Shown one piece after another: positions 1-64,000 of a stretch of 64,000 nt of DNA. The stretch is from NCBI GenBank assembly GCA_902785705.1, contig CACZZN010000012.1, positions 1-64,000 on the forward strand, given 5' to 3'. Each line of letters opens with the position of its first letter. Within the stretch, counting starts at the first letter, position 1. This DNA comes from an uncultured Veillonellaceae bacterium. GTDB taxonomy: Bacteria; Bacillota; Negativicutes; Selenomonadales; Selenomonadaceae. Position numbers and translations under genes: made by a program. Below the pieces are notes generated by a model. The model had not been told where the DNA came from. It made no database searches and saw only the letters and a list, made by a program, of their open reading frames with translations.

Positions 1-18
1 TTCTCACAACCAAATCGC

Positions 19-65
19 AAGGGAAAACCCCGTGCCTTTGAAAAAGGGGCACGGGGCTTTCCCTT
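19..65. terminator. Terminator-like hairpin, long GC-rich stem
   Basis: A near-perfect stem pairs the arm around 19-38 (contains CCCCGTGCC) with the arm around 48-65 (contains GGCACGGGG) across an A-rich loop. It is symmetrical enough to work in both directions. It probably ends a gene lying left of the window. Seen directly; function inferred. Confidence 0.7.
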
Positions 66-107
66 GGATATTGAGAAGCGAGAATAAGAATCTCCAAGAT
101 AACCAAA

Positions 108-160
108 AAGGGAAGCCATATCTTAATCTGATTAGGATATGGCTTCCTTTCCGATTTTTT
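108..160 (+). terminator. Rho-independent terminator
   Basis: Arms of about 16 bp (AAGGGAAGCCATATC and its near complement before 150) enclose a 12-nt loop and are followed by a run of six T at 155-160. This is a textbook plus-strand terminator. Together with the hairpin at 19-65 it isolates the first gene of the window from whatever is upstream. Between 160 and 280 I see nothing recognisable. Confidence 0.75.
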
Positions 161-279
161 GGGGGATGAAACTGTCGATGTGTCGGACACAGTTCTCCCC
201 TGTGAAGATTTTGCATATTGGGCGTCAGGAACTCATCGAATAATTTCCAAACGGGGCGGGTGTTTCCCTATAGAAATGC

Positions 280-308
280 TTTATCGATGGGGACATTCGT
301 GGTATAAT
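280..308 (+). promoter_or_regulatory. Extended -10 promoter for the 427 gene
   Basis: TATAAT at 303-308 is preceded by TGG (TGn, extended -10) and, 17 bp upstream, by a weak TTTATC -35. It faces the exported protein that starts at 427. The leader then runs through the hairpin element at 321-395. Confidence 0.6.
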
Positions 309-320
309 GCACCATGTATC

Positions 321-395
321 ATAGGAACTGTTCATAAATAAATTTTAGATTTACCCTGCGTCCTATCTTAAAATTTATTTATTGTCCGTTCCATA
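321..395. repeat. Short copy of a GGAACTG-ended palindromic element
   Basis: Inverted arms read GGAACTGTTCATAAATAAAT on the left and, in reverse complement, GGAACGGACAATAAATAAAT on the right, around a short centre. The ends match those of the longer element at 36077-36245 (GGAACTG then TAAATAAATT), but the CGTAGC/GCTACG core is missing. It looks like an internally deleted member of that family and lies in the leader of the 427 gene. Confidence 0.6.
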
Positions 396-426
396 GCATC
401 GATTTTTTGAAAGGTGGAAACAATTT

Positions 427-1032
427 ATGAACGGAAAAAAGATTTTGGCGCTGGCGCTGGTCTCCATGGCTCTTTGCGGGGGGAGCGTCCCATATGGAGC
501 GTCCGTCCTGCCGTCCTTCGGCGTGGCGCAGGCTGCGGAGACAAAGCCCGTCTGGCAGGAGGATATTGATGAAGCGACGCGGGATGATACCATGGCTTTC
601 GGCATCTATATCGGCAAGTCCATGGACGCATTCATCTCCGATTTCCAGAAACGGGGCTGGACCCGGGCCGATGAAAACGGGGCCGTGGTGTTCACCAAAA
701 AGTATACGGACTATGCCATGATGGTCGCTGTGCATCCCCATTCAGAGAAAAAGACTCTCGTGGGCAACTATCGCATCCGTTTCTACGGCAAGACCAGAGA
801 CATAGCAGATGAGATGTACATGCGGGCAGAAAAGAACTTTGCCTACAATTTCGGCCGCCCCAACCTGAAGCGGGGGACCTCCAATATGACCTGGTTCCTG
901 AACGACAGCTTTTCCATCGTGGTGGAATACAACGAGTACGATGCCAGAATGCCGCTGGTCAAGCGTTTCTTCCCCTACGAGATCGTGATCAAGCGGGAAG
1001 TGGGAGATTTCAGCAAATTCTTCCAGCAGTAA
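427..1032 (+). CDS. Exported protein of unknown function
   Basis: 201 aa. Residues 1-36 form a clear Sec signal peptide (positively charged NGKK, hydrophobic LALALVSMALCG, cleavage expected after AQA near residue 36), so the mature protein should be periplasmic. The rest is a small mixed alpha/beta protein rich in aromatic and basic residues, with no motif I recognise. ATG 427 follows an AAGGTGG ribosome site. It has its own promoter at 280-308 and ends 23 bp before the kinase-like gene at 1056, so read-through into the next operon is possible. No function is assigned. Confidence 0.8.
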   Translation: MNGKKILALALVSMALCGGSVPYGASVLPSFGVAQAAETKPVWQEDIDEATRDDTMAFGIYIGKSMDAFISDFQKRGWTRADENGAVVFTKKYTDYAMMVAVHPHSEKKTLVGNYRIRFYGKTRDIADEMYMRAEKNFAYNFGRPNLKRGTSNMTWFLNDSFSIVVEYNEYDARMPLVKRFFPYEIVIKREVGDFSKFFQQ

Positions 1033-1055
1033 CATTTTGGGGAACTGGAGGCACG

Positions 1056-1988
1056 ATGAAAATGGGATTGCGGCCGATGCCGAGGGAAATCTCCTTGACG
1101 GGCTGTCCTTGCGTAGGAAAGGGAAAAAATGGCGCGGTCTACCGTCTGGATCGGGATACCATCGTGAAGCTTTTTCGGATGGACGAGGAAACGGCTTGGA
1201 AAAGCGCGGAGCAGGAGAAGCACAATGCCCAGACTGCCTATGACCTCGGTGTGCCCACCGCACGCTCCTTTGATGTGGTGCGGTGCGACGGGCATCCGGG
1301 CATCGTCTTTGAGCTGCTGGAGGCAAAAAGCCTGCGGGAGCTTGTGGCGGCGGAGCCGGAGCGTCTGGAGGCGCTGGCGACGAAAAGCGCCGAGCTGCTC
1401 CGCGCCATCCATCGGATCGAGGTTCCGAAGGGAGCCTTTCCGTCTATCGCCGACACCTATCGCCGCCGTGCGGAGAGTCTGGACGGCTGGCTGACAACGG
1501 AAGAAACAGAAGCGCTTTGCCGGGTGATTGCCTCCATCCCGGAACGCTGTGCCTATGTCCACGGGGATTTTCACCGGGGCAATCTGATGGTGCGGGGGGA
1601 AGACCTGCTCCTGATCGATATGGCGGACAGCAGCACGGGGCATCCCTTCTATGATGTACTGGGCTTTTATACGCTGGGCATGGATATCGTGCGGATGGTG
1701 CCTCCTGCTGCCGTAAAGCGGATCATCGGCTGGGATGTGGCTGAGGTCCAAAAGGAGTGGGACGTGTTCAGCCGCTGTTATTTCCGCGGCAGGAGCGATG
1801 ATGAGCGCAGGGAGGTGGATGCCATGCTGGCCTTCTATGCACAGATGCGGCAGCTCGTCTTCCTCAAGATCGTCCCCGTTCTGACCGACGAGATGCGCCG
1901 GCAGATCGTGGCGGATGCCAGGGAACGTTTCTTTCCGATGGTTCCCGGGTGCATCGAGCGATTCGCTCCGCTCATGGAAGGCATGTGA
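1056..1988 (+). CDS. APH/choline-kinase-fold phosphotransferase
   Basis: 310 aa. It carries the hallmarks of the aminoglycoside phosphotransferase/choline kinase superfamily: a glycine-rich nucleotide loop (GKGKNGAVYRL, residues 21-31) with a following Lys38, the catalytic loop HGDFHRGN (169-176) and the metal-binding segment IDMADS (187-192). All catalytic residues look intact, so it should be an ATP-dependent small-molecule kinase in the cytoplasm. The substrate is unknown; drug resistance is only one possibility and the context argues for a biosynthetic role. It is the first gene of a four-gene operon, and its stop overlaps the start of the transporter gene by ATGA. The ATG at 1056 follows GGAACTGGAGG. 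Confidence 0.85.
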   Translation: MKMGLRPMPREISLTGCPCVGKGKNGAVYRLDRDTIVKLFRMDEETAWKSAEQEKHNAQTAYDLGVPTARSFDVVRCDGHPGIVFELLEAKSLRELVAAEPERLEALATKSAELLRAIHRIEVPKGAFPSIADTYRRRAESLDGWLTTEETEALCRVIASIPERCAYVHGDFHRGNLMVRGEDLLLIDMADSSTGHPFYDVLGFYTLGMDIVRMVPPAAVKRIIGWDVAEVQKEWDVFSRCYFRGRSDDERREVDAMLAFYAQMRQLVFLKIVPVLTDEMRRQIVADARERFFPMVPGCIERFAPLMEGM

Positions 1989-3757
1989 TGAAGACGAACG
2001 AGATGTTGCTGCAGCGTACGTTTCGGCGGTTCATGCGGAAAATGATCGCCAATAATCTCATGATATTCCTGGGCTCCATCGTGAACGGTATCGTCATCAG
2101 CCGATGGCTGGGCACGGAAGCCATGGGAGCTTTTCAGCTGACGCTTCCCCTCATCTTCGTGGTGATGATGTTCAGCCAGATCCTCTCCATGGGTGTGCAG
2201 AACTGCTGCGCCAAAAGCCTGGGGGCAGGCGACAGGGAAAGCGCTGAGCGCTATTACACTACCGCTTGTTTGGTGGGACTGCCCTTTTCCCTTTTCTTGG
2301 CGGCGGGCATGTTTTTTTGTGCCGATGGGCTGGCTGCGCTTCTCGGTGCGGAGGGCGCGGCAGGCGGGCTCCATCGGCATGCCGTCGACTACCTTCAGGG
2401 CATTTCTTTCGGGATCCCTTTGCTGCTCTTCATTCCCATGCAGGTTTCTGTCCTGTTTCTGGCGGGCGGGGCCAAATATGCCATGCGGGCGATTGCCGTT
2501 CAGACTGTGGTGAACATCGTCGGCGCCCTGCTGAATGTCCTCTGGCTGGAGGGCGGTATGTTGGGCATGGGGCTGGTCATGTCCGTCACCTATCTGGTGT
2601 CCCTGGCTGTCATGGTACGGGGAGGAGGAAGCGGCTGTATCGGCTTGCGCCGTCATGGTATGAGCCTGCGCTATGTTTGGCCCGTTCTCCGCATCGGGCT
2701 GCCCTCGGCCGTGGATCGTTTTTACAAGTCCGTGCAAATGTTCGTGGTCAACCATGCGCTGCTCGCCGCAGCTCCCGGCGTGGCCATCGCCGCCTTTGCC
2801 GATATCAACGCGCTGAACAACATCCTGAATCCCGTGGTCATGGGTCTGAGCGCGACGACCCTCACCATGGCGGGGGTTTTTGTCGGCGAGGGGGACCGAT
2901 TGTCCCTTTGCAGTCTCCTGAACATCGCTGTGAAGCATACCGTTCTGGTGACGCTCGCGGTCGCTCTTTTGGTTTTCGCCGCAGCCCCGCAGCTCATCGG
3001 CCTTTTCGTTGAAGAGGGCGAGGCCTTCGATGCCGCAGTGGAGGCTCTTTCCATTTACATCTGGTACTTGCCGTTGTATGGGGTCAATAATGTCCTGCAA
3101 AAATACTATCTCGGCGTCAACGCCATGAAGATGACCTATCTGACCTCCCTGCTGGACAATCTGCTGTTCATCTGCCTGCTTGCCTGGGGACTGGGACAGC
3201 GGTTCGGCGCCGTAGGCGTGTGGTATGCCTTTCTGCTTGCCGAGCTCCTCACTGCCGTCACCCTGCTTTTGGTGATTGCATGCAAGAACGGGAGATGGCC
3301 GCGGTCTGCCTTTGACTATGCCTGCCTGCCCTCCCATGTCGCTGCCACGATGCCCGCATTTGCCGCCTCCGTCTCCGATATGGGAGAGGCGGCAGCAGCG
3401 TCGGAAGGCGCGCGGCAATACCTGCTGGCCCACGGAGCCTCTGAGCGGGATGCCGCGCTGATGGCGCTTTGCATCGAGGAAATGGGCGGCAACATCATCC
3501 GCTGGGGATTTCAGGACGGGAAAAAGCACAGCGTCGATATCCTCGTGACGAAAAAATCGGGCTGGACGCTGCGCATACGGGATGACTGCGCTGCCTTCGA
3601 CCCGAAGCGGTGGCTCCAGATCCATGAGGCTGACGATCCGATCAAACATATCGGCATTCGTACCGTGTGCGCCATGGCGGATGATGTGCGCTATTCCAGG
3701 CCCTTGGGCCTGAACTATTTGTTCATTGACCTCGGAAAGGGGAGTCCTGCCACATGA
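1988..3757 (+). CDS. MATE-family transporter fused to an RsbW-like ATPase domain
   Basis: 589 aa. Residues 1 to about 445 are a polytopic MATE/MOP flippase-type transporter with roughly 12 membrane segments. A soluble C-terminal domain (about 470-585) resembles the anti-sigma/serine-kinase HATPase family (RsbW, SpoIIAB): an N-box ALCIEEMGGNIIRWGF with the E-xxx-N pattern, a G1-like box RDDCAAFDP, and a weaker HIGIRTV segment in place of the second glycine box. The start chosen is ATG 1988, which overlaps the upstream TGA; an in-frame ATG at 1949 would overlap the kinase gene and has no ribosome site. The stop overlaps the next start (3754), so the operon is translationally coupled. I infer an exporter whose activity is linked to ATP binding or partner-switch phosphorylation. 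Confidence 0.88.
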   Translation: MKTNEMLLQRTFRRFMRKMIANNLMIFLGSIVNGIVISRWLGTEAMGAFQLTLPLIFVVMMFSQILSMGVQNCCAKSLGAGDRESAERYYTTACLVGLPFSLFLAAGMFFCADGLAALLGAEGAAGGLHRHAVDYLQGISFGIPLLLFIPMQVSVLFLAGGAKYAMRAIAVQTVVNIVGALLNVLWLEGGMLGMGLVMSVTYLVSLAVMVRGGGSGCIGLRRHGMSLRYVWPVLRIGLPSAVDRFYKSVQMFVVNHALLAAAPGVAIAAFADINALNNILNPVVMGLSATTLTMAGVFVGEGDRLSLCSLLNIAVKHTVLVTLAVALLVFAAAPQLIGLFVEEGEAFDAAVEALSIYIWYLPLYGVNNVLQKYYLGVNAMKMTYLTSLLDNLLFICLLAWGLGQRFGAVGVWYAFLLAELLTAVTLLLVIACKNGRWPRSAFDYACLPSHVAATMPAFAASVSDMGEAAAASEGARQYLLAHGASERDAALMALCIEEMGGNIIRWGFQDGKKHSVDILVTKKSGWTLRIRDDCAAFDPKRWLQIHEADDPIKHIGIRTVCAMADDVRYSRPLGLNYLFIDLGKGSPAT

Positions 3758-5055
3758 ATCTCATGCCTGTCGGTATATCCAATCAATTGTTTTACTTCAT
3801 GAACGGGGGGGAAGGGTCCGCTTTCGACATCTGTTTCCGCTTCGTGTGCGAGGCGCCGCCGGATCGGGCAAAGCTCTGTCGGGCGATTGAGGCCACGCTG
3901 AAAAACTTTCCGGAATTCGCCCTGCGCCCGGCGATTCGTGGGAACGCCGTCTGGGGGATGCCGAACGAGAATGAGGTTCCGCTTCTTGATGATGACGGGA
4001 GCATCCTGCACTACGGGACCGAGGAGACGGCGGGCTACCTCTTTGCCTTCCGATGCTCCGGTACGGGCTTTTCCTTCTCCTACTTCCACGGGCTTGCGGA
4101 CTTTCACGGTGTCTGGTGTTTTCTTCGCACTTTGTTTTATCACTACGCGCTGGAGCAGGGGCTGTCCGTACCGCCAGATGACTTTGTCCGTCTGGATGCG
4201 GCGCAAATGGTATCTGCGGACGAGCAGGAACGGCTGGATCCCTATCGGAGATTCGCTCCCGTCGGGGACGATGCCCTGCCGCCTTCGGATTTGAGCGATG
4301 CCTTTGCCTTGCCGGAAGATTTTTACGATGATGATGTTCCGTATTGTACCAGCTATGAGATACGCACGCCGCTGAAGGATTTTTTGGCCGCCGCCAAAGA
4401 GCGGCAGACCTCGGTGTCAGCGCTTTTGTCGCTGCTGGCTGCCAGAGCCGTCGCGGGGCTTTACGACAGGTCGGGAAAGCCTATCCGCATCATGACATCG
4501 GCCGATATGCGGAAGTATTATGGCGCCGAGACCATGGTGAACTTCTCCGATGCTGTTTTCCTCGACTATGACGACACCATCTCCGACCTTCCCTTCACGG
4601 AGCAGGCCGGACGCCTGCGGGCGGCGCTGAAAGCCCAGATGAGCAAGGAACACTTCGATCCGCTGCTCCTTCAAAAGACAAGGACCGTGCAGGGCTGGCT
4701 CCGGTCGGGGCTTCCCATCACGGAGTGGAACCGCCGCTTTCGGGAACCGCCCCCAAAGAATGTCATGACCATTGCCCTGACCTATCCCGGCAGTCTCGAC
4801 CTTCCCCCGGCGTATCAGCCGCTGGTCAGGGAGATCACCCGGGACATATGTATCCTGGGGGCCAAGGTGTTCGGCCTTTCGGTGATGACGTTCGGCGGTG
4901 TCATGTACATCCGCTCCAGCCAGCGGTTCGCCTCCGATGCCATCATGCGGGGGATGGAGCGCGAACTGGGCGCATTGGGATTGCAGACGGATTTCAGCGG
5001 CCTGGAGCCGTATCGGGGGAATCTGGTTCTGACCGAGCGTTTTGCACAGTTATGA
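3754..5055 (+). CDS. Condensation/CAT-fold acyltransferase-like protein
   Basis: 433 aa. The overall plan matches the chloramphenicol acetyltransferase/NRPS condensation superfamily (PapA- and alcohol acetyltransferase-like). A FHGLADFHG segment at residues 111-119 keeps the His (112) and Asp (116) of the HHxxxDG active-site motif but lacks the first His and has a shifted Gly. No carrier domain or signal peptide is present, so it should act in the cytoplasm on a soluble acyl donor. It overlaps the transporter gene by 4 bp and is followed 54 bp later by the GT2-GH3 gene. Substrate unknown; superfamily placement is fairly confident, exact chemistry is not. Confidence 0.72.
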   Translation: MNLMPVGISNQLFYFMNGGEGSAFDICFRFVCEAPPDRAKLCRAIEATLKNFPEFALRPAIRGNAVWGMPNENEVPLLDDDGSILHYGTEETAGYLFAFRCSGTGFSFSYFHGLADFHGVWCFLRTLFYHYALEQGLSVPPDDFVRLDAAQMVSADEQERLDPYRRFAPVGDDALPPSDLSDAFALPEDFYDDDVPYCTSYEIRTPLKDFLAAAKERQTSVSALLSLLAARAVAGLYDRSGKPIRIMTSADMRKYYGAETMVNFSDAVFLDYDDTISDLPFTEQAGRLRAALKAQMSKEHFDPLLLQKTRTVQGWLRSGLPITEWNRRFREPPPKNVMTIALTYPGSLDLPPAYQPLVREITRDICILGAKVFGLSVMTFGGVMYIRSSQRFASDAIMRGMERELGALGLQTDFSGLEPYRGNLVLTERFAQL

Positions 5056-5109
5056 GTCTTCTGTCGTCATTTATGCATCTTCTGCTATTGTCCCTGAAGG
5101 AGGAAAAGC

Positions 5110-7716
5110 GTGTACCAGATTTCGATTGTTACTCCGTTTCACAATGTGGCTATGGAGCGGTTTCGTCGCAGCTACGAGTCCTTGCAGGCGCAGACCCTTG
5201 GATTCCAAAACATCCAGTGGATCGTCGTCCTGCACAATACAGAGCCGCAGTATCAAGAGGCTGTACATGCCCTCCTGCGGGAGCACGATAATGTCATCAT
5301 CCAATCCATCGACAACGATATCCACACCCCGTCCAGTCCGCGCAATCATGGGATGAAGCTTGCTACGGCGCCCTATCTGGGCTTTCTCGACGGCGATGAC
5401 AGCTACACGCCCGACTGTCTGGAGACGGCCATCCGCCGCATGAGGGCGGCGGATGCGCAGATGGTGGTGTTTCGCAGGGAGTTTCGGATGGAGCAAGAGG
5501 ATTTGATGCCCCTCACCGAGATTGTCATGTGGGATCAGACGCAGGAGAAAATCATCGTTGACCGTGAGCATTGGGAAGACAAAAAAATGTTCAGCGGTGT
5601 TTGGGGCATGGTGACCTCCCGCATCTTTGACCGGCTGTTCCTGGAGAAGCACCATATCACCTTTGACGAGGAGGTTCCCTTCACCGAGGACAATCTGTTT
5701 CTCATCGAAGCCTACGGGAAGGTGGATCGGGTATGCTACCTGCCCCAATTCATCGGCTATCGCTATTTCATTCATGGGGACTCTCTGGTGCAGAGCATGG
5801 GAAAGCGCTCCGGCGCCGAGCTTATTTCCTATGCCAAGGGATTCTGCAAGATTTTTGACGCGGCCTTCCGCAACGGTATCTACGCGGACTGGTTCATGTC
5901 CTTCACCCTCACGGCCTACGCTCAGGCCATGCTGCACGCGCCGAATCTCACGCTGGCGGATCGGCAGGCCATCAAGGAGATTCTGGAGCCTTATGTCCAC
6001 CAGATTCCCCTGCTGCCCGTCAACAAGCTCACCTCGGAGAGCGATGCCCGCATGTTTTTCCAAGTTCCCAGGGATGTCATTCTGCACCCGGAGCATTTCG
6101 ACCGGGGCGGACACATGCAGACCATTTGGAACGGGCAGGATGTTCTGCTTTCCATTCTCCGGCGCAACCAAAGCACCGATTACGGTGTCCGCTATCATTT
6201 CGAAGCCCTGCGGACGGCGGAGGGATACCAGAGGAGAGTGCCTTTCAGCTCCTACGATACCTATGCGCCCCTCGTCGAATTGCAGACGAAAATCGGGGAA
6301 AGGGGCATCTTTTCCGCCGATCCGACCGTCTGTTATCTCCTTTCCGCCGATGCCGTGGGCGCGCCGCGGCTGATTCCCGCTACGGAGAAGCATTTGGAGC
6401 CGTATCTGCGGCAATTTGCACAGGCTGTCCGCAATCGAACTACCTTTCTTCTGTTCGAGAGTCTGCCCATGAGAACGCAATACAATGATCGGACCGCATT
6501 GAATTCCCTGTCCGGCATCATTCTGTCCGCCTTTCTTCGGGAAGAGAGGGACACGCTTTACGCCGGAGGTGCGAAGTTCACGTCCCCCGAAATTCTGCTG
6601 GCTCCGCCGTCGGCCATGGACACCCTCTATCTTCGCCTGCTCTTTGCACTGAAGGAAAGGGAGGTGGAGCAGATCGTGTCTCCTTTCGTCTGGGGCATTG
6701 TGGAGGTGCTGTCCGTTCTGGAGCGACGTCATGAGGACTTGTGCAGCGATATCGAGCGAGGGCGGATCGATACGCCCCTTGACATCCCGGAGCCCTTCCT
6801 GCGGCAGATCAACGGCCTCCTGCATCCGGACCGGGAACGGGCAGGGGAATTGCGGCGGATTTTCCGTGAAGGCTTCCATTCTCCCGTGGTGAGGAAAATC
6901 TGGCCGCGCATCCGGCGCATCGTTGCATGCGGCACGGGGGGTTTCCGCATCTATCGCGACCGACTGAAGCGCTACGCAGGAGACATTCCCTTTTCCAACG
7001 GTGTCCTCGCCTTTTCTGCGGCGCTTGTGGGGAAGGCCATAGGGGAAACGGAGGATTACGAGATGGTCACGGGCCACTGCTTCTACGAATTCCTGCCCTG
7101 CTGTGACGGAGGTCGGGAGCCCGCGCCCCTCATGCTCAGCCAGCTGCAGGCGGGGGAAGATTATGAGTTGGTGGTTACCAATCAGGCGGGGTTTTACCGC
7201 TACCGCACAGGCTGTCTGATCCGGGTGAAGGAGAACAAAAACGGACGCGCAGTGTTCCGTTTCCTCGGTCATAAATCTCAATTCGCAAGGCTCGATTCGG
7301 TCATTTTCGGTGAAGATGATGTTTACGCGGCGATTGTCGAGGCGGCCGACGGCGCTGTCCCTATTGCCGATTTTGCTTTCTATGCCGATTCCGGGGAGCG
7401 GCGCTGGGTCATCCTGCTGGAACCGGAAGAACAGGGCTTCGATGCGGACTGGCTCTCCCCCGATAAGACGGATGCGTTGGCGCAGAGGCTGGACACTGCC
7501 CTCGGCAAAGTCAACCCAGCCTACGCCGCAGCTCGCGCGGCAGGGCTTTCCCCTTGCTGCCTGGGCTGGAACGAACCTCAGACACATTTTCTCTATCGGG
7601 ATATGACGCGGTTTCGTCATCAGACGGCGCCGGATCAGATCAAGCCGGCTCACTGCCTGACCGATCCTCGGCAGATCAAACTCTTTCGGCAGATGAGGTA
7701 CGGGAGAGGCGTCTGA
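5110..7716 (+). CDS. GT2 glycosyltransferase fused to a GH3-type adenylating domain with degenerate motifs
   Basis: 868 aa. Residues 1 to about 230 are a family 2 glycosyltransferase (ISIVTPFHN start, nucleotide-sugar motif FLDGDD at 92-97, later FTEDNLF at 191-197). After a helical linker, residues about 345-868 follow the GH3 family (plant auxin acyl-amido synthetases and bacterial relatives): RNQSTDYG near 352, VPFSSYDTYAPLV near 377, CGTGGF at 607-612, YELVVTNQAGFYRYRTG at 685-701. The three adenylation motifs are altered: the SSGTTG loop is LSADAVG (411-417), the YxSSE motif is FSAALVG (635-641), and YRYRxGD ends GC (701-702). GTG 5110 is the start, after AAGGAGG. It closes the operon with the acyltransferase and MATE genes. 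Confidence 0.85.
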   Translation: MYQISIVTPFHNVAMERFRRSYESLQAQTLGFQNIQWIVVLHNTEPQYQEAVHALLREHDNVIIQSIDNDIHTPSSPRNHGMKLATAPYLGFLDGDDSYTPDCLETAIRRMRAADAQMVVFRREFRMEQEDLMPLTEIVMWDQTQEKIIVDREHWEDKKMFSGVWGMVTSRIFDRLFLEKHHITFDEEVPFTEDNLFLIEAYGKVDRVCYLPQFIGYRYFIHGDSLVQSMGKRSGAELISYAKGFCKIFDAAFRNGIYADWFMSFTLTAYAQAMLHAPNLTLADRQAIKEILEPYVHQIPLLPVNKLTSESDARMFFQVPRDVILHPEHFDRGGHMQTIWNGQDVLLSILRRNQSTDYGVRYHFEALRTAEGYQRRVPFSSYDTYAPLVELQTKIGERGIFSADPTVCYLLSADAVGAPRLIPATEKHLEPYLRQFAQAVRNRTTFLLFESLPMRTQYNDRTALNSLSGIILSAFLREERDTLYAGGAKFTSPEILLAPPSAMDTLYLRLLFALKEREVEQIVSPFVWGIVEVLSVLERRHEDLCSDIERGRIDTPLDIPEPFLRQINGLLHPDRERAGELRRIFREGFHSPVVRKIWPRIRRIVACGTGGFRIYRDRLKRYAGDIPFSNGVLAFSAALVGKAIGETEDYEMVTGHCFYEFLPCCDGGREPAPLMLSQLQAGEDYELVVTNQAGFYRYRTGCLIRVKENKNGRAVFRFLGHKSQFARLDSVIFGEDDVYAAIVEAADGAVPIADFAFYADSGERRWVILLEPEEQGFDADWLSPDKTDALAQRLDTALGKVNPAYAAARAAGLSPCCLGWNEPQTHFLYRDMTRFRHQTAPDQIKPAHCLTDPRQIKLFRQMRYGRGV

Positions 7717-7737
7717 ATTTCTGACGATATTTGTCCT

Positions 7738-7833
7738 TGGCAAAATCTGAACGCCTGCGTTATGTCAGGACAAGCCTGACGAAACGCCATAAGGTGTATT
7801 TTGCCTGTGGCAAAATCTGAACGCCTGCGTTAT
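7738..7833 (+). repeat. Pair of identical 26-bp direct repeats
   Basis: The 26-bp sequence beginning TGGCAAAATCTGAACG occurs at 7738-7763 and again, identical, at 7808-7833. The second copy continues into AATG, creating TATAAT at 7832-7837, a possible -10 for the LCP gene. Only two copies exist, so this is not an array. Confidence 0.8.
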
Positions 7834-7839
7834 AATGAA

Positions 7840-7996
7840 ACCTGAATCCGTGAAACTGGATGGATATGATGTACTTGCTATGTCCGCCCCCTTGGGGGCG
7901 GGGAACCATCGAAGATGGTGGTGGGGGTGACGATTTTACGGTAGGAGACTGCATTCATTGACAGACGGACAGTGTTCGAGTTTCACGGATTCAGGT
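7840..7996. repeat. 157-bp segment bounded by perfect 18-bp inverted repeats
   Basis: ACCTGAATCCGTGAAACT at 7840-7857 is the exact reverse complement of 7979-7996. Inside lie two further hairpins: CCGCCCCC/GGGGGCGG around 7885-7902 and ACCATC-GAA-GATGGT at 7905-7919. The right arm runs into the putative GTG start of the LCP gene. It resembles a small palindromic insertion (MITE- or REP-like). No coding sequence inside. Confidence 0.7.
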
Positions 7997-9392
7997 GAAA
8001 CATATGAATTTGAACGCAGAGAAAGGACGATGGCATTTGGCAACATCATCAACCCCTTCCCGACGGGATCGCAAGGAGGGAAAGAAGAAGCGCAGGATCT
8101 GGCCTTGGATCCTTTTGCTGGTGTGCATTCTGGCCGCAGCGGCAGCAGGGTGGATCTTTGCTTCTTCCAGCCTGCTGGACAAGCCCAAGCCGAACAAGGT
8201 AGAGCAGCAGAAGGAGAAGCTGCTCACGGCGCACGACAAGGCGACCATCATGATCATGGGCGTGGACGAGCGTGTGGACGATGTGGGCCGCTCCGATACC
8301 CTGATGCTTGCGACCATCGACCCGGACAGGAACAAGGCGGCGCTTCTCTCCATCCCCCGTGACACCCGCGTGCGCATCAGCGGCTATGGCTACGACAAGA
8401 TCAATGCCGCCTTTGCCTACGGGGGCGAGCGGCTTACGCAGAGTACGGTGGAGAATTTCCTTGGCGTGGACATCGACCACTATGTCATCATCAATACCCG
8501 CGCCTTCGTCAAGATCATCGATGCCATCGGCGGCATTGACATCAATGTCGAGAAGCGCATGTACTATGAGGATCCCTGGGATGATGACGGGGGGCTCGTC
8601 ATCGACCTCTACCCCGGTTTGCAGCATATGGACGGCAAGACAGCCGTTACCTATGTGCGCTATCGTGACGAGGAGGGGGATATCGGGCGCATCAAGCGGC
8701 AGCAGAAATTCATGCAGGCCTGCATGGACAAGATCACCAGTCCGGCCATCCTCATCAGTCTGCCTTCCGTCATCAAAGAGGTCATCGGCTCCGTGCGCAC
8801 GGATCTTTCCATCCGGCAGCTGCTGGAATTCGCGGGGACACTCAAGGAGGCGCAGGCGAACGGGCTGCAGACGGAGATGGTGCCGGGGCGTCCGCTCTAT
8901 ATTGACGAAGTCAGCTACTGGATCCCCGATGTGGGAGAGATCCGCAGCTCCCTCGCAAGGATGCTGGGCATTACCATCAACAACACGATGCGCTCCGACT
9001 TCGAGCGCGCCGCAAGGGAATATGAGGATTCCATCCCCTCCAATGCGACAGAAGTACCGGAAAGCGACAATTCCATCGGCCATGCCGTACGAAGCAGCGA
9101 CTTGGAGCAGGAGCGCACCGAAAAGGAAAAGCGCAGGGGCAAGGAGCCGCAAACGGGAAAGAACAAGGATAACGACGGCGGCAAAGACAAAGACACGGAC
9201 CGCCGTGAGCAGGATGTGCTGATCCGAAACGATTCCCGACGGCAGGATACGCAAGGCGATTCCCGCGATGCGGTCTCAGGTGATGCCAAGGAGGATACCG
9301 ATTCCATCAGCACCCGCCCGGAGGGCGTTCCTGCCCTTGACAGTTCCGAGACGCCAAGCAGGGCAGGGGATGGCAATATCAAAACAAGGTAA
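7995..9392 (+). CDS. LytR-CpsA-Psr (LCP) family membrane protein
   Basis: 465 aa. A basic cytoplasmic N-terminus (KEGKKKRR) precedes one membrane anchor (IWPWILLLVCILAAAAAGW, about residues 34-52), then the extracytoplasmic LCP domain with IMIMGVDER, RSDTLMLATID, LLSIPRDTRVRI and DKINAAFAYGG signatures. LCP enzymes transfer undecaprenyl-linked polymers onto peptidoglycan or related acceptors. The last 120 residues form a long, low-complexity, highly charged tail rich in K, D, E and R. The start is uncertain: GTG 7995 lies in the 18-bp repeat arm, ATG 8004 is in frame, and a well-spaced ATG at 8030 is in the wrong frame. It stands alone downstream of the GT2-GH3 operon, so it may or may not act with it. 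Confidence 0.88.
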   Translation: MKHMNLNAEKGRWHLATSSTPSRRDRKEGKKKRRIWPWILLLVCILAAAAAGWIFASSSLLDKPKPNKVEQQKEKLLTAHDKATIMIMGVDERVDDVGRSDTLMLATIDPDRNKAALLSIPRDTRVRISGYGYDKINAAFAYGGERLTQSTVENFLGVDIDHYVIINTRAFVKIIDAIGGIDINVEKRMYYEDPWDDDGGLVIDLYPGLQHMDGKTAVTYVRYRDEEGDIGRIKRQQKFMQACMDKITSPAILISLPSVIKEVIGSVRTDLSIRQLLEFAGTLKEAQANGLQTEMVPGRPLYIDEVSYWIPDVGEIRSSLARMLGITINNTMRSDFERAAREYEDSIPSNATEVPESDNSIGHAVRSSDLEQERTEKEKRRGKEPQTGKNKDNDGGKDKDTDRREQDVLIRNDSRRQDTQGDSRDAVSGDAKEDTDSISTRPEGVPALDSSETPSRAGDGNIKTR

Positions 9393-9428
9393 AAAGGCTC
9401 ATGTATTCATAATTCTTCCGCATTTTGC

Positions 9429-9457
9429 TTGCATTCCCACGGAAAGTTTCCTATAAT
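9429..9457 (+). promoter_or_regulatory. Sigma-70 promoter for the malic enzyme
   Basis: TTGCAT (9429-9434), a 17-bp spacer, then TATAAT (9452-9457). Transcription should start near 9464, which puts the whole 9472-9637 palindromic element in the 5' leader of the malic enzyme mRNA. Confidence 0.7.
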
Positions 9458-9471
9458 GAGGGGAGTTTATG

Positions 9472-9637
9472 CTAGTGTAGCAGGTTTCAAATAACTTGCT
9501 GGTTGAACGCAGGATAAATTTTCGTGGGCACAGGCAGAGGAGCGCAGTCGTAGCAGAGCTACGTCAAGCGACGATAACGAAGTCCACGGGAATTTAGACA
9601 AGTGATTCAGCAAGGTATTTGGAATTTGCTGCACTAG
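9472..9637. repeat. Long-palindrome repeat element (family 1, CTAG-ended)
   Basis: 166 bp. The outer arms start and end in CTAG (CTAGTGTAGCAG and its near complement) and stay complementary for about 55 bp with some mismatches. At the centre is GAGCGCAGT followed by the hairpin CGTAGCAGAGCTACG and TCAAGCG. A second copy is at 15761-15923 and cores are shared with 36077-36245 and 56950-57062. No coding potential. Confidence 0.75.
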
Positions 9638-9669
9638 GTCATTTGTAAGCAAGGAAAGGAAGTATATAT

Positions 9670-10902
9670 ATGAGCAATGTCAATGAGGAAGCATTAGCGC
9701 TGCACAAGGAGCATGCGGGCAAGCTGGAGGTTTCCAGCAAAGTGCCGCTGGCTTCGTCGAAGGATCTTACCCTGGCCTATACGCCGGGCGTTGCGGCGCC
9801 CTGTCTGGAGATTCAGAAGGATTTCAGCAAGATTTATGACTATACGACGAAGGGAAATATGGTCGCTGTCGTGACCAACGGAACGGCGGTGCTCGGCCTT
9901 GGCGATATCGGCGCAGGCGCAGGCCTGCCGGTCATGGAGGGCAAAGCCATCCTGTTCAAGGGGTTTGCGGGTGTGGACGCTGTCCCCATCTGCCTCGACA
10001 CGAAGAGCGTCGATGAGATTGTGAAGACCATCCAGCTCATGGCGCCGAGCTTTGGCGGCATCAATCTGGAGGACATCAAGGCTCCGGAGTGCTTCGATAT
10101 CGAAAGTGCGCTGAAGGAAAGCGTGGATATTCCGGTTTTCCACGATGATCAGCATGGCACGGCCATTGTGGTTTCCTCCGCGCTTATCAATGCGCTGCGC
10201 TTGGTCGGCAAGAAGTTCGAGGACGTGAAGATCGTCGTGAACGGCGCAGGCGCGGCGGGCATGGCCATCACGCGTCTCCTGCAGCGCATGGGCGCAAAGG
10301 ATATTCTGCTCTGCGACTCCACGGGTGCGATTTTCGAGGGCCGTGCAAAGGGCATGAACCCCTATAAGGACAAGATTGCCGCCATCACGAACAAGAGTCA
10401 TCAGGAGGGGCAGCTCGCGGATGTCATCAAGGGCGCAGACGTCTTCGTCGGCGTTTCCAAAGCCGGTCTGCTCACGGAGGAAATGGTTGGCACGATGAAC
10501 AAGGACGCCATCGTCATGGCGATGGCAAACCCGACACCCGAGATCCTGCCGGATCTTGCCAAGAAGGCAGGTGCGCGCGTGGTTTGCACGGGCCGCTCGG
10601 ATTTCCCGAATCAGGTCAACAACCTCCTGGCATTCCCCGGCGTCTTCCGCGGTGCGCTGGATGTGCGTGCGAAGGATATCAACGAGGAGATGAAGGTTGC
10701 TGCGGCCTATGCCATCGCTTCCTTGATTGATGAGAAGGACCTCAAGGAAGACCATGTGATCACCGACCCGTTCGATGCCCGCGTGGCACCCGCGGTCGCT
10801 TCCGCTGTCGCAAAGGCAGCCATCGAGAGCGGCGTCGCGCAGCGCAAGGACATCACGCCGGATCAGGTCGCAGAGCACACGAAGCAGCTTATGAAGAAAT
10901 GA
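9670..10902 (+). CDS. NAD(P)-dependent malic enzyme
   Basis: 410 aa, the short bacterial form of malic enzyme, which oxidatively decarboxylates malate to pyruvate and CO2 in the cytoplasm. Visible signatures are the catalytic Tyr in AYTPGVA (Tyr37), the catalytic Lys in PVMEGKA (Lys92), metal ligands in INLEDI (131-136) and FHDDQHGTA (158-166), and the dinucleotide loop NGAGAAG (191-197). The C-terminus continues through the usual MANPTPEI and FPNQVNN segments. No phosphotransacetylase domain is attached. ATG 9670 follows AAGGAAAGGA. It is monocistronic, with its own promoter, a structured repeat in its leader and a terminator at 10952-10991. Cofactor preference cannot be read from the sequence. 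Confidence 0.95.
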   Translation: MSNVNEEALALHKEHAGKLEVSSKVPLASSKDLTLAYTPGVAAPCLEIQKDFSKIYDYTTKGNMVAVVTNGTAVLGLGDIGAGAGLPVMEGKAILFKGFAGVDAVPICLDTKSVDEIVKTIQLMAPSFGGINLEDIKAPECFDIESALKESVDIPVFHDDQHGTAIVVSSALINALRLVGKKFEDVKIVVNGAGAAGMAITRLLQRMGAKDILLCDSTGAIFEGRAKGMNPYKDKIAAITNKSHQEGQLADVIKGADVFVGVSKAGLLTEEMVGTMNKDAIVMAMANPTPEILPDLAKKAGARVVCTGRSDFPNQVNNLLAFPGVFRGALDVRAKDINEEMKVAAAYAIASLIDEKDLKEDHVITDPFDARVAPAVASAVAKAAIESGVAQRKDITPDQVAEHTKQLMKK

Positions 10903-10951
10903 GCGTAAGTCGTACAAGCAGTCTGCCAGTCAGGTCAGTGGGCTATGAATG

Positions 10952-10991
10952 CAAGCAAGAGCTTTTCCTCCGGAAAAGCTCTTGCTTGTTC
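10952..10991 (+). terminator. Terminator after malic enzyme
   Basis: A perfect 17-bp stem (CAAGCAAGAGCTTTTCC and its complement) with a 3-nt loop lies about 50 bp after the stop. The following T-run is poor (TTCTGT), so it may work mainly through stem strength. Confidence 0.75.
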
Positions 10992-11089
10992 TGTATTGTG
11001 CAGCACGCAGCGTTTGAAAGGGCAAGGGAAACACTGATGAAACAAAAAAAGAAGTGCATGGCGTGGCCGGATGCCGTCGAGGAGGGCGC

Positions 11090-12259
11090 ATGATGCAGGA
11101 AGCGGCTGTCGGTTTGGGTCAACATCGTCGCCGGCCGGCAATTGATATCTTTCGGGGGCTTGCCATATCCTGTATGCTGTTGGTGAATGAGCTGCCTGAT
11201 GAGGCGGGGGCTTACCCGCTGCTTCTGCATTCTCGTTGGGAGGGAATTACCTTTGCCGATTTGGCTTTCCCGGGGTTTGTCTTTTCCATGGGCCTGGCAG
11301 GTGCGCTATGGTTTCCGAAGCACAGCGGGGATAGTGCCTGGACAAAAGCGGGCATTATCGTGCGGCGGGGCATGCTTTTGTTTTTGCTTGGCTGTGTCTT
11401 GAATCAGGTTCCCATGATTCTCCGCCATATGCTCTATCCCGAAACAGGTGGTTCCCTTTGGGCGGATCTTGTCGACCATGGACGTATTCCGGGCGTTCTG
11501 CAGCGGCTGGGGCTGGTATATGTTTGCGGCATGGCGGCAGTCTGGCGGCTGAGAAGAGACCTTTGGATCGGAGCCTTTGCGCTGTTGCTGCTGGCGGTAT
11601 CTTCTTCGGGCTTTCACTTGTATCATCCGGCTGCTCCTTTCAGCCCGGAGGGGAATATCAGCATGGCGCTGGACAGTATTTTTCCCGGCAGGGCGCACTG
11701 CTATCTGCAGGGGGATTTTGATCCGGAGGGGCTGTACGGGACCATCGCAGCCACATCATCCTTTTTGTTGGGATTTTTGGCCGGACGGTATCTGACGCAG
11801 GGCTCCCATGATGATCTCAGCAGCATAAGATTTCTGCTGCCGGGCGGCATCTCGCTCATGCTGCTGGGATACTTGTGGAGCATGGAGGACCTTGTGTGCA
11901 AGGCTCTTTGGACGGCGCCCTATGCCCTTTTGACCGGGGGCGGGTTCATGCTTCTTTTGGCGCTGCTGCAAACGCTGCTTTGCCTGCAGCCTGCCTTGGC
12001 AAAGGTCATATTTGCCCCCTGCCGCATCATGGGAACCAACGCTTTGCTGCTGTACCTTTTGTCGGAGATGACGATATTGCTGCTTTGGACGCTGGAAACT
12101 TCCTCCGGGCAGCCCGTCTTCGTGTTTTTGTGGGAAATTTCATTGAAGGGACTGGTGGACATCCCCTTCAGCATTTTCCTCTATGCGTTCTTATGGCTCA
12201 ACGTATGGCTGTCGGTGGCCATTTTTTTCCACAAAAAACATATTTACCTTAAAATCTGA
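11090..12259 (+). CDS. NagX/HGSNAT-like polytopic membrane acyltransferase
   Basis: 389 aa with about 10 membrane segments. The N-terminal part RRPAIDIFRGLAIS followed by MLLVNE, ITFADLAFPGFVFSMGLA and DHGRIPGVLQRLGLVYV matches the DUF1624/DUF5009 group related to heparan-alpha-glucosaminide N-acetyltransferase and NagX. These proteins are thought to pass acyl groups from cytoplasmic acyl-CoA to sugars across the inner membrane. The acceptor here is unknown. ATG 11090 (or 11093) follows GAGGAGGG; an in-frame ATG at 11054 would place the ribosome site inside the gene. It stands between the malic enzyme terminator and an orphan response regulator, so context does not help. Confidence 0.8.
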   Translation: MMQEAAVGLGQHRRRPAIDIFRGLAISCMLLVNELPDEAGAYPLLLHSRWEGITFADLAFPGFVFSMGLAGALWFPKHSGDSAWTKAGIIVRRGMLLFLLGCVLNQVPMILRHMLYPETGGSLWADLVDHGRIPGVLQRLGLVYVCGMAAVWRLRRDLWIGAFALLLLAVSSSGFHLYHPAAPFSPEGNISMALDSIFPGRAHCYLQGDFDPEGLYGTIAATSSFLLGFLAGRYLTQGSHDDLSSIRFLLPGGISLMLLGYLWSMEDLVCKALWTAPYALLTGGGFMLLLALLQTLLCLQPALAKVIFAPCRIMGTNALLLYLLSEMTILLLWTLETSSGQPVFVFLWEISLKGLVDIPFSIFLYAFLWLNVWLSVAIFFHKKHIYLKI

Positions 12260-12433
12260 TTGTGAGGAAGAAAGGCGGGGGACATTTTTTCCATCCGCCT
12301 TGAAATTCGTTGCAGGATCGATGCAGAAATATGCCCTGCACCATGAAGGAAATCAAAATTCTTTGTCGAAACGTCATATTGAGGTCATGTTCATCTTGTA
12401 TAATTCATGCAGGACGGAAAGGTGGGACAGCGC

Positions 12434-13105
12434 ATGTTTTCCATTTTAGTTGCCGAGGATGACACCACCCTGAACCGCATGATATGTGCCAAGCTGAAGC
12501 AGGCGAATTATGAGCCTTTTCCCGCCTTTGACGGTGAGGAGGCTCTGTCTGTGTTGGAGCATGAGCATATCGACCTCATTATCAGTGATGTCATGATGCC
12601 TCATATGGACGGATTGATGCTGACACGCACCCTGCGAAATGCCAATTTCCATTTGCCGATCCTCATGATAACGGCCAGAGATCAGCTGGAGGATATGGAA
12701 AAGGGCTTTGTGGCAGGGACGGACGACTATATGGTGAAGCCCATCAAGCTGCAGGAAATGCTGCTGCGTGTGGGAGCCCTTCTCCGTCGTGCCCAGCTGG
12801 TCAACCAAAAAAAGGTGGTCATAGCGGGGACGACGCTGGACTACGAGTCTTTGTCGGCGACATGGGGGGACACTGCGGAGCAAATGCCGCCCAAGGAGTT
12901 CTATCTGCTGTTTAAGCTGCTCAATCAGCCCGGCAAAATATTCACAAGGCAGGAGCTTTTGGACGAAATCTGGGGACCGGACAGCGAGTCGGACTGCAGG
13001 AATGTGGATGCCCACATCAAAAAGCTGCGCAGGCGCTTTGCCAGCAATCCCGATTTTGACATCGTGACTGTGCGGGGGCTTGGATACAAGGCGGTGAGGG
13101 CATGA
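12434..13105 (+). CDS. OmpR-family response regulator (orphan)
   Basis: 223 aa. The receiver domain (1-115) has the acidic pair EDD at 8-10, phospho-acceptor Asp52 in ISDVMMP, Thr in MITARD and the Lys in VKPIK. A winged-helix OmpR/PhoB DNA-binding domain follows (about 130-223, ending IVTVRGLGYKA). It should be a phosphorylation-controlled transcription factor. ATG 12434 follows AAGGTGGG; a longer start at 12407 lacks a ribosome site. A TATAAT at 12399-12404 is a possible promoter. No histidine kinase gene is adjacent; the hybrid kinase at 19972 is 7 kb away and the downstream genes are redox genes. Confidence 0.92.
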   Translation: MFSILVAEDDTTLNRMICAKLKQANYEPFPAFDGEEALSVLEHEHIDLIISDVMMPHMDGLMLTRTLRNANFHLPILMITARDQLEDMEKGFVAGTDDYMVKPIKLQEMLLRVGALLRRAQLVNQKKVVIAGTTLDYESLSATWGDTAEQMPPKEFYLLFKLLNQPGKIFTRQELLDEIWGPDSESDCRNVDAHIKKLRRRFASNPDFDIVTVRGLGYKAVRA

Positions 13106-13172
13106 TATCGTACTGTCTTTGGCATAGCGGTTGCATCGCAATCTGTATAAATCGATACTTGGAGGTGTTTCT

Positions 13173-13820
13173 GTGAAAAAAATCATAGCCATCAACGGCA
13201 GCCCGCGAAGAAACGGCAACACGGCGGAGCTTTTGACCCGTGCATTAAAGGGGGCTGAGGAAGCCGGGGCAGAGACGGAGCTCGTCCATCTTTACGGGCT
13301 GAACTTCAAAGGCTGTATCAGCTGCTTTTACTGTAAGCGAAAGGACAAAGAGCACGGCCACTGCGCCATGAAGGATGACCTTTCGCCCATTTTGGAGCGC
13401 ATTCGGGAAGCAGATGCACTTGTCCTGGGTTCACCCGTCTATTTCATGAATCTGACTTCCGGGATGATCGCTTTCATGGAGCGGCTGTTCTTTTCCAACT
13501 ACCTTTACAGCGATGAAATCCCCACCGTCTTTCCGAAACCTTTGCCCCACGCCCTCATCTATACCATGAACATGACGGAGGAGCATGTGAAACAGTATGG
13601 CATCCGGGAGCGGTTTGCCTTCCACGAAGGCGCAGCAGAGCGTTTCCTTCAGGCAAAGCCGCATATTCTTTACGCCTGCAACACTTACCAGTTCAGCGAT
13701 TACGCCAAATATGAGTCCTCTATCTTCAATGAGCCGGAAAAGGCTGCCTATCGCAAGGAGTTTTTCCCGCAGCAGTGCGAGGAAGCGTATCGGCTGGGCA
13801 GGAATTTGCTAACGCAATGA
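13173..13820 (+). CDS. NADPH-dependent FMN reductase / iron-sulfur flavoprotein family
   Basis: 215 aa. It has a flavodoxin-like fold with the FMN phosphate loop [11 protein letters not shown] near the N-terminus and [11 protein letters not shown] in the middle. The cysteine set [17 protein letters not shown] (about residues 48-64) resembles the cluster-binding motif of Isf-type iron-sulfur flavoproteins, which move electrons to O2 or H2O2 in anaerobes. GTG 13173 is the start, eight bases after GGAGGTG. It is followed directly by the MBL/rubredoxin gene (ATG 13829, eight bases after its stop), then glutaredoxin and glutathione peroxidase, so a redox-defence operon is likely. Confidence 0.85.
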
Positions 13821-13828
13821 GGTGTGCC

Positions 13829-14881
13829 ATGAACCGCAGGGAATTTATCAAAACTGCCGCCGTCGGCACCTTGGGGCTGATGGCGGGTGAATTTACATTT
13901 ACAGCGGAAGGAAGTGCCAAACACATGGAAATTAAAGCAGTCAAGTTCAAGGAAAACGGATTTATGACCCAGCCCTTTGCCTTTGGAGGCGAGGAGGGAC
14001 CGGAGAAGTTCGATGCATCGGTGCGCTATCGCTCCTGCCTCCAGAATTTTGTCATTGACACGGGAAGCGAAGTCATTCTGGTCGATACCGGCATGCCGAA
14101 GGAGTCGCCGGAAATGGTGGTGGATGAAAAAACGCAAATCTACATCGGCAGCCCCATCAAGGACTACATGTCCGCTCTGGCAGACCTTGGCTATCAGCCG
14201 GAGCAGGTGTCGAAAATCCTCGTCACCCACAAGCATGAAGATCATACCGGGGAACTGCGGAGCTTCCCCCATGCGAAGATCTACATTGGCCCGGAGGATG
14301 CCGATGCTTTGAAGCTGACGGGGGAAAATATCGTTCGGGCGGAATACAAGGACGGCCCTTACTACAATTTCCCGGAAGCCCAGAAAATCGCCGAGGGAGT
14401 TTGGCTCATCAAGGCCAAGGGGCATACGAAGGGCAACAGCATCATCATTGCTGAATCGGACGGGCTGTTCTACATGATGCACGGCGATGTGACTTACACC
14501 GATGAAGCACTCTATGAAAACAAGCTCTCCGTGGTCTATGAGGACAAAGAAGCCGCCAGGGAGACGCTGGATCGTGTGCGGGAATTCATCCGGAATCATC
14601 CCACGGTCTACTGCTCTACGCACACTCCCTTGGGCTATGAGAATTTGGAGGCGCGGAAAACCGTTGACCTTGCGCGTCCCCCCAAGACCATCCCGCCCGG
14701 AGAAATTAAGTCCGGCAAAGCCACAGGGAAGTACATCTGCTCCATCTGCGGTCAGGTCTACGATCCCGCCGTCGGCGATCCGGAGCACGGCATCCCTGCG
14801 GGGACGGCTTTTGAAGATTTGCCTGCCGACTGGAAATGCCCGCGCTGCAAGCAGTCGAAGGACAAGTTCAACAAGGCGTGA
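13829..14881 (+). CDS. Tat-signal metallo-beta-lactamase-fold protein with C-terminal rubredoxin domain
   Basis: 350 aa. The N-terminus [20 protein letters not shown] is a twin-arginine-type signal (RREFIK followed by a hydrophobic stretch). Next is a metallo-beta-lactamase fold with [17 protein letters not shown] and MHGDVTY metal-ligand segments, then a rubredoxin domain (about residues 300-345) with CSICG and CPRC knuckles and the usual [16 protein letters not shown]. This architecture is akin to flavo-diiron or rubredoxin-linked hydrolases but has no flavodoxin domain; the flavoprotein is the separate upstream gene. ATG 13829 follows GAGGTG; ATG 13817, overlapping the previous stop, is an alternative. 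Export through Tat is inferred from the signal only. Confidence 0.85.
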
Positions 14882-14934
14882 TGGGAGTTTACTGCCCATG
14901 CAAATAAGCTAAGGAATTGGAGGAGGAAGATATT

Positions 14935-15171
14935 ATGGTAAAGGTTTACTCGATCACTACTTGCCCTTGGTGCGACAAGGTGAAGAAATACCTGAAATCC
15001 AAAGGGGTGGAGTACGAGGAACGCAACATTGAAACAAACGATGAGTTTTTGGCAGAGTGCAAAGAACTTTCGGGCGATGAAATGGTTCCCGTCATCACGG
15101 CAGACGGAAAGAATTTTGTCCTCGGATTTGACAAGGCGAAATTGGATGAGATGTTGGGGCTTTCGGCATAA
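14935..15171 (+). CDS. Glutaredoxin-family protein
   Basis: 78 aa, a single thioredoxin-fold domain with the redox motif CPWC near residue 11 (TTCPWCDKVKKYL) and the conserved VPVI cis-proline segment. It should reduce disulfides in the cytoplasm. ATG 14935 follows GGAGGAGGAAG. It stands 21 bp upstream of the glutathione-peroxidase gene, consistent with supplying that enzyme with electrons. Confidence 0.9.
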   Translation: MVKVYSITTCPWCDKVKKYLKSKGVEYEERNIETNDEFLAECKELSGDEMVPVITADGKNFVLGFDKAKLDEMLGLSA

Positions 15172-15192
15172 ATACAGAAGGGAGCGTTTTCC

Positions 15193-15738
15193 ATGAGCGT
15201 ATATGATTTCACGGCAAAGACCAATAAAGGCGAAGAGAAGTCTCTGGCAGAGTACAAGGGGAAAGTCTTGATTATCGTGAACACGGCCAGCAAGTGCGGC
15301 TTCACCCCCCAGTACAAGGAACTGCAGGAACTCTACGACAAGTACAAGGACAAAGGGCTGGAGATCCTGGGCTTCCCCTGCAACCAGTTCGGCGAGCAGG
15401 AGCCGGGCTCCAACGATGAAGTGCAGACCTTCTGCCGCCGGAACTACGGTGTCAGCTTCCAGATTTTCGAGAAGGGTGATGTGCGCGGAGAAACGGCGCA
15501 TCCTCTCTTTAAGTATCTCACGCAGGAAAAGAAATTCGAAGGCTTCGACGAGGGGCATCCCATTGCCGCAAAATTAACGGAAGCCCTCAAGGCCCATTTC
15601 CCCGAATATCTGGAAGGAGACGGCATCAAGTGGAATTTCACCAAATTTCTCATTGACCGCGAAGGCAACGTGGTGAAACGCTTCGAGCCCACCACCACTC
15701 CGGCGGATATGGCGACAGATATCGAGAAATTGCTGTGA
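15193..15738 (+). CDS. Glutathione peroxidase family thiol peroxidase
   Basis: 181 aa. The peroxidatic motif NTASKCGFT (Cys near residue 36), [12 protein letters not shown] with its conserved Gln, and WNFTKFLID match the Gpx/BtuE family; cysteine rather than selenocysteine is used. Bacterial members usually run on thioredoxin or glutaredoxin, and a glutaredoxin gene lies just upstream. It is the last gene of the redox run and is followed 22 bp later by the palindromic element at 15761. Confidence 0.95.
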
Positions 15739-15760
15739 TATGCGCCGAGGTGGCTGACTC

Positions 15761-15923
15761 CTAGTATAACACGTTTTAAATAGCTTGCTGTTTCACGCAG
15801 GATAAATTTTCATGAACAAGGATGAGGAGCGCAGTCGTAGCAGAGCTACGTCAAGCGAAAGACACAGTTCAGGGAAATTTAGACAAGTCAAACAGCAAGT
15901 TATTTGGAATGGGTTATACTAGG
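15761..15923. repeat. Long-palindrome repeat element (family 1, second copy)
   Basis: 163 bp with perfect 10-bp ends CTAGTATAAC and GTTATACTAG. It is highly similar to 9472-9637: GCAGGATAAATTTTC in the left arm, the GAGCGCAGT-CGTAGC-AGA-GCTACG core, and GGGAAATTTAGACAAG in the right arm. It lies between convergent genes (Gpx and the CDF transporter). Confidence 0.75.
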
Positions 15924-15949
15924 GTTCGCGCGGTGTTTCCGTGGAGCGG

Positions 15950-16005
15950 AAAAAAGAAAGGGTTGTCACATTTTGCTATCAGAGGGATAACAAACGTGGC
16001 AGCCC
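15950..16005 (-). terminator. Terminator of the CDF transporter gene
   Basis: On the minus strand GGGCTGCCACGTTT pairs with AAAATGTGACAACCC (with G-U pairs) and is followed by TTTCTTTTTT. It lies about 25-80 bp after the CDF stop. Confidence 0.7.
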
Positions 16006-16029
16006 TATTTTCATGCCTGTGGACAGTTC

Positions 16030-17169
16030 CTAATCCGAAATATCGACATCCGGCACGATGCTGAGTCTGTACTGCGGGTAGGCCCTGCCGATTTCTTCAT
16101 ACAGAATGCGCAGCCCTTCCTGCGGACGGATGTCAAAGTTCATAACCACGTCAAAGCGCATTTCCCCGCTCTCGGCATCCAGATAGAAGCCGTGGAACTG
16201 GAGCGCCCATTCGTGGGCAAGTACCTTTTCGCGGACATCGTTTCGTATGTTCGCCGCTTCCTTGTCCTCGGTATTGTAGGAATATACCCCAACGCCCGCG
16301 AGGATGATGCCGGTTTGCGCATAAACCTTGGCCTCTGCCCTTCTGGTGATTCTGTCCACTTCCTTTACCGTCATATTATCGGGAAGCTCGATGTGGACGG
16401 ATGCCAAATCCTTGTCCGGCCCGTAATTGTACAGAACAAGATCATAGGCGCCCCGAACCTGCGGGTCTTCGCGCAGAATCTCTTTGATTTTCCTGGAAAT
16501 TTCCCCGTCTGTGCGCTTGCCCAAAATTTCATCCAGTGTATCCCGTATCATATCAATGCCGGACTTGATGATAAAACCTGAGATGACCGCACCGACATAG
16601 GCTTCCAGCGACAGGCCGGTGGTGAGGAAAATGATGGCAGAGACCAGGACGGAAAAGGAGAGTACGGCATCAAACATGGCGTCCGCCCCGGAGGCGACGA
16701 GGGAACCGGAGTTCACTTTTTTTCCCTGGGCGGATACATATTTGCCGAGAATGATCTTTACGACAACGGCTGCCGCGATGATCACAAGGGCAGTCATGCC
16801 ATATTCCGGCTGCTCCGGCTCCAAGATTTTCTTGACCGATTCCACCGCCGAGGTAATGCCGGCATAAAGCACAATGCCTGCAATGATCAAGGCGCTGAGG
16901 TATTCGATCCTGCCGTAGCCCAGCGGGTGTTCTTTATCCGGATGCTTGCCCGCCAGCTTTGTTCCCACAATCGTGATGATGGAGGAAAGGGCGTCGGACA
17001 AATTGTTTACAGCATCCAAAATCACCGCGATCGAATTGGACATGAGCCCAATGGCCGCTTTGAATGCTGCGAGAAGCACATTGGTGAAAATGCCGATGAT
17101 ACTGGTTTTGATAATGATACCGTTCCGATTCGAGGCGGTTGTTTCGGTGGACGAGATAGTGTCACTCAT
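16030..17169 (-). CDS. Cation diffusion facilitator (CDF) family metal exporter
   Basis: 379 aa. Six membrane segments with AVILDAVNNLSDALSSI in the second (Asp-rich metal site) and KHPDKEHPLGYGRIEYL after the second/third helices are typical of CDF/FieF-like proton antiporters for Zn, Fe, Mn or Co. The C-terminal half is extended relative to FieF (about 290 aa) by a second ferredoxin-like cytoplasmic segment. The metal cannot be decided from sequence. The stop codon lies in a GGATTAGGAACTGTCC stretch that matches the end of the 36077-36245 repeat. Upstream (17191-17375) lies a tandem structured repeat. Confidence 0.92.
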   Translation of the reverse strand: MSDTISSTETTASNRNGIIIKTSIIGIFTNVLLAAFKAAIGLMSNSIAVILDAVNNLSDALSSIITIVGTKLAGKHPDKEHPLGYGRIEYLSALIIAGIVLYAGITSAVESVKKILEPEQPEYGMTALVIIAAAVVVKIILGKYVSAQGKKVNSGSLVASGADAMFDAVLSFSVLVSAIIFLTTGLSLEAYVGAVISGFIIKSGIDMIRDTLDEILGKRTDGEISRKIKEILREDPQVRGAYDLVLYNYGPDKDLASVHIELPDNMTVKEVDRITRRAEAKVYAQTGIILAGVGVYSYNTEDKEAANIRNDVREKVLAHEWALQFHGFYLDAESGEMRFDVVMNFDIRPQEGLRILYEEIGRAYPQYRLSIVPDVDISD

Positions 17170-17190
17170 ATGGTATTTGCTCCTTTATGT

Positions 17191-17375
17191 TTACTATGAA
17201 ATCTTAGTGAGTGCAAGCCGAAGGCGCAGCAGGAGCTTAGATTTCATGTAAGGGCGTGTGGACACCGAAGGTGTCCGGTAAGTTTACTATGAAATCTTAG
17301 CGAATACAAGCCAAAGGCGCAGTATGAGCTTAGATTTCGTGTAAGGACGTAATGCGAAACACCGTTTCGCATGGA
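17191..17375. repeat. Two tandem units of a hairpin-rich repeat (family 2)
   Basis: The sequence GTTTACTATGAAATCTTAG starts both units (17191 and 17282, period 91 bp). Each unit has an outer stem GAAATCT/AGATTTC enclosing a small GCC-GAA-GGC or GCC-AAA-GGC hairpin. Unit 1 ends in GGACACC-GAA-GGTGTCC (17260-17276). Unit 2 ends in ATGCGAAAC (17352-17360) pairing with GTTTCGCAT (17364-17372). Related copies are at 31898, 38329 and 45789. It fills most of the gap between the PAS-like gene and the CDF gene. Confidence 0.75.
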
Positions 17376-17461
17376 GTTTGTTATGAATTAAGGAGCGGCG
17401 TCGTTTTGAAGCCGCTCCTTTGTTTCCCTGAGAGTTCTGCTTTTCGTTGTTGTCTGCCGTA

Positions 17462-17848
17462 TTACTTGTTCGCTATATCCTTTACGATGTCTTTGTCGAT
17501 GGTTACGTTCTTCGCTTCCTCGTACTCCATGGCGATGCCGATGCTGAAATGGAGCATCCACTCCGGCTTTTCCGGCAGCGGAATCCAGTAGCCGTAGGCA
17601 TCCTTGCCGAAAGGCCCCGGATAGGTGATGCAGATTGGTTGTTTCGTGTCTGCCGCCTCGTTGGCGCGGCAGCCTTTGTGCTGTTCCGGCTTGCCGTAGG
17701 ACGAGCATTTCGTCCCGGCCTTGATACCGATTTCCTGGGCTTTCGTGTTCGCGGCAACAATTTCCCGGCTCTTCTTGATCATCATGATGGGCTCGGGGAA
17801 ACCGTCCCACATGCAGTGGAACGCGCGGATGATTTCTTCGTCTGTCAT
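17462..17848 (-). CDS. Small stand-alone PAS-like protein
   Basis: 128 aa. The first 45 residues (MWDGFPEPIMMIKKSREIVAANTKAQE split over two strands) look like the start of a PAS fold, followed by a Cys-containing stretch (KCSSYG, HKGCRANEA) and a WIPLPEK segment. There is no output domain, signal peptide or membrane segment, so it would be a cytoplasmic sensor or ligand-binding protein. It is the last gene of a minus-strand run with the CxCxxC protein and the aldolase, 25 bp downstream of the former. PAS assignment is by pattern only. Confidence 0.6.
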   Translation of the reverse strand: MTDEEIIRAFHCMWDGFPEPIMMIKKSREIVAANTKAQEIGIKAGTKCSSYGKPEQHKGCRANEAADTKQPICITYPGPFGKDAYGYWIPLPEKPEWMLHFSIGIAMEYEEAKNVTIDKDIVKDIANK

Positions 17849-17873
17849 ACCCTGGCTCCTTTCCTTTTTTATT

Positions 17874-18221
17874 TTACAGAATGAGCTCTTTGTTGTCCAG
17901 AATCGCCCGGCCCGCTTTGCAGGCGGGGCAGTCGCACCACTTTCCGCCGGCAGCCTTGACTTCCTTGAAATGTGCCAGCATGTTCGCTGCCGCTTCCGCG
18001 CCCACGGCTTTCCTTCCCGCCTCCGAGCCGAAAAGCTCGATCACTTCGTCAATGGTCTGCACGTCAGCTTCCAGCTCAGCGACCAGCTTCGCGCTGAGCG
18101 CCTTTTCCTCCGGCGTGCCCACCGCTTTCAGCCACTCTTCCGCCAAAGCTTTCAGCGGCGCGTAGCAGCTCGGAGCCGCCGCCAGATTTTTGACTTGCTC
18201 GATGATGTCTGTTTTTGTCAT
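17874..18221 (-). CDS. Small protein with C-terminal CxCxxC motif, function unknown
   Basis: 115 aa, mostly helical and soluble. The only striking feature is WCDCPACKAG near residues 95-104, a possible metal- or cluster-binding or redox site. I do not recognise a family with a known activity. ATG follows GGGAGGAAAACGAC. It lies between the aldolase and the PAS-like gene and is probably cotranscribed with both. Confidence 0.75.
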   Translation of the reverse strand: MTKTDIIEQVKNLAAAPSCYAPLKALAEEWLKAVGTPEEKALSAKLVAELEADVQTIDEVIELFGSEAGRKAVGAEAAANMLAHFKEVKAAGGKWCDCPACKAGRAILDNKELIL

Positions 18222-18265
18222 GTCGTTTTCCTCCCAATTTGTATTGTAGCATAAACTTAGGGGAA

Positions 18266-19057
18266 CTATCCTTCAATCCCTTTTTTGAACATGGACAGTG
18301 TCGTGTCCGCCGCGTTGGCAAGGAACGCCGTGTCCGCGCCGAGGCCAAGGAAGCTGACGCCGAGATCGACGAAGTGCTTCGCCTGCTCCGGCGTGACGGC
18401 AATCGTTCCCACCGGTTTGCCCAGCGCTTTGATGCGCTTGATCATGTCGTCCATGGCAGCCGCAACTTCGGGATGGAAAATATCAATGCCGTGTCCCATG
18501 TCCACCGCTAGGTCGATAGGACCCAGAAAAATCGCTCCGACACCCGGCGTTTTCACGATGTCCTCCAAATTCTCCATGCCACGCTTGCTTTCGATTTGCG
18601 GCAAAATGCAGATCTCGTCGACATTGCGCTCCAAATAATCGGCATGGCGGCCGAAGCGCCCCGCGCGGACGGCCGTCGCCCCGAAGCCCCGGTTTCCCCT
18701 CGGCGCATAGGACGCCCAATACATGATGCGTTCGGTTTCCTCGCCCGTTTCGACCTTCGGGATGATGATGTTTTGGATGCCGCTGTCCAAAAGCTGCTTG
18801 AGGATGCCCGTACCTGCCTCCGGGACGCGGACTACCGGTGTCATATCGTAGGGCGCAATCGCCCGCGCAACATCCAGGATCGTCTGGACGGTATGCGGCC
18901 CGTGCTCGCCGTCGATAAACAGCCAGTCGTATTCGGAAGTCGCCAGGATCTCCGCCACGTCCGCCGAAGTCGTCTCCTGCCCCACGCCGTACTGCAGGAT
19001 GCCCGCTTCAATGCTGTGCTTGAATTTGTTGTGCAAATAGTCTTTGGCCATCGTCAT
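18266..19057 (-). CDS. HpcH/HpaI-family class II aldolase
   Basis: 263 aa TIM-barrel of the HpcH/HpaI/2-dehydro-3-deoxy sugar acid aldolase family, which reversibly cleaves 4-hydroxy-2-oxo acids to pyruvate plus an aldehyde using a divalent metal. Signatures are [12 protein letters not shown] (about 43-54), RVPEAG, the metal-ligand Glu in [10 protein letters not shown] and [12 protein letters not shown]. The exact sugar acid is unknown. It has a strong promoter at 19102-19129 and a palindrome upstream, and the TetR gene is the next gene on the same strand. A methyl-dependent start MTMAKDY is used, after GGGAGGAAAAACC. Confidence 0.9.
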
Positions 19058-19101
19058 AGGTTTTTCCTCCCGTTTCTGCGCAAAATAAACTTCCTATGAA
19101 A

Positions 19102-19129
19102 ATTCTACCATTTGCGGTGGTATTGTCAA
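19102..19129 (-). promoter_or_regulatory. Promoter of the aldolase operon
   Basis: On the minus strand TTGACA (19129-19124), a 16-bp spacer and TAGAAT (19107-19102). It is the best -35 in the window and lies between tetR and the aldolase gene, so the aldolase operon need not depend on tetR transcription. Confidence 0.7.
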
Positions 19130-19132
19130 TTT

Positions 19133-19150
19133 ACGATTTCGCCGAATCGT
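19133..19150. promoter_or_regulatory. Candidate TetR operator palindrome
   Basis: ACGATT-N6-AATCGT, a perfect 6+6 inverted repeat, abuts the -35 of the aldolase promoter and lies 5 bp after the tetR stop. Size and position suit a TetR-family site. The link to the neighbouring regulator is inferred. Confidence 0.45.
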
Positions 19151-19154
19151 CAAC

Positions 19155-19709
19155 TTATTCGCCGTATACGCATGGCTTTAAGTCCTCCGGGATGCCGGCC
19201 TCCAGATAGACCGCAAACGTTTCCGCCGGGATCGGTGCTCCGCCCAGCATCCATTCAGCGACCATCTGTACCGTGCCGTAAGCGTACAGCTTCATCAGCG
19301 CCTCCAGTTTCGGCGACGGCGCTGTGCAGCCTCTTGACGCGATAAAATCCCGCAGCACAGTGAAGTGGATCCGCGCCACATGGTGCAGGAAATAATTTTG
19401 TCCCGAAGTGTTTTTCAGCGCATTCAGGATGAATTTTCGATTTTCGTCAAAATACTGCACAATGCCTAAGATAGCGTTTCCGATGGTATATCCCTCTTCT
19501 CCCAGACGTTCCACGATCTGCTTGACCGGTTCGGCGTAAGCCCAGACAATGAGGTCGTACTTATCCCGAAAATGGTTGTAAAAGGTCGTCTTGGTCAGAC
19601 CGCAGGCTGCGGAAATCTCCTGTACCGTGATCTTGTCGACGCTTTTTGTCGCCGAAAGTTTGACGAGGGAATGGGCAAGCAGTTCCTTCGTGTTTTTTTT
19701 TGTTTTCAT
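19155..19709 (-). CDS. TetR/AcrR-family transcriptional regulator (DhaS-like)
   Basis: 184 aa. The N-terminal helix-turn-helix (residues about 10-55: VDKITVQEISAACGLTK then TTFYNHFRDKYDLI) is typical TetR, and the C-terminal half resembles the DhaS/TetR_C_8 type. It should bind DNA as a dimer and respond to a small ligand. It is upstream of, and on the same strand as, the aldolase operon, with a palindrome between them, so it likely controls that operon. ATG follows GGGGCGGAACAAGAC. Confidence 0.9.
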   Translation of the reverse strand: MKTKKNTKELLAHSLVKLSATKSVDKITVQEISAACGLTKTTFYNHFRDKYDLIVWAYAEPVKQIVERLGEEGYTIGNAILGIVQYFDENRKFILNALKNTSGQNYFLHHVARIHFTVLRDFIASRGCTAPSPKLEALMKLYAYGTVQMVAEWMLGGAPIPAETFAVYLEAGIPEDLKPCVYGE

Positions 19710-19971
19710 GTCTTGTTCCGCCCCTATGCAGCCATGTTTGGCTTGATGCCTGAGATTGTGAGAAGAACTGTCTAAAGCATAAATTCGCTGTTAGGAGTGT
19801 GGATTCCTGCTTTGGGGAAACGTCAGCTAAAATCCTGCTTGCCGTCAAGGGGCAAACTGTTGTATAATGAGCTTTAATGGCTTGAACCTTGCTATCGGCA
19901 GGGGACAGCAACGACGATGGATTTATGCGCGACAGCATAGGTCATGGCGAACACAGTAGGAGGATAGGGTC

Positions 19972-21573
19972 ATGTCATTGCAGCTCGATACACTTTTGAA
20001 AAAGATCCTCAGCACGACGCAAACCGCTATCTTTTGGAAAGACAAAGATCGCCGCTTTTTGGGCGCAAACAAGGCTTTTTTGGACTATTACGGGTTCCCG
20101 TCCGTGGACAGCATCCTTGGAAAGACCGATGAGGAGATGGGCTGGCACGAGGAAAACGAGCCGTACAAAAACGATGAGATAAGTGTCCTGCAGACCGGCA
20201 AGTCCACGCGGCGCGTGCTGGGACGCTGCATGTGCCGTGGCGAGATGCGCGATATTGTGGCAAGCAAGAGCCCGATGTACGAGAACGGGGAGATCATCGG
20301 ACTGGTCGGCACCTTCGAGGATGTGACGGAGGCGCTTGCCAGCCATCGGAAGATCAAGCAGCTCAATCGGCAGCTCCGCGTGGCGGCAAAAAAAGCGCAG
20401 GCCGCCGACAATGCAAAGACCGAGTTCCTTTCCAATGTGAGCCACGATATGCGCACACCGCTCAACGGCATCCTTGGCTTTGCGGAACTGGCGCTCCTTA
20501 CGGACGACCCCGGGCTGCAGCGCTCCTACCTGGAAAAGATTGCCGCTTCGGGGCGGCTGCTCAGGAAGCTCATCGACGATACGCTGGAGCTTTCGCATAT
20601 CGCCAGCGGGCAGACCGAAGCGAATGTCACGGATGTGGATGTATCCGCTTTGCTGGGCGATCTGATTACGACCATCGAGCCGCTGGCGCATTCCAAACAG
20701 CTGGAGTTCCATGTGGACAATCAGCTGCAGGAGACGCACATGATCCGCACGGATCCCGTGCTTTTGAGCAAGATCCTGCTGAACCTGCTTTCCAATGCGG
20801 TGAAATTCACGCCTGCAGGAGGGAAGGTGGAGTTCCAGATCACCAGCCACGATGCCTATCGCCAGAATGACATTGCGCATTACTGCTTTGTCGTACGGGA
20901 TAACGGCATCGGCATGAGCGAGGAGTTCCAACGGAAGATGTACGAGCCCTTCACGCAGGAAATGGACAGCGCTATCCCCCTTTCCGAGGGAACCGGTCTG
21001 GGGCTTACCATCACACGGCAGGCGGTGGAGCTTCTGGGCGGAAATCTGAGCGTGGAAAGCCAGAAGGGGCACGGGACTTTTTTCACGCTGGAGCTGACCC
21101 TGCGCGCAGCGGAACAGAAGGATACTTCGACGCCTGAGACGTATCTCTCGGCTCATGCCCTGCAGGATGCGAAGCTGCTCCTCTGCGAGGATAATCCGCT
21201 GAACCAGGAAATCGCGAAATCGCTGCTCGAAATGAACGGCATGCAGGTCATCTGCGCCGCCGATGGCGAGGAAGGGCTGCGTACGGTGCAGGAATCCGAT
21301 CTCTACGGGCTGGATCTCATTCTCATGGATATTCGTATGCCGGGGATGAACGGTCTGGTGGCCTCGAAGGCAATCCGGGCGCTGAACCGTCCGGATACGA
21401 AGAAAATCCCCATTGTGGCGCTCTCCGCCAATGCCTTTCAGGAAGATATCGCGGAATCCCGCGCCGCGGGCATGAACGCTCATCTGACCAAGCCGTTCCA
21501 GATCGAGCGGCTGCTTTCCTGCATCACGCCCCTGATCGAAAATTACCGCAGGGAAAAAGAATCCGTTCAATAA
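19972..21573 (+). CDS. Hybrid sensor histidine kinase (PAS - kinase - receiver)
   Basis: 533 aa, no membrane segment. PAS domain about 10-120 ([17 protein letters not shown]), coiled linker, HisKA with phospho-His158 in [13 protein letters not shown], HATPase with the N-box [11 protein letters not shown]1 RDNGIGM and G2 GTGLGLT, then a receiver domain from about 400 with EDN, phospho-Asp453 in [10 protein letters not shown] and the Lys in LTKPFQ. It is a cytoplasmic hybrid kinase that needs a downstream phosphotransfer partner, and none is adjacent. A TATAAT near 19863 with TTGCCG 18 bp upstream is a plausible promoter. A strong terminator follows. Confidence 0.95.
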
Positions 21574-21576
21574 GAA

Positions 21577-21614
21577 CAGCGTCCCGTTTCAAATCAAACG
21601 GGACGCTGCTTTTA
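21577..21614. terminator. Convergent terminator between the hybrid kinase and gyrA
   Basis: CAGCGTCCCGTTT pairs perfectly with AAACGGGACGCTG around a 6-nt loop, with CTTTTA after it on the plus strand. It lies directly after the kinase stop and 13 bp before the gyrA stop, so it can serve both. Confidence 0.8.
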
Positions 21615-21627
21615 TTGCCTTGCGTTG

Positions 21628-24057
<2,430 letters not shown>

Positions 24058-24141
24058 ACTCTCACCTCATTTTTCTCAATCCGTATAAACCCATGACTAA
24101 TAGGAAAATAATATATCACCCAATCGAAAATCTATCTGCTC

Positions 24142-24170
24142 TTGAAAAACAAATCCTCAAATGATATAAT
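24142..24170 (+). promoter_or_regulatory. Promoter of the putative antitoxin RNA
   Basis: TTGAAA (24142-24147), exactly 17 bp, TATAAT (24165-24170). No protein gene follows on this strand before a terminator at 24240-24268, so the product should be a short RNA. Confidence 0.7.
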
Positions 24171-24176
24171 AGCAGC

Positions 24177-24268
24177 AGAAGGAGCGAAGTGGCGTGTTGC
24201 AGCGTCAGTCGCCTCCAAGATGGTTTCTTAGAGGGGAGAGGCTGTCCGGTTTTGGGCGGTCTTTTTCT
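24177..24268 (+). ncRNA. Candidate type I antitoxin RNA (about 90 nt)
   Basis: The segment has a near-consensus promoter just upstream and ends in a strong terminator: GGCTGTCC (24240-24247) pairs fully, counting G-U, with GGGCGGTC (24254-24261), followed by TTTTTCTTT. The pairing works only on the plus strand. It converges on the toxin gene and ends 5 bp short of the toxin stop codon, so it can base-pair with the 3' end of a toxin mRNA that extends past its stop, as RatA does with txpA mRNA in Bacillus subtilis. No ORF with a ribosome site lies inside. Confidence 0.6.
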
Positions 24269-24273
24269 TTGCC

Positions 24274-24351
24274 TTATTTCAAGGCTTGGATTATAGCGAC
24301 TAACAATGCCGCTGCTGCCAAAGCTAAGGAAAGCTTCTCATACATCGTCAT
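24274..24351 (-). CDS. Putative holin-like type I toxin, 25 aa
   Basis: A 25-codon ORF beginning MTMYEKLSLALAA and ending IIQALK encodes one short hydrophobic helix with a polar, basic end. The M-T-x-Y-E-x-L-S start followed by a membrane helix is the pattern of the putative holin-like toxin family (BsrG/BsrE/TxpA relatives). A strong ribosome site AGGAGGT (24359-24365) is 7 bp from the ATG, and it can be masked because CCTCC just upstream forms a CCTCC-TTTGCA-GGAGG hairpin with it. Its own promoter is at 24407-24435. A convergent small RNA gene lies at its 3' side. It should depolarise or damage the inner membrane when free of its antitoxin. Confidence 0.75.
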   Translation of the reverse strand: MTMYEKLSLALAAAALLVAIIQALK

Positions 24352-24406
24352 ACGCGCCACCTCCTGCAAAGGAGGCAAACCGACTCGCCATCTCGCTCCC
24401 GCGACT

Positions 24407-24435
24407 ATTCTATCACAAAAGCCACGGTTTCACAA
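24407..24435 (-). promoter_or_regulatory. Promoter of the toxin gene
   Basis: On the minus strand TTGTGA (24435-24430), a 17-bp spacer and TAGAAT (24412-24407). The -35 lies inside the ppx terminator hairpin. Transcription would start near 24400, giving a leader of about 50 nt with the ribosome-site hairpin. Confidence 0.6.
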
Positions 24436-24444
24436 CCGCGGCTT
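24411..24444 (-). terminator. Terminator of the ppx gene
   Basis: On the minus strand AAGCCGCGGTT pairs with AACCGTGGCTT (one G-U) around a 4-nt loop, followed by TTTTG. It lies 14 bp after the ppx stop. Confidence 0.7.
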
Positions 24445-24457
24445 CAACTGTATGTCG

Positions 24458-25369
24458 TTATATATCGCTCAAGACTTCGCTGTAGATGAACCCTTCCCGC
24501 ACGCCGGAGTCGCTGTAGACAATCGATGTGCTCGAAAAGCGCTTGGCCAGCACATCCGCGATGATGAGCCCCGGGATGAAGGTGTGCAGGCGGTCGGGAA
24601 CCGTGCGCATGAGCAGGATGGTATCCTGCTGGGTCATCTCGCTGTCCCGCAGGAAGCGCCGAATGATGCTCGGTATGCGCTTTGTATCGATGCGCGTATT
24701 GACGCGCCTGAACCCGTACATGGAATTGTAAAGCGCTGTCGCGCCCTTGAACGTGCCGCCGATGCCGCAGATCTGGGCGTGGGAAAGCGCCTGGAACTCC
24801 TGCACCGCCCCGATGGTCGCCTCTGCCTCGGCGCGCATGGCCATGGCCTCTTCCAGCGAGGGGAAGATGGATGTCGCATACCTTGTATGGAAGCCCAAGG
24901 AGCCGATGGGGAGGCTTACTTTTTTCTCGATCTCGCGATTTTTGAAATGGACGATTTCCGTGCTTCCGCCGCCGATGTCGATGAGCAGCCCTTCATCTTC
25001 CTCCAGATTGTGCGTCGCGCCGATAAAATCATAAATCGCTTCCTCGTCCCCCGAAATCACACGGATGCTGATTCCGGTCCTGCGCGTGACCTCGCGTATA
25101 ACGGCCTTGCTGTTGCGCGAGTTTCGGATGGCTGCTGTGGTGAATGCCACATATTCATGGATTTGGAGACATTGCAGGAATTTCTTGAACTCTTGGAGAA
25201 TCTCTACCAGCTTGTCAATGCCGGCTTTCTGCAAGGTGTCATTTTTTACATAGGCTGCTAAACCAACGACATGCTTGCGCTTCATGATCATCTCCACGCG
25301 GTCTCCTTCCAGCTCGTAAATCGCGAGCCGCACCGTATTGGAGCCGATGTCCATCATTGCATACAGCAA
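24458..25369 (-). CDS. ppx: Ppx/GppA-family phosphatase
   Basis: 303 aa. It has the ASKHA fold of exopolyphosphatase/guanosine pentaphosphatase: phosphate loop 1 in MMDIGSNTVRL, SGDEEA, the second loop LIDIGGGSTEI, and ICGIGGTFK. It lacks the C-terminal HD-like domain found in longer E. coli-type enzymes, as is usual for short bacterial forms. It should hydrolyse polyphosphate or (p)ppGpp-related pentaphosphate. The TTG at 25369 is preferred because GGGAGGG lies 7 bp upstream; an ATG at 25384 would put that ribosome site inside the gene. It is followed by the toxin-antitoxin locus. Confidence 0.88.
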   Translation of the reverse strand: MLYAMMDIGSNTVRLAIYELEGDRVEMIMKRKHVVGLAAYVKNDTLQKAGIDKLVEILQEFKKFLQCLQIHEYVAFTTAAIRNSRNSKAVIREVTRRTGISIRVISGDEEAIYDFIGATHNLEEDEGLLIDIGGGSTEIVHFKNREIEKKVSLPIGSLGFHTRYATSIFPSLEEAMAMRAEAEATIGAVQEFQALSHAQICGIGGTFKGATALYNSMYGFRRVNTRIDTKRIPSIIRRFLRDSEMTQQDTILLMRTVPDRLHTFIPGLIIADVLAKRFSSTSIVYSDSGVREGFIYSEVLSDI

Positions 25370-25451
25370 GAAAATCCCTCCCATTCCCCAACTTCCGAAT
25401 GTGAGTCAGCAAAAGCGCAGCCGCGAGATGCAGCTGCGCTTCCGTGCAGTG

Positions 25452-26447
25452 TCAGCGCTTCAATCCATGTCCCGTGATCGGAAGCACGACCCGATAGTTA
25501 TCCGGCTTTCCCGCCTGGAAATACGCCAGCGCGCCGGCCAGCACCGCTGCCGAAGTCATCTCCACATAAATGCCGCGGCTGGACAGATACTTCTTTGCCC
25601 GTACGATTTCCGTGTCCTCCACCGCCACGACATCGCCATCGCTGTTCTTGATGGCCCGTACCATGTCATGCAGGCGTTTCGGCTTCTCGATGCGGATGGC
25701 GTCTGCAATCGTTGTGCGTTTCGGCTGCTCCGGCAGGCCGTGGAACGCCTCATAGAGCGGGTCGCATTTTTTGCTCTGGACCGCCACGAAATGCGGCATG
25801 CGCCCGATTTCCTCGAATCCGTAGTAGAGCCCCAGCAGAAGCGTTCCGTTTCCGACCGGAACAAATACGTAGTCAGGGACGGTATTGCCAAGCTGGCGAT
25901 AGGTTTCATGGGCAATGGACTTCATGCCCTCGAAGAAGAGCGGGTTGTACACATGGGAGGCGTAGTAGGCATCCCCCAGATTCTGCTTGACGGCCGAGCA
26001 TGCCTTCATGCGTCCGTTCGGCACCTTTACGGTCTTTGCGCCGTAGGCTTCGATCTGCTCGATTTTTTCCGGCGAGGCATCGTCCGGCACGTAGACCGTG
26101 CAGTCGATCTTCGCTGCGGCCGCGTAGGCCGCGATCGATGCGCCCGCATTGCCCGCGGAGTCCAGCATGATCTTGTCGATGCCGAGATGCTGGATCTCGT
26201 TGATCAGCGTATAGGCGCCGCGATCCTTGAAGGAACCCGTCGGCTGCATGCTCTCCATCTTCAGCAGGAAATCCAGGTTACCGACGCTGAACGGCAGCAG
26301 CGGCGTCTCATGCTCGCCGATCGTGATTTCATGCACAGGTTCATCCTTGCTGTCTTTGTGCAGGTGGAACATGCCCCCGCATTCGCACATGTAAGAGCGG
26401 CTGTTGAGCGGATACTGCTTTTTGCATTTTTCACAGTAAAAATACAT
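25452..26447 (-). CDS. thrC: Threonine synthase-like PLP enzyme with zinc ribbon
   Basis: 331 aa. An N-terminal zinc ribbon (YCEKCKKQYP then YMCECGGMF) precedes a fold-type II PLP domain with the cofactor lysine in TGSFKDRGA, the DSAGNAGAS substrate loop and the glycine-rich PVGNGTLLLG phosphate loop. The closest functional match is threonine synthase (O-phosphohomoserine to threonine); other fold-II enzymes of the same type cannot be excluded. ATG 26447 is preferred, after GGGGACGATTTGT; the open frame continues upstream but has no good start. It is not next to other threonine genes. Confidence 0.8.
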   Translation of the reverse strand: MYFYCEKCKKQYPLNSRSYMCECGGMFHLHKDSKDEPVHEITIGEHETPLLPFSVGNLDFLLKMESMQPTGSFKDRGAYTLINEIQHLGIDKIMLDSAGNAGASIAAYAAAAKIDCTVYVPDDASPEKIEQIEAYGAKTVKVPNGRMKACSAVKQNLGDAYYASHVYNPLFFEGMKSIAHETYRQLGNTVPDYVFVPVGNGTLLLGLYYGFEEIGRMPHFVAVQSKKCDPLYEAFHGLPEQPKRTTIADAIRIEKPKRLHDMVRAIKNSDGDVVAVEDTEIVRAKKYLSSRGIYVEMTSAAVLAGALAYFQAGKPDNYRVVLPITGHGLKR

Positions 26448-26640
26448 ACAAATCGTCCCCCTATCTGTGGTGATCCTGTCACTCATTGATATCTGTTTGT
26501 ATATATTCGGCATATTCTCCTGATTTCCTCTTTGCGTAGGGTAAGAAATATACTCGCGTTCAAAGAAATTTGTCAAAACCTGCTTCCAGTACAAATTTTC
26601 GATTTCCGAAAAATTTTTCCCAAATTTTTTTATTTGCCCC

Positions 26641-26669
26641 TTGCAAAAATTCGTTGGTTGTTGTATCAT
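26641..26669 (+). promoter_or_regulatory. Promoter within the 26448-26892 gap
   Basis: TTGCAA (26641-26646), exactly 17 bp, TATCAT (26664-26669) on the plus strand. It stands about 220 bp before the guanylate-kinase-like gene and upstream of a terminator-like hairpin. Confidence 0.5.
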
Positions 26670-26675
26670 AGTCCG

Positions 26676-26768
26676 TGGGGAGACGTATTGCAGTTACTTG
26701 CAATATGAGGCAGAAGGTATAGAGGCGGCAAAAGCGAGGGCGTTCGGTAGCTCTCGCTTTTGTGTTTC
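26676..26768 (+). ncRNA. Candidate small RNA between thrC and the GMK-like gene
   Basis: This 445-bp intergenic region has a promoter (26641-26669), a small stem TATTGCA/TGCAATA (26686-26707) and a terminator-like hairpin in which AAAAGCGAG pairs with CTCGCTTTT (about 26739-26764), followed by GTGTTT. The order promoter, stem, terminator without an ORF suggests a short RNA of about 90 nt or an attenuating leader for the downstream gene. It does not match an RNA family I know. The rest of the gap is AT-rich and shows no gene. Confidence 0.35.
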
Positions 26769-26892
26769 CATGGATTGTTCGGAGCTTCTTTGAAGAATAT
26801 GTGCACAATATATTCATAGCATTCTTTTTCAAAGTATGCTACAATGGTTCTCAGAAAGGTATCCGCTATCATCTCCAAGGAAGTGAACAAGC

Positions 26893-27477
26893 ATGGTCAA
26901 TCAGGTTTATGCCCTCGTAGGGCCCCACGCTGCCGGCAAGACCACAATGATTTCTCAGCTGATCTCCATGGGCATTAATTATGTACCTACCTATACGACG
27001 CGCAGGTACGGAAACCAGCAGCCCGCGAAGAAAGTCCTGTATCGCACCCTCAAGAAGGAGGAATTCATGGAGCAGGATTTTATCGTGAAGGTGCCCTATC
27101 AAGGCGAATATTACGGCTTGAAGAAGGACGAGCTGCTGACCTCGATCCATACGAGGAAGATCAGTCTGATCGTTTTGGATGCTGTGGGCATCAAGCAGTT
27201 GGACAAGCTTGTCAAGCAGAATCTCAGCACCATCTATCTGATGGTGGACTATGTGGCGCTCGTTGACCGCATGCTTCGCATGGGACATTCCAATGATGAG
27301 ATCAAATACTATCTGGAGTACGCGGAGAGCAACAAGGAATTCGACAGCTGGAAGATCACGGACTATGTGGTGAAGAATATCGGCAGGCCCCAGGCCACGC
27401 TGAACCAGATCCTTTCCATCATGGGGCTCACGATGCTGCTTTCGCCAAAGGAATTCGATGCCCTTGTAAAGAAATAA
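26893..27477 (+). CDS. Guanylate kinase-like protein
   Basis: 194 aa. The P-loop GPHAAGKTT (residues 10-18) and the following VPTYTTRR and GEYYGL segments match the guanylate kinase fold, where the latter bind GMP. The overall sequence is more divergent than a housekeeping Gmk, so this is probably a paralog with nucleoside-monophosphate kinase or regulatory activity. ATG 26893 follows AAGGAAGTG. A terminator at 27489-27519 separates it from the next gene. Confidence 0.75.
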   Translation: MVNQVYALVGPHAAGKTTMISQLISMGINYVPTYTTRRYGNQQPAKKVLYRTLKKEEFMEQDFIVKVPYQGEYYGLKKDELLTSIHTRKISLIVLDAVGIKQLDKLVKQNLSTIYLMVDYVALVDRMLRMGHSNDEIKYYLEYAESNKEFDSWKITDYVVKNIGRPQATLNQILSIMGLTMLLSPKEFDALVKK

Positions 27478-27488
27478 CAGATTTGAAG

Positions 27489-27519
27489 GCCTGGCAGACA
27501 TTGCGCTGCCAAGCTTTTT
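27489..27519 (+). terminator. Rho-independent terminator
   Basis: GCCTGGCAG pairs with CTGCCAAGC around an 8-nt loop and is followed by TTTTTG. It lies 12 bp after the GMK-like stop. Confidence 0.75.
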
Positions 27520-27559
27520 GTTTTGATTCGTCTTATTTTTATTGCCGGGAGGGAAGAAA

Positions 27560-28315
27560 ATGGCGGTACACGCACCGAGTGCACCGACGCCCCCGACACC
27601 GCCATCGGTCCCGAAAGTGACGCTGGGGGAGGGCGGCTCGACCACGCAGACCAATGGGCCGCACCCGAAGCAGGTGATGGACGAGGAGGCGCAGGCGAGG
27701 GCGTCGGTGGCCCAGGGGAACGGCAAGCTTTCCAGGACGACGACGGTTACGCCGGAGGAACAGCAGGAGCAAGAGCAGGCGCAACAGGAAAAACAGCAGA
27801 CCTCTGATGCAAAGCCGCAGGCGGAAACGCAATCGCGACCGGCGGATACGCAGACGGAACAGGTGCCGAATGCCATTCCCGGCATGTTGGAGGATCTGCC
27901 GCAGGAACGAAAAACGGATTTGTCCGCCCTTACGGCGGGGGAGGAAACGACACAGCCTCCGCTGCAGACAGGCGGACACGGAACGGCGTATTGGCTGTTC
28001 AGCGCGGCAGCCGTCATCCTTATGCTTGTGGTGATCGTGCAGACGGTTCGGAAGAAAAAAGGATCGCGCCCGCAAAAGACACCGGTGTCCGTGCAGACTT
28101 CCGGACAAACTGCGGAAGCAATCCTTCGGGCCATGGATGCGCAGGAGAAAGCCCCGCCCGTGGCAGCTGCGCCTGCGGTGGCAAGGCAGTACCAATCGGA
28201 AGCAGCGCGGGCAGCCCGGTCATCGCCACAGGAAGCGCCGAGGAAGGGACGCCCCGGGGGTGCGGGAAAAGGGAACGCGGATGAGGAAATTAAGCATTTT
28301 GAGGTGAGGGTCTGA
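27560..28315 (+). CDS. Single-pass membrane protein with Pro/Gln-rich ectodomain, unknown
   Basis: 251 aa. There is no signal peptide. Residues 1-140 are low-complexity, rich in Pro, Thr, Gln and Glu; one membrane helix (YWLFSAAAVILMLVVIV, about 143-159) is followed by KKK and a basic, Ala/Pro-rich tail. By the positive-inside rule the N-terminal part should be outside and the C-terminus cytoplasmic. I recognise no family. ATG 27560 follows GGGAGGGAAGAAA. It lies alone between a terminator and the serS promoter. Confidence 0.7.
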   Translation: MAVHAPSAPTPPTPPSVPKVTLGEGGSTTQTNGPHPKQVMDEEAQARASVAQGNGKLSRTTTVTPEEQQEQEQAQQEKQQTSDAKPQAETQSRPADTQTEQVPNAIPGMLEDLPQERKTDLSALTAGEETTQPPLQTGGHGTAYWLFSAAAVILMLVVIVQTVRKKKGSRPQKTPVSVQTSGQTAEAILRAMDAQEKAPPVAAAPAVARQYQSEAARAARSSPQEAPRKGRPGGAGKGNADEEIKHFEVRV

Positions 28316-28327
28316 ATTACAAAGTGT

Positions 28328-28356
28328 TTGAAAATTTGTGTGCAATCGCATATAAT
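28328..28356 (+). promoter_or_regulatory. Promoter of serS
   Basis: TTGAAA (28328-28333), 17 bp, TATAAT (28351-28356). The leader to the serS start is only about 60 nt and holds no T-box structure. Confidence 0.75.
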
Positions 28357-28420
28357 AGGTGAAGTGTGAAGTACATGCGTTGCGGGTGGACTGTGGCGCT
28401 TATTTTGGAGGTTTTGAGCA

Positions 28421-29698
28421 ATGCTGGATATGAAATTTGTCAGGGATCATCTGGATGATGTGCGGGAGATGCTGAAGAACCGCTGCAATCCTTTGGATCT
28501 GGGGGGCTTTGCAGAGCTGGAGAAGCGCCGCCGTGAAATCCTGAATGAGGTGGAGCAGCTGAAGGGGCAGAGGAACACGGTCTCGAAGCAGATCAGCGTC
28601 ATGAAGAAGAACAAAGAGAATACGGATGATATCGTCAAGGAGATGCGTGAGGTCGGCGAGAAGATCAGCGCGATGGATGCAGAGCTGAAGGCCGTGGAGG
28701 AGAAGCTCAGGGACGTGCTGCTGCATATCCCGAATATGCCGAAGGTGGATGTTCCTATCGGAAAGGACGATACGGAGAACCCGGAGGTACGCAAGTGGGG
28801 GACGCCAAGGGAGTTCTCCTTTGAGCCGAAGGCGCATTGGGAGCTGGGCGAGAAGCTGGATATCCTGGACGCGGATCGTGCAGCGAAGGTCACGGGGGCG
28901 CGCTTTACTTTCTACAAGGGGCTTGGCGCAAGGCTGGAGCGTGCCTGCATCAATTTCATGATGGATCTCCATGCGACGAAGCATGGCTACACGGAGATGC
29001 TGGCTCCCTACATCGTGAATCGGGACAGCATGATCGGCACGGGGCAGCTTCCGAAGTTTGCGGAAGACATGTTCAAGCTGGATGGCACGGATTATTATCT
29101 GGTGCCGACGGCGGAGGTGCCGACGACGAATTATCATCGGGATGAAATCCTGTCAGCGGAGCAGCTGCCGGAGTACTACAGCTGCTATACGGCCTGCTTC
29201 CGAGCAGAGGCGGGCAGCGCGGGGCGCGATACGCGCGGCCTTATCCGCCAGCACCAGTTCAACAAGGTGGAGCTCATCAAATTCGTGACGCCGGAGACTT
29301 CGTGGGAGGAACTGGAGAGCATGGTGGATGCGGCTGAGGATGTGCTCCGTGTGCTGGAGCTCCCGTATCATGTGGTGCAGCTCTGCACGGGCGATATGAG
29401 CTTTACCTCTGCGAAGACCTATGATATCGAGGTCTGGATGCCGAGCCAGGGCAAGTACCGCGAGATCTCGTCCTGCTCGAACTGCACGGACTATCAGGCG
29501 CGTCGCGCGAATATCAAGTTCCGCCGGGATGCGAAGTCCAAGCCGGAATTCGTGCATACGCTGAACGGCTCCGGCCTTGCGGTAGGACGCACGGTGGCCG
29601 CCATCCTGGAGAACTTCCAGCAGGAGGACGGTTCCGTTGTGGTGCCAAAGGCGCTCGTTCCCTATATGGGCGGCGTCGAAGTGATTCAACCCGCGTAA
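28421..29698 (+). CDS. serS: Seryl-tRNA synthetase
   Basis: 425 aa, the normal length. The N-terminal 110 residues form the long antiparallel coiled-coil arm that grips the tRNA-Ser variable loop. The class II catalytic core follows: [10 protein letters not shown], motif 2 around [16 protein letters not shown] and motif 3 around [16 protein letters not shown]. It charges tRNA-Ser (and tRNA-Sec where present) in the cytoplasm. ATG 28421 follows TTGGAGG. It has its own promoter. Confidence 0.98.
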
Positions 29699-29742
29699 GC
29701 GAAAATGATTGTAAATATCGTGGGCAACGAGGTATCGAACAT

Positions 29743-30873
29743 ATGGGAAATACACCGCCACGCGGCATTTATTGCTTGGCTCCGTTGAATGGATGGAATA
29801 ATCAGCAATTGACAAAAAATTGTGGAATCGTTCCGTATTTATTTCATAAGTTATATGGTTTTCACGCAGTGATGGTTGGAACAAAGCTAGGCGATTATCC
29901 GGATTTGGACACTTATGTGAAAGGGCTTCAGATGGATTTTTTGCCGGATGCTTCAGTGGAAACCGAAATTTCCTACATACAGTCGCATGCGAAGGACATG
30001 GATGTTTTGGTCTTGCACGGTGCGTATGATTTTTATTTCCCCATTGTGCAGTGTTATCGTGCATTGCGTCCGGATGGGAAAATTTATCTGGAGCTTGATA
30101 CAAATATTTACTGGGCTGATCGTATGGAATGGGACAGAGCGGCGTTTTTGGAATTCCTTCAGTGTTGCGACGTAGTTGGGGCGAGCTGTCGACGGATGCA
30201 GAAATATATCGGTCAAAAATGGCCGTGTGTGGTGGAGTATATCCCGAATGGGTTTTATGATTTTTCGCAGATGGATTTGTCTGTGGATTTCACGCAAAAG
30301 GAAAATATCATCTTGACGGTTGGCCGTATCGGTACGAAACAAAAAAATAATGAGTCGCTGCTGGAAGCTTTTGCAGAGGTTGCGATGGATATTCCCGATT
30401 GGCGCATCCGTTTAGTGGGTCCTGTGGAAAATACATTTTTTGAATATCTTCGCAGTTATGGATTGCAGTATCCAGATGTGATTCATCGGGTGGAATGTGT
30501 TGGATCGATTCAAGATAAAAAAAGGCTGATGTCAGAGTACCAACGGGCAAAGATTTTCGCGTTGACCTCACGGCTTGAGGGTGGGACGCCGAATGTAGTG
30601 GCGGAAGCTCTGTATGGAGGATGCTATATGCTGACATCCGAGATTGATGCATCCGAGGATATTACGGATCAAGGTCATTGCGGAGCAAGTTTTCCGATTG
30701 ATGGAAAAGAAGACTTAGCTCGTATTTTGCGGCGCATCTGCACGAGTGAGGATTGTTTGCAGAAAGGAGGGCAGCGTGCTGTTCGTTATGGAAGAGAAAC
30801 TTTTGATTTTTTGAAGATTGTCCAAAGGCTTTATTATTTGCTTTTTCAGGAGGCGCCTACATGGGGAAAATAG
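29743..30873 (+). CDS. GT4-type glycosyltransferase (AT-rich, probably acquired)
   Basis: 376 aa, GT-B fold. The N-terminal half carries the acceptor domain; the donor-binding half has NIILTVGRIGTKQKNNESLLEA (as two strands) and LTSRLEGGTPNVVAEAL with the E-x7-E pattern of GT4 enzymes. Donor and acceptor sugars are unknown. Base composition changes sharply at the start of the gene: this gene and the next are visibly AT-richer, with A/T third positions, than serS before and rubrerythrin after. It overlaps the following gene by 13 bp. ATG 29743 follows CGAGG at a slightly long spacing. Confidence 0.85.
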   Translation: MGNTPPRGIYCLAPLNGWNNQQLTKNCGIVPYLFHKLYGFHAVMVGTKLGDYPDLDTYVKGLQMDFLPDASVETEISYIQSHAKDMDVLVLHGAYDFYFPIVQCYRALRPDGKIYLELDTNIYWADRMEWDRAAFLEFLQCCDVVGASCRRMQKYIGQKWPCVVEYIPNGFYDFSQMDLSVDFTQKENIILTVGRIGTKQKNNESLLEAFAEVAMDIPDWRIRLVGPVENTFFEYLRSYGLQYPDVIHRVECVGSIQDKKRLMSEYQRAKIFALTSRLEGGTPNVVAEALYGGCYMLTSEIDASEDITDQGHCGASFPIDGKEDLARILRRICTSEDCLQKGGQRAVRYGRETFDFLKIVQRLYYLLFQEAPTWGK

Positions 30874-31892
30874 TACTTCACGGGAGTAGAGTTCGGTTTT
30901 TCCATGATGACGGTCATATGGAGACATTGTTGGATTTATGGGATTTATATGCAAATAGCAGCAATGTTGCGATGCATATGGAAGAGGAGAGCGAAGGAAA
31001 GGAAAGCATAAGCTATCCTTTTGCAGAGCTTATGCTTCCTTTGTTGGGGCTAAATCAGAAAACAGGAAAAAAAGCCCTTGGTGACAATATTTTTTTCGGT
31101 GCAGCGAAACTGTTTCTCAGAAAGCATCAAGCCTATCAAATGCTCGTGATTGGGGAGATTCCGTGGGAAACGGCAGACTATTTTGGCATGGTAATGCGAG
31201 TGTTTCATAAAAAGAGTTGCCTTTACTGGATGAAGAGGAATCATGAACGGTCAAGTACGAATTTTGTCAGTATGATGATGCCGTACGAACATCTGCTTTT
31301 GCCTCAAAATTTTTTTCAGCATGTTTTTATCGGCGACTTGGGGGAGTTGGGATTTAGCGATTTTCGCAAATTTTTTGACCAGTTGATTTTATCAATGAAA
31401 GTATATGGACAGGTTACAGCTGTGTGTTCTTCTCAACTGGAACGATATCTTTCCATCAGAAACATCGAAGGAAAAAATTATAACCTAGAAAAAACATATG
31501 TGATATTCACCGTATCCAAAGAGTTGCAGATGGCATTACATGAAGATACTATTGAATTCGCTGTTGGAACGATTTTTGATACGGTGTGCGAAAAAGTGCA
31601 CACGATCAAGGAGGTGATGATGGAACGATTATCCGAGGACTATGATATTGTTGTCCAAGGAGCAAAAGAAATTGAGGAGTTGCTGTTAGCAATATACTCT
31701 TTCTTGGAGAGTCAGGAGATTAAATATATTGTGAATCGTTGGAAGGAGGCTTTGATTCAGTACAGATTACAGCTTGGCAACAAGACGGATATCCAGATTT
31801 GGTATGATCGGCTGTACCATGAATTAGAGAAAGAGCCGATGAGTGTTTATCATCTTGCCATACGGAAAAAAAGTGCCTTTTCATTCGGATAG
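30861..31892 (+). CDS. Unknown protein paired with the GT4 glycosyltransferase
   Basis: 343 aa, soluble, no signal peptide or membrane helix. I recognise no motif. The fold looks alpha/beta, with an [10 protein letters not shown] segment in the middle and a helical C-terminus. The gene overlaps the glycosyltransferase by 13 bp and has an AGGAGG ribosome site inside it, so both were likely acquired and work together. Base composition is AT-rich like its partner. It ends just before a family 2 hairpin repeat at 31898. Confidence 0.75.
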
Positions 31893-31897
31893 GTGTA

Positions 31898-31935
31898 GTG
31901 CGAAACAGTGTTTTGCGCGAAGTTTGCTATGTACA
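31898..31935 (+). repeat. Partial family 2 hairpin repeat in the rubrerythrin leader
   Basis: GTGCGAAAC (31898-31906) pairs with GTTTTGCGC (31910-31918) around AGT. It corresponds to the last hairpin of the 17282 unit, but two pairs have become G-U. The following AGTTTGCTATGTACAAGG also matches that unit's AGTTTGTTATGAATTAAGG. Confidence 0.65.
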
Positions 31936-31948
31936 AGGAGGAATTTTG

Positions 31949-32482
31949 ATGGAGCTGAAGGGTTCACAAACGGAGAAAAATCTTTGGGCGGCGTTTGCCG
32001 GGGAGTCTCAGGCGCGCAATAAGTACAGCTACTACGCGTCCAAGGCGAAGAAGGATGGCTATGTGCAGATTGCCAATATCTTTACGGAGACCGCTGACAA
32101 TGAGAAGGAGCATGCAAAGATCTGGTTCAAGCTGGTGGAGGGCATCGGCGACACGAAGGACAATCTGAAGGCTGCCGCAGCAGGCGAGAACGAGGAGTGG
32201 ACTTCGATGTATCCGGGCTTTGCGAAGACCGCGCGCGAAGAGGGCTTTACGAAGATCGCGGCGCTCTTTGAGGCTGTGGCGAAGATCGAAAAGGAGCATG
32301 AGGAGCGCTATAAGCTGCTCTTGACCAATATCGAGGAGGACAGGGTATTCAAGAAGGGCGAGAAGATCATCTGGCAGTGCCTGAACTGCGGCTACGTCTG
32401 CGAGGCGGAAAATGCTCCCGAGGTATGTCCGGTTTGCGCCCATCCGCAGTCCTATTTCCAGCAGGTCGCGAAGAATTACTGA
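31949..32482 (+). CDS. Rubrerythrin
   Basis: 177 aa. The four-helix diiron domain carries [23 protein letters not shown] and [13 protein letters not shown] with the Glu/His ligands. The C-terminal rubredoxin domain (about 145-177) has CLNCG and CPVC knuckles. It reduces hydrogen peroxide in the cytoplasm of anaerobes, using electrons passed to the rubredoxin iron. ATG 31949 follows AAGGAGG. It is monocistronic, with a strong terminator at 32503-32549. Confidence 0.97.
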
Positions 32483-32502
32483 TTGACCTGACGAAAAACA
32501 AA

Positions 32503-32549
32503 ACAGGGAGAATGGTACCTTTTGTGTGCCACTCTCCCCGTTTTTTTTT
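32503..32549 (+). terminator. Terminator after rubrerythrin
   Basis: CAGGGAGA and TCTCCCCG close a long imperfect stem with an inner GGTA/TGCC pairing, followed by nine T (32541-32549). Confidence 0.8.
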
Positions 32550-32750
32550 CTAACGGTTCCTTTTCGATTGATTCCACAAATCCAGTCAAAAACAAAAAAA
32601 TCGGGCATTCATCCCGGTTTTCTCCCACTTTCTGCAAAATGCTCGATTGCCGTCCTGCCCCGGAAGGATTTCCCCGTCCCACGGCGAAATTCTACAGGGA
32701 GACTCGGTTTTGCCGTGAAACTTTAGTATTGCTGGATTGGAGGGACTGCC

Positions 32751-33089
32751 GTGGAGTTCAAAGAGTTGAAACTTGAGATATTCATTCCGGAATCCCATCT
32801 GCCCGTTTTGCGCTCGGTACTCCAATCAGTCGGAGCCGGTCGCCTCGGGAATTACGATTCCTGCTTGGCCTGCAGCAAGGTGGTGGGTTCGTGGCGACCA
32901 CTCCGCGGAAGCCATCCTTACTTGGGGACGGAAGGTGAAGTGAGCGAGGCAGAGGAAATCAAGGTGGAGGTCAATATCCGTGCAGGAGATCTGGAGCGGA
33001 CGTTGAATGCTGTATACGAGGCTCACCCCTACGAGGAGCCGCTGGTAAATGTGATTCCGATTCTCAACAGAAAGAAGGCGCAGAGATGA
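32751..33089 (+). CDS. Stand-alone CutA/YqfO-insert-like domain protein
   Basis: 112 aa. It matches the small ferredoxin-like domain inserted in NIF3/YqfO proteins: VPV-type first strand (EIFIPESHLPVLRSVL), GAGRLGNYDSC, GSWRPLRGSHPYLG, and the closing AHPYEEPLVNVIPI. It is related to CutA1 and may form trimers that bind metal or a small ligand. No NIF3 catalytic part is attached. The start is GTG 32751 after TTGGAGGG. The stop overlaps the next start by ATGA. Confidence 0.85.
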   Translation: MEFKELKLEIFIPESHLPVLRSVLQSVGAGRLGNYDSCLACSKVVGSWRPLRGSHPYLGTEGEVSEAEEIKVEVNIRAGDLERTLNAVYEAHPYEEPLVNVIPILNRKKAQR

Positions 33090-33445
33090 GCAAACCGATT
33101 TTCGTATGCTATCCCCGTTGTACCACTTGCAAGAAAGCAGAAAAGTGGCTCGCCGACCACGGTACAGCCGTGACGGTGCGGGACATCAAGGAGAACCATC
33201 CCACCGAACAGGAACTCCGCTCTTGGCATGAAAAGAGCGGCTTGCCACTCAAAAGATTTTTCAATACAAGTGGGCAGAAGTACAGGGAACTGGAGCTTAA
33301 GGAAAAACTGCCCACCATGAGCGAGGATGAGCAGTATGCACTCCTTGCCACGGACGGTACGCTCGTAAAGCGTCCCTTGCTCGTTGATGAGGATAAAGTT
33401 CTCGTGGGATTCAAGGAAAAGGAATGGCAGGAGAAGTTGGGGTAG
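33086..33445 (+). CDS. ArsC/Spx-family thioredoxin-fold protein
   Basis: 119 aa. The CxxC motif CTTC (YPRCTTCKKAEKWL), the VRDIKENHPTEQEL segment and the RPLLVDEDKVLVGF end are those of the Spx/MgsR/YffB branch of the ArsC fold. It is probably a thiol oxidoreductase or an RNA-polymerase-binding regulator; true arsenate reduction is not established. It overlaps the upstream gene by 4 bp. Its last codons abut a DUF4143 remnant, see 33442-33753. Confidence 0.88.
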   Translation: MSKPIFVCYPRCTTCKKAEKWLADHGTAVTVRDIKENHPTEQELRSWHEKSGLPLKRFFNTSGQKYRELELKEKLPTMSEDEQYALLATDGTLVKRPLLVDEDKVLVGFKEKEWQEKLG

Positions 33446-33753
33446 CGAGAGATTTGTCGATTTACGCCCAGACTTTTGGGGCAAAGCTTTTTCACTATCA
33501 GGATTATCGCAATCGGGAAATAGATGCGGTGATAGAGCTGGAGAATGGGGATTGGTGTGCCTTTGAGGTAAAGTTGGGAGCGAACCAAATCGATGCGGCA
33601 GCGGCCGGTCTCCTTAAGATACGCAATCAAATAGCTGCAGAGGAGGGCGGCAAGCCGCCTAAAGTTTTGTGCGTGATATGCGGCCTTTCGAATGCAGCCT
33701 ATCAAAGGGAGGATGGCGTGTTCGTGGTGCCTATCAGCGCATTGCGGAACTAG
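33442..33753 (+). pseudogene. 3' remnant of a DUF4143-type AAA+ ATPase gene
   Basis: Reading from VARDLSIYAQTFG to VPISALRN, the frame encodes the last 100 or so residues of a DUF4143 protein: YRNREIDAVIELENG then FEVKLGANQID (the PD-(D/E)xK-like core), LCVICG and YQREDGVFVVPI. The ATPase part is missing and the frame begins inside the end of the ArsC-like gene, so a deletion or recombination has joined the two. A short reading from ATG 33424 is possible but has no ribosome site. Confidence 0.75.
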
Positions 33754-33924
33754 CGGCAGCGGCTTCCTCAGGTCCATTGAAAACAACCTGCTCATGTGGT
33801 ATATTTTCTCTCAAGCGACAGGTGGTAAGCATTCAGTGTAGGGTGATGATGGTGAACACTTCAGGAACGGCGGCTGCCTTTGTCGAATGTCACGATGTCA
33901 TATGGTATACGAGGAGGGGTAAGT

Positions 33925-34320
33925 TTGGAGATTCGTGATACACATTGTTTTGCCTGCGGTAAGGAGAATCCGATTGGACTGAAGCTGGATTTTTCCTTTC
34001 AAGGCGGGAAATATGTAGCGGTAAAAAAGTTGTCCAGAGACTATCAGGGATATGACGGCATCGTGCACGGCGGTATTTTAACGACGATGATGGACGAGGC
34101 CATGGCCGGTTATCTCAATAAGGAGCTGGGGCAGAAAGCCGTTACGGCACGTTTGGATGTCAGATACCGCAAGCCTGCGCCTGTCGGGGAGGAACTTACC
34201 GTCACCAGCTGGGAAGAGTCTCGCAAGGGCAATTTTGTCAGCATGAAAGCAACCGTTGCATTGCCTGATGGTACGATCACTACGGAAGCTGCCGGAAAAA
34301 TGGCCATTGTCGAAGGCTAG
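33925..34320 (+). CDS. PaaI-type hotdog-fold thioesterase
   Basis: 131 aa. FACGKENPIGLKL at the N-terminus, the hotdog helix GYDGIVHGGILTTMMDEAM and the RLDVRYRKPAPVGEEL strand are typical of the PaaI/4HBT acyl-CoA thioesterases. It probably hydrolyses an aromatic or short-chain acyl-CoA in the cytoplasm. TTG 33925 is chosen because GAGGAGGGG is 5 bp upstream; longer in-frame starts overlap this site. No operon partner is evident. Confidence 0.85.
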   Translation: MEIRDTHCFACGKENPIGLKLDFSFQGGKYVAVKKLSRDYQGYDGIVHGGILTTMMDEAMAGYLNKELGQKAVTARLDVRYRKPAPVGEELTVTSWEESRKGNFVSMKATVALPDGTITTEAAGKMAIVEG

Positions 34321-34369
34321 TGTCCCGACTGGGCTTTGCAAAGGGAATCAGGGCGTAGTCTGCTCCGGC

Positions 34370-35098
34370 TCATGAGGTTTCCATGTATCTCATCGCCTCC
34401 GCCTTGGCCAATGCGTCGCATCGCTCGTTGTACTTCACGCCAACATGGCCTTTGACCCATTGGAACCGCACCTTGCGCGTCCGGAACAGTGCATCGAGCT
34501 GAAGCCAGAGGTCTTTGTTCAGCACGTCTGTTCCCTTGGCGGTTTTCCAGCCGTTGCGCTTCCAGTTCGTGATCCAATGCTTCGTGAAGGCATTTTTCAT
34601 GTACTGGCTGTCCGTGTAGAGCAGTGCGGAGGTGCCTTCCTCGATGGCGGAGAGGGCTTCGATCGCTGCGGAAAGCTCCATGCGGTTATTGGTGGTGGAA
34701 GGGCTCCCCGCGTGCAGCTCCGTCGTTTCCCTTGTGGACTGCTTCAGCAGGACGGCGGCCCAGCCCCCGGGACCATTGGGATTCCGCAGGCACGAACCGT
34801 CCGTGTAGATGATATAGTCGACGTTTTCTTTCTCATCCGCCGCGGGCGGATCTGCGAAGGAAAACGTTTCTTTTTTTGCGCGCACTGCGGGAGCTGCTGA
34901 TTTGTTTTTTCGACTTGCGGCGGATGCGTTTTTCTCCGTGGACGGGCTGCCCATGCCGAGCCAGGCGAGCGCTTCGCTCATTTCCGGGAAGCCTTTGAAC
35001 TTCGCGCCTGCGAATCCCTTGACCTGTGCTTCGCATTCTTCCCATGTGGAGAAAATTCCGGTTTTCCGCCCGATCCGGACGGCATATACTTTTTTCAT
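34370..35098 (-). CDS. rnhA: Ribonuclease HI with N-terminal viroplasmin-like domain
   Basis: 242 aa. Residues 1-50 (KKVYAVRIGRKTGIFSTW and GFPEMSEALAWL) are the caulimovirus VI/viroplasmin-type domain that binds RNA-DNA hybrids, as in eukaryotic RNase H1 and some bacterial enzymes. A charged linker leads to RNase HI with the four catalytic acids in YTDGSCLRNPNG, NNRMELSAAIEAL, LLYTDSQYM and NERCDALAK. It removes RNA from RNA-DNA hybrids. It is convergent with the thioesterase gene and divergent from mlaE. Confidence 0.95.
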   Translation of the reverse strand: MKKVYAVRIGRKTGIFSTWEECEAQVKGFAGAKFKGFPEMSEALAWLGMGSPSTEKNASAASRKNKSAAPAVRAKKETFSFADPPAADEKENVDYIIYTDGSCLRNPNGPGGWAAVLLKQSTRETTELHAGSPSTTNNRMELSAAIEALSAIEEGTSALLYTDSQYMKNAFTKHWITNWKRNGWKTAKGTDVLNKDLWLQLDALFRTRKVRFQWVKGHVGVKYNERCDALAKAEAMRYMETS

Positions 35099-35225
35099 GC
35101 TGTCAGCTCCTCGAAAATGATGGAATCATTTTTCCACATTATATAATACGAGGTTCCAAAAGAAAAGGGAGAGACAGTTTTATGAAATTTTAATGAAAAA
35201 AACGCAGAAATTTACCAAATATGTC

Positions 35226-35254
35226 TTTACTATCGCCGCCGAACTTGCTAAAAT
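35226..35254 (+). promoter_or_regulatory. Probable promoter of the mla operon
   Basis: TTTACT (35226-35231), 17 bp, TAAAAT (35249-35254), about 50 bp before the mlaE ribosome site. Confidence 0.55.
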
Positions 35255-35311
35255 CGTAGGGTAGGCTTGGTGCACTGTTGCATCGGCAGCGCACAGAAGG
35301 GAGGGGCGGCT

Positions 35312-36082
35312 GTGGTCATACGCATGATGGAGCTGATCGGCTCTTTTGTGCTGCGAAGGCTGGAAGAACTCGGCATCGTTGTATTGCTGTACGGCGAGAC
35401 CATGAAGCAGCTTTTCCACCGTCCCCGCATGAGGCATATCATCGCGCAGATGTCGCACCTGGGCGTGGATTCCCTGTCCATTGTGTGCCTGACGCTCTTG
35501 TTTACGGGCGTGGTGTTCACCTTACAGACGGCGGACCAGTTCATCCGGTTTGGGGCGCAGTCTACGGTGGGGGGCATCATCTCCATTGCCATCGGGCGCG
35601 AGCTGGGGCCCGTGCTGGTGGGCGTGGTGTGTGCGGGGCGCGTGGGCGCGGCCATTACGGCGGAGATCAGCACGATGAAGGTCACGGAGCAGATCGACGC
35701 GCTTCGCGTGATGGCGGTGAACCCCGTCAATTACCTGATCGTCCCGCGCATGATTGCCTGCATGATCGTGGTGCCGATGCTGACCATGTTCGGGGATATC
35801 ATCGGCGTACTGGGCGGATGGCTCACTGCGGTGTATTATTCCGGCATCAGCTCGGATATCTTCTGGTCTTCCGTGAATCGGTTCACGGATGCGTTCGATT
35901 TGACGGGTGGCATGATCAAGGCTGTCTTTTTCGGAAACGTCATTGCCGTGCTGGGATGCTACTATGGTCTGCATTCTCCGGATGGCGCGGAAGGCGTCGG
36001 AAAAGCAACAACCAAAACGGTGGTGACGTCCATCATTGTCATTTTTATCTTGAATGCGCTTCTGACGTTCCTATTGTATTAG
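35312..36082 (+). CDS. mlaE: MlaE/YrbE-family ABC permease
   Basis: 256 aa, about five to six membrane segments. TADQFIRFGAQSTVGGIISIAI, RELGPVLVGVVCAGRVGAAITAE (as consecutive strands) and the EQIDALRVMAVNPVNYLIVPR region are hallmarks of MlaE permeases. With MlaF it forms the inner-membrane ABC part of the phospholipid transport system that maintains the outer membrane. GTG 35312 follows AAGGGAGGGG. The stop codon lies in the end repeat of the element 36077-36245, which separates mlaE from mlaF. Confidence 0.95.
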   Translation: MVIRMMELIGSFVLRRLEELGIVVLLYGETMKQLFHRPRMRHIIAQMSHLGVDSLSIVCLTLLFTGVVFTLQTADQFIRFGAQSTVGGIISIAIGRELGPVLVGVVCAGRVGAAITAEISTMKVTEQIDALRVMAVNPVNYLIVPRMIACMIVVPMLTMFGDIIGVLGGWLTAVYYSGISSDIFWSSVNRFTDAFDLTGGMIKAVFFGNVIAVLGCYYGLHSPDGAEGVGKATTKTVVTSIIVIFILNALLTFLLY

Positions 36083-36245
36083 GGAACTGTCCCTAAATAA
36101 ATTCCGTTTCTTGCTTGCCTAAATTCCATCTGTCTGCGTCAGCGAGAACTTGACGTAACTCCGCTACGACTGCGTTTTCGCTTCCTTGCCAGACGAAATT
36201 TATTCTACGCCATAAGCGGAATTTATTTACATCCAGTTCCTAATA
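36077..36245. repeat. Palindromic element between mlaE and mlaF (family 1 relative)
   Basis: About 169 bp. The ends are TATTAGGGAACTG and CAGTTCCTAATA; the arms continue with TAAATAAATTCCG and CGGAATTTATTTA. The centre carries the family core in reverse orientation (CTTGACGTAACTCCGCTACG), which folds as CGTAGC-GGA-GTTACG with one G-U. It provides the mlaE stop codon and lies in the middle of an otherwise continuous operon. Confidence 0.75.
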
Positions 36246-36268
36246 GAGAGTGCAGGAAAAAGGAAAGT

Positions 36269-37033
36269 ATGATAAAATTAATCGATGTCTGCAAGGATTT
36301 CCGTGGGAAGGCTGCGCTTCAGCATGTGAATCTGGAAATCCTGGATGGCGAGACGCTTGCTATCATCGGGGGATCCGGCTCCGGCAAGAGCACGCTTCTG
36401 CGCCTGCTGATTGGGCTGATCCGCCCGAGCAGCGGGGAGATCTGGATCGGACAGGACGAGATTTCGCATATGACAGATGCGGAGATGGACAGGCTCCGCC
36501 TCCGTATGGGGATGGTGTTCCAGTATTCGGCGCTGTTCGATTCCATGACCGTCGGCGACAACGTGGCCTTCGGCCTTCGCGAGCACACCGATTACGACGA
36601 GGCCCGCATCCGGTCTATCGTGGAGGAAAAGCTCCATCAGGTGGGGCTGGAGCATGTGGCGCATCTGATGCCGAATGAGCTTTCCGGCGGCATGAAAAAG
36701 CGCGTTTCGCTGGCGCGGGCCATCGCGATCGAGCCGGAGATTATCTTTTACGACGAGCCGAGCTCGGGGCTGGATCCCATCATGACCTCGAAGATTGACG
36801 AGCTGATCGTGTCAACGCAGCGGGCGCTGCATGTGACATCCGTTGTGGTGACGCATGATATGGCAAGCGCTTGCCGCATCGCGGATCGCATCGCTATGGT
36901 CTATGAGGGCGAGCTGATTGCGGTGGATACGGTGGAGCGTTTCTGCCAGATGAAGGATGAGAGAATACAGGCGTTTTTCCATACGCTGCGCACAGAGAAG
37001 GAGGTGGAGCCATGTCTGCAGAAGCAAAGGTAG
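36269..37033 (+). CDS. mlaF: MlaF-family ABC ATPase
   Basis: 254 aa. Walker A GGSGSGKST, signature LSGGMKKRV, Walker B IIFYDEPSSGLDP and the switch His in VVVTHDM are all intact. It drives phospholipid movement with MlaE and MlaD. ATG 36269 follows AGGAAAG. It overlaps mlaD by 22 bp. Confidence 0.96.
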   Translation: MIKLIDVCKDFRGKAALQHVNLEILDGETLAIIGGSGSGKSTLLRLLIGLIRPSSGEIWIGQDEISHMTDAEMDRLRLRMGMVFQYSALFDSMTVGDNVAFGLREHTDYDEARIRSIVEEKLHQVGLEHVAHLMPNELSGGMKKRVSLARAIAIEPEIIFYDEPSSGLDPIMTSKIDELIVSTQRALHVTSVVVTHDMASACRIADRIAMVYEGELIAVDTVERFCQMKDERIQAFFHTLRTEKEVEPCLQKQR

Positions 37034-38295
37034 GAGTGTTTACCCTTGCCGGACTGATCACGGTCATTGCGGCTGTGGTCTGGCTGGGCCATTTCCAGCT
37101 CTTTGACAGCAAAGGCTATATGGTCTATGTCGGATTCCGCGAGGCAATTGGGCTGGCGCCTCAGTCCAGCGTCCAGCTTTCGGGTGTTCCCATTGGCACG
37201 GTCAAAGACATTGAAAACGATGGCGTCGGGGTGACGGTCACATTGGATATCATGTCGAAGGTGAAGATACCCCAAGGGTCGCATATTACGATCACCAGTA
37301 CCGGCGTCATGGGAGAAAAATTTGTCAATATCCATCCGGGGGAGGATTTTGGGGAATATCTGCAGAATGGCGATTATGTCATTGGCATCGATGAAACGAC
37401 GATGGAGGTCATGTTCGACAATATGAACAAGGCGGTGCTGCAGGTGCGCGAGATGCTGGCCTCGATGAACAGCATCGTGGGCGATCCGCTGCTGAAGAAG
37501 TCCCTGCTGGAGATGAGCGTGAACATGAACCAGGCCACGGCGAATATCGCGGGCATGACGGGCTCCTTGGAGCGCATGGCTCTCGGAAGCGAGGAAAATG
37601 TCCAGCAGGCGGTGCGGCAGCTGAATGTGGTGCTGTCCGGCATGGAGCGCACCATGGCAAGCGTGGAGCACATGATGGCGAACATCGACAGCGTGGCGGG
37701 AGATCCGCAGGTGGCCGAGAACATGCGTATCACATTGCAGAATATCACGGTGACGAGCGAGAAGGTCGCACAGATCGCGGACAATATCCATCAGATTACG
37801 GGAGATCCGCAGACGGTGGAGGATGCCAAGGCCATCGTCCATAATGCGCGTTCAATCACAGAACGGGCCGATAAGATGATGGGCGGCGTTTCCAAGATCG
37901 GTGTCAAGCCGTCGGTGGACGTGCTGTACAGCGGCGGCGCCCATCGGTGGTCCGCGAATGCGAATGTGGAGATCGGAGCGCCGGATGGGCCGTTCCTGGC
38001 CCTTGGCCTGGATGATATCGGTGAGGACAATCTCGTGAATGCGCAGGTGGGAAAGAAATTCGGCGCAATCGGCGCAAGGGCCGGCGTTGTGGCCAGCAAG
38101 CCAGGCATCGGGCTCGATGCCTACGCTGGCGACCGCTTCAAGTTCTCGGCGGATGCATATAATGTGAATGATGCGACACTTCGCCTGCGGGCGCAATACA
38201 GGATCGCCGGAGGAACCTACCTCATGGGACAGTGGAATGAGGTGAACCATGGGGAGAAACGCAAGGCATTTGTAGGCGTGAAACAGGAATTTTGA
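37012..38295 (+). CDS. mlaD: MlaD-family MCE protein with C-terminal beta-rich domain
   Basis: 427 aa. An N-terminal membrane anchor (5-25) precedes the MCE domain (about 35-115: YVGFREAIGLAPQSSVQL, GVPIGTVKDI). A long helical region runs from about 120 to 295. The last 130 residues (from VLYSGGAHRWSANANVEIG to FVGVKQEF, ending in Phe) look like an outer-membrane beta-barrel. This makes it much longer than E. coli MlaD (183 aa). It matches the fused transenvelope MlaD described in the Negativicute Veillonella parvula. ATG 37012 follows GGAGGTGG. Confidence 0.93.
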   Translation: MSAEAKVGVFTLAGLITVIAAVVWLGHFQLFDSKGYMVYVGFREAIGLAPQSSVQLSGVPIGTVKDIENDGVGVTVTLDIMSKVKIPQGSHITITSTGVMGEKFVNIHPGEDFGEYLQNGDYVIGIDETTMEVMFDNMNKAVLQVREMLASMNSIVGDPLLKKSLLEMSVNMNQATANIAGMTGSLERMALGSEENVQQAVRQLNVVLSGMERTMASVEHMMANIDSVAGDPQVAENMRITLQNITVTSEKVAQIADNIHQITGDPQTVEDAKAIVHNARSITERADKMMGGVSKIGVKPSVDVLYSGGAHRWSANANVEIGAPDGPFLALGLDDIGEDNLVNAQVGKKFGAIGARAGVVASKPGIGLDAYAGDRFKFSADAYNVNDATLRLRAQYRIAGGTYLMGQWNEVNHGEKRKAFVGVKQEF

Positions 38296-38320
38296 TAGTA
38301 TTTCTGAATTGTGGTATAAT
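38292..38320 (+). promoter_or_regulatory. Promoter of tolC
   Basis: TTGATA (38292-38297), 17 bp, TATAAT (38315-38320). It begins inside the last codons of mlaD. The leader contains the family 2 hairpin at 38354-38370. Confidence 0.7.
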
Positions 38321-38328
38321 CATGCGGT

Positions 38329-38395
38329 ACAGAGATTTCGTGTAAAGACGTGTGGACACCGCAGGTGTCCGGTAAGCTTGGCATAAGCATGGTCT
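38329..38395 (+). repeat. Partial family 2 repeat in the tolC leader
   Basis: GAGATTTCGTGTAAAGACGTG matches the end of the outer stem of the 17191 units. It is followed by GGACACC (38354-38360), GCA, GGTGTCC (38364-38370) and GGTAAG, the same hairpin as at 17260-17276 but with a changed loop base. Confidence 0.65.
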
Positions 38396-38421
38396 GTAGG
38401 GGACATAAGGAGGAACTCAGC

Positions 38422-40080
38422 GTGAAGAAAAACAATCGGTTCTATAAAAAACTCACGGCGTTGGTGCTGGGCAGTCTGATGGCCTGCTCCGCCGCAGGGG
38501 TGGCGGGAGCCGCTCCGGTGCGTGATATCGACTTGGATGAGAGCGTGTCGCTGGCTTTTGCCAACAACCGCGATATCAAGCAGCAGGTCGCGAATGTGGA
38601 TGCTGCTGCATGGTCACTGAGCAAGGAGCGCCGGACGGATGCGCCGACCCTGAGATGGAATTCGGGATTTACCCGACAGGGCGGGAAGTATTACGGCTTG
38701 CAAGGCACGGATGGCAATGTGTGGAACAATACTTTGGGATTGAATTACTCGATTTATACGGGCGGAGAGCGCACGCAGAAGATCAATCAGGCGCGCTATG
38801 ACGTGAACAGCGCGGATCTGACACTGGAAAATACGCTCCAGACGGTGCGGGCGACGACGATGCAGTATTACTACAACGTGCTGAATTACCGCAATATGGT
38901 GGAGGTCGAGGAACAGCAGGTACGCAACTACCAGATGCATCTGGCCAATGTCAATGCGCAGTATCGCGTGGGAACGGTGGCGAAGTCTGACGTGCTCACG
39001 ACGGAAGTGTATCTGGCGAATGCCCAAAAGGCTCTTGTGGATGCGCTGAACAACTATAATGTCGCGATTGCGACGTTGAACCGTTATATCGGGCTTCCGA
39101 CGGATACGATGCTCAATTTGAAGGATCAGCTCGCTTACACGAAATACGATTTGAATTTGGATGATTGTACCCTGTACGCGCTGGACAACCGTCCGGATGT
39201 GATGTCGGCAGACTATGCGGTGAAGAAGGCAGAGGCCACCATGGAGGCAGACAAGGCGGGATGGCGCCCGTCTGTGGCTGCGGCGCTTTCCACGGGGCGC
39301 GGGGACAGCTGGTACGGATCTAACTCAAACGATCACACGAACGCGGGTCTTTGGACCGCAGGCCTCACGATGAACTGGAATATCTTCGATAACGGCACGA
39401 CCTCTGCCAACGTGAACTCTGACAAGGCCAAAATGCGCAGGGCAGAGGAAGAGGCTGCATCGGCACGTGAGGTCGCGCAGTTGGAGGTGCGCTCTGCTTA
39501 TCTGAGCTTGCAGGCAGCAGAAACGACCATCGAGACGACACAGGTAGCGGTCAGCAAGGCAGAGGAAGACTATAAGATCGCACAGGCCCGCTACAGTGCA
39601 GGTGTGGATACGAACCTTGCCGTTATGGATGCCGAGAAAAAGCTGACGGAGGCGCGTCAGAACTACTATTCTTCCCTTTATAACTACAATGTGAGCAAGG
39701 CACGGCTGGACAAGGCCATGGGCATTCCGGTTCTGCTGGATGTGCCGCGCTATGTAGCGGCGGAGCAGGAGGGCAAGAGCCCGGCAAAGGCGCATGAGAC
39801 AGCGGCGCTGACGGAAGCGCAGAAAGCTATGCCGAAGGCAAAAGAAGCTGCTCCGGCCATCCTGATCGAGAAGGCAGAGGTAGCGCGCATGATTGAGCAG
39901 GCTAAGGCAGAGAAAGCCAAAAAGGCGGAGGACGCAGGCAGGACGGCTGTACAGAAGCCGCCTGTGAAGGAAGAAAAACAGCAGACAAAGACAGAAACGG
40001 GGACTGCGGCAGAGATGCAGAAACTGTCAGAACAGGTCGCGGAGTCCCAGGCTGAGGTCGCGCAGGAGCTTGCAAGCTGA
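38422..40080 (+). CDS. tolC: TolC-family outer membrane efflux protein
   Basis: 552 aa. Signal peptide 1-33 (LTALVLGSLMACSAAGVAGA), then two TolC repeat halves with long helical hairpins (about 40-240 and 245-445) and the usual SYxxG-type and ARYSAGVDTNLAVMDAEKKL segments. It should form a trimeric channel through the outer membrane and periplasm. The last 110 residues are an unusual low-complexity tail rich in Lys, Glu, Ala and Gln, absent from E. coli TolC. GTG 38422 follows AAGGAGGAA. It has its own promoter and lies between mlaD and tamB. Confidence 0.92.
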   Translation: MKKNNRFYKKLTALVLGSLMACSAAGVAGAAPVRDIDLDESVSLAFANNRDIKQQVANVDAAAWSLSKERRTDAPTLRWNSGFTRQGGKYYGLQGTDGNVWNNTLGLNYSIYTGGERTQKINQARYDVNSADLTLENTLQTVRATTMQYYYNVLNYRNMVEVEEQQVRNYQMHLANVNAQYRVGTVAKSDVLTTEVYLANAQKALVDALNNYNVAIATLNRYIGLPTDTMLNLKDQLAYTKYDLNLDDCTLYALDNRPDVMSADYAVKKAEATMEADKAGWRPSVAAALSTGRGDSWYGSNSNDHTNAGLWTAGLTMNWNIFDNGTTSANVNSDKAKMRRAEEEAASAREVAQLEVRSAYLSLQAAETTIETTQVAVSKAEEDYKIAQARYSAGVDTNLAVMDAEKKLTEARQNYYSSLYNYNVSKARLDKAMGIPVLLDVPRYVAAEQEGKSPAKAHETAALTEAQKAMPKAKEAAPAILIEKAEVARMIEQAKAEKAKKAEDAGRTAVQKPPVKEEKQQTKTETGTAAEMQKLSEQVAESQAEVAQELAS

Positions 40081-40122
40081 TGGAGGCAACTGTGGATTGA
40101 CCATCATCGTCGGAGGTTTCGG

Positions 40123-43100
40123 ATGAAAGGCAGAACAGCAGGTATTGCGGCAGGCATTCTCTTTGGGATTGTCCTGCTCGCCATGACAGGTTTGTGGTAC
40201 TTTCAGCAGCAGCGGGAGGCACTGTTCCGGCAGGCGGGGCAGACTGCCTCCGTCATGGCTGCGGAAGCATTGGGGACGGAAGTGTCTGTCGGCAGTATCG
40301 CTGTGGATTCACTGGACGAGCTCACGATCAAGGATGTTGTTCTCTATGATAAGCAGGCGGAATGCATTGCGCGTGTCCGGGAGGCGCAGGTGCATGTCCG
40401 CCTGCTTTCTGCGCTTCAGGAGCCTGCCGCGGCAGTGGACGAGATCGTTGTGCGGGGCGCGGAGGGCTATCTGGAGCAGCGGGGAGACGGGAGCTGGAAC
40501 GTGGAAGACATCACGACTTCAGATGACAGCGAAAGCGCGTTCCGGGGGAAGATCCGCATTGAGGACAGCCAGCTGACCGGCAGGATGCAGGGCAAAGAAG
40601 TGAAGCTTTCGGAGGTCAATGGCACGCTGGATCTGTCCTCCTATCCTGCGATCCGGACGAATTTCGCAGCGGTCAGCGGGGGAACGCCCATTGAAGGTTC
40701 GGGAACGCTTTCCTCGGATCGTCAGATCTTGAATATCGAGCTTGGTGCGGCGGACCTTATGGAGTATATCGGGCTTCTGCCAAAGGATCTTCTGCCGGAG
40801 GGCGTGGAGATCCGGGCAGGCAAGCTGGCCTATGCCAAGGCTGCCATCCTGCGGCAGTATGATACCCTGAGCTTCAGCGGCGAAGCTGCCTATGAGGCAG
40901 GCAAAGTGAAGGTGCTGGATACGGTCGTGGAGAATATCCATGGTTTTGCATCCTTTACGGATGCAGAGGTCCTGCTTTCTGCCCATGCGGAGGCAAATGC
41001 GCAGAAGGCGTATGCCCATGGCAAGATCCGCATCGACTTGCCAGATCCGCAGCTGGATTTGAAGGTATCCTCGGATTCTTTTGCCCCCCATGAGGTGCTG
41101 GCCGCTGTTCCCCTTGAGGGCGCGGCTGCTTTTGAGGCGCACGTCACGGGAACGGCCGCGTCTCCCGTGGTGGACGGCACCGTGCGCTCGGATCGGATGG
41201 GTGCATATGGAGTGGCTGCCGAGCAAATTTCGGCGCGTGTGCACTATGCCGACAACATGGTCCAGATCTCCGAGATGAAAGCGAATCTTCTGGGAGGCTC
41301 TGTGTCCGGTGATGCAGAGATACTGGCAAAGGATCTCGCCTATACCGCGCACGTGAAAGCAGAGGGATTGGATACGTCAAAGCTGGGGGCATTTTTGCCC
41401 GCTGCCGAAGGTGTGACGGGGCGGCTGACGGCAGATCTTGGCATCCACGGAAGGGACACGCATTGGGAGGAAATGCAGGTCTATGGCAGCGCATCCGTGG
41501 CAGACGGCTCCTACCGCGATTTGCCGATTGAGCGCCTGGACACCTCCTTTTTCCTGACGCGGGATGAAGCCAAAATCGACTACTTGAGCCTGCAGATGCC
41601 GAATCGGAGCAGTATCGGGCTGGAGGGAAGCATCAGGATCGAGCAGGATCTCGACCTGGCTTTTTACGGTGGGCATGTGGATCTGTCCCTGCTTTCCAGG
41701 CTCATTCCCCAAGCGGATATGAGCGGCCTTTCGGATTTTCAGGGACGCGTCAAGGGTGTGCTGTCGAATCCGCAGGTCGATATCAAGTTTTCCGCGTTGC
41801 ATGGCACTTTGTTCAAGCAGCCTTTTGACAGCTTGAAGGCACAGGCCTCCGGCAGCTTGGATGGCATAGGTATTGATGATTTCCAGATGGAGCGGAACGG
41901 AAAGAGTGTGTGGCAGGTGCAGGGAGCGGTCGGTTTTGTCGGCGAGAAAAAAATCCGCCTGCGGATCGACACCGAGGGAGCCAGGATGGAGGACATCGTG
42001 GCACTTGCAGCTCCCGGGCAAAAGCTCACGGGCAACGTGGATAATGTCATCACGATCACCGGCACGCTGGACGAGCCGCATGTCGTGGGCTATATCCACT
42101 TCACGCGCGGAAGCTATAACGGCATGCTGATCTCCGGCATGGACGGCGATTATTTCATGGAGGGGAATGACCTGCGGCTGCAGGACTTCCACATCTTCTC
42201 GCCCATGGTGGACATGGATCTGAACGGCATCCTGAATCGTGAGACTTTGGCGCTGGATATGAAGGTCGCGGCCAAGGAGGTCAATATGAAGCGGTTCCAG
42301 AGCAAGCTGCCCTACGAGGCCTCCGGGATCGGTACCTTTGCCGGAACCATCGGAGGGACGGTGGACGAGCCGACCTTTTCCGGGCTTTTGGATGCGCCGG
42401 AGCTGATCCTGAATGGGGTCAGCATCCGAAATGTGCATGGAAAGCTCCAGTATGACCATGGCAATCTTTATCTGAAGGAATTCGGCTTCTTGCAGGGAGA
42501 GGGGGCCTATGGACTGGAAAGCGTTTTCCATACGAATACGGAAGCCATTGACGGCATGGTCGCGGTCACGGACGCGGAGATCAGCGAGCTTTGCGCGTTG
42601 ATGAACCAAGGGGAGATACCGCTTTCGGGCAAACTGAGCAGCACCATCGATTTGGGAGGGACACTGTCCAATCCGAACCTGCACGTGGTGGGAGAGATTC
42701 CTCAGGGCATTCTGGCGGGACATGATATCCACGCGGTAACGCTGGATCTGAATCTGCTCAACCACGTTGTCTATATCAATCGGTTCTCGGGTCTGCAGGG
42801 AGCATCCGGCCTTTTGAATGTCTCCGGCAACGTGGATTTGAACGGCCCGATGGATGCCCATGTTTCGGCGAAGGGTATCGAGATGGGGCTGTTGACAAGC
42901 GTTGCAGGGTCAACGGCAGATGTGATCGGCACCGTGGACATGGAGGCGGCGATCGGAGGATACCTTTCCAATCCGTCTGCCCATGTGGCAGTGACTGCCT
43001 TCCAAGGGGGCGTCAAGGGCGCGACCTTTGATCAGTTGCAGGGAAATCTGGAGCTGAAGAACGGACTGATCGATGTCAAGCAGATGGTCGTGCAGAAACA

Positions 43101-44454
43101 GGTGCTGGACCAGCAGTATCGGGCCAGCGCTTTTGGCATTGTGCCGCTCCGGGCATTGACGGCGAAGGGCACGGAGGAATTGAATGGTTATGAACAAATC
43201 AAGCTGCACGTTGAGCTGAACGATGCCGACATGAGCCTGCTGCCGGTTTTTTCGCCGCAGGTGGAATGGGCGCTGGGGAAGACCGATGGGAACCTGGAGA
43301 TCACGGGCACGCTTGCGCACCCGAGGTTCAACGGCAGCTTCGGGATTCCCGACGGCAGCGTGAAACTGCGGGCGCTGGAAAAACCGGTGGAGCATATCAA
43401 GGTGAAGGCTGTCTTTTCCGATGGCAAGATGGTGCTGGAGGAGTGCACGGGCTATCTCGGAAAGGGGCAGTACCGTCTGGCGGGAAGCATGGGATTGAGC
43501 GGACTGACGCCCGTGGACTATGATTTTTCTCTGCTTGCGGATGCATTGGACATCCAGAGCGGGGCCTACCGCGGGCCGCTCAATGTGGAGCTGCATCTGA
43601 AGGAAGGCGAATTCTTCCAGCGGCGCCTGCCGAAACTGTCGGGACATATCAATCTGGATGACTGCGTGATTTCGGCATTGAGCGCTCCTGCCTCGGAAGG
43701 GGAGATGCCGGATGTGATTCTGGATCTTGCCCTGAATCTGGGGGACAATGTGCATTTCTACAATGCGTATGCCTATGATATGTATGTATCCGGCTCTGCA
43801 CGCTTTGAGGGCACCACGAGGCATCCGAAGCCGTCCGGCACATTGTCGGCGAAGCGCGGCGCAACGGTTAACTTTATGAAGACTGTGTTCCGTGTCTATG
43901 AGGGTGAGCTGTATTTCAATCAGATCGGTTCTTTTTTGCCCAGCGTGAACTTTTTGGCGGAATCGCGGCTGAATCAGACGACGGTCACCCTGTCCCTGAA
44001 AGGCCCTCTGGACAAGATGGAGAAGCGCCTGAGCTCGAATCCCGAGATGAGCGAGACGGAAATCCTCAAGCTGCTGACTTTGCGAGAGGCCTATCGCGAG
44101 GGGAAGGGCATGGATGCCACGGACCTTTTGATGGCAGGGCTTCAGATGAGCGTGCTTTCGGAAGTGGAGAGCGCCGTGCGCAAAGTGTTCTATCTGGATC
44201 AGTTTACCATTGCCCGGGGAAGCGGTGCGGCATTCGAGCATCGTCAGGAGGGCGAGCGGACAGAGAAGGTTTACCACGTTACCATCGGAAAATATGTCAG
44301 CAACAAAGTGATGCTGCGGTACACGCAAGAAATCGGCGGCGAGCAGATCACCCGCTACGGTGTGATGTACGACTTGAACGATCATATTGGGCTGACCGTG
44401 GAGCGACAGGGCAAAGCCAATATCGTCGGCATGGAAGCGCGGATGAAATTTTGA
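40123..44454 (+). CDS. tamB: TamB/AsmA-like translocation and assembly protein
   Basis: 1443 aa. The N-terminal signal anchor is GILFGIVLLAMTGLWYF (about 9-27). A very long repetitive beta-helical region follows, and the C-terminal TamB (DUF490) domain is at about 1090-1443 (GTLSAKRGATVNFMKTVF, MSETEILKLLTLR, ITRYGVMYDLND). Such proteins bridge the inner and outer membranes and carry phospholipid in a hydrophobic groove. ATG 40123 follows GGAGGTTTC. It ends overlapping the possible early start of the sigma gene. Confidence 0.95.
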   Translation: MKGRTAGIAAGILFGIVLLAMTGLWYFQQQREALFRQAGQTASVMAAEALGTEVSVGSIAVDSLDELTIKDVVLYDKQAECIARVREAQVHVRLLSALQEPAAAVDEIVVRGAEGYLEQRGDGSWNVEDITTSDDSESAFRGKIRIEDSQLTGRMQGKEVKLSEVNGTLDLSSYPAIRTNFAAVSGGTPIEGSGTLSSDRQILNIELGAADLMEYIGLLPKDLLPEGVEIRAGKLAYAKAAILRQYDTLSFSGEAAYEAGKVKVLDTVVENIHGFASFTDAEVLLSAHAEANAQKAYAHGKIRIDLPDPQLDLKVSSDSFAPHEVLAAVPLEGAAAFEAHVTGTAASPVVDGTVRSDRMGAYGVAAEQISARVHYADNMVQISEMKANLLGGSVSGDAEILAKDLAYTAHVKAEGLDTSKLGAFLPAAEGVTGRLTADLGIHGRDTHWEEMQVYGSASVADGSYRDLPIERLDTSFFLTRDEAKIDYLSLQMPNRSSIGLEGSIRIEQDLDLAFYGGHVDLSLLSRLIPQADMSGLSDFQGRVKGVLSNPQVDIKFSALHGTLFKQPFDSLKAQASGSLDGIGIDDFQMERNGKSVWQVQGAVGFVGEKKIRLRIDTEGARMEDIVALAAPGQKLTGNVDNVITITGTLDEPHVVGYIHFTRGSYNGMLISGMDGDYFMEGNDLRLQDFHIFSPMVDMDLNGILNRETLALDMKVAAKEVNMKRFQSKLPYEASGIGTFAGTIGGTVDEPTFSGLLDAPELILNGVSIRNVHGKLQYDHGNLYLKEFGFLQGEGAYGLESVFHTNTEAIDGMVAVTDAEISELCALMNQGEIPLSGKLSSTIDLGGTLSNPNLHVVGEIPQGILAGHDIHAVTLDLNLLNHVVYINRFSGLQGASGLLNVSGNVDLNGPMDAHVSAKGIEMGLLTSVAGSTADVIGTVDMEAAIGGYLSNPSAHVAVTAFQGGVKGATFDQLQGNLELKNGLIDVKQMVVQKQVLDQQYRASAFGIVPLRALTAKGTEELNGYEQIKLHVELNDADMSLLPVFSPQVEWALGKTDGNLEITGTLAHPRFNGSFGIPDGSVKLRALEKPVEHIKVKAVFSDGKMVLEECTGYLGKGQYRLAGSMGLSGLTPVDYDFSLLADALDIQSGAYRGPLNVELHLKEGEFFQRRLPKLSGHINLDDCVISALSAPASEGEMPDVILDLALNLGDNVHFYNAYAYDMYVSGSARFEGTTRHPKPSGTLSAKRGATVNFMKTVFRVYEGELYFNQIGSFLPSVNFLAESRLNQTTVTLSLKGPLDKMEKRLSSNPEMSETEILKLLTLREAYREGKGMDATDLLMAGLQMSVLSEVESAVRKVFYLDQFTIARGSGAAFEHRQEGERTEKVYHVTIGKYVSNKVMLRYTQEIGGEQITRYGVMYDLNDHIGLTVERQGKANIVGMEARMKF

Positions 44455-44483
44455 TGCGAAGCGGGCGTATGGGAGGTGAGTTT

Positions 44484-45116
44484 GTGCAGATGGAGGAATA
44501 TCTCCGGGAGCTGAGTCATGTCAAGCTTTTGGAGCCGGAAGAGGAACAAGGGCTTTGGCTCAGGTATCGGCAGCAGAAGGACGAGGAGGCGCGCAGGCTC
44601 ATCATCGAGTCCTATCAGCCGCTGGTCTTTCGGACAGCCCTGCCCTACCGGACGATGGAAAATATCATGGATGTAATCCAGGAGGGCACGGTAGGGCTCA
44701 TTGAGGCAGTCGAGGGCTTTGACCCGTCACGAGGGGTGGCGTTCAGCCTTTATGCGGTGCATCGCATCCGTGGGCGGATGCTCGATTTCCTCGGGAAAGA
44801 GCATGCGGCGGATACGCCCTGCATGGACGCGCAGTATGGAGAGATGGGCCTCACATGGAAGGAATGTCTGGTCGATGAGGGCCCCTCGGTGCAGGAGCAG
44901 GCAGAGATGGATGAGCTTGCCGGACGGCTGCGCCAGGCCATGGAACGCCTGCCGGGGAAGGAGCGCGCCGTGTTGGAGGATATCTATCTGAAGAGCGGGA
45001 AAGTCACGGATGCGGCGGATCGTCTGCAGGTCAGCGCTGCTCACGTCTATCGCCTCCAGAAAACGGGTATACGCAGGATACGGGGGATGCTGTCGAAATT
45101 TATCCGGTATTGGTGA
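44484..45116 (+). CDS. Sigma-70 family factor (group 3-like)
   Basis: 210 aa with two DNA-binding parts: region 2 (ARRLIIESYQPLVF, DVIQEGTVGLIEAVEGF, GVAFSLYAVHRIRGRM) and region 4 (LPGKERAVLEDIYL, VTDAADRLQVSAAHVYRLQ). It is closer to the WhiG/SigF-type group 3 factors than to ECF sigma factors. GTG 44484 follows GGGAGGTGA; an upstream TTG/ATG (44451/44454) overlapping tamB would be longer but has no site. It is cotranscribed with tamB and a membrane protein downstream, so it may control envelope genes. Confidence 0.85.
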   Translation: MQMEEYLRELSHVKLLEPEEEQGLWLRYRQQKDEEARRLIIESYQPLVFRTALPYRTMENIMDVIQEGTVGLIEAVEGFDPSRGVAFSLYAVHRIRGRMLDFLGKEHAADTPCMDAQYGEMGLTWKECLVDEGPSVQEQAEMDELAGRLRQAMERLPGKERAVLEDIYLKSGKVTDAADRLQVSAAHVYRLQKTGIRRIRGMLSKFIRYW

Positions 45117-45193
45117 GAAATAGCTTGCCCTTTGGAGTGTCTTGCTATAAAATGTTAGGGAAACGCTGGTTCCTTAAGAGAGGGGGCTGCGGG

Positions 45194-45787
45194 ATGCAGG
45201 ATCGGAGAAACAGGCTTCGCGAGCATATCCGCGCCGCAAGGGAGTGGCTCGGACAGGCAGAGCATTCGCTGCAGCATGAAAAGGATGTGCAGGGTGATCT
45301 GAAGCTGATGCTCGCAAAGGCAGAGCTGAAGCGTGCGGAGGAAACCGGGAAGCAGGGGCGTGTCGGCGCTGTTTTTTTGCGTTTTGTCCCCCTTGTCGCG
45401 GCAGGTGCGATTGCCTTGGGCATGTTCTATTTCGCTTCGGGATGGAATGCCGAGCCATCGGTTTTGCTTGAGCCGTCTGCTGTTACAGCGGTGCAGGAGC
45501 CGTTGCCGAAGGATGGACAGACGCAGCAATCCGTTGGCGGGGCTGCGTCCGAGGCGGCCGCACCGCAGCCGGCCGAGACCGATGCGCCTTTGCAGATGGA
45601 GGAAATGCAGCCCTTGCCTGCAGCGGAACCGGTCCTGCCGAAAACGCCTGCGTGGCAAGTAGAGCCTGAAGCTGCGCCGCAACAGGCGGAGCCGGAACAG
45701 GCGCCTGTAGAGCAAAGTGGCATCCCGTCCAGGGATATGCAGCAGCTCATGCAGTCTGCCGGTCAGATCCTGCGTGCGCAGGAATAA
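45194..45787 (+). CDS. Single-pass membrane protein, possible anti-sigma factor
   Basis: 197 aa. Residues 1-55 are charged and helical (cytoplasmic, RNRLREHIRAAREWLG and LKLMLAKAELKRAEE). One membrane helix (VPLVAAGAIALGMFYFASGW, about 63-82) leads to an extracytoplasmic tail rich in Pro, Glu, Gln and Ala. This layout, just after a sigma gene, is what membrane anti-sigma factors look like, but no ASD or RskA motif can be seen. ATG 45194 follows GAGAGGGGG. I give no firm function. Confidence 0.65.
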   Translation: MQDRRNRLREHIRAAREWLGQAEHSLQHEKDVQGDLKLMLAKAELKRAEETGKQGRVGAVFLRFVPLVAAGAIALGMFYFASGWNAEPSVLLEPSAVTAVQEPLPKDGQTQQSVGGAASEAAAPQPAETDAPLQMEEMQPLPAAEPVLPKTPAWQVEPEAAPQQAEPEQAPVEQSGIPSRDMQQLMQSAGQILRAQE

Positions 45788-45788
45788 A

Positions 45789-45884
45789 CTCCATGCGAAA
45801 CAGAGTTTCGCACTACGCCCTTACATGAAAACTAAGCTTATCTGCGCCCTTACGGGCTTGATTCGCTAATTTTTCATCGTAAAA
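45789..45884 (-). repeat. Full-length family 2 repeat in reverse orientation upstream of bamA
   Basis: Read on the minus strand it matches the 17282 unit along its length. The outer stem is GAAAA/TTTTC instead of GAAAT/ATTTC, the inner hairpin is GCCC-GTAA-GGGC instead of GCC-AAA-GGC, and the last hairpin is GTGCGAAAC/GTTTCGCAT. The stem changes are compensated on both sides, pointing to a conserved structure. It fills the gap before bamA. Confidence 0.75.
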
Positions 45885-45922
45885 AGAAAGATAGAAAAGT
45901 TTCCCAATAGGAGGTTTGACCT

Positions 45923-47911
45923 TTGAAGAAGACGACATACAGGTCGATTGCTTATGCGATTGCCCTGGCGGCTACGATATCCGGGATTCCCCACGGCGGC
46001 TATGCGGCGGAAAGCAATCCGCTCAAGGACGCTGTGTCGGCCGTTCCGAAGGACATGGCGACCATTGATTCCAAGAAGGATGATCCTGCGGCGGCAGAGT
46101 CTTTGGGCAGACCGGTTCCGGCAGATGCCGCGATTGTGGACGAGAAGGTGGGCAAGCAGATTGCCAACCAGGCTCCGGGGCAGCAGGCCGCAGGAGGAGC
46201 CGTATCGGATGCCAGAACCGAGGAGTGGGTGCGCTCTCGGCCGGAGGAGCGTGCAATCAGTGAATATATGCAGCCGTTGGAAGGTCTGACCATTGTCGAT
46301 GTCCAGTTCGAGGGCGCGGGAGAGAAAACGCTTCCTACGGTGCAGCAGGCAGTCTCCCAGCATGCGGGCGATGTCTTTTCCGTCACGATGGCGGAGCAGG
46401 ATCGTGCGGCGATTTACAATACGGGATATTTCTATGATCTGTATCCGACCTTTGAGCAGGTGCCGGAGGGGGTCGTCATCACCTATCATTTGCTGGAGAA
46501 CCCCATTCTGGTCGATGTGGTGTTCACAGGGAATTCCGTGGAGAAAACAGCGACACTGAAAAAACTCATCACGGTGCCGCGAGGGGAGATCCTCAACAGT
46601 ACCCTGCTGCATGACAATATTGCTGCTGTGCAGGAGCAGTATCGGAAAGACGGCTATATCCTCGCGAAGGTCGCGGATATGAACATGGCGCCGGACGGGG
46701 TGCTCACGTTGAAGATCAATGAGGGCATTTTGGAGGGCTACAAGGTAAAGGGCAACAAGAAGACGAAGGACAAGGTCATCCTGCGCGAGATGCGCCAGAA
46801 GGCAGGGCAGCCGTTCAATGCGAAGCTTGCGCGCCGCAGCATGCAGCGCGTCTACAATCTGGGGTTTTTCGAGGATGTCAACATCAAGATGAATCCCGGC
46901 ATTGAGCCGAATGCGGTGGTCATGGAGGTCGATGTCAAGGAGAAGCGGACGGGATCTTTTGGTCTCGGTGCGGGTTATAGCAGCCAGGACGGCATCATCG
47001 GCATGATCAGCGTGAACGATTCCAATTTCCGCGGCACTGGCGATGCCGTCGGGATTGTCTTTCAGGTCAGCGGCAACGATACGGATGCCCATGGTTACAG
47101 CTTTTCCTATCGGAAACCGTGGCTGGACCGAAAGGAAACTGCGGGAACGATTCGGCTTTACAACCGTACCTACAAGTTCGGCGACTACGATACCAAAGGC
47201 GATCTGAAGGAACGGTACATGAGGAAATATTCCGGCGGCGAGCTCACGATGAGTCGTCCCAAGAGCGAGTATTCCACCAATTTTTTGACGTTCCGCAATC
47301 GCAAGGATTCCTATGTCAAACATGTCGACAGCGGAAATGCGGGCGACCGCAGCGGTGATAAGGCTTGGTTGAATTCCAATTTCGGCACGACGCGCAGCTT
47401 CATCTTTGAGCACGTGACGGATACACGCGACAACATCTATAATCCCACGGAGGGCGGCCGTGTGAGTCTGTCCGCGGAAATTGCGGGCATGGGCGGGGAC
47501 TTCAATTTCCAGAAGTTGACCATCGATGACCAGCGATACCGCAGGGTCGGCACCAGCCAGGTCATGGCATTTCGCCTGAAGTACGGTTACGGGCGCGGGG
47601 ATATCTCTGAGTTCAACCAGTATACTTTGGGAGGGCAGGATACGCTGCGCGGCTATCGGGACGATCAGTTCCGCGGGGATCACATGTTCTCAGGCACCAT
47701 AGAGTACCGTTTTCCGCTGATCAGCAAAATGCAGGGCGCACTGTTCACCGACTGGGGCGGCGCATGGGATACGGGGATCCGTCCTAAGAACATGAAAATG
47801 AGCGTTGGCATCGGAGTGGCGGTCAATACGCCCCTTGGGCCGCTGCGTCTCGATTATGGTCGTGGTTCTCAGGGCGGGCGCGTGCATTTCTCCGTAGGCG
47901 GCGCGTTCTGA
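45923..47911 (+). CDS. bamA: BamA/Omp85 outer membrane assembly protein
   Basis: 662 aa. Signal peptide 1-29, a variable linker, three POTRA domains (about 115-190, 191-266 and 267-345; FEDVNIKMNPG in the last), and a 16-stranded Omp85 barrel from about 346 with the loop 6 motif LRGYRDDQFRG. E. coli BamA has five POTRAs; three is usual for the Negativicutes. It inserts beta-barrel proteins into the outer membrane. The start is TTG 45923, 8 bp after AGGAGG. Its leader carries the family 2 repeat. Confidence 0.95.
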   Translation: MKKTTYRSIAYAIALAATISGIPHGGYAAESNPLKDAVSAVPKDMATIDSKKDDPAAAESLGRPVPADAAIVDEKVGKQIANQAPGQQAAGGAVSDARTEEWVRSRPEERAISEYMQPLEGLTIVDVQFEGAGEKTLPTVQQAVSQHAGDVFSVTMAEQDRAAIYNTGYFYDLYPTFEQVPEGVVITYHLLENPILVDVVFTGNSVEKTATLKKLITVPRGEILNSTLLHDNIAAVQEQYRKDGYILAKVADMNMAPDGVLTLKINEGILEGYKVKGNKKTKDKVILREMRQKAGQPFNAKLARRSMQRVYNLGFFEDVNIKMNPGIEPNAVVMEVDVKEKRTGSFGLGAGYSSQDGIIGMISVNDSNFRGTGDAVGIVFQVSGNDTDAHGYSFSYRKPWLDRKETAGTIRLYNRTYKFGDYDTKGDLKERYMRKYSGGELTMSRPKSEYSTNFLTFRNRKDSYVKHVDSGNAGDRSGDKAWLNSNFGTTRSFIFEHVTDTRDNIYNPTEGGRVSLSAEIAGMGGDFNFQKLTIDDQRYRRVGTSQVMAFRLKYGYGRGDISEFNQYTLGGQDTLRGYRDDQFRGDHMFSGTIEYRFPLISKMQGALFTDWGGAWDTGIRPKNMKMSVGIGVAVNTPLGPLRLDYGRGSQGGRVHFSVGGAF

Positions 47912-47913
47912 TT

Positions 47914-49203
47914 ATGATCCGGAAGCATGGTTCTTTCGCTGTTCTGCTGTCCGTCGTATGGCTGCTGGTTTTTCTGATGCCCGTATCCGCCGCCGAGCGG
48001 ATCCTCGAAGTACGGTCCGAAGTCCATGCGCAGACAGGCTTGCCCGTCACGGTGCAGGAGCGCATGCAAAAAAGCGTCGCTGCCATTGCCGAGCAGCTGC
48101 TGTCGGGGAGGGTGCTTCCACTGCAGCCTGCCGAGCGCAGGGAGAAGGAGCGCGTGATCCATGAGGTCTTTGACAAAGTGCTGGTCGGATACTCTGTCCG
48201 CTCGGTGCGTATCGAGGAACAGCCGACTGCATGCGTGCATGTGGAGCTGGTTCCTTGGGATGATCTGGTGCAGGAGGTCCGGGTAGAGGTGCGGGTGGAC
48301 GGCATGCCGCCGGAAGTTGAGCGCCTTGTGCGACGAGATCTTGCGGATGTGGGCCAAGTCTTTGAGGAGAGCCTTTCGGGGCTTCCTCTTGCGGCAGCGG
48401 ATTGGACGAACGGCGTGCTGAAGAAACAGCTGCGCGGCTACATGGAGCAGCATTTGCCGGAGTTTTGGGCGGACTTCGATGTGATTCCGCAGACTGTGGC
48501 CCAGGTCACAATCTCTGTGTATCCAAAACTCCCTGTGATACGTTCGGTGGACTTGAACATGCGTTCGGATACCATTCCCAATATGTTCCTGCTCAATCAT
48601 CGGACGCTGATGCAGGAAAAGACGGATCTTCTGGTCGGCGTTCCGGTAGCATTCGTGCGCAGGCACGAACAGGAGCTTGGTGCTCTTTTTGCGGACGTAC
48701 TGGATCAGCAAAGTGATTTCAAGGCGCTGAGCATGACGACGCGGGTGACCATGGATGTGGGGGAACGCACGAGCCTCATGAGCCGGTCGGATTCGAAGAT
48801 CTACCGGATCCGGATTATGGGCTGGGCGGATATCGGACGCGACAGGGACGCGAAGGATGATGTTGTCTTCCGGCTCCATGCGGGACGGAAATTGTCCTCC
48901 AGGGACGAGGCGTTCGTGCTGCTGGATCTGATGCCGCAGGACGTGGAAGGGCGATGGGCGATGGGCTATCAGCGGGAGGTGTTTCCCGAGACGGATGTGT
49001 CCCTGCGCTATGATTTTTCGGATGCCGGCATGGTGGCGGCGGGCTCGAGGCGCTTCCTGAAGGACTGGATGCTCCGCTATGAATATCATTTTCGCCCGCG
49101 TTTCGGCGAAACGGGGCTCCGGTATCGGCTGCATGATTTTCTGAGCGTGGAATATGTTGTCCGACGTAAGGATAACTGGCTGCGGCTGATCGGTTTTTTT
49201 TAG
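47914..49203 (+). CDS. Exported, probably outer-membrane protein of unknown function
   Basis: 429 aa. Signal peptide 1-26 (LLSVVWLLVFLMPVSA). Residues 50-200 contain two repeats resembling POTRA-like alpha/beta units (KVLVGYSVRSVRIEEQP, ISVYPKLPVIRSVDL). The last 160 residues alternate polar and hydrophobic positions like beta-strands and end in LIGFF, compatible with an outer-membrane barrel of about 8-10 strands. It begins 2 bp after bamA, so it is coupled to it and may be an accessory of the BAM machine. I cannot name a family. Confidence 0.75.
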   Translation: MIRKHGSFAVLLSVVWLLVFLMPVSAAERILEVRSEVHAQTGLPVTVQERMQKSVAAIAEQLLSGRVLPLQPAERREKERVIHEVFDKVLVGYSVRSVRIEEQPTACVHVELVPWDDLVQEVRVEVRVDGMPPEVERLVRRDLADVGQVFEESLSGLPLAAADWTNGVLKKQLRGYMEQHLPEFWADFDVIPQTVAQVTISVYPKLPVIRSVDLNMRSDTIPNMFLLNHRTLMQEKTDLLVGVPVAFVRRHEQELGALFADVLDQQSDFKALSMTTRVTMDVGERTSLMSRSDSKIYRIRIMGWADIGRDRDAKDDVVFRLHAGRKLSSRDEAFVLLDLMPQDVEGRWAMGYQREVFPETDVSLRYDFSDAGMVAAGSRRFLKDWMLRYEYHFRPRFGETGLRYRLHDFLSVEYVVRRKDNWLRLIGFF

Positions 49204-49233
49204 GGATTTCTTTGCGAATCCAAAGGAAATTCC

Positions 49234-49262
49234 TTGAATAACAAATTCTTGTCTGATATAAT
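49234..49262 (+). promoter_or_regulatory. Promoter of the first ompH gene
   Basis: TTGAAT (49234-49239), 17 bp, TATAAT (49257-49262), right after the upstream gene's stop. Confidence 0.7.
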
Positions 49263-49320
49263 ATACATGTTTTGATTCAGTGGATTGTATCCATGAGGCA
49301 TAGAGAAGGAGATTGACGAA

Positions 49321-49788
49321 ATGGTACAGTTGGAGAAAAAGCAGGTCAAGATTATCAGCATCCTCATTGCTTTGGTATTTGTGGGCAGCGTTGTGGCGCT
49401 GGCGCTCACACAGTCGGGCTCCGGCATTGCGTCTGCGGCAGGCTCTTCCAATGTGGGAGTTGTGGATTACCGCCAGATCATGGGGCAGCATCCGCAGCTG
49501 CAGACTGCGAATAATCAGATGCAGCAGGCTGTGACGGACGCACAGAAAGAGTTCGAGGAGAAATCCGCGAGCATGGGCGATCAGGAAAAGCAGGATTACT
49601 ACCAGCAGACGCAGGAGCGCCTGCAGCAGAAGCAGCAGGAACTGCTTGAGCCGATCGAACAGTCCGTGCAGGATGCTGTGAAGAATGTGGCAGACGCGAA
49701 GGGTCTTGCCGTTGTACTCGATAAGAGCACGGTTGTGTATGGCGGTCAGGACATCACGCAGGATGTCATCAAGAAGCTTTCCAAGTAA
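49321..49788 (+). CDS. OmpH/Skp-family periplasmic chaperone
   Basis: 155 aa. An N-terminal uncleaved or cleavable membrane segment (IISILIALVFVGSVVALAL) precedes a Skp core: SNVGVVDYRQIMGQHPQL, then a long coiled coil, then VLDKSTVVYGGQDITQDVIKKL. Skp trimers hold unfolded outer-membrane proteins in the periplasm. ATG 49321 follows AGAAGGAGA. It is the first of three OmpH-like genes and has a terminator at 49825-49858. Confidence 0.92.
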   Translation: MVQLEKKQVKIISILIALVFVGSVVALALTQSGSGIASAAGSSNVGVVDYRQIMGQHPQLQTANNQMQQAVTDAQKEFEEKSASMGDQEKQDYYQQTQERLQQKQQELLEPIEQSVQDAVKNVADAKGLAVVLDKSTVVYGGQDITQDVIKKLSK

Positions 49789-49824
49789 GAGCCTGAAGGA
49801 TCAGGGAAACACCGATGAGGGGAA

Positions 49825-49858
49825 AAAGTACCGAGCAGATTTGTGCTCGGTACTTTCT
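49825..49858 (+). terminator. Terminator or attenuator after the first ompH gene
   Basis: A perfect 13-bp stem AAAGTACCGAGCA/TGCTCGGTACTTT with a 6-nt loop, followed by CTAT. The T-run is weak, so some read-through to the second ompH-like gene is likely. Confidence 0.7.
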
Positions 49859-49937
49859 ATGAAGGCGGCAGTTCGGGAGGTGAGCGGGCATCGGCGCACA
49901 AGATGAAAAAGCATCTTCACAGGCAGGCAGCCGTCAT

Positions 49938-50981
49938 GTGAATGGACGCCGGAAGGCAATCTATGTGGGAGCCTTTGCCGCATTGTTCCTGATACTGCTT
50001 GGCGCATGGGGCGTCCGCAGCATTTTGCAGCCCGGGGAGAAGCCCGCGGAGGACCGTATGGCTTCCATTGCTTTGGTGGATATCCGCAAGGCAGTGGAGG
50101 CGCATCCCGCCATGGCAGAGCTTTCGGGGCTCCAGAAAGAAGAGAAGCAGCTCAGAGGGCAGCTCAGGGAGGCGCTTTCCTACCAGCCGTCCCCCATTGC
50201 TCCTCCGTCGGTTGATGGAAAGCCGTTTCAAGATGCTGTGTGGCAGAAGAATGCGCAGAATGTCATCGGCGCGGCGGCTGAGATCATGCGGGAAAAAAAG
50301 CGGGCGGCCGAGGCGTATCGCAAGGACTCGGAAGCATCCTACCGCGACAAGCGGGATGCACTGGATGCGGAATATCTGAACGCCATCCTGAATATCCAGC
50401 TCAAGCTGCAGAATCAGGACAATCTGCACTTATCGCCGGATACAGTGGCAGAGCTTGAAGCACAGCGGGACGCGCTCCAAAGAGAGCGCGGCGAGCGGCA
50501 GATGCAGCTTGCAAGGCAGTGGGAGCAGGAAATCATGGCGTATGCAGAGGAGGCAGTCCGCGAGCGCAAGGAAAAGCTTCGTTCGGAAGCACAGGCGTCC
50601 AAGGCTGTGCTGGAGGAAGAGGCTGTCACGAAGCAGGTCGATGCGCAGACGAGAAACGCAGCGGCTATGGACGCCGCGCTGCAGGTCGCGCAGGAGCGGC
50701 AGAAAAAACGGGAGCAGATCATGGAGTCGCTGCAGAAGACGACGCAGGAGCGCATCGCGCTGGAAAGCCATATTCTCAGCGATATCGCGGGACAGGCTGC
50801 GCGTCTTGCCATTCTGCACCACTATACCATGGTGCTGGCGGATCCCGCATTTACCTTGCGGGGGAGGCTCCCTTGGCAGAAATGGCAGGGTGCTCCGCCT
50901 GAAAAATACGCCAAAGTCATCGGAATCGGCACACCGGATCTCACCGATGAACTGGTGGAAGAAATCAAGAAATCGTTATGA
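49938..50981 (+). CDS. Long OmpH-like coiled-coil membrane protein
   Basis: 347 aa, twice the length of Skp. An anchor (AIYVGAFAALFLILLGAWGV, about 7-26) is followed by ASIALVDIRKAVEAHPAMAEL (as two strands) typical of the OmpH start, a long coiled coil rich in Gln, Glu, Arg and Ala, and a C-terminal region like the OmpH closing beta-sheet (YTMVLADPAF, TPDLTDELVEEI). It probably acts in the periplasm as an extended chaperone. The start is GTG 49938; its ribosome site is weak (AGGCAGG) and a 12-codon frame ATG 49903 to TGA overlaps it, so expression may depend on coupling. Confidence 0.8.
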   Translation: MNGRRKAIYVGAFAALFLILLGAWGVRSILQPGEKPAEDRMASIALVDIRKAVEAHPAMAELSGLQKEEKQLRGQLREALSYQPSPIAPPSVDGKPFQDAVWQKNAQNVIGAAAEIMREKKRAAEAYRKDSEASYRDKRDALDAEYLNAILNIQLKLQNQDNLHLSPDTVAELEAQRDALQRERGERQMQLARQWEQEIMAYAEEAVRERKEKLRSEAQASKAVLEEEAVTKQVDAQTRNAAAMDAALQVAQERQKKREQIMESLQKTTQERIALESHILSDIAGQAARLAILHHYTMVLADPAFTLRGRLPWQKWQGAPPEKYAKVIGIGTPDLTDELVEEIKKSL

Positions 50982-51027
50982 CACGGAAGGATACATGATA
51001 TTGGGGAATTCCTGAAGGAAGGGTATT

Positions 51028-51462
51028 ATGAAACTCAAGAGAAAAACATCGTTGCTGGCGGCAGGGCTTTTTGCCGCGATGATTTTAACGACCGGATGCG
51101 GCCAGGTCAAGGTCGGCTATGTGGACAATGAACGTCTGGCGCAGGCTCCGCAGCTGAAGTCCGTCATGGAGGACGGGCAAAAGAAGATGGAAGAGGTCCT
51201 CCAGAAGGCGGATGAAGATTTCAAGAAGAAGGAAAATGCGACGGACGAGGATTTCCAGAAAGCGCAAATGGAGCTTCAGCAGAAGCTTGCAAGCCTCAAT
51301 CAGGCATATCTGACGCAGCTTCAGCAGAAACGAAATGCTGCGGTAGCCGATGTGGTGAAGAACAAGGATCTGGATGTCGTGATGGAAAGCTCGAAGATGG
51401 AGCCGCTGGTCATGAAGGGCGGCGTGGATATTACGGACGAGGTTCTCCAGAAGCTGCAGTGA
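51028..51462 (+). CDS. OmpH/Skp-family lipoprotein
   Basis: 144 aa. A lipoprotein signal with the lipobox LTTGC (Cys at residue 24) precedes a Skp-like core: VKVGYVDNERLAQAPQL, coiled coil, and LDVVMESSKMEPLVMKGGVDITDEVLQKL. It should be anchored by its lipid in a membrane facing the periplasm, unlike soluble Skp. ATG 51028 follows GAAGGAAGG. It is 15 bp upstream of lpxD. Confidence 0.9.
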   Translation: MKLKRKTSLLAAGLFAAMILTTGCGQVKVGYVDNERLAQAPQLKSVMEDGQKKMEEVLQKADEDFKKKENATDEDFQKAQMELQQKLASLNQAYLTQLQQKRNAAVADVVKNKDLDVVMESSKMEPLVMKGGVDITDEVLQKLQ

Positions 51463-51477
51463 GGATGGTAGGATAGC

Positions 51478-52503
51478 ATGAAAAAGACACTGAAGGAATT
51501 GGCGGACTATGTGGGCGGCTATGTCGATGGCGATGCGTCCATCGAGATCACGGCGCTGGACAATATTGAGGGCGCTGTGTCGGGCTGCTTGATTTTCGCG
51601 GTGGAGCCGCACATTGAGGCGGCAAGGAAAAGCCAGGCATCCGCAGTCATGCTGTCGGAAGATGTCAAGGATTTTCCGCTGCCCACCATCCGGGTGAAGG
51701 AGCCGCGAGTTTCCTTTGCGAAGTTGCTGGATATTTTCACCCCGAGGCTGGAAATTCCTGAAGGTGTCAGCCCCAAGGCGCATATCGGGCAGGATGTCAC
51801 CATCGGGGAGCATGTGAAGATCATGCCCTTTGCGGTGGTGGATGACCATGCGGTGATCGGGGACCATGTGACGATCTATCCGCACGCCTATATCGGTCAG
51901 TATACGCAGGTCGAGGAAGACACGGTGATCTATTCCGGCGCGACGATACGGGAGTATTGCCACGTCGGAAAACGCTGTGTGATCCATTCTTCTGCCGTGC
52001 TTGGCGCGGATGGTTTCGGCTTCACGACGACGGACGGTGTGCATACGAAGGTGCCGCAGGTCGGCAATGTGATCCTGGAGGATGACGTGGAGGTCGGCGC
52101 CCATGTGGGCATTGACCGTGCGGCGATGGGGTCGACCATCATCGGACATGGCACGAAGATTGACAATCTCGTGCATATCGGACATAACTGCAAGCTGGGC
52201 GCGAACTGCCTTGTGGTGGCGCAGACAGGCATCTCCGGCTCCACGATCGTGGGGGACAACGTCACGTTTGGCGGGCAGGTCGGCACGGTGGGGCATATCC
52301 GAATCGGGGGGAACTCCACCTATGCGGCGCGCTCCGGCATCATTTCCGACATGCCCGAAGGCGTGTTCTGTGCGGGATTCCCTGTGCAGTCTCATACGGA
52401 GTGGTTGCGGATGCAGGCAGCGATGAAGCATCTGCCGGAACTCAGAAAGAAACTGAAGCAGATGGAAAAGCAGCTTGCGGCTATGCAGAAGAAAGAGGGC
52501 TAA
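51478..52503 (+). CDS. lpxD: UDP-3-O-acyl-glucosamine N-acyltransferase LpxD
   Basis: 341 aa. An N-terminal uridine-binding domain (1-100) precedes a left-handed beta-helix of hexapeptide repeats with HIGQDVTIGEHVKIMP, SAVLGADGFGF and the IGHNCKLGANCLVV segment around the catalytic His. It adds the second acyl chain in lipid A synthesis. A C-terminal helix (MKHLPELRKKLKQMEKQL) forms the trimer cap. It shows that this organism makes lipopolysaccharide. A terminator follows at 52513. Confidence 0.97.
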   Translation: MKKTLKELADYVGGYVDGDASIEITALDNIEGAVSGCLIFAVEPHIEAARKSQASAVMLSEDVKDFPLPTIRVKEPRVSFAKLLDIFTPRLEIPEGVSPKAHIGQDVTIGEHVKIMPFAVVDDHAVIGDHVTIYPHAYIGQYTQVEEDTVIYSGATIREYCHVGKRCVIHSSAVLGADGFGFTTTDGVHTKVPQVGNVILEDDVEVGAHVGIDRAAMGSTIIGHGTKIDNLVHIGHNCKLGANCLVVAQTGISGSTIVGDNVTFGGQVGTVGHIRIGGNSTYAARSGIISDMPEGVFCAGFPVQSHTEWLRMQAAMKHLPELRKKLKQMEKQLAAMQKKEG

Positions 52504-52512
52504 ATTTGCTTG

Positions 52513-52541
52513 AAGCCTTCCCAGACGGGAAGGCTTTCTTT
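52513..52541 (+). terminator. Terminator after lpxD
   Basis: AGCCTTCCC pairs with GGGAAGGCT around a 4-nt loop, followed by TTCTTTG. It lies 10 bp after the lpxD stop. Confidence 0.75.
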
Positions 52542-52562
52542 GTTTATCGTGGGGAGGAACGG

Positions 52563-52736
52563 ATGGCATCGAATGAGGTATTGAGGCGGCTGCAGGTGCA
52601 GATCGATGGGCTTTCCCAAAGGATGCGCTATGATGCGAACGATCTGGACTATGAGACGCACTTGCAGAGAAAAAGAGAATTGCAACGGATTCTGGATACG
52701 TTGAAGCGAAAAGGGAAACAGGAGGGCTTTTCATGA
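52563..52736 (+). CDS. Small charged helical protein, 57 aa
   Basis: 57 aa beginning MASNEVLRRLQVQIDGL and ending KGKQEGFS, fully soluble and helical with many Arg, Lys and Gln. It has a strong ribosome site (GGGGAGGAA, 5 bp from ATG 52563) and its stop overlaps the gmhA start by ATGA, so it is very likely a real gene translated together with gmhA. Function unknown. Confidence 0.75.
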   Translation: MASNEVLRRLQVQIDGLSQRMRYDANDLDYETHLQRKRELQRILDTLKRKGKQEGFS

Positions 52737-53386
52737 GCATTATAAAAGAGAAAACGATTTCTAGTGTGGACGAATTGATAGCGCGCTATCCTGCGCTGAC
52801 CGTGTGCAGACAGGATTTATGCGCGGCGGTGGAACTGCTGTGCGAGTGCTACCATGCAGGGCATAAGCTCATCACCTGCGGCAACGGCGGCAGTGCATCG
52901 GACGCGGAGCATATTGTGGGGGAGCTCATGAAGGGCTTTTTGCTGCCGCGCAAGCTGGATGCTGGGATGCAAAAAAAATTGGAGGAAATCTGCCCCGATG
53001 AGGCGGCATATTTCATGGAGAACCTGCAGGACGCGCTTCCTGCCATTTCCCTTGTGAACGAGACTGCGCTCAACACGGCATTCGCCAATGACCAGGCCCC
53101 GGATCTTTCCTTTGCGCAGCAGGTCCTTGGGCTGGGAAATGCGGGGGATGTGCTGCTGGGGATCACGACATCGGGCAATTCCACGAATGTGTTGTATGCG
53201 GTTCAGATGGCGAAGGCGAAAGGAATGAAAACGATTTCTCTCACGGGAAAACAAGGCGGAAAAATCAAGGGCATGACGGATGTTTCCATCTGTGTGCCGG
53301 AGGACGAGACCTATCGCATCCAGGAATATCACCTGCCGGTCTACCATATGCTCTGTATAGCGGTGGAGCAGGAATTTTTCGGGTGA
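52733..53386 (+). CDS. gmhA: Phosphoheptose isomerase-like SIS-domain protein
   Basis: 217 aa. A SIS fold with the CGNGGSASDAEH active-site region (residues 49-60), a GITTSGNSTNV phosphate loop and the C-terminal EYHLPVYHMLC segment, all typical of GmhA (sedoheptulose 7-phosphate isomerase). It supplies heptose for the lipopolysaccharide core, which fits the upstream lpxD. An insertion between residues 68 and 90 is longer than in E. coli GmhA; a DiaA-like role is less likely but not excluded. Confidence 0.85.
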   Translation: MSIIKEKTISSVDELIARYPALTVCRQDLCAAVELLCECYHAGHKLITCGNGGSASDAEHIVGELMKGFLLPRKLDAGMQKKLEEICPDEAAYFMENLQDALPAISLVNETALNTAFANDQAPDLSFAQQVLGLGNAGDVLLGITTSGNSTNVLYAVQMAKAKGMKTISLTGKQGGKIKGMTDVSICVPEDETYRIQEYHLPVYHMLCIAVEQEFFG

Positions 53387-53452
53387 GAAAAAAACGAGCT
53401 TATCTCGTGCCCTTCCCCGCGTGCCGCCTGCGCTATCCCCTCGCCTCATCTC

Positions 53453-55000
53453 TCACCCCCCAAGAACCCAAGTCACGAAGTAGATGGACAAGGGAATCGT
53501 GACGCAGGCGATGCCGATGAAGTCGATGCAGATGCCGGCTCTGATCATCGTTGTGATCGGAATGTAGCCGCTTGCGTAAACAATGGCATTCGGCGGCGTG
53601 GAAACCGGCAGCATGAAGCCGAGGGACGAAGCAAGCGCAATGCCGACGCAAACGGGAATCGGGCTCATGCCTGCGGAGACCGCCGCCGTGATCGCCAGCG
53701 GGCCAATCATGTTGGTGGAGGCAGTGTGGCTCGTCAACTCCGAGAGCAGCAGCGCCATGACGGAGAAAACCGCCACCATGGCGAACTGTGAGGGTTCACC
53801 TCCCATATTGTCCACAATCAAGTCGCCTACCCAATGGGAAAGGCCCGTCTTATACATCATGCCTCCCATGGCAAGACCGCCGCCGAAAAGGATAAGCGTT
53901 CCCCATTCGATGCCTTCCATCGCTTCCTTCCATGTCAGGGTAAACTTGCGCTCCGAGAATTTCACAGGGAGCAGGAAGAGCAGCAGCGCACCGGCCATTG
54001 CCGCGACTGCTTCGGGAAACAGCAGGTCATACATTTTGAGGATGGGAGAATCGGAGCCATAGCCCATGGAGAGAAATCCGGGGGTGACCCAGAGTACGAC
54101 GGCAGCCATGAATGCGAACAGCGTGTTCTTCTGCGCGCGTGTCCAGTTTCCAAGTTCATCGATGCGCTGGCGGATGAATTCCTCAGCCCCCTCGATGCGG
54201 TCCACGTCCGCGGGGAACATACGGGAGAGCACGACATAGGCTACGATGAAATAAACGACCATGGCGATGGCGCCCCAGAGCATCCATTCAAAAAAGGAGA
54301 TATGGATATCGCACATCTGATCCAGGAAACCGAGCATGATGAGGTTTGGAGGCGTGCCGATCGGCGTGAGCACACCGCCGATGGAGCAGGCATAGGCCGT
54401 CATGAGCATAAGTCCTGTCGCGTATTTGTAATCGCTGAGGTCGATCTCACGCCCGCTCGCTGCGAACATTTCTTTGATGGAGTTCAACAAGCCAAGGCAG
54501 ATCGGGAACATCATGGCCGCAGTTGCGGTATTGCTGACCCATCCGGAGCAGAGTGCCGAGGCGAGGCCGATGGCAAGAAAGATCCTTTTCGGATTCGATC
54601 CCACCCAGGACCGCGACAACAGCCAGTAAGCAAAACGCTTGTCCAGCTGATGGCTCATCATGGCTTTTGCAAGGATAAACCCACCCATAAACAGGAAAAT
54701 CATGGGATTCGCAAAGGAAGCAAAGGCCGTTGACGCCGAAACTACGCCTGTCATGACAGCCAGCGTCGGCCCAATGAGGGACGTTACGGGAATCGGCACC
54801 GGCTCCGTGATCCACCAAAGCGCAACCAGCACCATGATGGCAAGCAGTTTATGCGCCGCAAGCGTAATGCCTTCAATAGGTGTCATAAATACGAGAATGG
54901 CAAGCAATGGTGCGCCGAAAAGCCCTATGGTGCGCCGTTTCCTGTCGAATGCGCGCTCCGCTTCCTTGATGCGCATCGATTCTTTGTTGATCCGTTGCAT
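53453..55000 (-). CDS. DASS-family sodium:dicarboxylate/anion symporter
   Basis: 515 aa with about 11-12 membrane segments. Two repeats carry the substrate and sodium sites SNTATAAMMFPI and SHTASTNMIGPL, and IGTPPNLIML/STPPNAIVYASG segments, as in SLC13/CitT/SdcS proteins. It should import succinate, malate or another di- or tricarboxylate with sodium. ATG 55000 is chosen because GAGGAG lies 7 bp upstream; a longer frame begins at 55018. It may supply malate to the malic enzyme elsewhere, but no direct link is seen. It is convergent with gmhA. Confidence 0.93.
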   Translation of the reverse strand: MQRINKESMRIKEAERAFDRKRRTIGLFGAPLLAILVFMTPIEGITLAAHKLLAIMVLVALWWITEPVPIPVTSLIGPTLAVMTGVVSASTAFASFANPMIFLFMGGFILAKAMMSHQLDKRFAYWLLSRSWVGSNPKRIFLAIGLASALCSGWVSNTATAAMMFPICLGLLNSIKEMFAASGREIDLSDYKYATGLMLMTAYACSIGGVLTPIGTPPNLIMLGFLDQMCDIHISFFEWMLWGAIAMVVYFIVAYVVLSRMFPADVDRIEGAEEFIRQRIDELGNWTRAQKNTLFAFMAAVVLWVTPGFLSMGYGSDSPILKMYDLLFPEAVAAMAGALLLFLLPVKFSERKFTLTWKEAMEGIEWGTLILFGGGLAMGGMMYKTGLSHWVGDLIVDNMGGEPSQFAMVAVFSVMALLLSELTSHTASTNMIGPLAITAAVSAGMSPIPVCVGIALASSLGFMLPVSTPPNAIVYASGYIPITTMIRAGICIDFIGIACVTIPLSIYFVTWVLGG

Positions 55001-55130
55001 GTGACAGCTCCTCTTCAATTCACAATCCTTTGCCTGGTTTCTGTGTAGTGCACGTCATTTTTTCGTCTGACGCAGGCAGGCGAAAAAAGACCCGGCAGTG
55101 GTGCCGGTGCGTGATACGAAACAGGTTCTA

Positions 55131-55175
55131 AGGGGGCTGTGCATTGGTGATTTCTCCCTCATGCAGCAGCCCCCT
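55131..55175 (-). terminator. Terminator-like hairpin after the phosphomannomutase gene
   Basis: AGGGGGCTG pairs with CAGCCCCCT with inner ATGCA/TGCAT pairing. It lies 12 bp after the stop on the minus strand. The T-run is poor. Confidence 0.5.
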
Positions 55176-55186
55176 GCGAGACGACT

Positions 55187-56719
55187 CTACTTATTGAACA
55201 CGGAAAGATCCAGAGCATCGAAGTCCGCAATGAGCTCTTTGACCCGATCGGCAATTTCAACTGCGCCGCCTTCTTTTCTGCTCTCCACGTTGAGGGGCAT
55301 GTTGGGATCGTGCAGGGACATGCGCAGCAGCGCCCATCCGTCCGCAAAGACCAAGCGGACGCCCTCATAGGAAGGTGATGCGATCTGGATGCCCTTTTCT
55401 GCAGCGCGCTTTTCGAAGGTCTCCAGCACCGTTTCGCCATAGTCGCGGAAATCCTCCACGCCCGTGATCTTGAGGCGGTACTCGCGGCTTTCCACCGGAT
55501 GGCCGAGCTTCTCGATGAGCGTTCCGAGGGTCTTGCCCTGCTTGAATGCCTTTGCCGCCGCAATGACCAGCTTGACCGCCAGATAGGCGCCGTCGTCGAG
55601 ATAGTAGTTCTCGCTGAGCGCCCCATGCCCCGATGTCTCGATGGCAAGCGGAGACACGACGCCGGAGTGGTTCTTGCGGATGCATTCATTGATGACGTTC
55701 TTGTAGCCGCGCATATAGCGAAGATGCTTCAGCCCCAGCTCCTGCTCCAGGAATATGGTCAGCTCATCGGAGGTCACGGAGTCCGTGATGATGGTGCTGC
55801 CCGGATAGTCAGGCGCAAGGATGGCCGCCATCATGGCGATGAGCGCATTGCGGCTGATCTCTTCGCCCGTTTCCAGCACCGCGCTCATGCGGTCCACATC
55901 GGTATCGAAAATCAGTCCGAGGTCTGCCTTGCTTGTGAGCACGGCCTCGCGGATCGCTGCCATGGCCTGCTTGTTCTCCGGGTTCGGGATATGGTTCGGG
56001 AACCTGCCGTCCGGCTCCAGATAGCGGCTGCCGGAGGTATCCGCACCGAGCGGCTCCAGCACCTTGGAGGCGAAGAACCCGCCGGCTCCGTTGCCTGCAT
56101 CCACCACGATGTGCATGCCCTTGAGGGGCTGCTCGCCGTCATTCAGTTCCTCGCAGATCTTTTTGCGAAGATGGCGCGTATAGAGCCCGATGAGGTCATA
56201 TTCCGCAACGGTGGTTTTGGTGAGGTTTCCCTTGAGCTCCGGCGCGCGGCAGGCGCCTTTGAGGATCGCGGTGATATCCTCGTGTTCCACGCCGCCTTTT
56301 TTCGTGAAGAATTTCAGCCCATTGCGATTGTAGGGAAGATGGCTGGCAGTGATCATGATCGCGCCGTCCATATTCGTTTCGTCGAAAATCGTGGACATGA
56401 ACATGGCAGGCGTGGAGGCCATGCCGCAGTCCAGCGGCCGGATGCCCGCGGCGGTCAGAGCTTCGAATATCGCCATTTTGAGCGTAGAGGCAGAGATGCG
56501 GGAATCATGTCCGACTGCGATGCGCAGGTCTCTTGGCGCTTTTTTCGTCTTTCCCGCAAGGAAATCCACGAAGCCCGAGGCGATGCGGTTCGCCGCCTCC
56601 GAGGTGAGATTGACCTTTTCGTCTGCGACGCCAGCCGTGGCCACGCCGCGGATATCGCTGCCGTTGGCAAGCTTCATGATGGCTCTTTCGTCCGCGATTT
56701 TCTGGTTTTGTTCACTCAT
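55187..56719 (-). CDS. Phosphomannomutase/phosphoglucomutase
   Basis: 510 aa alpha-D-phosphohexomutase. The active-site serine loop is ITASHLPYNRNG, the metal-binding loop is FDTDVDRMS (DxDxDR type), the sugar-binding loop is IETSGHGAL and the phosphate-binding loop is near the C-terminus (VESRKEGGAVE). It interconverts mannose or glucose 1- and 6-phosphates, feeding sugar nucleotides for envelope polysaccharides. ATG follows AAGGGGG. It is monocistronic. The sugar preference cannot be read from sequence. Confidence 0.93.
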   Translation of the reverse strand: MSEQNQKIADERAIMKLANGSDIRGVATAGVADEKVNLTSEAANRIASGFVDFLAGKTKKAPRDLRIAVGHDSRISASTLKMAIFEALTAAGIRPLDCGMASTPAMFMSTIFDETNMDGAIMITASHLPYNRNGLKFFTKKGGVEHEDITAILKGACRAPELKGNLTKTTVAEYDLIGLYTRHLRKKICEELNDGEQPLKGMHIVVDAGNGAGGFFASKVLEPLGADTSGSRYLEPDGRFPNHIPNPENKQAMAAIREAVLTSKADLGLIFDTDVDRMSAVLETGEEISRNALIAMMAAILAPDYPGSTIITDSVTSDELTIFLEQELGLKHLRYMRGYKNVINECIRKNHSGVVSPLAIETSGHGALSENYYLDDGAYLAVKLVIAAAKAFKQGKTLGTLIEKLGHPVESREYRLKITGVEDFRDYGETVLETFEKRAAEKGIQIASPSYEGVRLVFADGWALLRMSLHDPNMPLNVESRKEGGAVEIADRVKELIADFDALDLSVFNK

Positions 56720-56857
56720 AGAAAAACCCCCTTGTGATTTCGATTCCTGCTCTTTATCATATCACAAAAAAGCGTGACAATTCAATACATCATGAAGATT
56801 TATACGCGCGCTCGGAAAATCTGCTGAAACGCGATGCTTCCCGAACGCTCGATATGC

Positions 56858-56909
56858 AAAAGCCGTAAATATTTTACCTTTCTTTCAGCTGGTAAATATT
56901 CACGGCTTT
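56858..56909 (-). terminator. Long hairpin, probable terminator of the outer membrane protein gene
   Basis: AAAGCCGTGAATATTTACC on the minus strand pairs with GGTAAAATATTTACGGCTTT around a 12-nt loop. It lies in the 317-bp gap between the phosphomannomutase and outer-membrane protein genes, of which the remainder is the repeat at 56950-57062. Confidence 0.5.
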
Positions 56910-56949
56910 CGGTATATCACATGTTATGAATTTGATGAATTGCCAATTC

Positions 56950-57062
56950 TTTAGGAACCACTGATTAAATGAGCTTTTGTCATTGGCGAAGGATTTTTCT
57001 GTCAGGCAAGAAAGATGCCGTGAAGTCGTAGCAGGGCTACGTCGAACGGCAAAACATTTCAA
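56950..57062. repeat. Truncated family 1 repeat abutting the outer membrane protein gene
   Basis: AGGAACCACTGATTAAATGAG resembles the GGAACTG end, then AGGCAAGAAAG and the core GTCGTAGCAGGGCTACGTCGA (hairpin CGTAGC-AGG-GCTACG). The other arm is missing: the core runs directly into the 3' end of the outer-membrane protein gene. Confidence 0.6.
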
Positions 57063-57663
57063 TTTCTCCGAACAGGGCATTGATTTTTTCGTATTCGTCA
57101 ATCCCGCTGCCACGGAAACATTTTGCGGAAAGAGAAACATTTTTCAGCGGCACATAGGACACACCGAAGTCCCAGCCCCGGTTGTTCTGCTCCACAGCGC
57201 CGTTGATCTCGTAGGTGGGGATCCATGTCGCCCACAGGCCGAGGCGCCGATAGGCGGCGTATGCGCCCCATGAGCCTTGGTTCGCCGGATTGGCTCCCTT
57301 GTAGTCAAGCTGCATGCTCCATGCCAGCCGCGGGTTGCGGCTGGGAAGCTGGCCGGAGGGTTCTGTAGCGCCGGGGTCTGTGGCCTCCAGTTGGTTCTTG
57401 CCTGATGTATTCCACGCCGCAGCACCGTGGAGACGCCAATTCTTGTCAAACCGCCAGCCAAGGCCCAGCGTCCAGATGTTCATATGGCTGGTTCCCAGCG
57501 CCGTCATGGTGTTCTTGTCGTTTGTGACGCTTCTGTTGTGGAAATGATGGTAGCCGACGCCCCATGTGAATTTCGCGTCTCGGTCGTTGTAAATCTCAAT
57601 GCCCGTGGCGGCTGCACCGGCAACCAGTGCAGCCGTTAGTGTTGAAGCTAAAATCTTTTTCAC
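57037..57663 (-). CDS. Outer-membrane beta-barrel protein with a disturbed 3' end
   Basis: 208 aa. A signal peptide (KKILASTLTAALVAGAAATG) leads to an amphipathic beta-strand-rich protein (FTWGVGYHHFHN, IWTLGLGWRFDKNW, WSMQLDYKGAN, GWDFGVSYVPL) like the C-terminal barrel of Negativicute SLH/OmpM-type porins, but with no SLH domain. Such barrels normally end in an aromatic residue; this one reads FGEIEMF then CRST, the last four codons coming from the abutting repeat. It may be a short intact porin with an altered tail or the rump of a larger gene. Confidence 0.6.
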   Translation of the reverse strand: MKKILASTLTAALVAGAAATGIEIYNDRDAKFTWGVGYHHFHNRSVTNDKNTMTALGTSHMNIWTLGLGWRFDKNWRLHGAAAWNTSGKNQLEATDPGATEPSGQLPSRNPRLAWSMQLDYKGANPANQGSWGAYAAYRRLGLWATWIPTYEINGAVEQNNRGWDFGVSYVPLKNVSLSAKCFRGSGIDEYEKINALFGEIEMFCRST

Positions 57664-57959
57664 ACAGATACTCTCCTCGCATCTTCAATTTGACTTGGTC
57701 ACATAGAGGACGGAAAGTTTCTTTTCGTCGCATGTCACATGGGTTGTTTGCATGCCGGCCTTTGGCAAATCGCCGCACTCCGTGCCCCATCCCGCTGCGC
57801 CGGTCCTTGCTGCCTATCGGAAATGGCATAGCGTTTTGCCGTACATCGGAATAGCATATGATATCACGTCTGACAACTGTCAAACAAAAAATTTTTCATG
57901 AAGCAAATCACGGCAAAATGCGATATACTATTCGTATTAACGTATCAATGGAGGCCGTT

Positions 57960-58997
57960 ATGTTTGATTTTTTGGGGAAGTATATCAGCCGTCTGAAAGA
58001 CGACGGGAAACAGGGCGTGGATCTGGAGGCTATCGGAGACGCGCCGGAGTCCTTTGCGGGGATTCGATACGAGAAAGAGAAGCGGATGGAGCGTGTGGGC
58101 ATACTGTTTTTCCATGCCTCCGCCTTGGAGCCCGGCAGGGATATTTCCATTTATAAGGAAATCAGCAGCAGATACGATGTGATGACGACGCAAGTGGAAA
58201 TTCTCATGGATGCGTACGGAATCGAGGATTTGGAGGATTTTGGCACGGTGATCTGCATCGTGGCCCATCGGGACGCATCCGCAAGCGCCGAGGCGTCTGC
58301 CAAGCTGGAGCAGCTCAAGGTTGTTTTCGAGGGGGCGGGATGGGAGCCTGTGTCCTCCGGTGACGAGGCGATTGGCTATCCTTCCATGACATTTCGGAAG
58401 GCGCAGGACAGCATGGCCTTGTCTGCCGATGGCTGGCTGCAGGAGGGAGCCCCTGCCCCGGATCGGGAAACTTTCCTGCAGGAGATGCAGAAGGCGCTTC
58501 CGGCGGATCATCTGGAGCAGATCACAGCGCTGTATGACTGCCATCTGCCCATGTGCTTTCTGCGGCACCTGATCCGCTATGCTGTGGATGGCGGAAAGCA
58601 AGGCAAGTCCTTCGACCGGTCGGATATGATTGCATATTTCGTCCCTGCGCTCCGTAGGAGCATCCAGCTCAAGGCCGTTCCCCAGAACATGCCGGCCTAT
58701 GTGATGCAGACGAAACTGGAGCAGTGCAGGAGCACGGAGGAACTGGTTCGTGCGATCATCTATCACGGCAGGATGGCGGTTCTCGGCTATGCGGAAGAGC
58801 TGCTGAAGGGCAAGTCTGTACCGGAGGAGTACGTCAGGCATGCAGCAAAGCTCCTGTATGATTACGGGTGTACGGAGACCTATTTCCGCAGGCAGAACGG
58901 GGAGTCTGCGGAGGCATTCGGAAAGCGTTTTCGAGCGGAGATTGACGCGGCAGAGATGCGGGTCAAATCCGTTTACTTCAGGAAGGATTTGGGATGA
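57960..58997 (+). CDS. Soluble protein of unknown function
   Basis: 345 aa, no signal peptide or membrane helix, rich in acidic residues, alpha/beta at the start (MFDFLGKYISRLKDDG) and helical from about 180 on. I recognise no motif. ATG 57960 follows GGAGG; the frame is open upstream but lacks a ribosome site. The 296-bp gap before it holds only a possible -10 (TATACT near 57923) and no recognisable regulatory RNA. It is followed by the DUF2232 operon. Confidence 0.75.
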   Translation: MFDFLGKYISRLKDDGKQGVDLEAIGDAPESFAGIRYEKEKRMERVGILFFHASALEPGRDISIYKEISSRYDVMTTQVEILMDAYGIEDLEDFGTVICIVAHRDASASAEASAKLEQLKVVFEGAGWEPVSSGDEAIGYPSMTFRKAQDSMALSADGWLQEGAPAPDRETFLQEMQKALPADHLEQITALYDCHLPMCFLRHLIRYAVDGGKQGKSFDRSDMIAYFVPALRRSIQLKAVPQNMPAYVMQTKLEQCRSTEELVRAIIYHGRMAVLGYAEELLKGKSVPEEYVRHAAKLLYDYGCTETYFRRQNGESAEAFGKRFRAEIDAAEMRVKSVYFRKDLG

Positions 58998-59022
58998 AGA
59001 GGTAAGTTTAGTACCTGCTTCC

Positions 59023-59051
59023 AAGACAGGGTGCGGGATATCTGATATAAT
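59023..59051 (+). promoter_or_regulatory. Promoter of the DUF2232-gdpP-rplI operon
   Basis: AAGACA (59023-59028), 17 bp, TATAAT (59046-59051). The -35 matches TTGACA at four positions. Confidence 0.55.
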
Positions 59052-59157
59052 ACATTGTTGTTGTAGAGAGAGGGGACTTTTTGCGTTTTGGGCAGGAAGA
59101 ATCCTTTTTTTCACGAATAGCAGCCTTTGGTTTATTGGCTTCAGAGAGGATGAAGGC

Positions 59158-60120
59158 ATGTATAATCGCAATATCACGCCGACCGTGGAGGGCGGCCTTT
59201 TGGCGGCCATCAGTGTGATCCTTGGCATCATGGCGGTTTATCTGCCAATCTTGGGCATGGCGGCGCTTCTGCTGTGGCCGCTTCCTGTGGCTGTGCTGAC
59301 CGCGCGGCAGGGGCTTGGCAAGGGGCTCATGGTGCTCTTCGTGACAGCGGTGCTCATGGCGCTCCTCATTGAGCCAATGCTCTCGGCGCGCCTGGCTGTT
59401 TCCTTTGGCCCCGTGGGGCTGGTGCTGGGCGAACTGATCCGTCGGGGATGGAAGTCGGCATGGATCTTTCCGGCGACGATGGCAGTGTCCTTTCTGGCAA
59501 AGGGATTGGCTGTCGGGCTGGTGTTTTTGATTGCGGACATCAATGTGATGGACATGCAGCTTTCCCTGCTGCGGGAATCCTTCGATGAATCCTTTGCCAT
59601 GTATGAGACGATGGGGGTGGATCAGCAGACGATTGACGAAGCAAAGGCCGGGGTGGAGCCTGCCCTTGAGCTTGTGAGCAAGCTCATGCCGCTGGTGCTG
59701 CTGATTCTGGCGGCAATGGATACGACGGCGTGCTATTTCATGACCTGCCGCGTGCTGCGCAGGATCGGCATGGATGCCCCGTCCTTTCCTCCCTTTTCCG
59801 AGTGGCGCCTTCCCTCTGTTTTCCTGTATATCCTGGGCTTTTCCATGGTCGGGCTATACTGGGGCGGGACACGGGAGATCACATGGCTCTATCAGATTTC
59901 CCTGAACCTTGATCTGGCGGCCATGGGGGCAGGCGTCGTGCAGGGAATTTCGCTCCTGTGGTACACGGCGGAGCATTATCGCGTTTCAAAGCTCCTGCGC
60001 TATGTCCTGCTTTTCATCTTGCTCACGAATGGCATTCTGCTTCAGATTCTGGCATTCACAGGGCTTTTCGATATGCTTTTTGACTATCGGCGCCGCTTTG
60101 GCGGGCAGCCGAGGTCGTAG
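59158..60120 (+). CDS. DUF2232 (YybS-like) membrane protein
   Basis: 320 aa with about eight membrane segments. It is the YybS-type protein that precedes gdpP and rplI in many Firmicutes; its biochemical role is unknown. Features are EGGLLAAISVILGI at the start, LPLPVAV-like segments and a conserved cytoplasmic-loop region before SKLMPLVLLILAAMDTTACY. ATG 59158 follows GAGGATGAAGG. It ends 17 bp before gdpP. Confidence 0.9.
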   Translation: MYNRNITPTVEGGLLAAISVILGIMAVYLPILGMAALLLWPLPVAVLTARQGLGKGLMVLFVTAVLMALLIEPMLSARLAVSFGPVGLVLGELIRRGWKSAWIFPATMAVSFLAKGLAVGLVFLIADINVMDMQLSLLRESFDESFAMYETMGVDQQTIDEAKAGVEPALELVSKLMPLVLLILAAMDTTACYFMTCRVLRRIGMDAPSFPPFSEWRLPSVFLYILGFSMVGLYWGGTREITWLYQISLNLDLAAMGAGVVQGISLLWYTAEHYRVSKLLRYVLLFILLTNGILLQILAFTGLFDMLFDYRRRFGGQPRS

Positions 60121-60137
60121 AAAGTGAGGTGCGGGCT

Positions 60138-62147
60138 ATGCCGCGGAATCTTTCCGCATGGATGGACTTGACGATCCATTTGGTGGTCATGCTGGTGCTG
60201 GTCGGAGTGCTTGCCTATTATAATTCCTATATGGGCGCGATTGCCGCTGTGGTCTGGGTGGCGCTGGCTTCCTTTGCACGGGAGCGCTGCAGGGATCGGT
60301 CCAGGCGGTTCGAGCGCTATTGCCGCGATGTCATCAGCAATGTCAGCGAGATGATGAACTATGCGGTGGAAAGGCTGCCGCAGGCAATCCTGATTGTGTC
60401 GGAGGATCACCGGCTGCAGTGGTGCAATGAGCGCATGAAGGAATATATCGGGCACATGCCGGAGCAGGATACGGATATCCGCGATTTCTGGCCGGGCGTT
60501 ATCTTGAAGGCTGTATGGGGAACGGAAGGCGAGTATGTCTTCACGCATGAGGAAAAATATTTCCATGTGAAGCACCGCCCGATCAAACTGGCTCCCCACC
60601 AGCCGGAGCTCATGGCTCTTTTTGTGCAGGATGTATCGGGCGTGGAGCATCTGCGGAACGAGTATCTCATGAGCCGTACGGTGCTCATCTATATCCAGAT
60701 CGATAATTATGATGAAGTCATGCAAGGACTCAATGAGGCGGAGCGCACGTCCCTGCTGCTTTCGGTCAACCAGCAGCTCGATGCCTGGATGCATGGGCTG
60801 GGCGGCTTTATGCGAAGGGTGTCGGACGATCTGTATGTGGTGGTGCTGGCGCGGCAGTCGCTGGATCAGGCAATGGGGGAGCGCTTTGATATCCTGGACA
60901 AGGTGCGGCAGCTCTCCAGTACGAACCGCCTTCCGGTGACGCTTTCCATGGGCGTTGCGGTCGCGGACTCCCAGACCATGGAGGAACTTGGCTCACAGGC
61001 GCAGGCAGGGCTGGATCTTGCCTTGGGACGCGGCGGCGATCAGGTAGCGGTGCAGATCGGCGGAAAGACGCAGTTCTTCGGAGGGCGTGCCAAGGCAGTG
61101 GAGAAGCATACGCGCGTCAAGGCACGTGTGGTTGCCCATGCGATTCGCGAAATCATGGAGACGGCCGATGAAGTCTACATCATGGGGCATCACAATGAGG
61201 ACTTCGATTGCTTCGGCGCGGCGATGGGCGTTGCGAAGATGGCGCGGCAGCTGGATAAGCCTGTGCACATCGTGCTCAGCGACATGAACGAGGGCATCGA
61301 CAAGTTCGCGGATCTGCTGCAGGGCAAGGAGGAATACGAAGGCATATTCGTCCAGAACGAGGATATCATGGACAGCACAGCGCTGAGCCCCCTGCTCTTC
61401 GTGGTGGATACGCATGTGCCGCATCTGGTGGCATCTCCCGCGCTTCTGGAGCGGGCGAGCCAGATCATCGTGATCGATCATCACAGGCGCAGCGAGCAGT
61501 TCATCAAGAATCCCATCATGGTCTATATCGAGCCTGCCTCCAGTTCCACGAGCGAGCTGGTCACGGAACTTCTGATGTATTTCGATGACGATCTTACGCT
61601 TTCGCGTTTGGATGCGACGGCGCTCTATTCGGGGATCGTGGTGGATACGAAAAACTTTGCGGTGCAGACGGGCGTGCGCACCTTCGATGCGGCGGCATAT
61701 CTCCGGCGCAGCGGCGCGGATCCCGTCATGGTGCGGCATCTGTTCCGTTCGGATTATGAGACAACGGTGGCGCTGGCCAAGACGAAGGCGCAGTCGGAAT
61801 ACTATCAGGGAGGGCTCATCGTTTCCTATATCGCGGATATCCTGCCGAATGGGCAGATCATCGCGGCGCAGGCGGCGGATTCCCTGCTGCGTGTCGAGAA
61901 TGTGCGCATGAGCATCGTGTGCTTCCAGCTGCAGTCGGATATCGTCGGCATCAGCGCGCGTTCCACGGGGGATCTCAATGTGCAGGTCATCATGGAGCAG
62001 TTTGGCGGCGGCGGGCATCAGAATGTTGCGGGTGCGCAGGTCAAGAACGGGAATTTGATGGAGATCAAGGAAAAGTTGATCGAGGTCAGCAGAAACTACA
62101 TAGAGGAGACAGATCGAAATGAAAGTAATCTTGCAGCAGGACGTTAA
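60138..62147 (+). CDS. gdpP: GdpP/YybT-like cyclic-di-AMP phosphodiesterase
   Basis: 669 aa. Two membrane helices (about 7-45), a PAS-like domain (about 75-165), a degenerate GGDEF domain (about 170-300), then DHH (MGHHNEDFDCFGAAMG and VIDHHRRSEQF) and DHHA1 (FGGGGHQNVAGAQ). It hydrolyses cyclic di-AMP, and its DHH metal ligands are intact. ATG 60138 follows GTGAGGTG; a GTG at 60129 is an alternative. It overlaps rplI by 29 bp. Confidence 0.96.
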   Translation: MPRNLSAWMDLTIHLVVMLVLVGVLAYYNSYMGAIAAVVWVALASFARERCRDRSRRFERYCRDVISNVSEMMNYAVERLPQAILIVSEDHRLQWCNERMKEYIGHMPEQDTDIRDFWPGVILKAVWGTEGEYVFTHEEKYFHVKHRPIKLAPHQPELMALFVQDVSGVEHLRNEYLMSRTVLIYIQIDNYDEVMQGLNEAERTSLLLSVNQQLDAWMHGLGGFMRRVSDDLYVVVLARQSLDQAMGERFDILDKVRQLSSTNRLPVTLSMGVAVADSQTMEELGSQAQAGLDLALGRGGDQVAVQIGGKTQFFGGRAKAVEKHTRVKARVVAHAIREIMETADEVYIMGHHNEDFDCFGAAMGVAKMARQLDKPVHIVLSDMNEGIDKFADLLQGKEEYEGIFVQNEDIMDSTALSPLLFVVDTHVPHLVASPALLERASQIIVIDHHRRSEQFIKNPIMVYIEPASSSTSELVTELLMYFDDDLTLSRLDATALYSGIVVDTKNFAVQTGVRTFDAAAYLRRSGADPVMVRHLFRSDYETTVALAKTKAQSEYYQGGLIVSYIADILPNGQIIAAQAADSLLRVENVRMSIVCFQLQSDIVGISARSTGDLNVQVIMEQFGGGGHQNVAGAQVKNGNLMEIKEKLIEVSRNYIEETDRNESNLAAGR

Positions 62148-62562
62148 GAAACTGGGGAAGAAGGGCGATATCGTCGAGGTATCGGAGGGCTATGGCAGGA
62201 ATTTCCTCTTGCCGCGCAAGGCCGCAGTGCTTGCAAATGCGGAAAACCTGAACGTGGCAAAGGCGCAGGCCGGCTCTGTGGCGCGCAAGAAGCAGCAGGA
62301 TACGGACGAGGCGAAGCTCATGGCGGCGCAGCTTGAGAAAGTGGAGGTCACCATCCCGGTGAAGATCGGCGCGGGCGGGAAGCTCTTCGGCTCCGTGACG
62401 GGCAAGGATGTGGCGGATGCGCTCAAGAAGGAGCATATTGACATCGACAAGCGGAAGATTTCCATTCAGGGCGAAGTCACAGGTACAGGAACCTATGAGG
62501 CGGTCATCAAGGTGCATCCTGAGATTACGAGCCGCATTCAGGTGAAAATCGTGGAAGGATGA
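62119..62562 (+). CDS. rplI: 50S ribosomal protein L9
   Basis: 147 aa, the normal length. MKVILQQDVKKLGKKGDIV and VSEGYGRNFLLPRKAA are the L9 signature. The N-domain binds 23S rRNA and a long helix connects to the C-domain. It is coupled to gdpP by overlap. In many Firmicutes dnaB follows here; in this genome a small membrane ORF and mgtC follow instead. Confidence 0.97.
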   Translation: MKVILQQDVKKLGKKGDIVEVSEGYGRNFLLPRKAAVLANAENLNVAKAQAGSVARKKQQDTDEAKLMAAQLEKVEVTIPVKIGAGGKLFGSVTGKDVADALKKEHIDIDKRKISIQGEVTGTGTYEAVIKVHPEITSRIQVKIVEG

Positions 62563-62605
62563 TCGATGGTTCGGTCTGCTTGGCAGTGGAAGAATGAAGT
62601 GATGG

Positions 62606-62770
62606 ATGATGCGAAGAAAACTCGGTCTGCTTTTTATTTTGATTTTCTTGCCCGGAGGGATTTTTTTCGTCATTTACGATTGCTTCATCCGTGGAAAGAC
62701 ACTGGATCAGGCAATTGACACCTGCAGGAACTTTTTGCGGGAGAAATTTCCTTCCTTGTGGAAGAAATGA
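62606..62770 (+). CDS. Possible small membrane protein, 54 aa
   Basis: 54 aa starting MMRRKLGLLFILIFLPGG: a basic start, one membrane helix (LGLLFILIFLPGGIFFVIYD, about 6-25), then a charged helix ending FPSLWKK. The ribosome site is weak (GGAAGAATGAAGTG). It lies 43 bp after rplI on the same strand. The coherent membrane-plus-amphipathic layout suggests a real gene, but there is no independent evidence. Confidence 0.45.
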   Translation: MMRRKLGLLFILIFLPGGIFFVIYDCFIRGKTLDQAIDTCRNFLREKFPSLWKK

Positions 62771-62888
62771 GTGCGCATAGGCGAAGACAGCTGTTTCCTT
62801 GATGGAAATGGCTGTTTTTTTCTTGCAGGATTTTTTTTAGGGATGTGGAATATAACAATATGTATATTCCGTTTGGATGGTGAATGTG

Positions 62889-63572
62889 ATGATAAGTGAA
62901 TGGGAGCTTTTTCTGCGGCTGGCGCTGTCGTGCGTCCTGGGGGGCATCATCGGGTACGAGCGTCAGTCCCGCAGGAAGTCGGCGGGCTTTCGCACGAACG
63001 TGCTGGTATGTCTTGGTTCCTGCCTGATCATGGTGCTTTCGGAGGCGCTCTACCAGAATGTGGAAGGGCGAACGAATGCGGATCCTGCCAGGCTTGCGGC
63101 GCAGGTCGTGAGCGGCATCGGCTTCCTCGGCGCAGGGGCGATCATGAAGGAGGGACTGACCGTCACAGGTCTCACGACGGCGGCGTGTCTCTGGGTGGTC
63201 TCGGGCGTAGGGCTTGCGGTGGGGGCAGGCTACTACGCCGGTGCGCTCTTCACCACGGCACTGGTGTTCGGCACGCTGGGAACCCTTTCCCGCATCGATG
63301 AGTGGGTGGCGCATGAGCGCAATCTGTCCCTGATCATCCACACGGAGGATCGGCCGGGGCAGCTCATGCATATCAGTGCCTGTTTGGAGGATCTGCAGCT
63401 CAAGACACGCGGGTTGAAGGTCAAGGCGGATGAGGATGAACTGCCGGCGGGGAAAGACGCAGGAACGCTCTACATCGAGCTGGAGGTCTACAATCACCGC
63501 GGGGTGAAGAGCGTAATCGTGGTGGATGCCATCAAGCGGATCGATGGCGTTTTGAGCGTGGACATCACGTAA
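62889..63572 (+). CDS. MgtC/SapB-family membrane protein
   Basis: 227 aa. Four to five membrane segments with LGGIIGYERQSRRKSAGFRTNVLV, GIGFLGAGAIMKEG and LTTAACLWVVSGVGLAVG (each typical of MgtC/SapB) and a C-terminal ACT-like soluble domain (from about 145). Family members modulate the membrane ATP synthase, K+ or Mg2+ stress. ATG 62889 has a GGTGA just upstream; ATG 62877 is an alternative start. Confidence 0.9.
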   Translation: MISEWELFLRLALSCVLGGIIGYERQSRRKSAGFRTNVLVCLGSCLIMVLSEALYQNVEGRTNADPARLAAQVVSGIGFLGAGAIMKEGLTVTGLTTAACLWVVSGVGLAVGAGYYAGALFTTALVFGTLGTLSRIDEWVAHERNLSLIIHTEDRPGQLMHISACLEDLQLKTRGLKVKADEDELPAGKDAGTLYIELEVYNHRGVKSVIVVDAIKRIDGVLSVDIT

Positions 63573-63589
63573 TAGCGAAGGTGTGCGGT

Positions 63590-64000
63590 ATGAAGATTTC
63601 GATTTACCAGCGGATCATGCTTACCTTGGTGGGATGCACCCTTGCCGCGGTGCTGCTTTCCGGCTTCTTTGCGGTGCAGAGCATGCGGGCGGTGCTGGAG
63701 ACGGCGGAACTGACGGAAAGCGGCGTTTCGACGGTAAGGATGTATATCGGCGCGCTGATTGTGTCGCTGGCCATGCTGGCTGTCGTGATGGTGGCGCTCG
63801 GCCACAGGCTGTCCAAACATCTCACGATGCCCATTCGTCAGGTGTCGGATGGTGTGAAAGAACTTGCGGCAGGGCACTTGGATACGAAGCTGGACATCCA
63901 CACGGAGGACGAGATCGAGACCCTTGCCGATACCTTCAATGAAATGACGGATGATTTGAAGCACTATGTGGAGCATGTGGAGCAGGAGGCGGCGGAAAAG
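63590..64000 (+). CDS. HAMP-domain membrane sensor, 5' part (runs off the window)
   Basis: 137 codons are visible. Two membrane helices (about 10-29 and 51-71) are separated by a very short periplasmic loop, followed by a HAMP domain (about 72-125: PIRQVSDGVKELAAG, then DEIETLADTFNEMTDDLKHYV) and EQEAAEK, the usual lead-in to a SpoIIE/PP2C phosphatase, kinase or cyclase output domain. Which one lies beyond position 64000 cannot be seen. ATG 63590 follows GAAGGTGTGCGGT. Confidence 0.8.
   Translation, partial: MKISIYQRIMLTLVGCTLAAVLLSGFFAVQSMRAVLETAELTESGVSTVRMYIGALIVSLAMLAVVMVALGHRLSKHLTMPIRQVSDGVKELAAGHLDTKLDIHTEDEIETLADTFNEMTDDLKHYVEHVEQEAAEK

Follow-up and report, generated by a model that had tools for sequence, protein, structure and literature searches.

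A five-gene Selenomonadaceae operon joining a MATE-RsbW exporter to a GT2-GH3 fusion protein: a candidate locus for synthesis and gated export of an acylated sugar

A five-gene operon lies at the start of the window (the whole 64,000-nucleotide stretch analysed here, which begins at base 1 of contig 12 of a 38-contig genome, 82% complete and Selenomonadaceae-like, judged from its named relatives). It encodes a secreted protein, an APH-fold kinase, a MATE exporter fused to an RsbW-like ATPase domain, a condensation-fold acyltransferase, and a GT2 glycosyltransferase fused to a GH3-fold domain. We propose, with confidence that is about evenly balanced, that this operon directs the synthesis and export of a small acylated sugar conjugate, and that the export step, perhaps also the synthesis, is gated by a partner switch.

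RESULTS

Organization of the locus

The ORF analysis placed four intact same-strand genes at 1056-7716 on the forward strand, exactly where the initial annotation had located them. A secreted-protein gene further upstream, g0, was overlooked at that first reading. It ends 23 bp before the kinase gene g1, and because g0 is part of the locus in relatives, it belongs with the four and the operon comprises five genes. All five ORFs are full length, have start signals, and are free of stops (Table 1). The first three of the four genes had been described as joined by 4-bp overlaps. That is correct for the exporter and acyltransferase genes, but for the kinase and exporter genes it applies only if translation starts at GTG 1985; with the ATG 1988 start, which has GGAAGG just 5' of it, the overlap is 1 bp. 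The genes g3 and g4 are separated by a 54-bp gap that holds a strong ribosome-binding site. An LCP glycopolymer ligase gene 3' of the locus (7995-9392) was considered as a further member and rejected, since its adjacency is not conserved in relatives.

Table 1. Features of the operon in the window
Feature	Position	Strand	Description
g0	427..1032	+	Secreted protein that opens the unit; signal peptide of Sec type (judged by eye) followed by a single alpha/beta domain
g1	1056..1988	+	APH-fold kinase; PF01636, 1e-20; TIGR02172, 1e-28, below the TIGR02172 cut-off
g2	1988..3757	+	MATE exporter (residues ~1-435) and RsbW-like ATPase domain (~450-585); GTG 1985 is an alternative start
g3	3754..5055	+	Condensation/PapA5-fold acyltransferase with HxxxDxxG
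g4, N-terminal half	5110..6090	+	GT2 glycosyltransferase; PF00535, 7e-15; LDGDD (DxD, residues 93-97) and ED (193-194, in TED) intact
g4, C-terminal half	6112..7716	+	GH3 fold with degenerate ATP motifs; PF03321, 3e-49; PDB GH3 matches to E 4e-46

Domain composition of the kinase, exporter, acyltransferase, and secreted protein

The kinase had been read as an intact APH-fold enzyme, and its Pfam match together with the kept motifs VKL, HGDxHxGN, and IDxxD agreed with this. PDB searches with the window kinase alone gave no match. An anti-phage defence role was considered and set aside; the kinase has just a weak PADLOC match (PD-T4-6, 7e-4), which was not counted as support.

The reading of g2 as an exporter fused to an anti-sigma-type ATPase was likewise borne out by its matches to MatE (PF01554, 1e-28) and HATPase_c_2 (PF13581, 1e-8; 35.5 bits against a cut-off of 27.4). 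The protein is 54-64% identical to the exporters of related loci, and of the 189 genomes of the family, 67 had matches to the profile of the MATE-RsbW fusion, mostly at full length. PDB searches in which the RsbW domain of the window was the sole query returned no match. At its ATP site, the N-box Glu and Asn and the G1 Asp are kept, the lid is shortened, and the G boxes are altered. Because of the short lid and the altered G boxes, the domain may bind a partner without acting as a kinase.

For g3, Pfam and NCBIfam returned no family above cut-off, and the condensation-fold assignment made earlier was supported by the predicted structure. The AlphaFold model, built with ten homologues (pLDDT 90.8, pTM 0.91), matched PapA5 (1q9j, Foldseek E 3.7e-15) and NRPS condensation domains. 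These proteins have the fold and HxxxD in common with g3; g3 differs from them in standing alone, in its 12-16% identity to the structural matches, and in lacking a Pfam match above cut-off. In homologues down to 17% identity, H112 and D116 are invariant and G119 nearly so. A Pfam search of the operon proteins gave no PP-binding match, as expected from the earlier statement that there is no carrier protein.

The searches of Pfam, NCBIfam, and PHROG assigned g0 to no family, and its model (pLDDT 75) had no PDB match under E 0.001. Matches of g0 included uncharacterised phage proteins and a phage lipoprotein. The gene is present in 11 of 189 family genomes, nine of which also have GT2-GH3 (Fisher 3e-9, uncorrected for relatedness), and it adjoins GT2-GH3 in eight loci.

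A GH3 fold with degenerate ATP motifs is fused to the glycosyltransferase

The initial annotation described g4 as a glycosyltransferase fused to a GH3-type acyl-amido synthetase. Both domains were confirmed, but a working synthetase is not indicated, as the ATP motifs are degenerate. In GH3 synthetases, the ATP motifs I, II, and III read SSGTSxGxxK, YxSSE, and YRYxxGD; in the comparison with plant GH3 enzymes and OlsH, the window protein has SADAVGAPR, AFSAA (within LAFSAALVG), and YRYRTGC. The residue aligned with OlsH Ser115 in motif I is Ala, and other residues likewise stand in place of the Glu of motif II and the Asp of motif III. In OlsH, the change of Ser115 to Ala abolished all activity (PMC12493201).

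In an initial comparison of 18 loci, 12 had a degenerate motif I; motifs I and II are kept in L031, L036, L037, L048, and L089. On a tree of 26 copies, motif I decay needs at least four changes or, by our count, six losses if loss is irreversible. Only one genus departs from intact GT2 motifs: in its copies the Asp of ED is Gly, and GH3 motifs I and II are intact. The GT2 and GH3 halves have thus decayed in different lineages. By simple counting on few pairs, dN/dS of the GH3 half was ~0.15 for a degenerate pair (L030 vs L035) and 0.21-0.28 for pairs with intact motifs; by this estimate the degenerate GH3 half is under purifying selection, unlike a pseudogene. Since the GH3 motifs were lost repeatedly while the GT2 half stayed intact, and since the GH3 half is under purifying selection, g4 probably functions as a glycosyltransferase of the GT2 type whose GH3 domain is non-catalytic, and not as an amide synthetase. 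A kinase or MATE gene accompanies all five degenerate and three of seven intact Selenomonadaceae GH3 loci, numbers too small for a claim.

Distribution and linkage of the operon

The protein-only scan of the genome contigs was empty, and the relatives were recovered with an alignment-based scan. The full-length GT2-GH3 fusion was found in 18 of 189 family genomes (two of the matches partial) and in 6 of 30 genera, a recurrence that goes beyond chance. Outside the family, it occurs in Lachnospiraceae, Ruminococcus, and Merdinaster at 35-43% identity. In an even phylum sample of 399 genomes, the fusion was found in the window's genome only, and free-standing GH3 in six others.

The set had been held to have no known counterpart and was to be discarded if confined to one strain. 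On the contrary, at least two further genomes of the Selenomonadaceae have all four genes in one locus: the set recurs in G002:C19 (L027) and, reordered as kinase, exporter, g0, acyltransferase, and GT2-GH3, in G584:C7 (L089). Subsets were found in at least nine loci. As to gene content, G027 carries g0, STAS-kinase, exporter, and GT2-GH3; G031:C15 carries g0, kinase, acyltransferase, and GT2-GH3, with both STAS and MATE-RsbW absent; and G002:C6 carries GT2-GH3, STAS-kinase, and exporter. The exporter and GT2-GH3 are found in G031:C9 and G488, g0 with acyltransferase and GT2-GH3 in G597, and g0 with GT2-GH3 in G585, G586, and G598. GT2-GH3 stands alone in one genus. Since GT2-GH3 is often solitary, the other genes are not obligatory partners.

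The divergence of MATE-RsbW and that of GT2-GH3 were correlated (r 0.96), for which shared species history accounts in part. The exporter/GT2-GH3 pair of G002:C6 is closest to the pair of another genus (L030 vs L035, 16% and 20% different), and the two pairs inside G002 differ by 42% and 44%. Because the cross-genus pairs are closer than the two pairs within G002, the exporter and GT2-GH3 genes appear to travel together.

In some relatives, galU and a UDP-sugar pyrophosphorylase gene lie near the locus and give weak hints of the donor sugar. The galU and PLP-enzyme genes 5' of one genus's copies were rejected as donor-sugar evidence, as they are probably neighbours by descent.

STAS domains on related kinases and partner-switch components in sister loci

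A STAS domain that has the usual Ser forms the N-terminal part of the kinase in several relatives, namely in three Selenomonadaceae loci (L027, L028, and L030; by genome, G002 with two loci and G027) and in L040 and L045 of Lachnospiraceae. A free STAS is found in L043 and L050. Judged from the alignment with these relatives, the STAS domain was lost from the kinase in the window copy, and a cognate STAS partner is absent from the window locus. The window's genome has STAS proteins elsewhere, including one STAS-APH at G000:C2. A kinase without STAS is kept in the window and in two other Selenomonadaceae copies, which suggests that it has a role independent of an attached STAS domain.

On the relatives' kinase, the STAS domain would be a logical partner for the exporter's RsbW-like domain. 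The 189 genomes hold 51 (STAS-)APH loci and 101 MATE-RsbW loci, and 14 of the former have one of the latter within 4 kb. In G369, next to genes for SpoIIE and STAS, a single gene encodes a STAS-APH-HATPase_c_2 protein, whose two ends gave matches to RsbV and RsbW in the solved structure of their complex (6m36). STAS-APH genes also adjoin genes for SpoIIE and for dicarboxylate symporters, which have an N-terminal domain of a divergent RsbW-like type (96% in a profile comparison). In G301, from another family, the neighbours are a MATE with a weak HATPase match, a sugar-transfer-type ATP-grasp, GH3, SpoIIE, and APH. In Ruminococcus L043, an AMP ligase matches the RsbW-like domain weakly and below cut-off (E 0.0045).

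Several sister operons without GT2-GH3 have the same exporter. It is accompanied in L090 by a PaaK-like ligase, an acyltransferase, and STAS-APH; in L098 by two A-T-C modules, STAS-APH, and an A-T-acyltransferase protein; and in L099 and L100 by reductase-ending NRPSs. The view that the window operon is not a standard NRPS/PKS cluster thus stands as far as the missing carrier is concerned, but sister operons with the same types of exporter, kinase, and acyltransferase do carry A-T-C modules.

DISCUSSION

Gene content, folds, motif state, and linkage are observed; the enzymatic steps of the proposed mechanism draw on family knowledge. The GT2 half of g4 would transfer a sugar from a nucleotide-sugar to an acceptor, and g3 would acylate that acceptor, with CoA or a carrier protein as the acyl donor. 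Export of the product would fall to the MATE domain of g2, and g0 would act outside the membrane. In the window copy, the GH3 half of g4 would have lost adenylation and be retained for binding or as a scaffold. The conserved catalytic residues of GT2 and the acyltransferase, as well as the exporter/kinase pair beside acyltransferases, adenylation enzymes, or NRPS modules in sister operons, were counted in favour of biosynthesis. The gating, which draws on the fusion and the linkage, would lie in the exporter's RsbW-like domain, which may bind, and perhaps phosphorylate, a STAS domain, with the APH kinase g1 as a regulator. That STAS domain is carried by the partner kinase in several relatives; in the window it would have to come in trans from another protein, such as the STAS-APH encoded elsewhere in the genome. 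Since the window kinase is without STAS, one half of the proposed switch is missing from this copy, which counts against the gating, as do the absence of both STAS and MATE-RsbW from G031:C15 and the altered ATP site of the RsbW-like domain.

The unit had been interpreted as glycosylation, acylation, phosphorylation, and export. We retain a synthesis-plus-export unit, but the phosphorylation of the product by the kinase is the less favoured part. APH-fold enzymes commonly phosphorylate small molecules, the motifs of g1 are intact, and the kinase is kept without STAS in three copies; accordingly, g1 might phosphorylate the product for activation, self-resistance, or export, with the STAS and RsbW fusions as incidental localisation tags. 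This is a possibility that we regard as rather doubtful, since homologues with STAS are found beside SpoIIE, STAS, and dicarboxylate symporter genes where biosynthetic genes are absent, and one homologue is the STAS-APH-RsbW protein. Because of the STAS fusions and the SpoIIE, STAS, and transporter neighbours, a regulatory role of the kinase is more likely than a biosynthetic one. The same enzymes might instead decorate the envelope: GT2, the acyltransferase, and a flippase-like MATE would assemble an acylated glycan or glycolipid and flip it, with g0 as a periplasmic attachment factor and no diffusible product. The GT2 half is nearest to envelope/exopolysaccharide glycosyltransferases such as TuaG, g0 is secreted, and the LCP ligase gene follows the locus. 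However, that gene does not stay beside the locus in relatives, and NRPS clusters are among the sister operons with the same exporter, so that we consider envelope decoration to be possible yet somewhat unlikely.

The state of g4 and of the whole copy raises two further explanations. If GH3 were active despite its motifs, g4 could produce an N-acyl amino acid lipid in glycosylated form, just as lyso-ornithine lipid is produced by OlsH; the fold is clear, the degenerate pair is under purifying selection, and five loci keep motifs I and II. Against such activity stand the Ala at the position of OlsH Ser115 and the replaced Glu and Asp of motifs II and III, and it is improbable. That the copy is a decaying remnant on its way out, having lost STAS and GH3 catalysis, would fit the loss of STAS and of three GH3 motifs and the partial loss in related loci. 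It is slightly more improbable still, given five full-length ORFs with start signals and no stops and the low dN/dS of the degenerate GH3 pair tested. The reading that we prefer remains synthesis and export of an acylated sugar conjugate under a partner switch.

Among known systems, the GH3-type lyso-ornithine lipid synthetase OlsH (PMC12493201) resembles g4 in being a bacterial GH3 fold partnered with an acyltransferase. In contrast to OlsH, the window GH3 is fused to GT2, has degenerate ATP motifs, and scores 38 against NCBIfam NF052613 (cut-off 620); the acyltransferase here is PapA-like, whereas OlsI is an alpha/beta hydrolase. The Selenomonadaceae NRPS-type clusters L098, L099, L100, L115, and L116 share the MATE-RsbW exporter type with the window, L098 also STAS-APH and a PapA-like domain; they have adenylation, carrier, and condensation modules in place of GT2-GH3.

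Partner switching is mainly known for the release of sigma factors. The SpoIIAB/SpoIIAA/SpoIIE and RsbW/RsbV/RsbU systems of Bacillus and BtrW/BtrV/BtrU of Bordetella resemble the present loci in the RsbW-like domain, the relatives' STAS domain with conserved Ser, and the SpoIIE phosphatase of several sister loci. They differ in that a MATE exporter here carries the RsbW-like domain as a fusion, the relatives' STAS is fused to an APH kinase, the locus has no sigma factor, and the window copy has no STAS. The Bordetella system also acts on a secretion process (review PMC8256260). Each domain is known; what is new is the combination of a specialised-metabolite operon with a partner switch. In the open-access papers searched, we found no description of MATE-RsbW, STAS-APH, or a partner switch with NRPS, which does not in itself prove novelty. 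We tentatively suggest, with less confidence than for the operon itself, a wider class in gut Firmicutes, in which small-molecule metabolism and transport would be controlled post-translationally by partner switching, with RsbW-like domains on exporters, symporters, and adenylation enzymes, STAS on APH kinases and condensation enzymes, SpoIIE as input, and no sigma factor.

With the RsbW-like half in the exporter and the STAS half in the relatives' kinase and in the NRPS-type enzymes of sister loci, direct control of secretion and biosynthesis becomes testable. The GT2-GH3 protein shows clearly how the catalytic motifs of a fused enzyme can be lost from one half in some lineages and from the other half in others. 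The operon further points to an uncharacterised product family, probably acyl-sugars, of rumen and gut bacteria.

Variant architectures and neighboring features

The compared loci are given by L-numbers. In several related operons, a protein of 456-462 aa with zero Pfam matches lies between MATE-RsbW and STAS-APH (the kinase with an N-terminal STAS domain). The operons encoding the STAS-condensation fusions of L115 and L116 also hold SpoIIE, an A-T-C (adenylation-carrier-condensation) protein, and a MATE exporter. In another family of the same phylum as the window, STAS, APH kinase, and RsbW-like domains were joined in a single protein (L149:7038-8621), which adjoins SpoIIE and a free STAS gene.

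Coordinates of variant proteins in the compared loci
Feature	Locus	Adjoining
SDF dicarboxylate symporter, divergent N-terminal RsbW-like domain	L146:5626-7293	STAS-APH
Same	L154:8634-10259	STAS-APH
Same	L145:5009-6652	STAS-APH
Same	L111:4530-6176	STAS + SpoIIE
456-462 aa protein	L098:7066-8454	MATE-RsbW, STAS-APH (between)
Same	L091:2795-4165	MATE-RsbW, STAS-APH (between)
STAS-condensation domain fusion	L115:9919-11511	
Same	L116:5226-6824	

Immediately 3' of the operon, a short direct repeat, GGCAAAATCTGAACGCCTGCGTTAT, was noted by eye (window 7727-7840). Farther along, at 30001-32000, the G+C content was low (0.42 vs about 0.55) and the GC skew was strong.

A remnant of the secreted gene g0 (L031:4230-4328) was found close to a GT2-GH3 locus without an intact g0. 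On a contig labeled Prevotellaceae, GT2 and GH3-like parts occur as a pair split over two frames (L049:6842-8793), the GT2 being about 52% identical to that of the window. The stand-alone GT2-GH3 proteins of one genus (L125-L130) retained GH3 motifs I and II, whereas the GT2 catalytic ED was altered to EG, a motif state opposite to that of the window copy.
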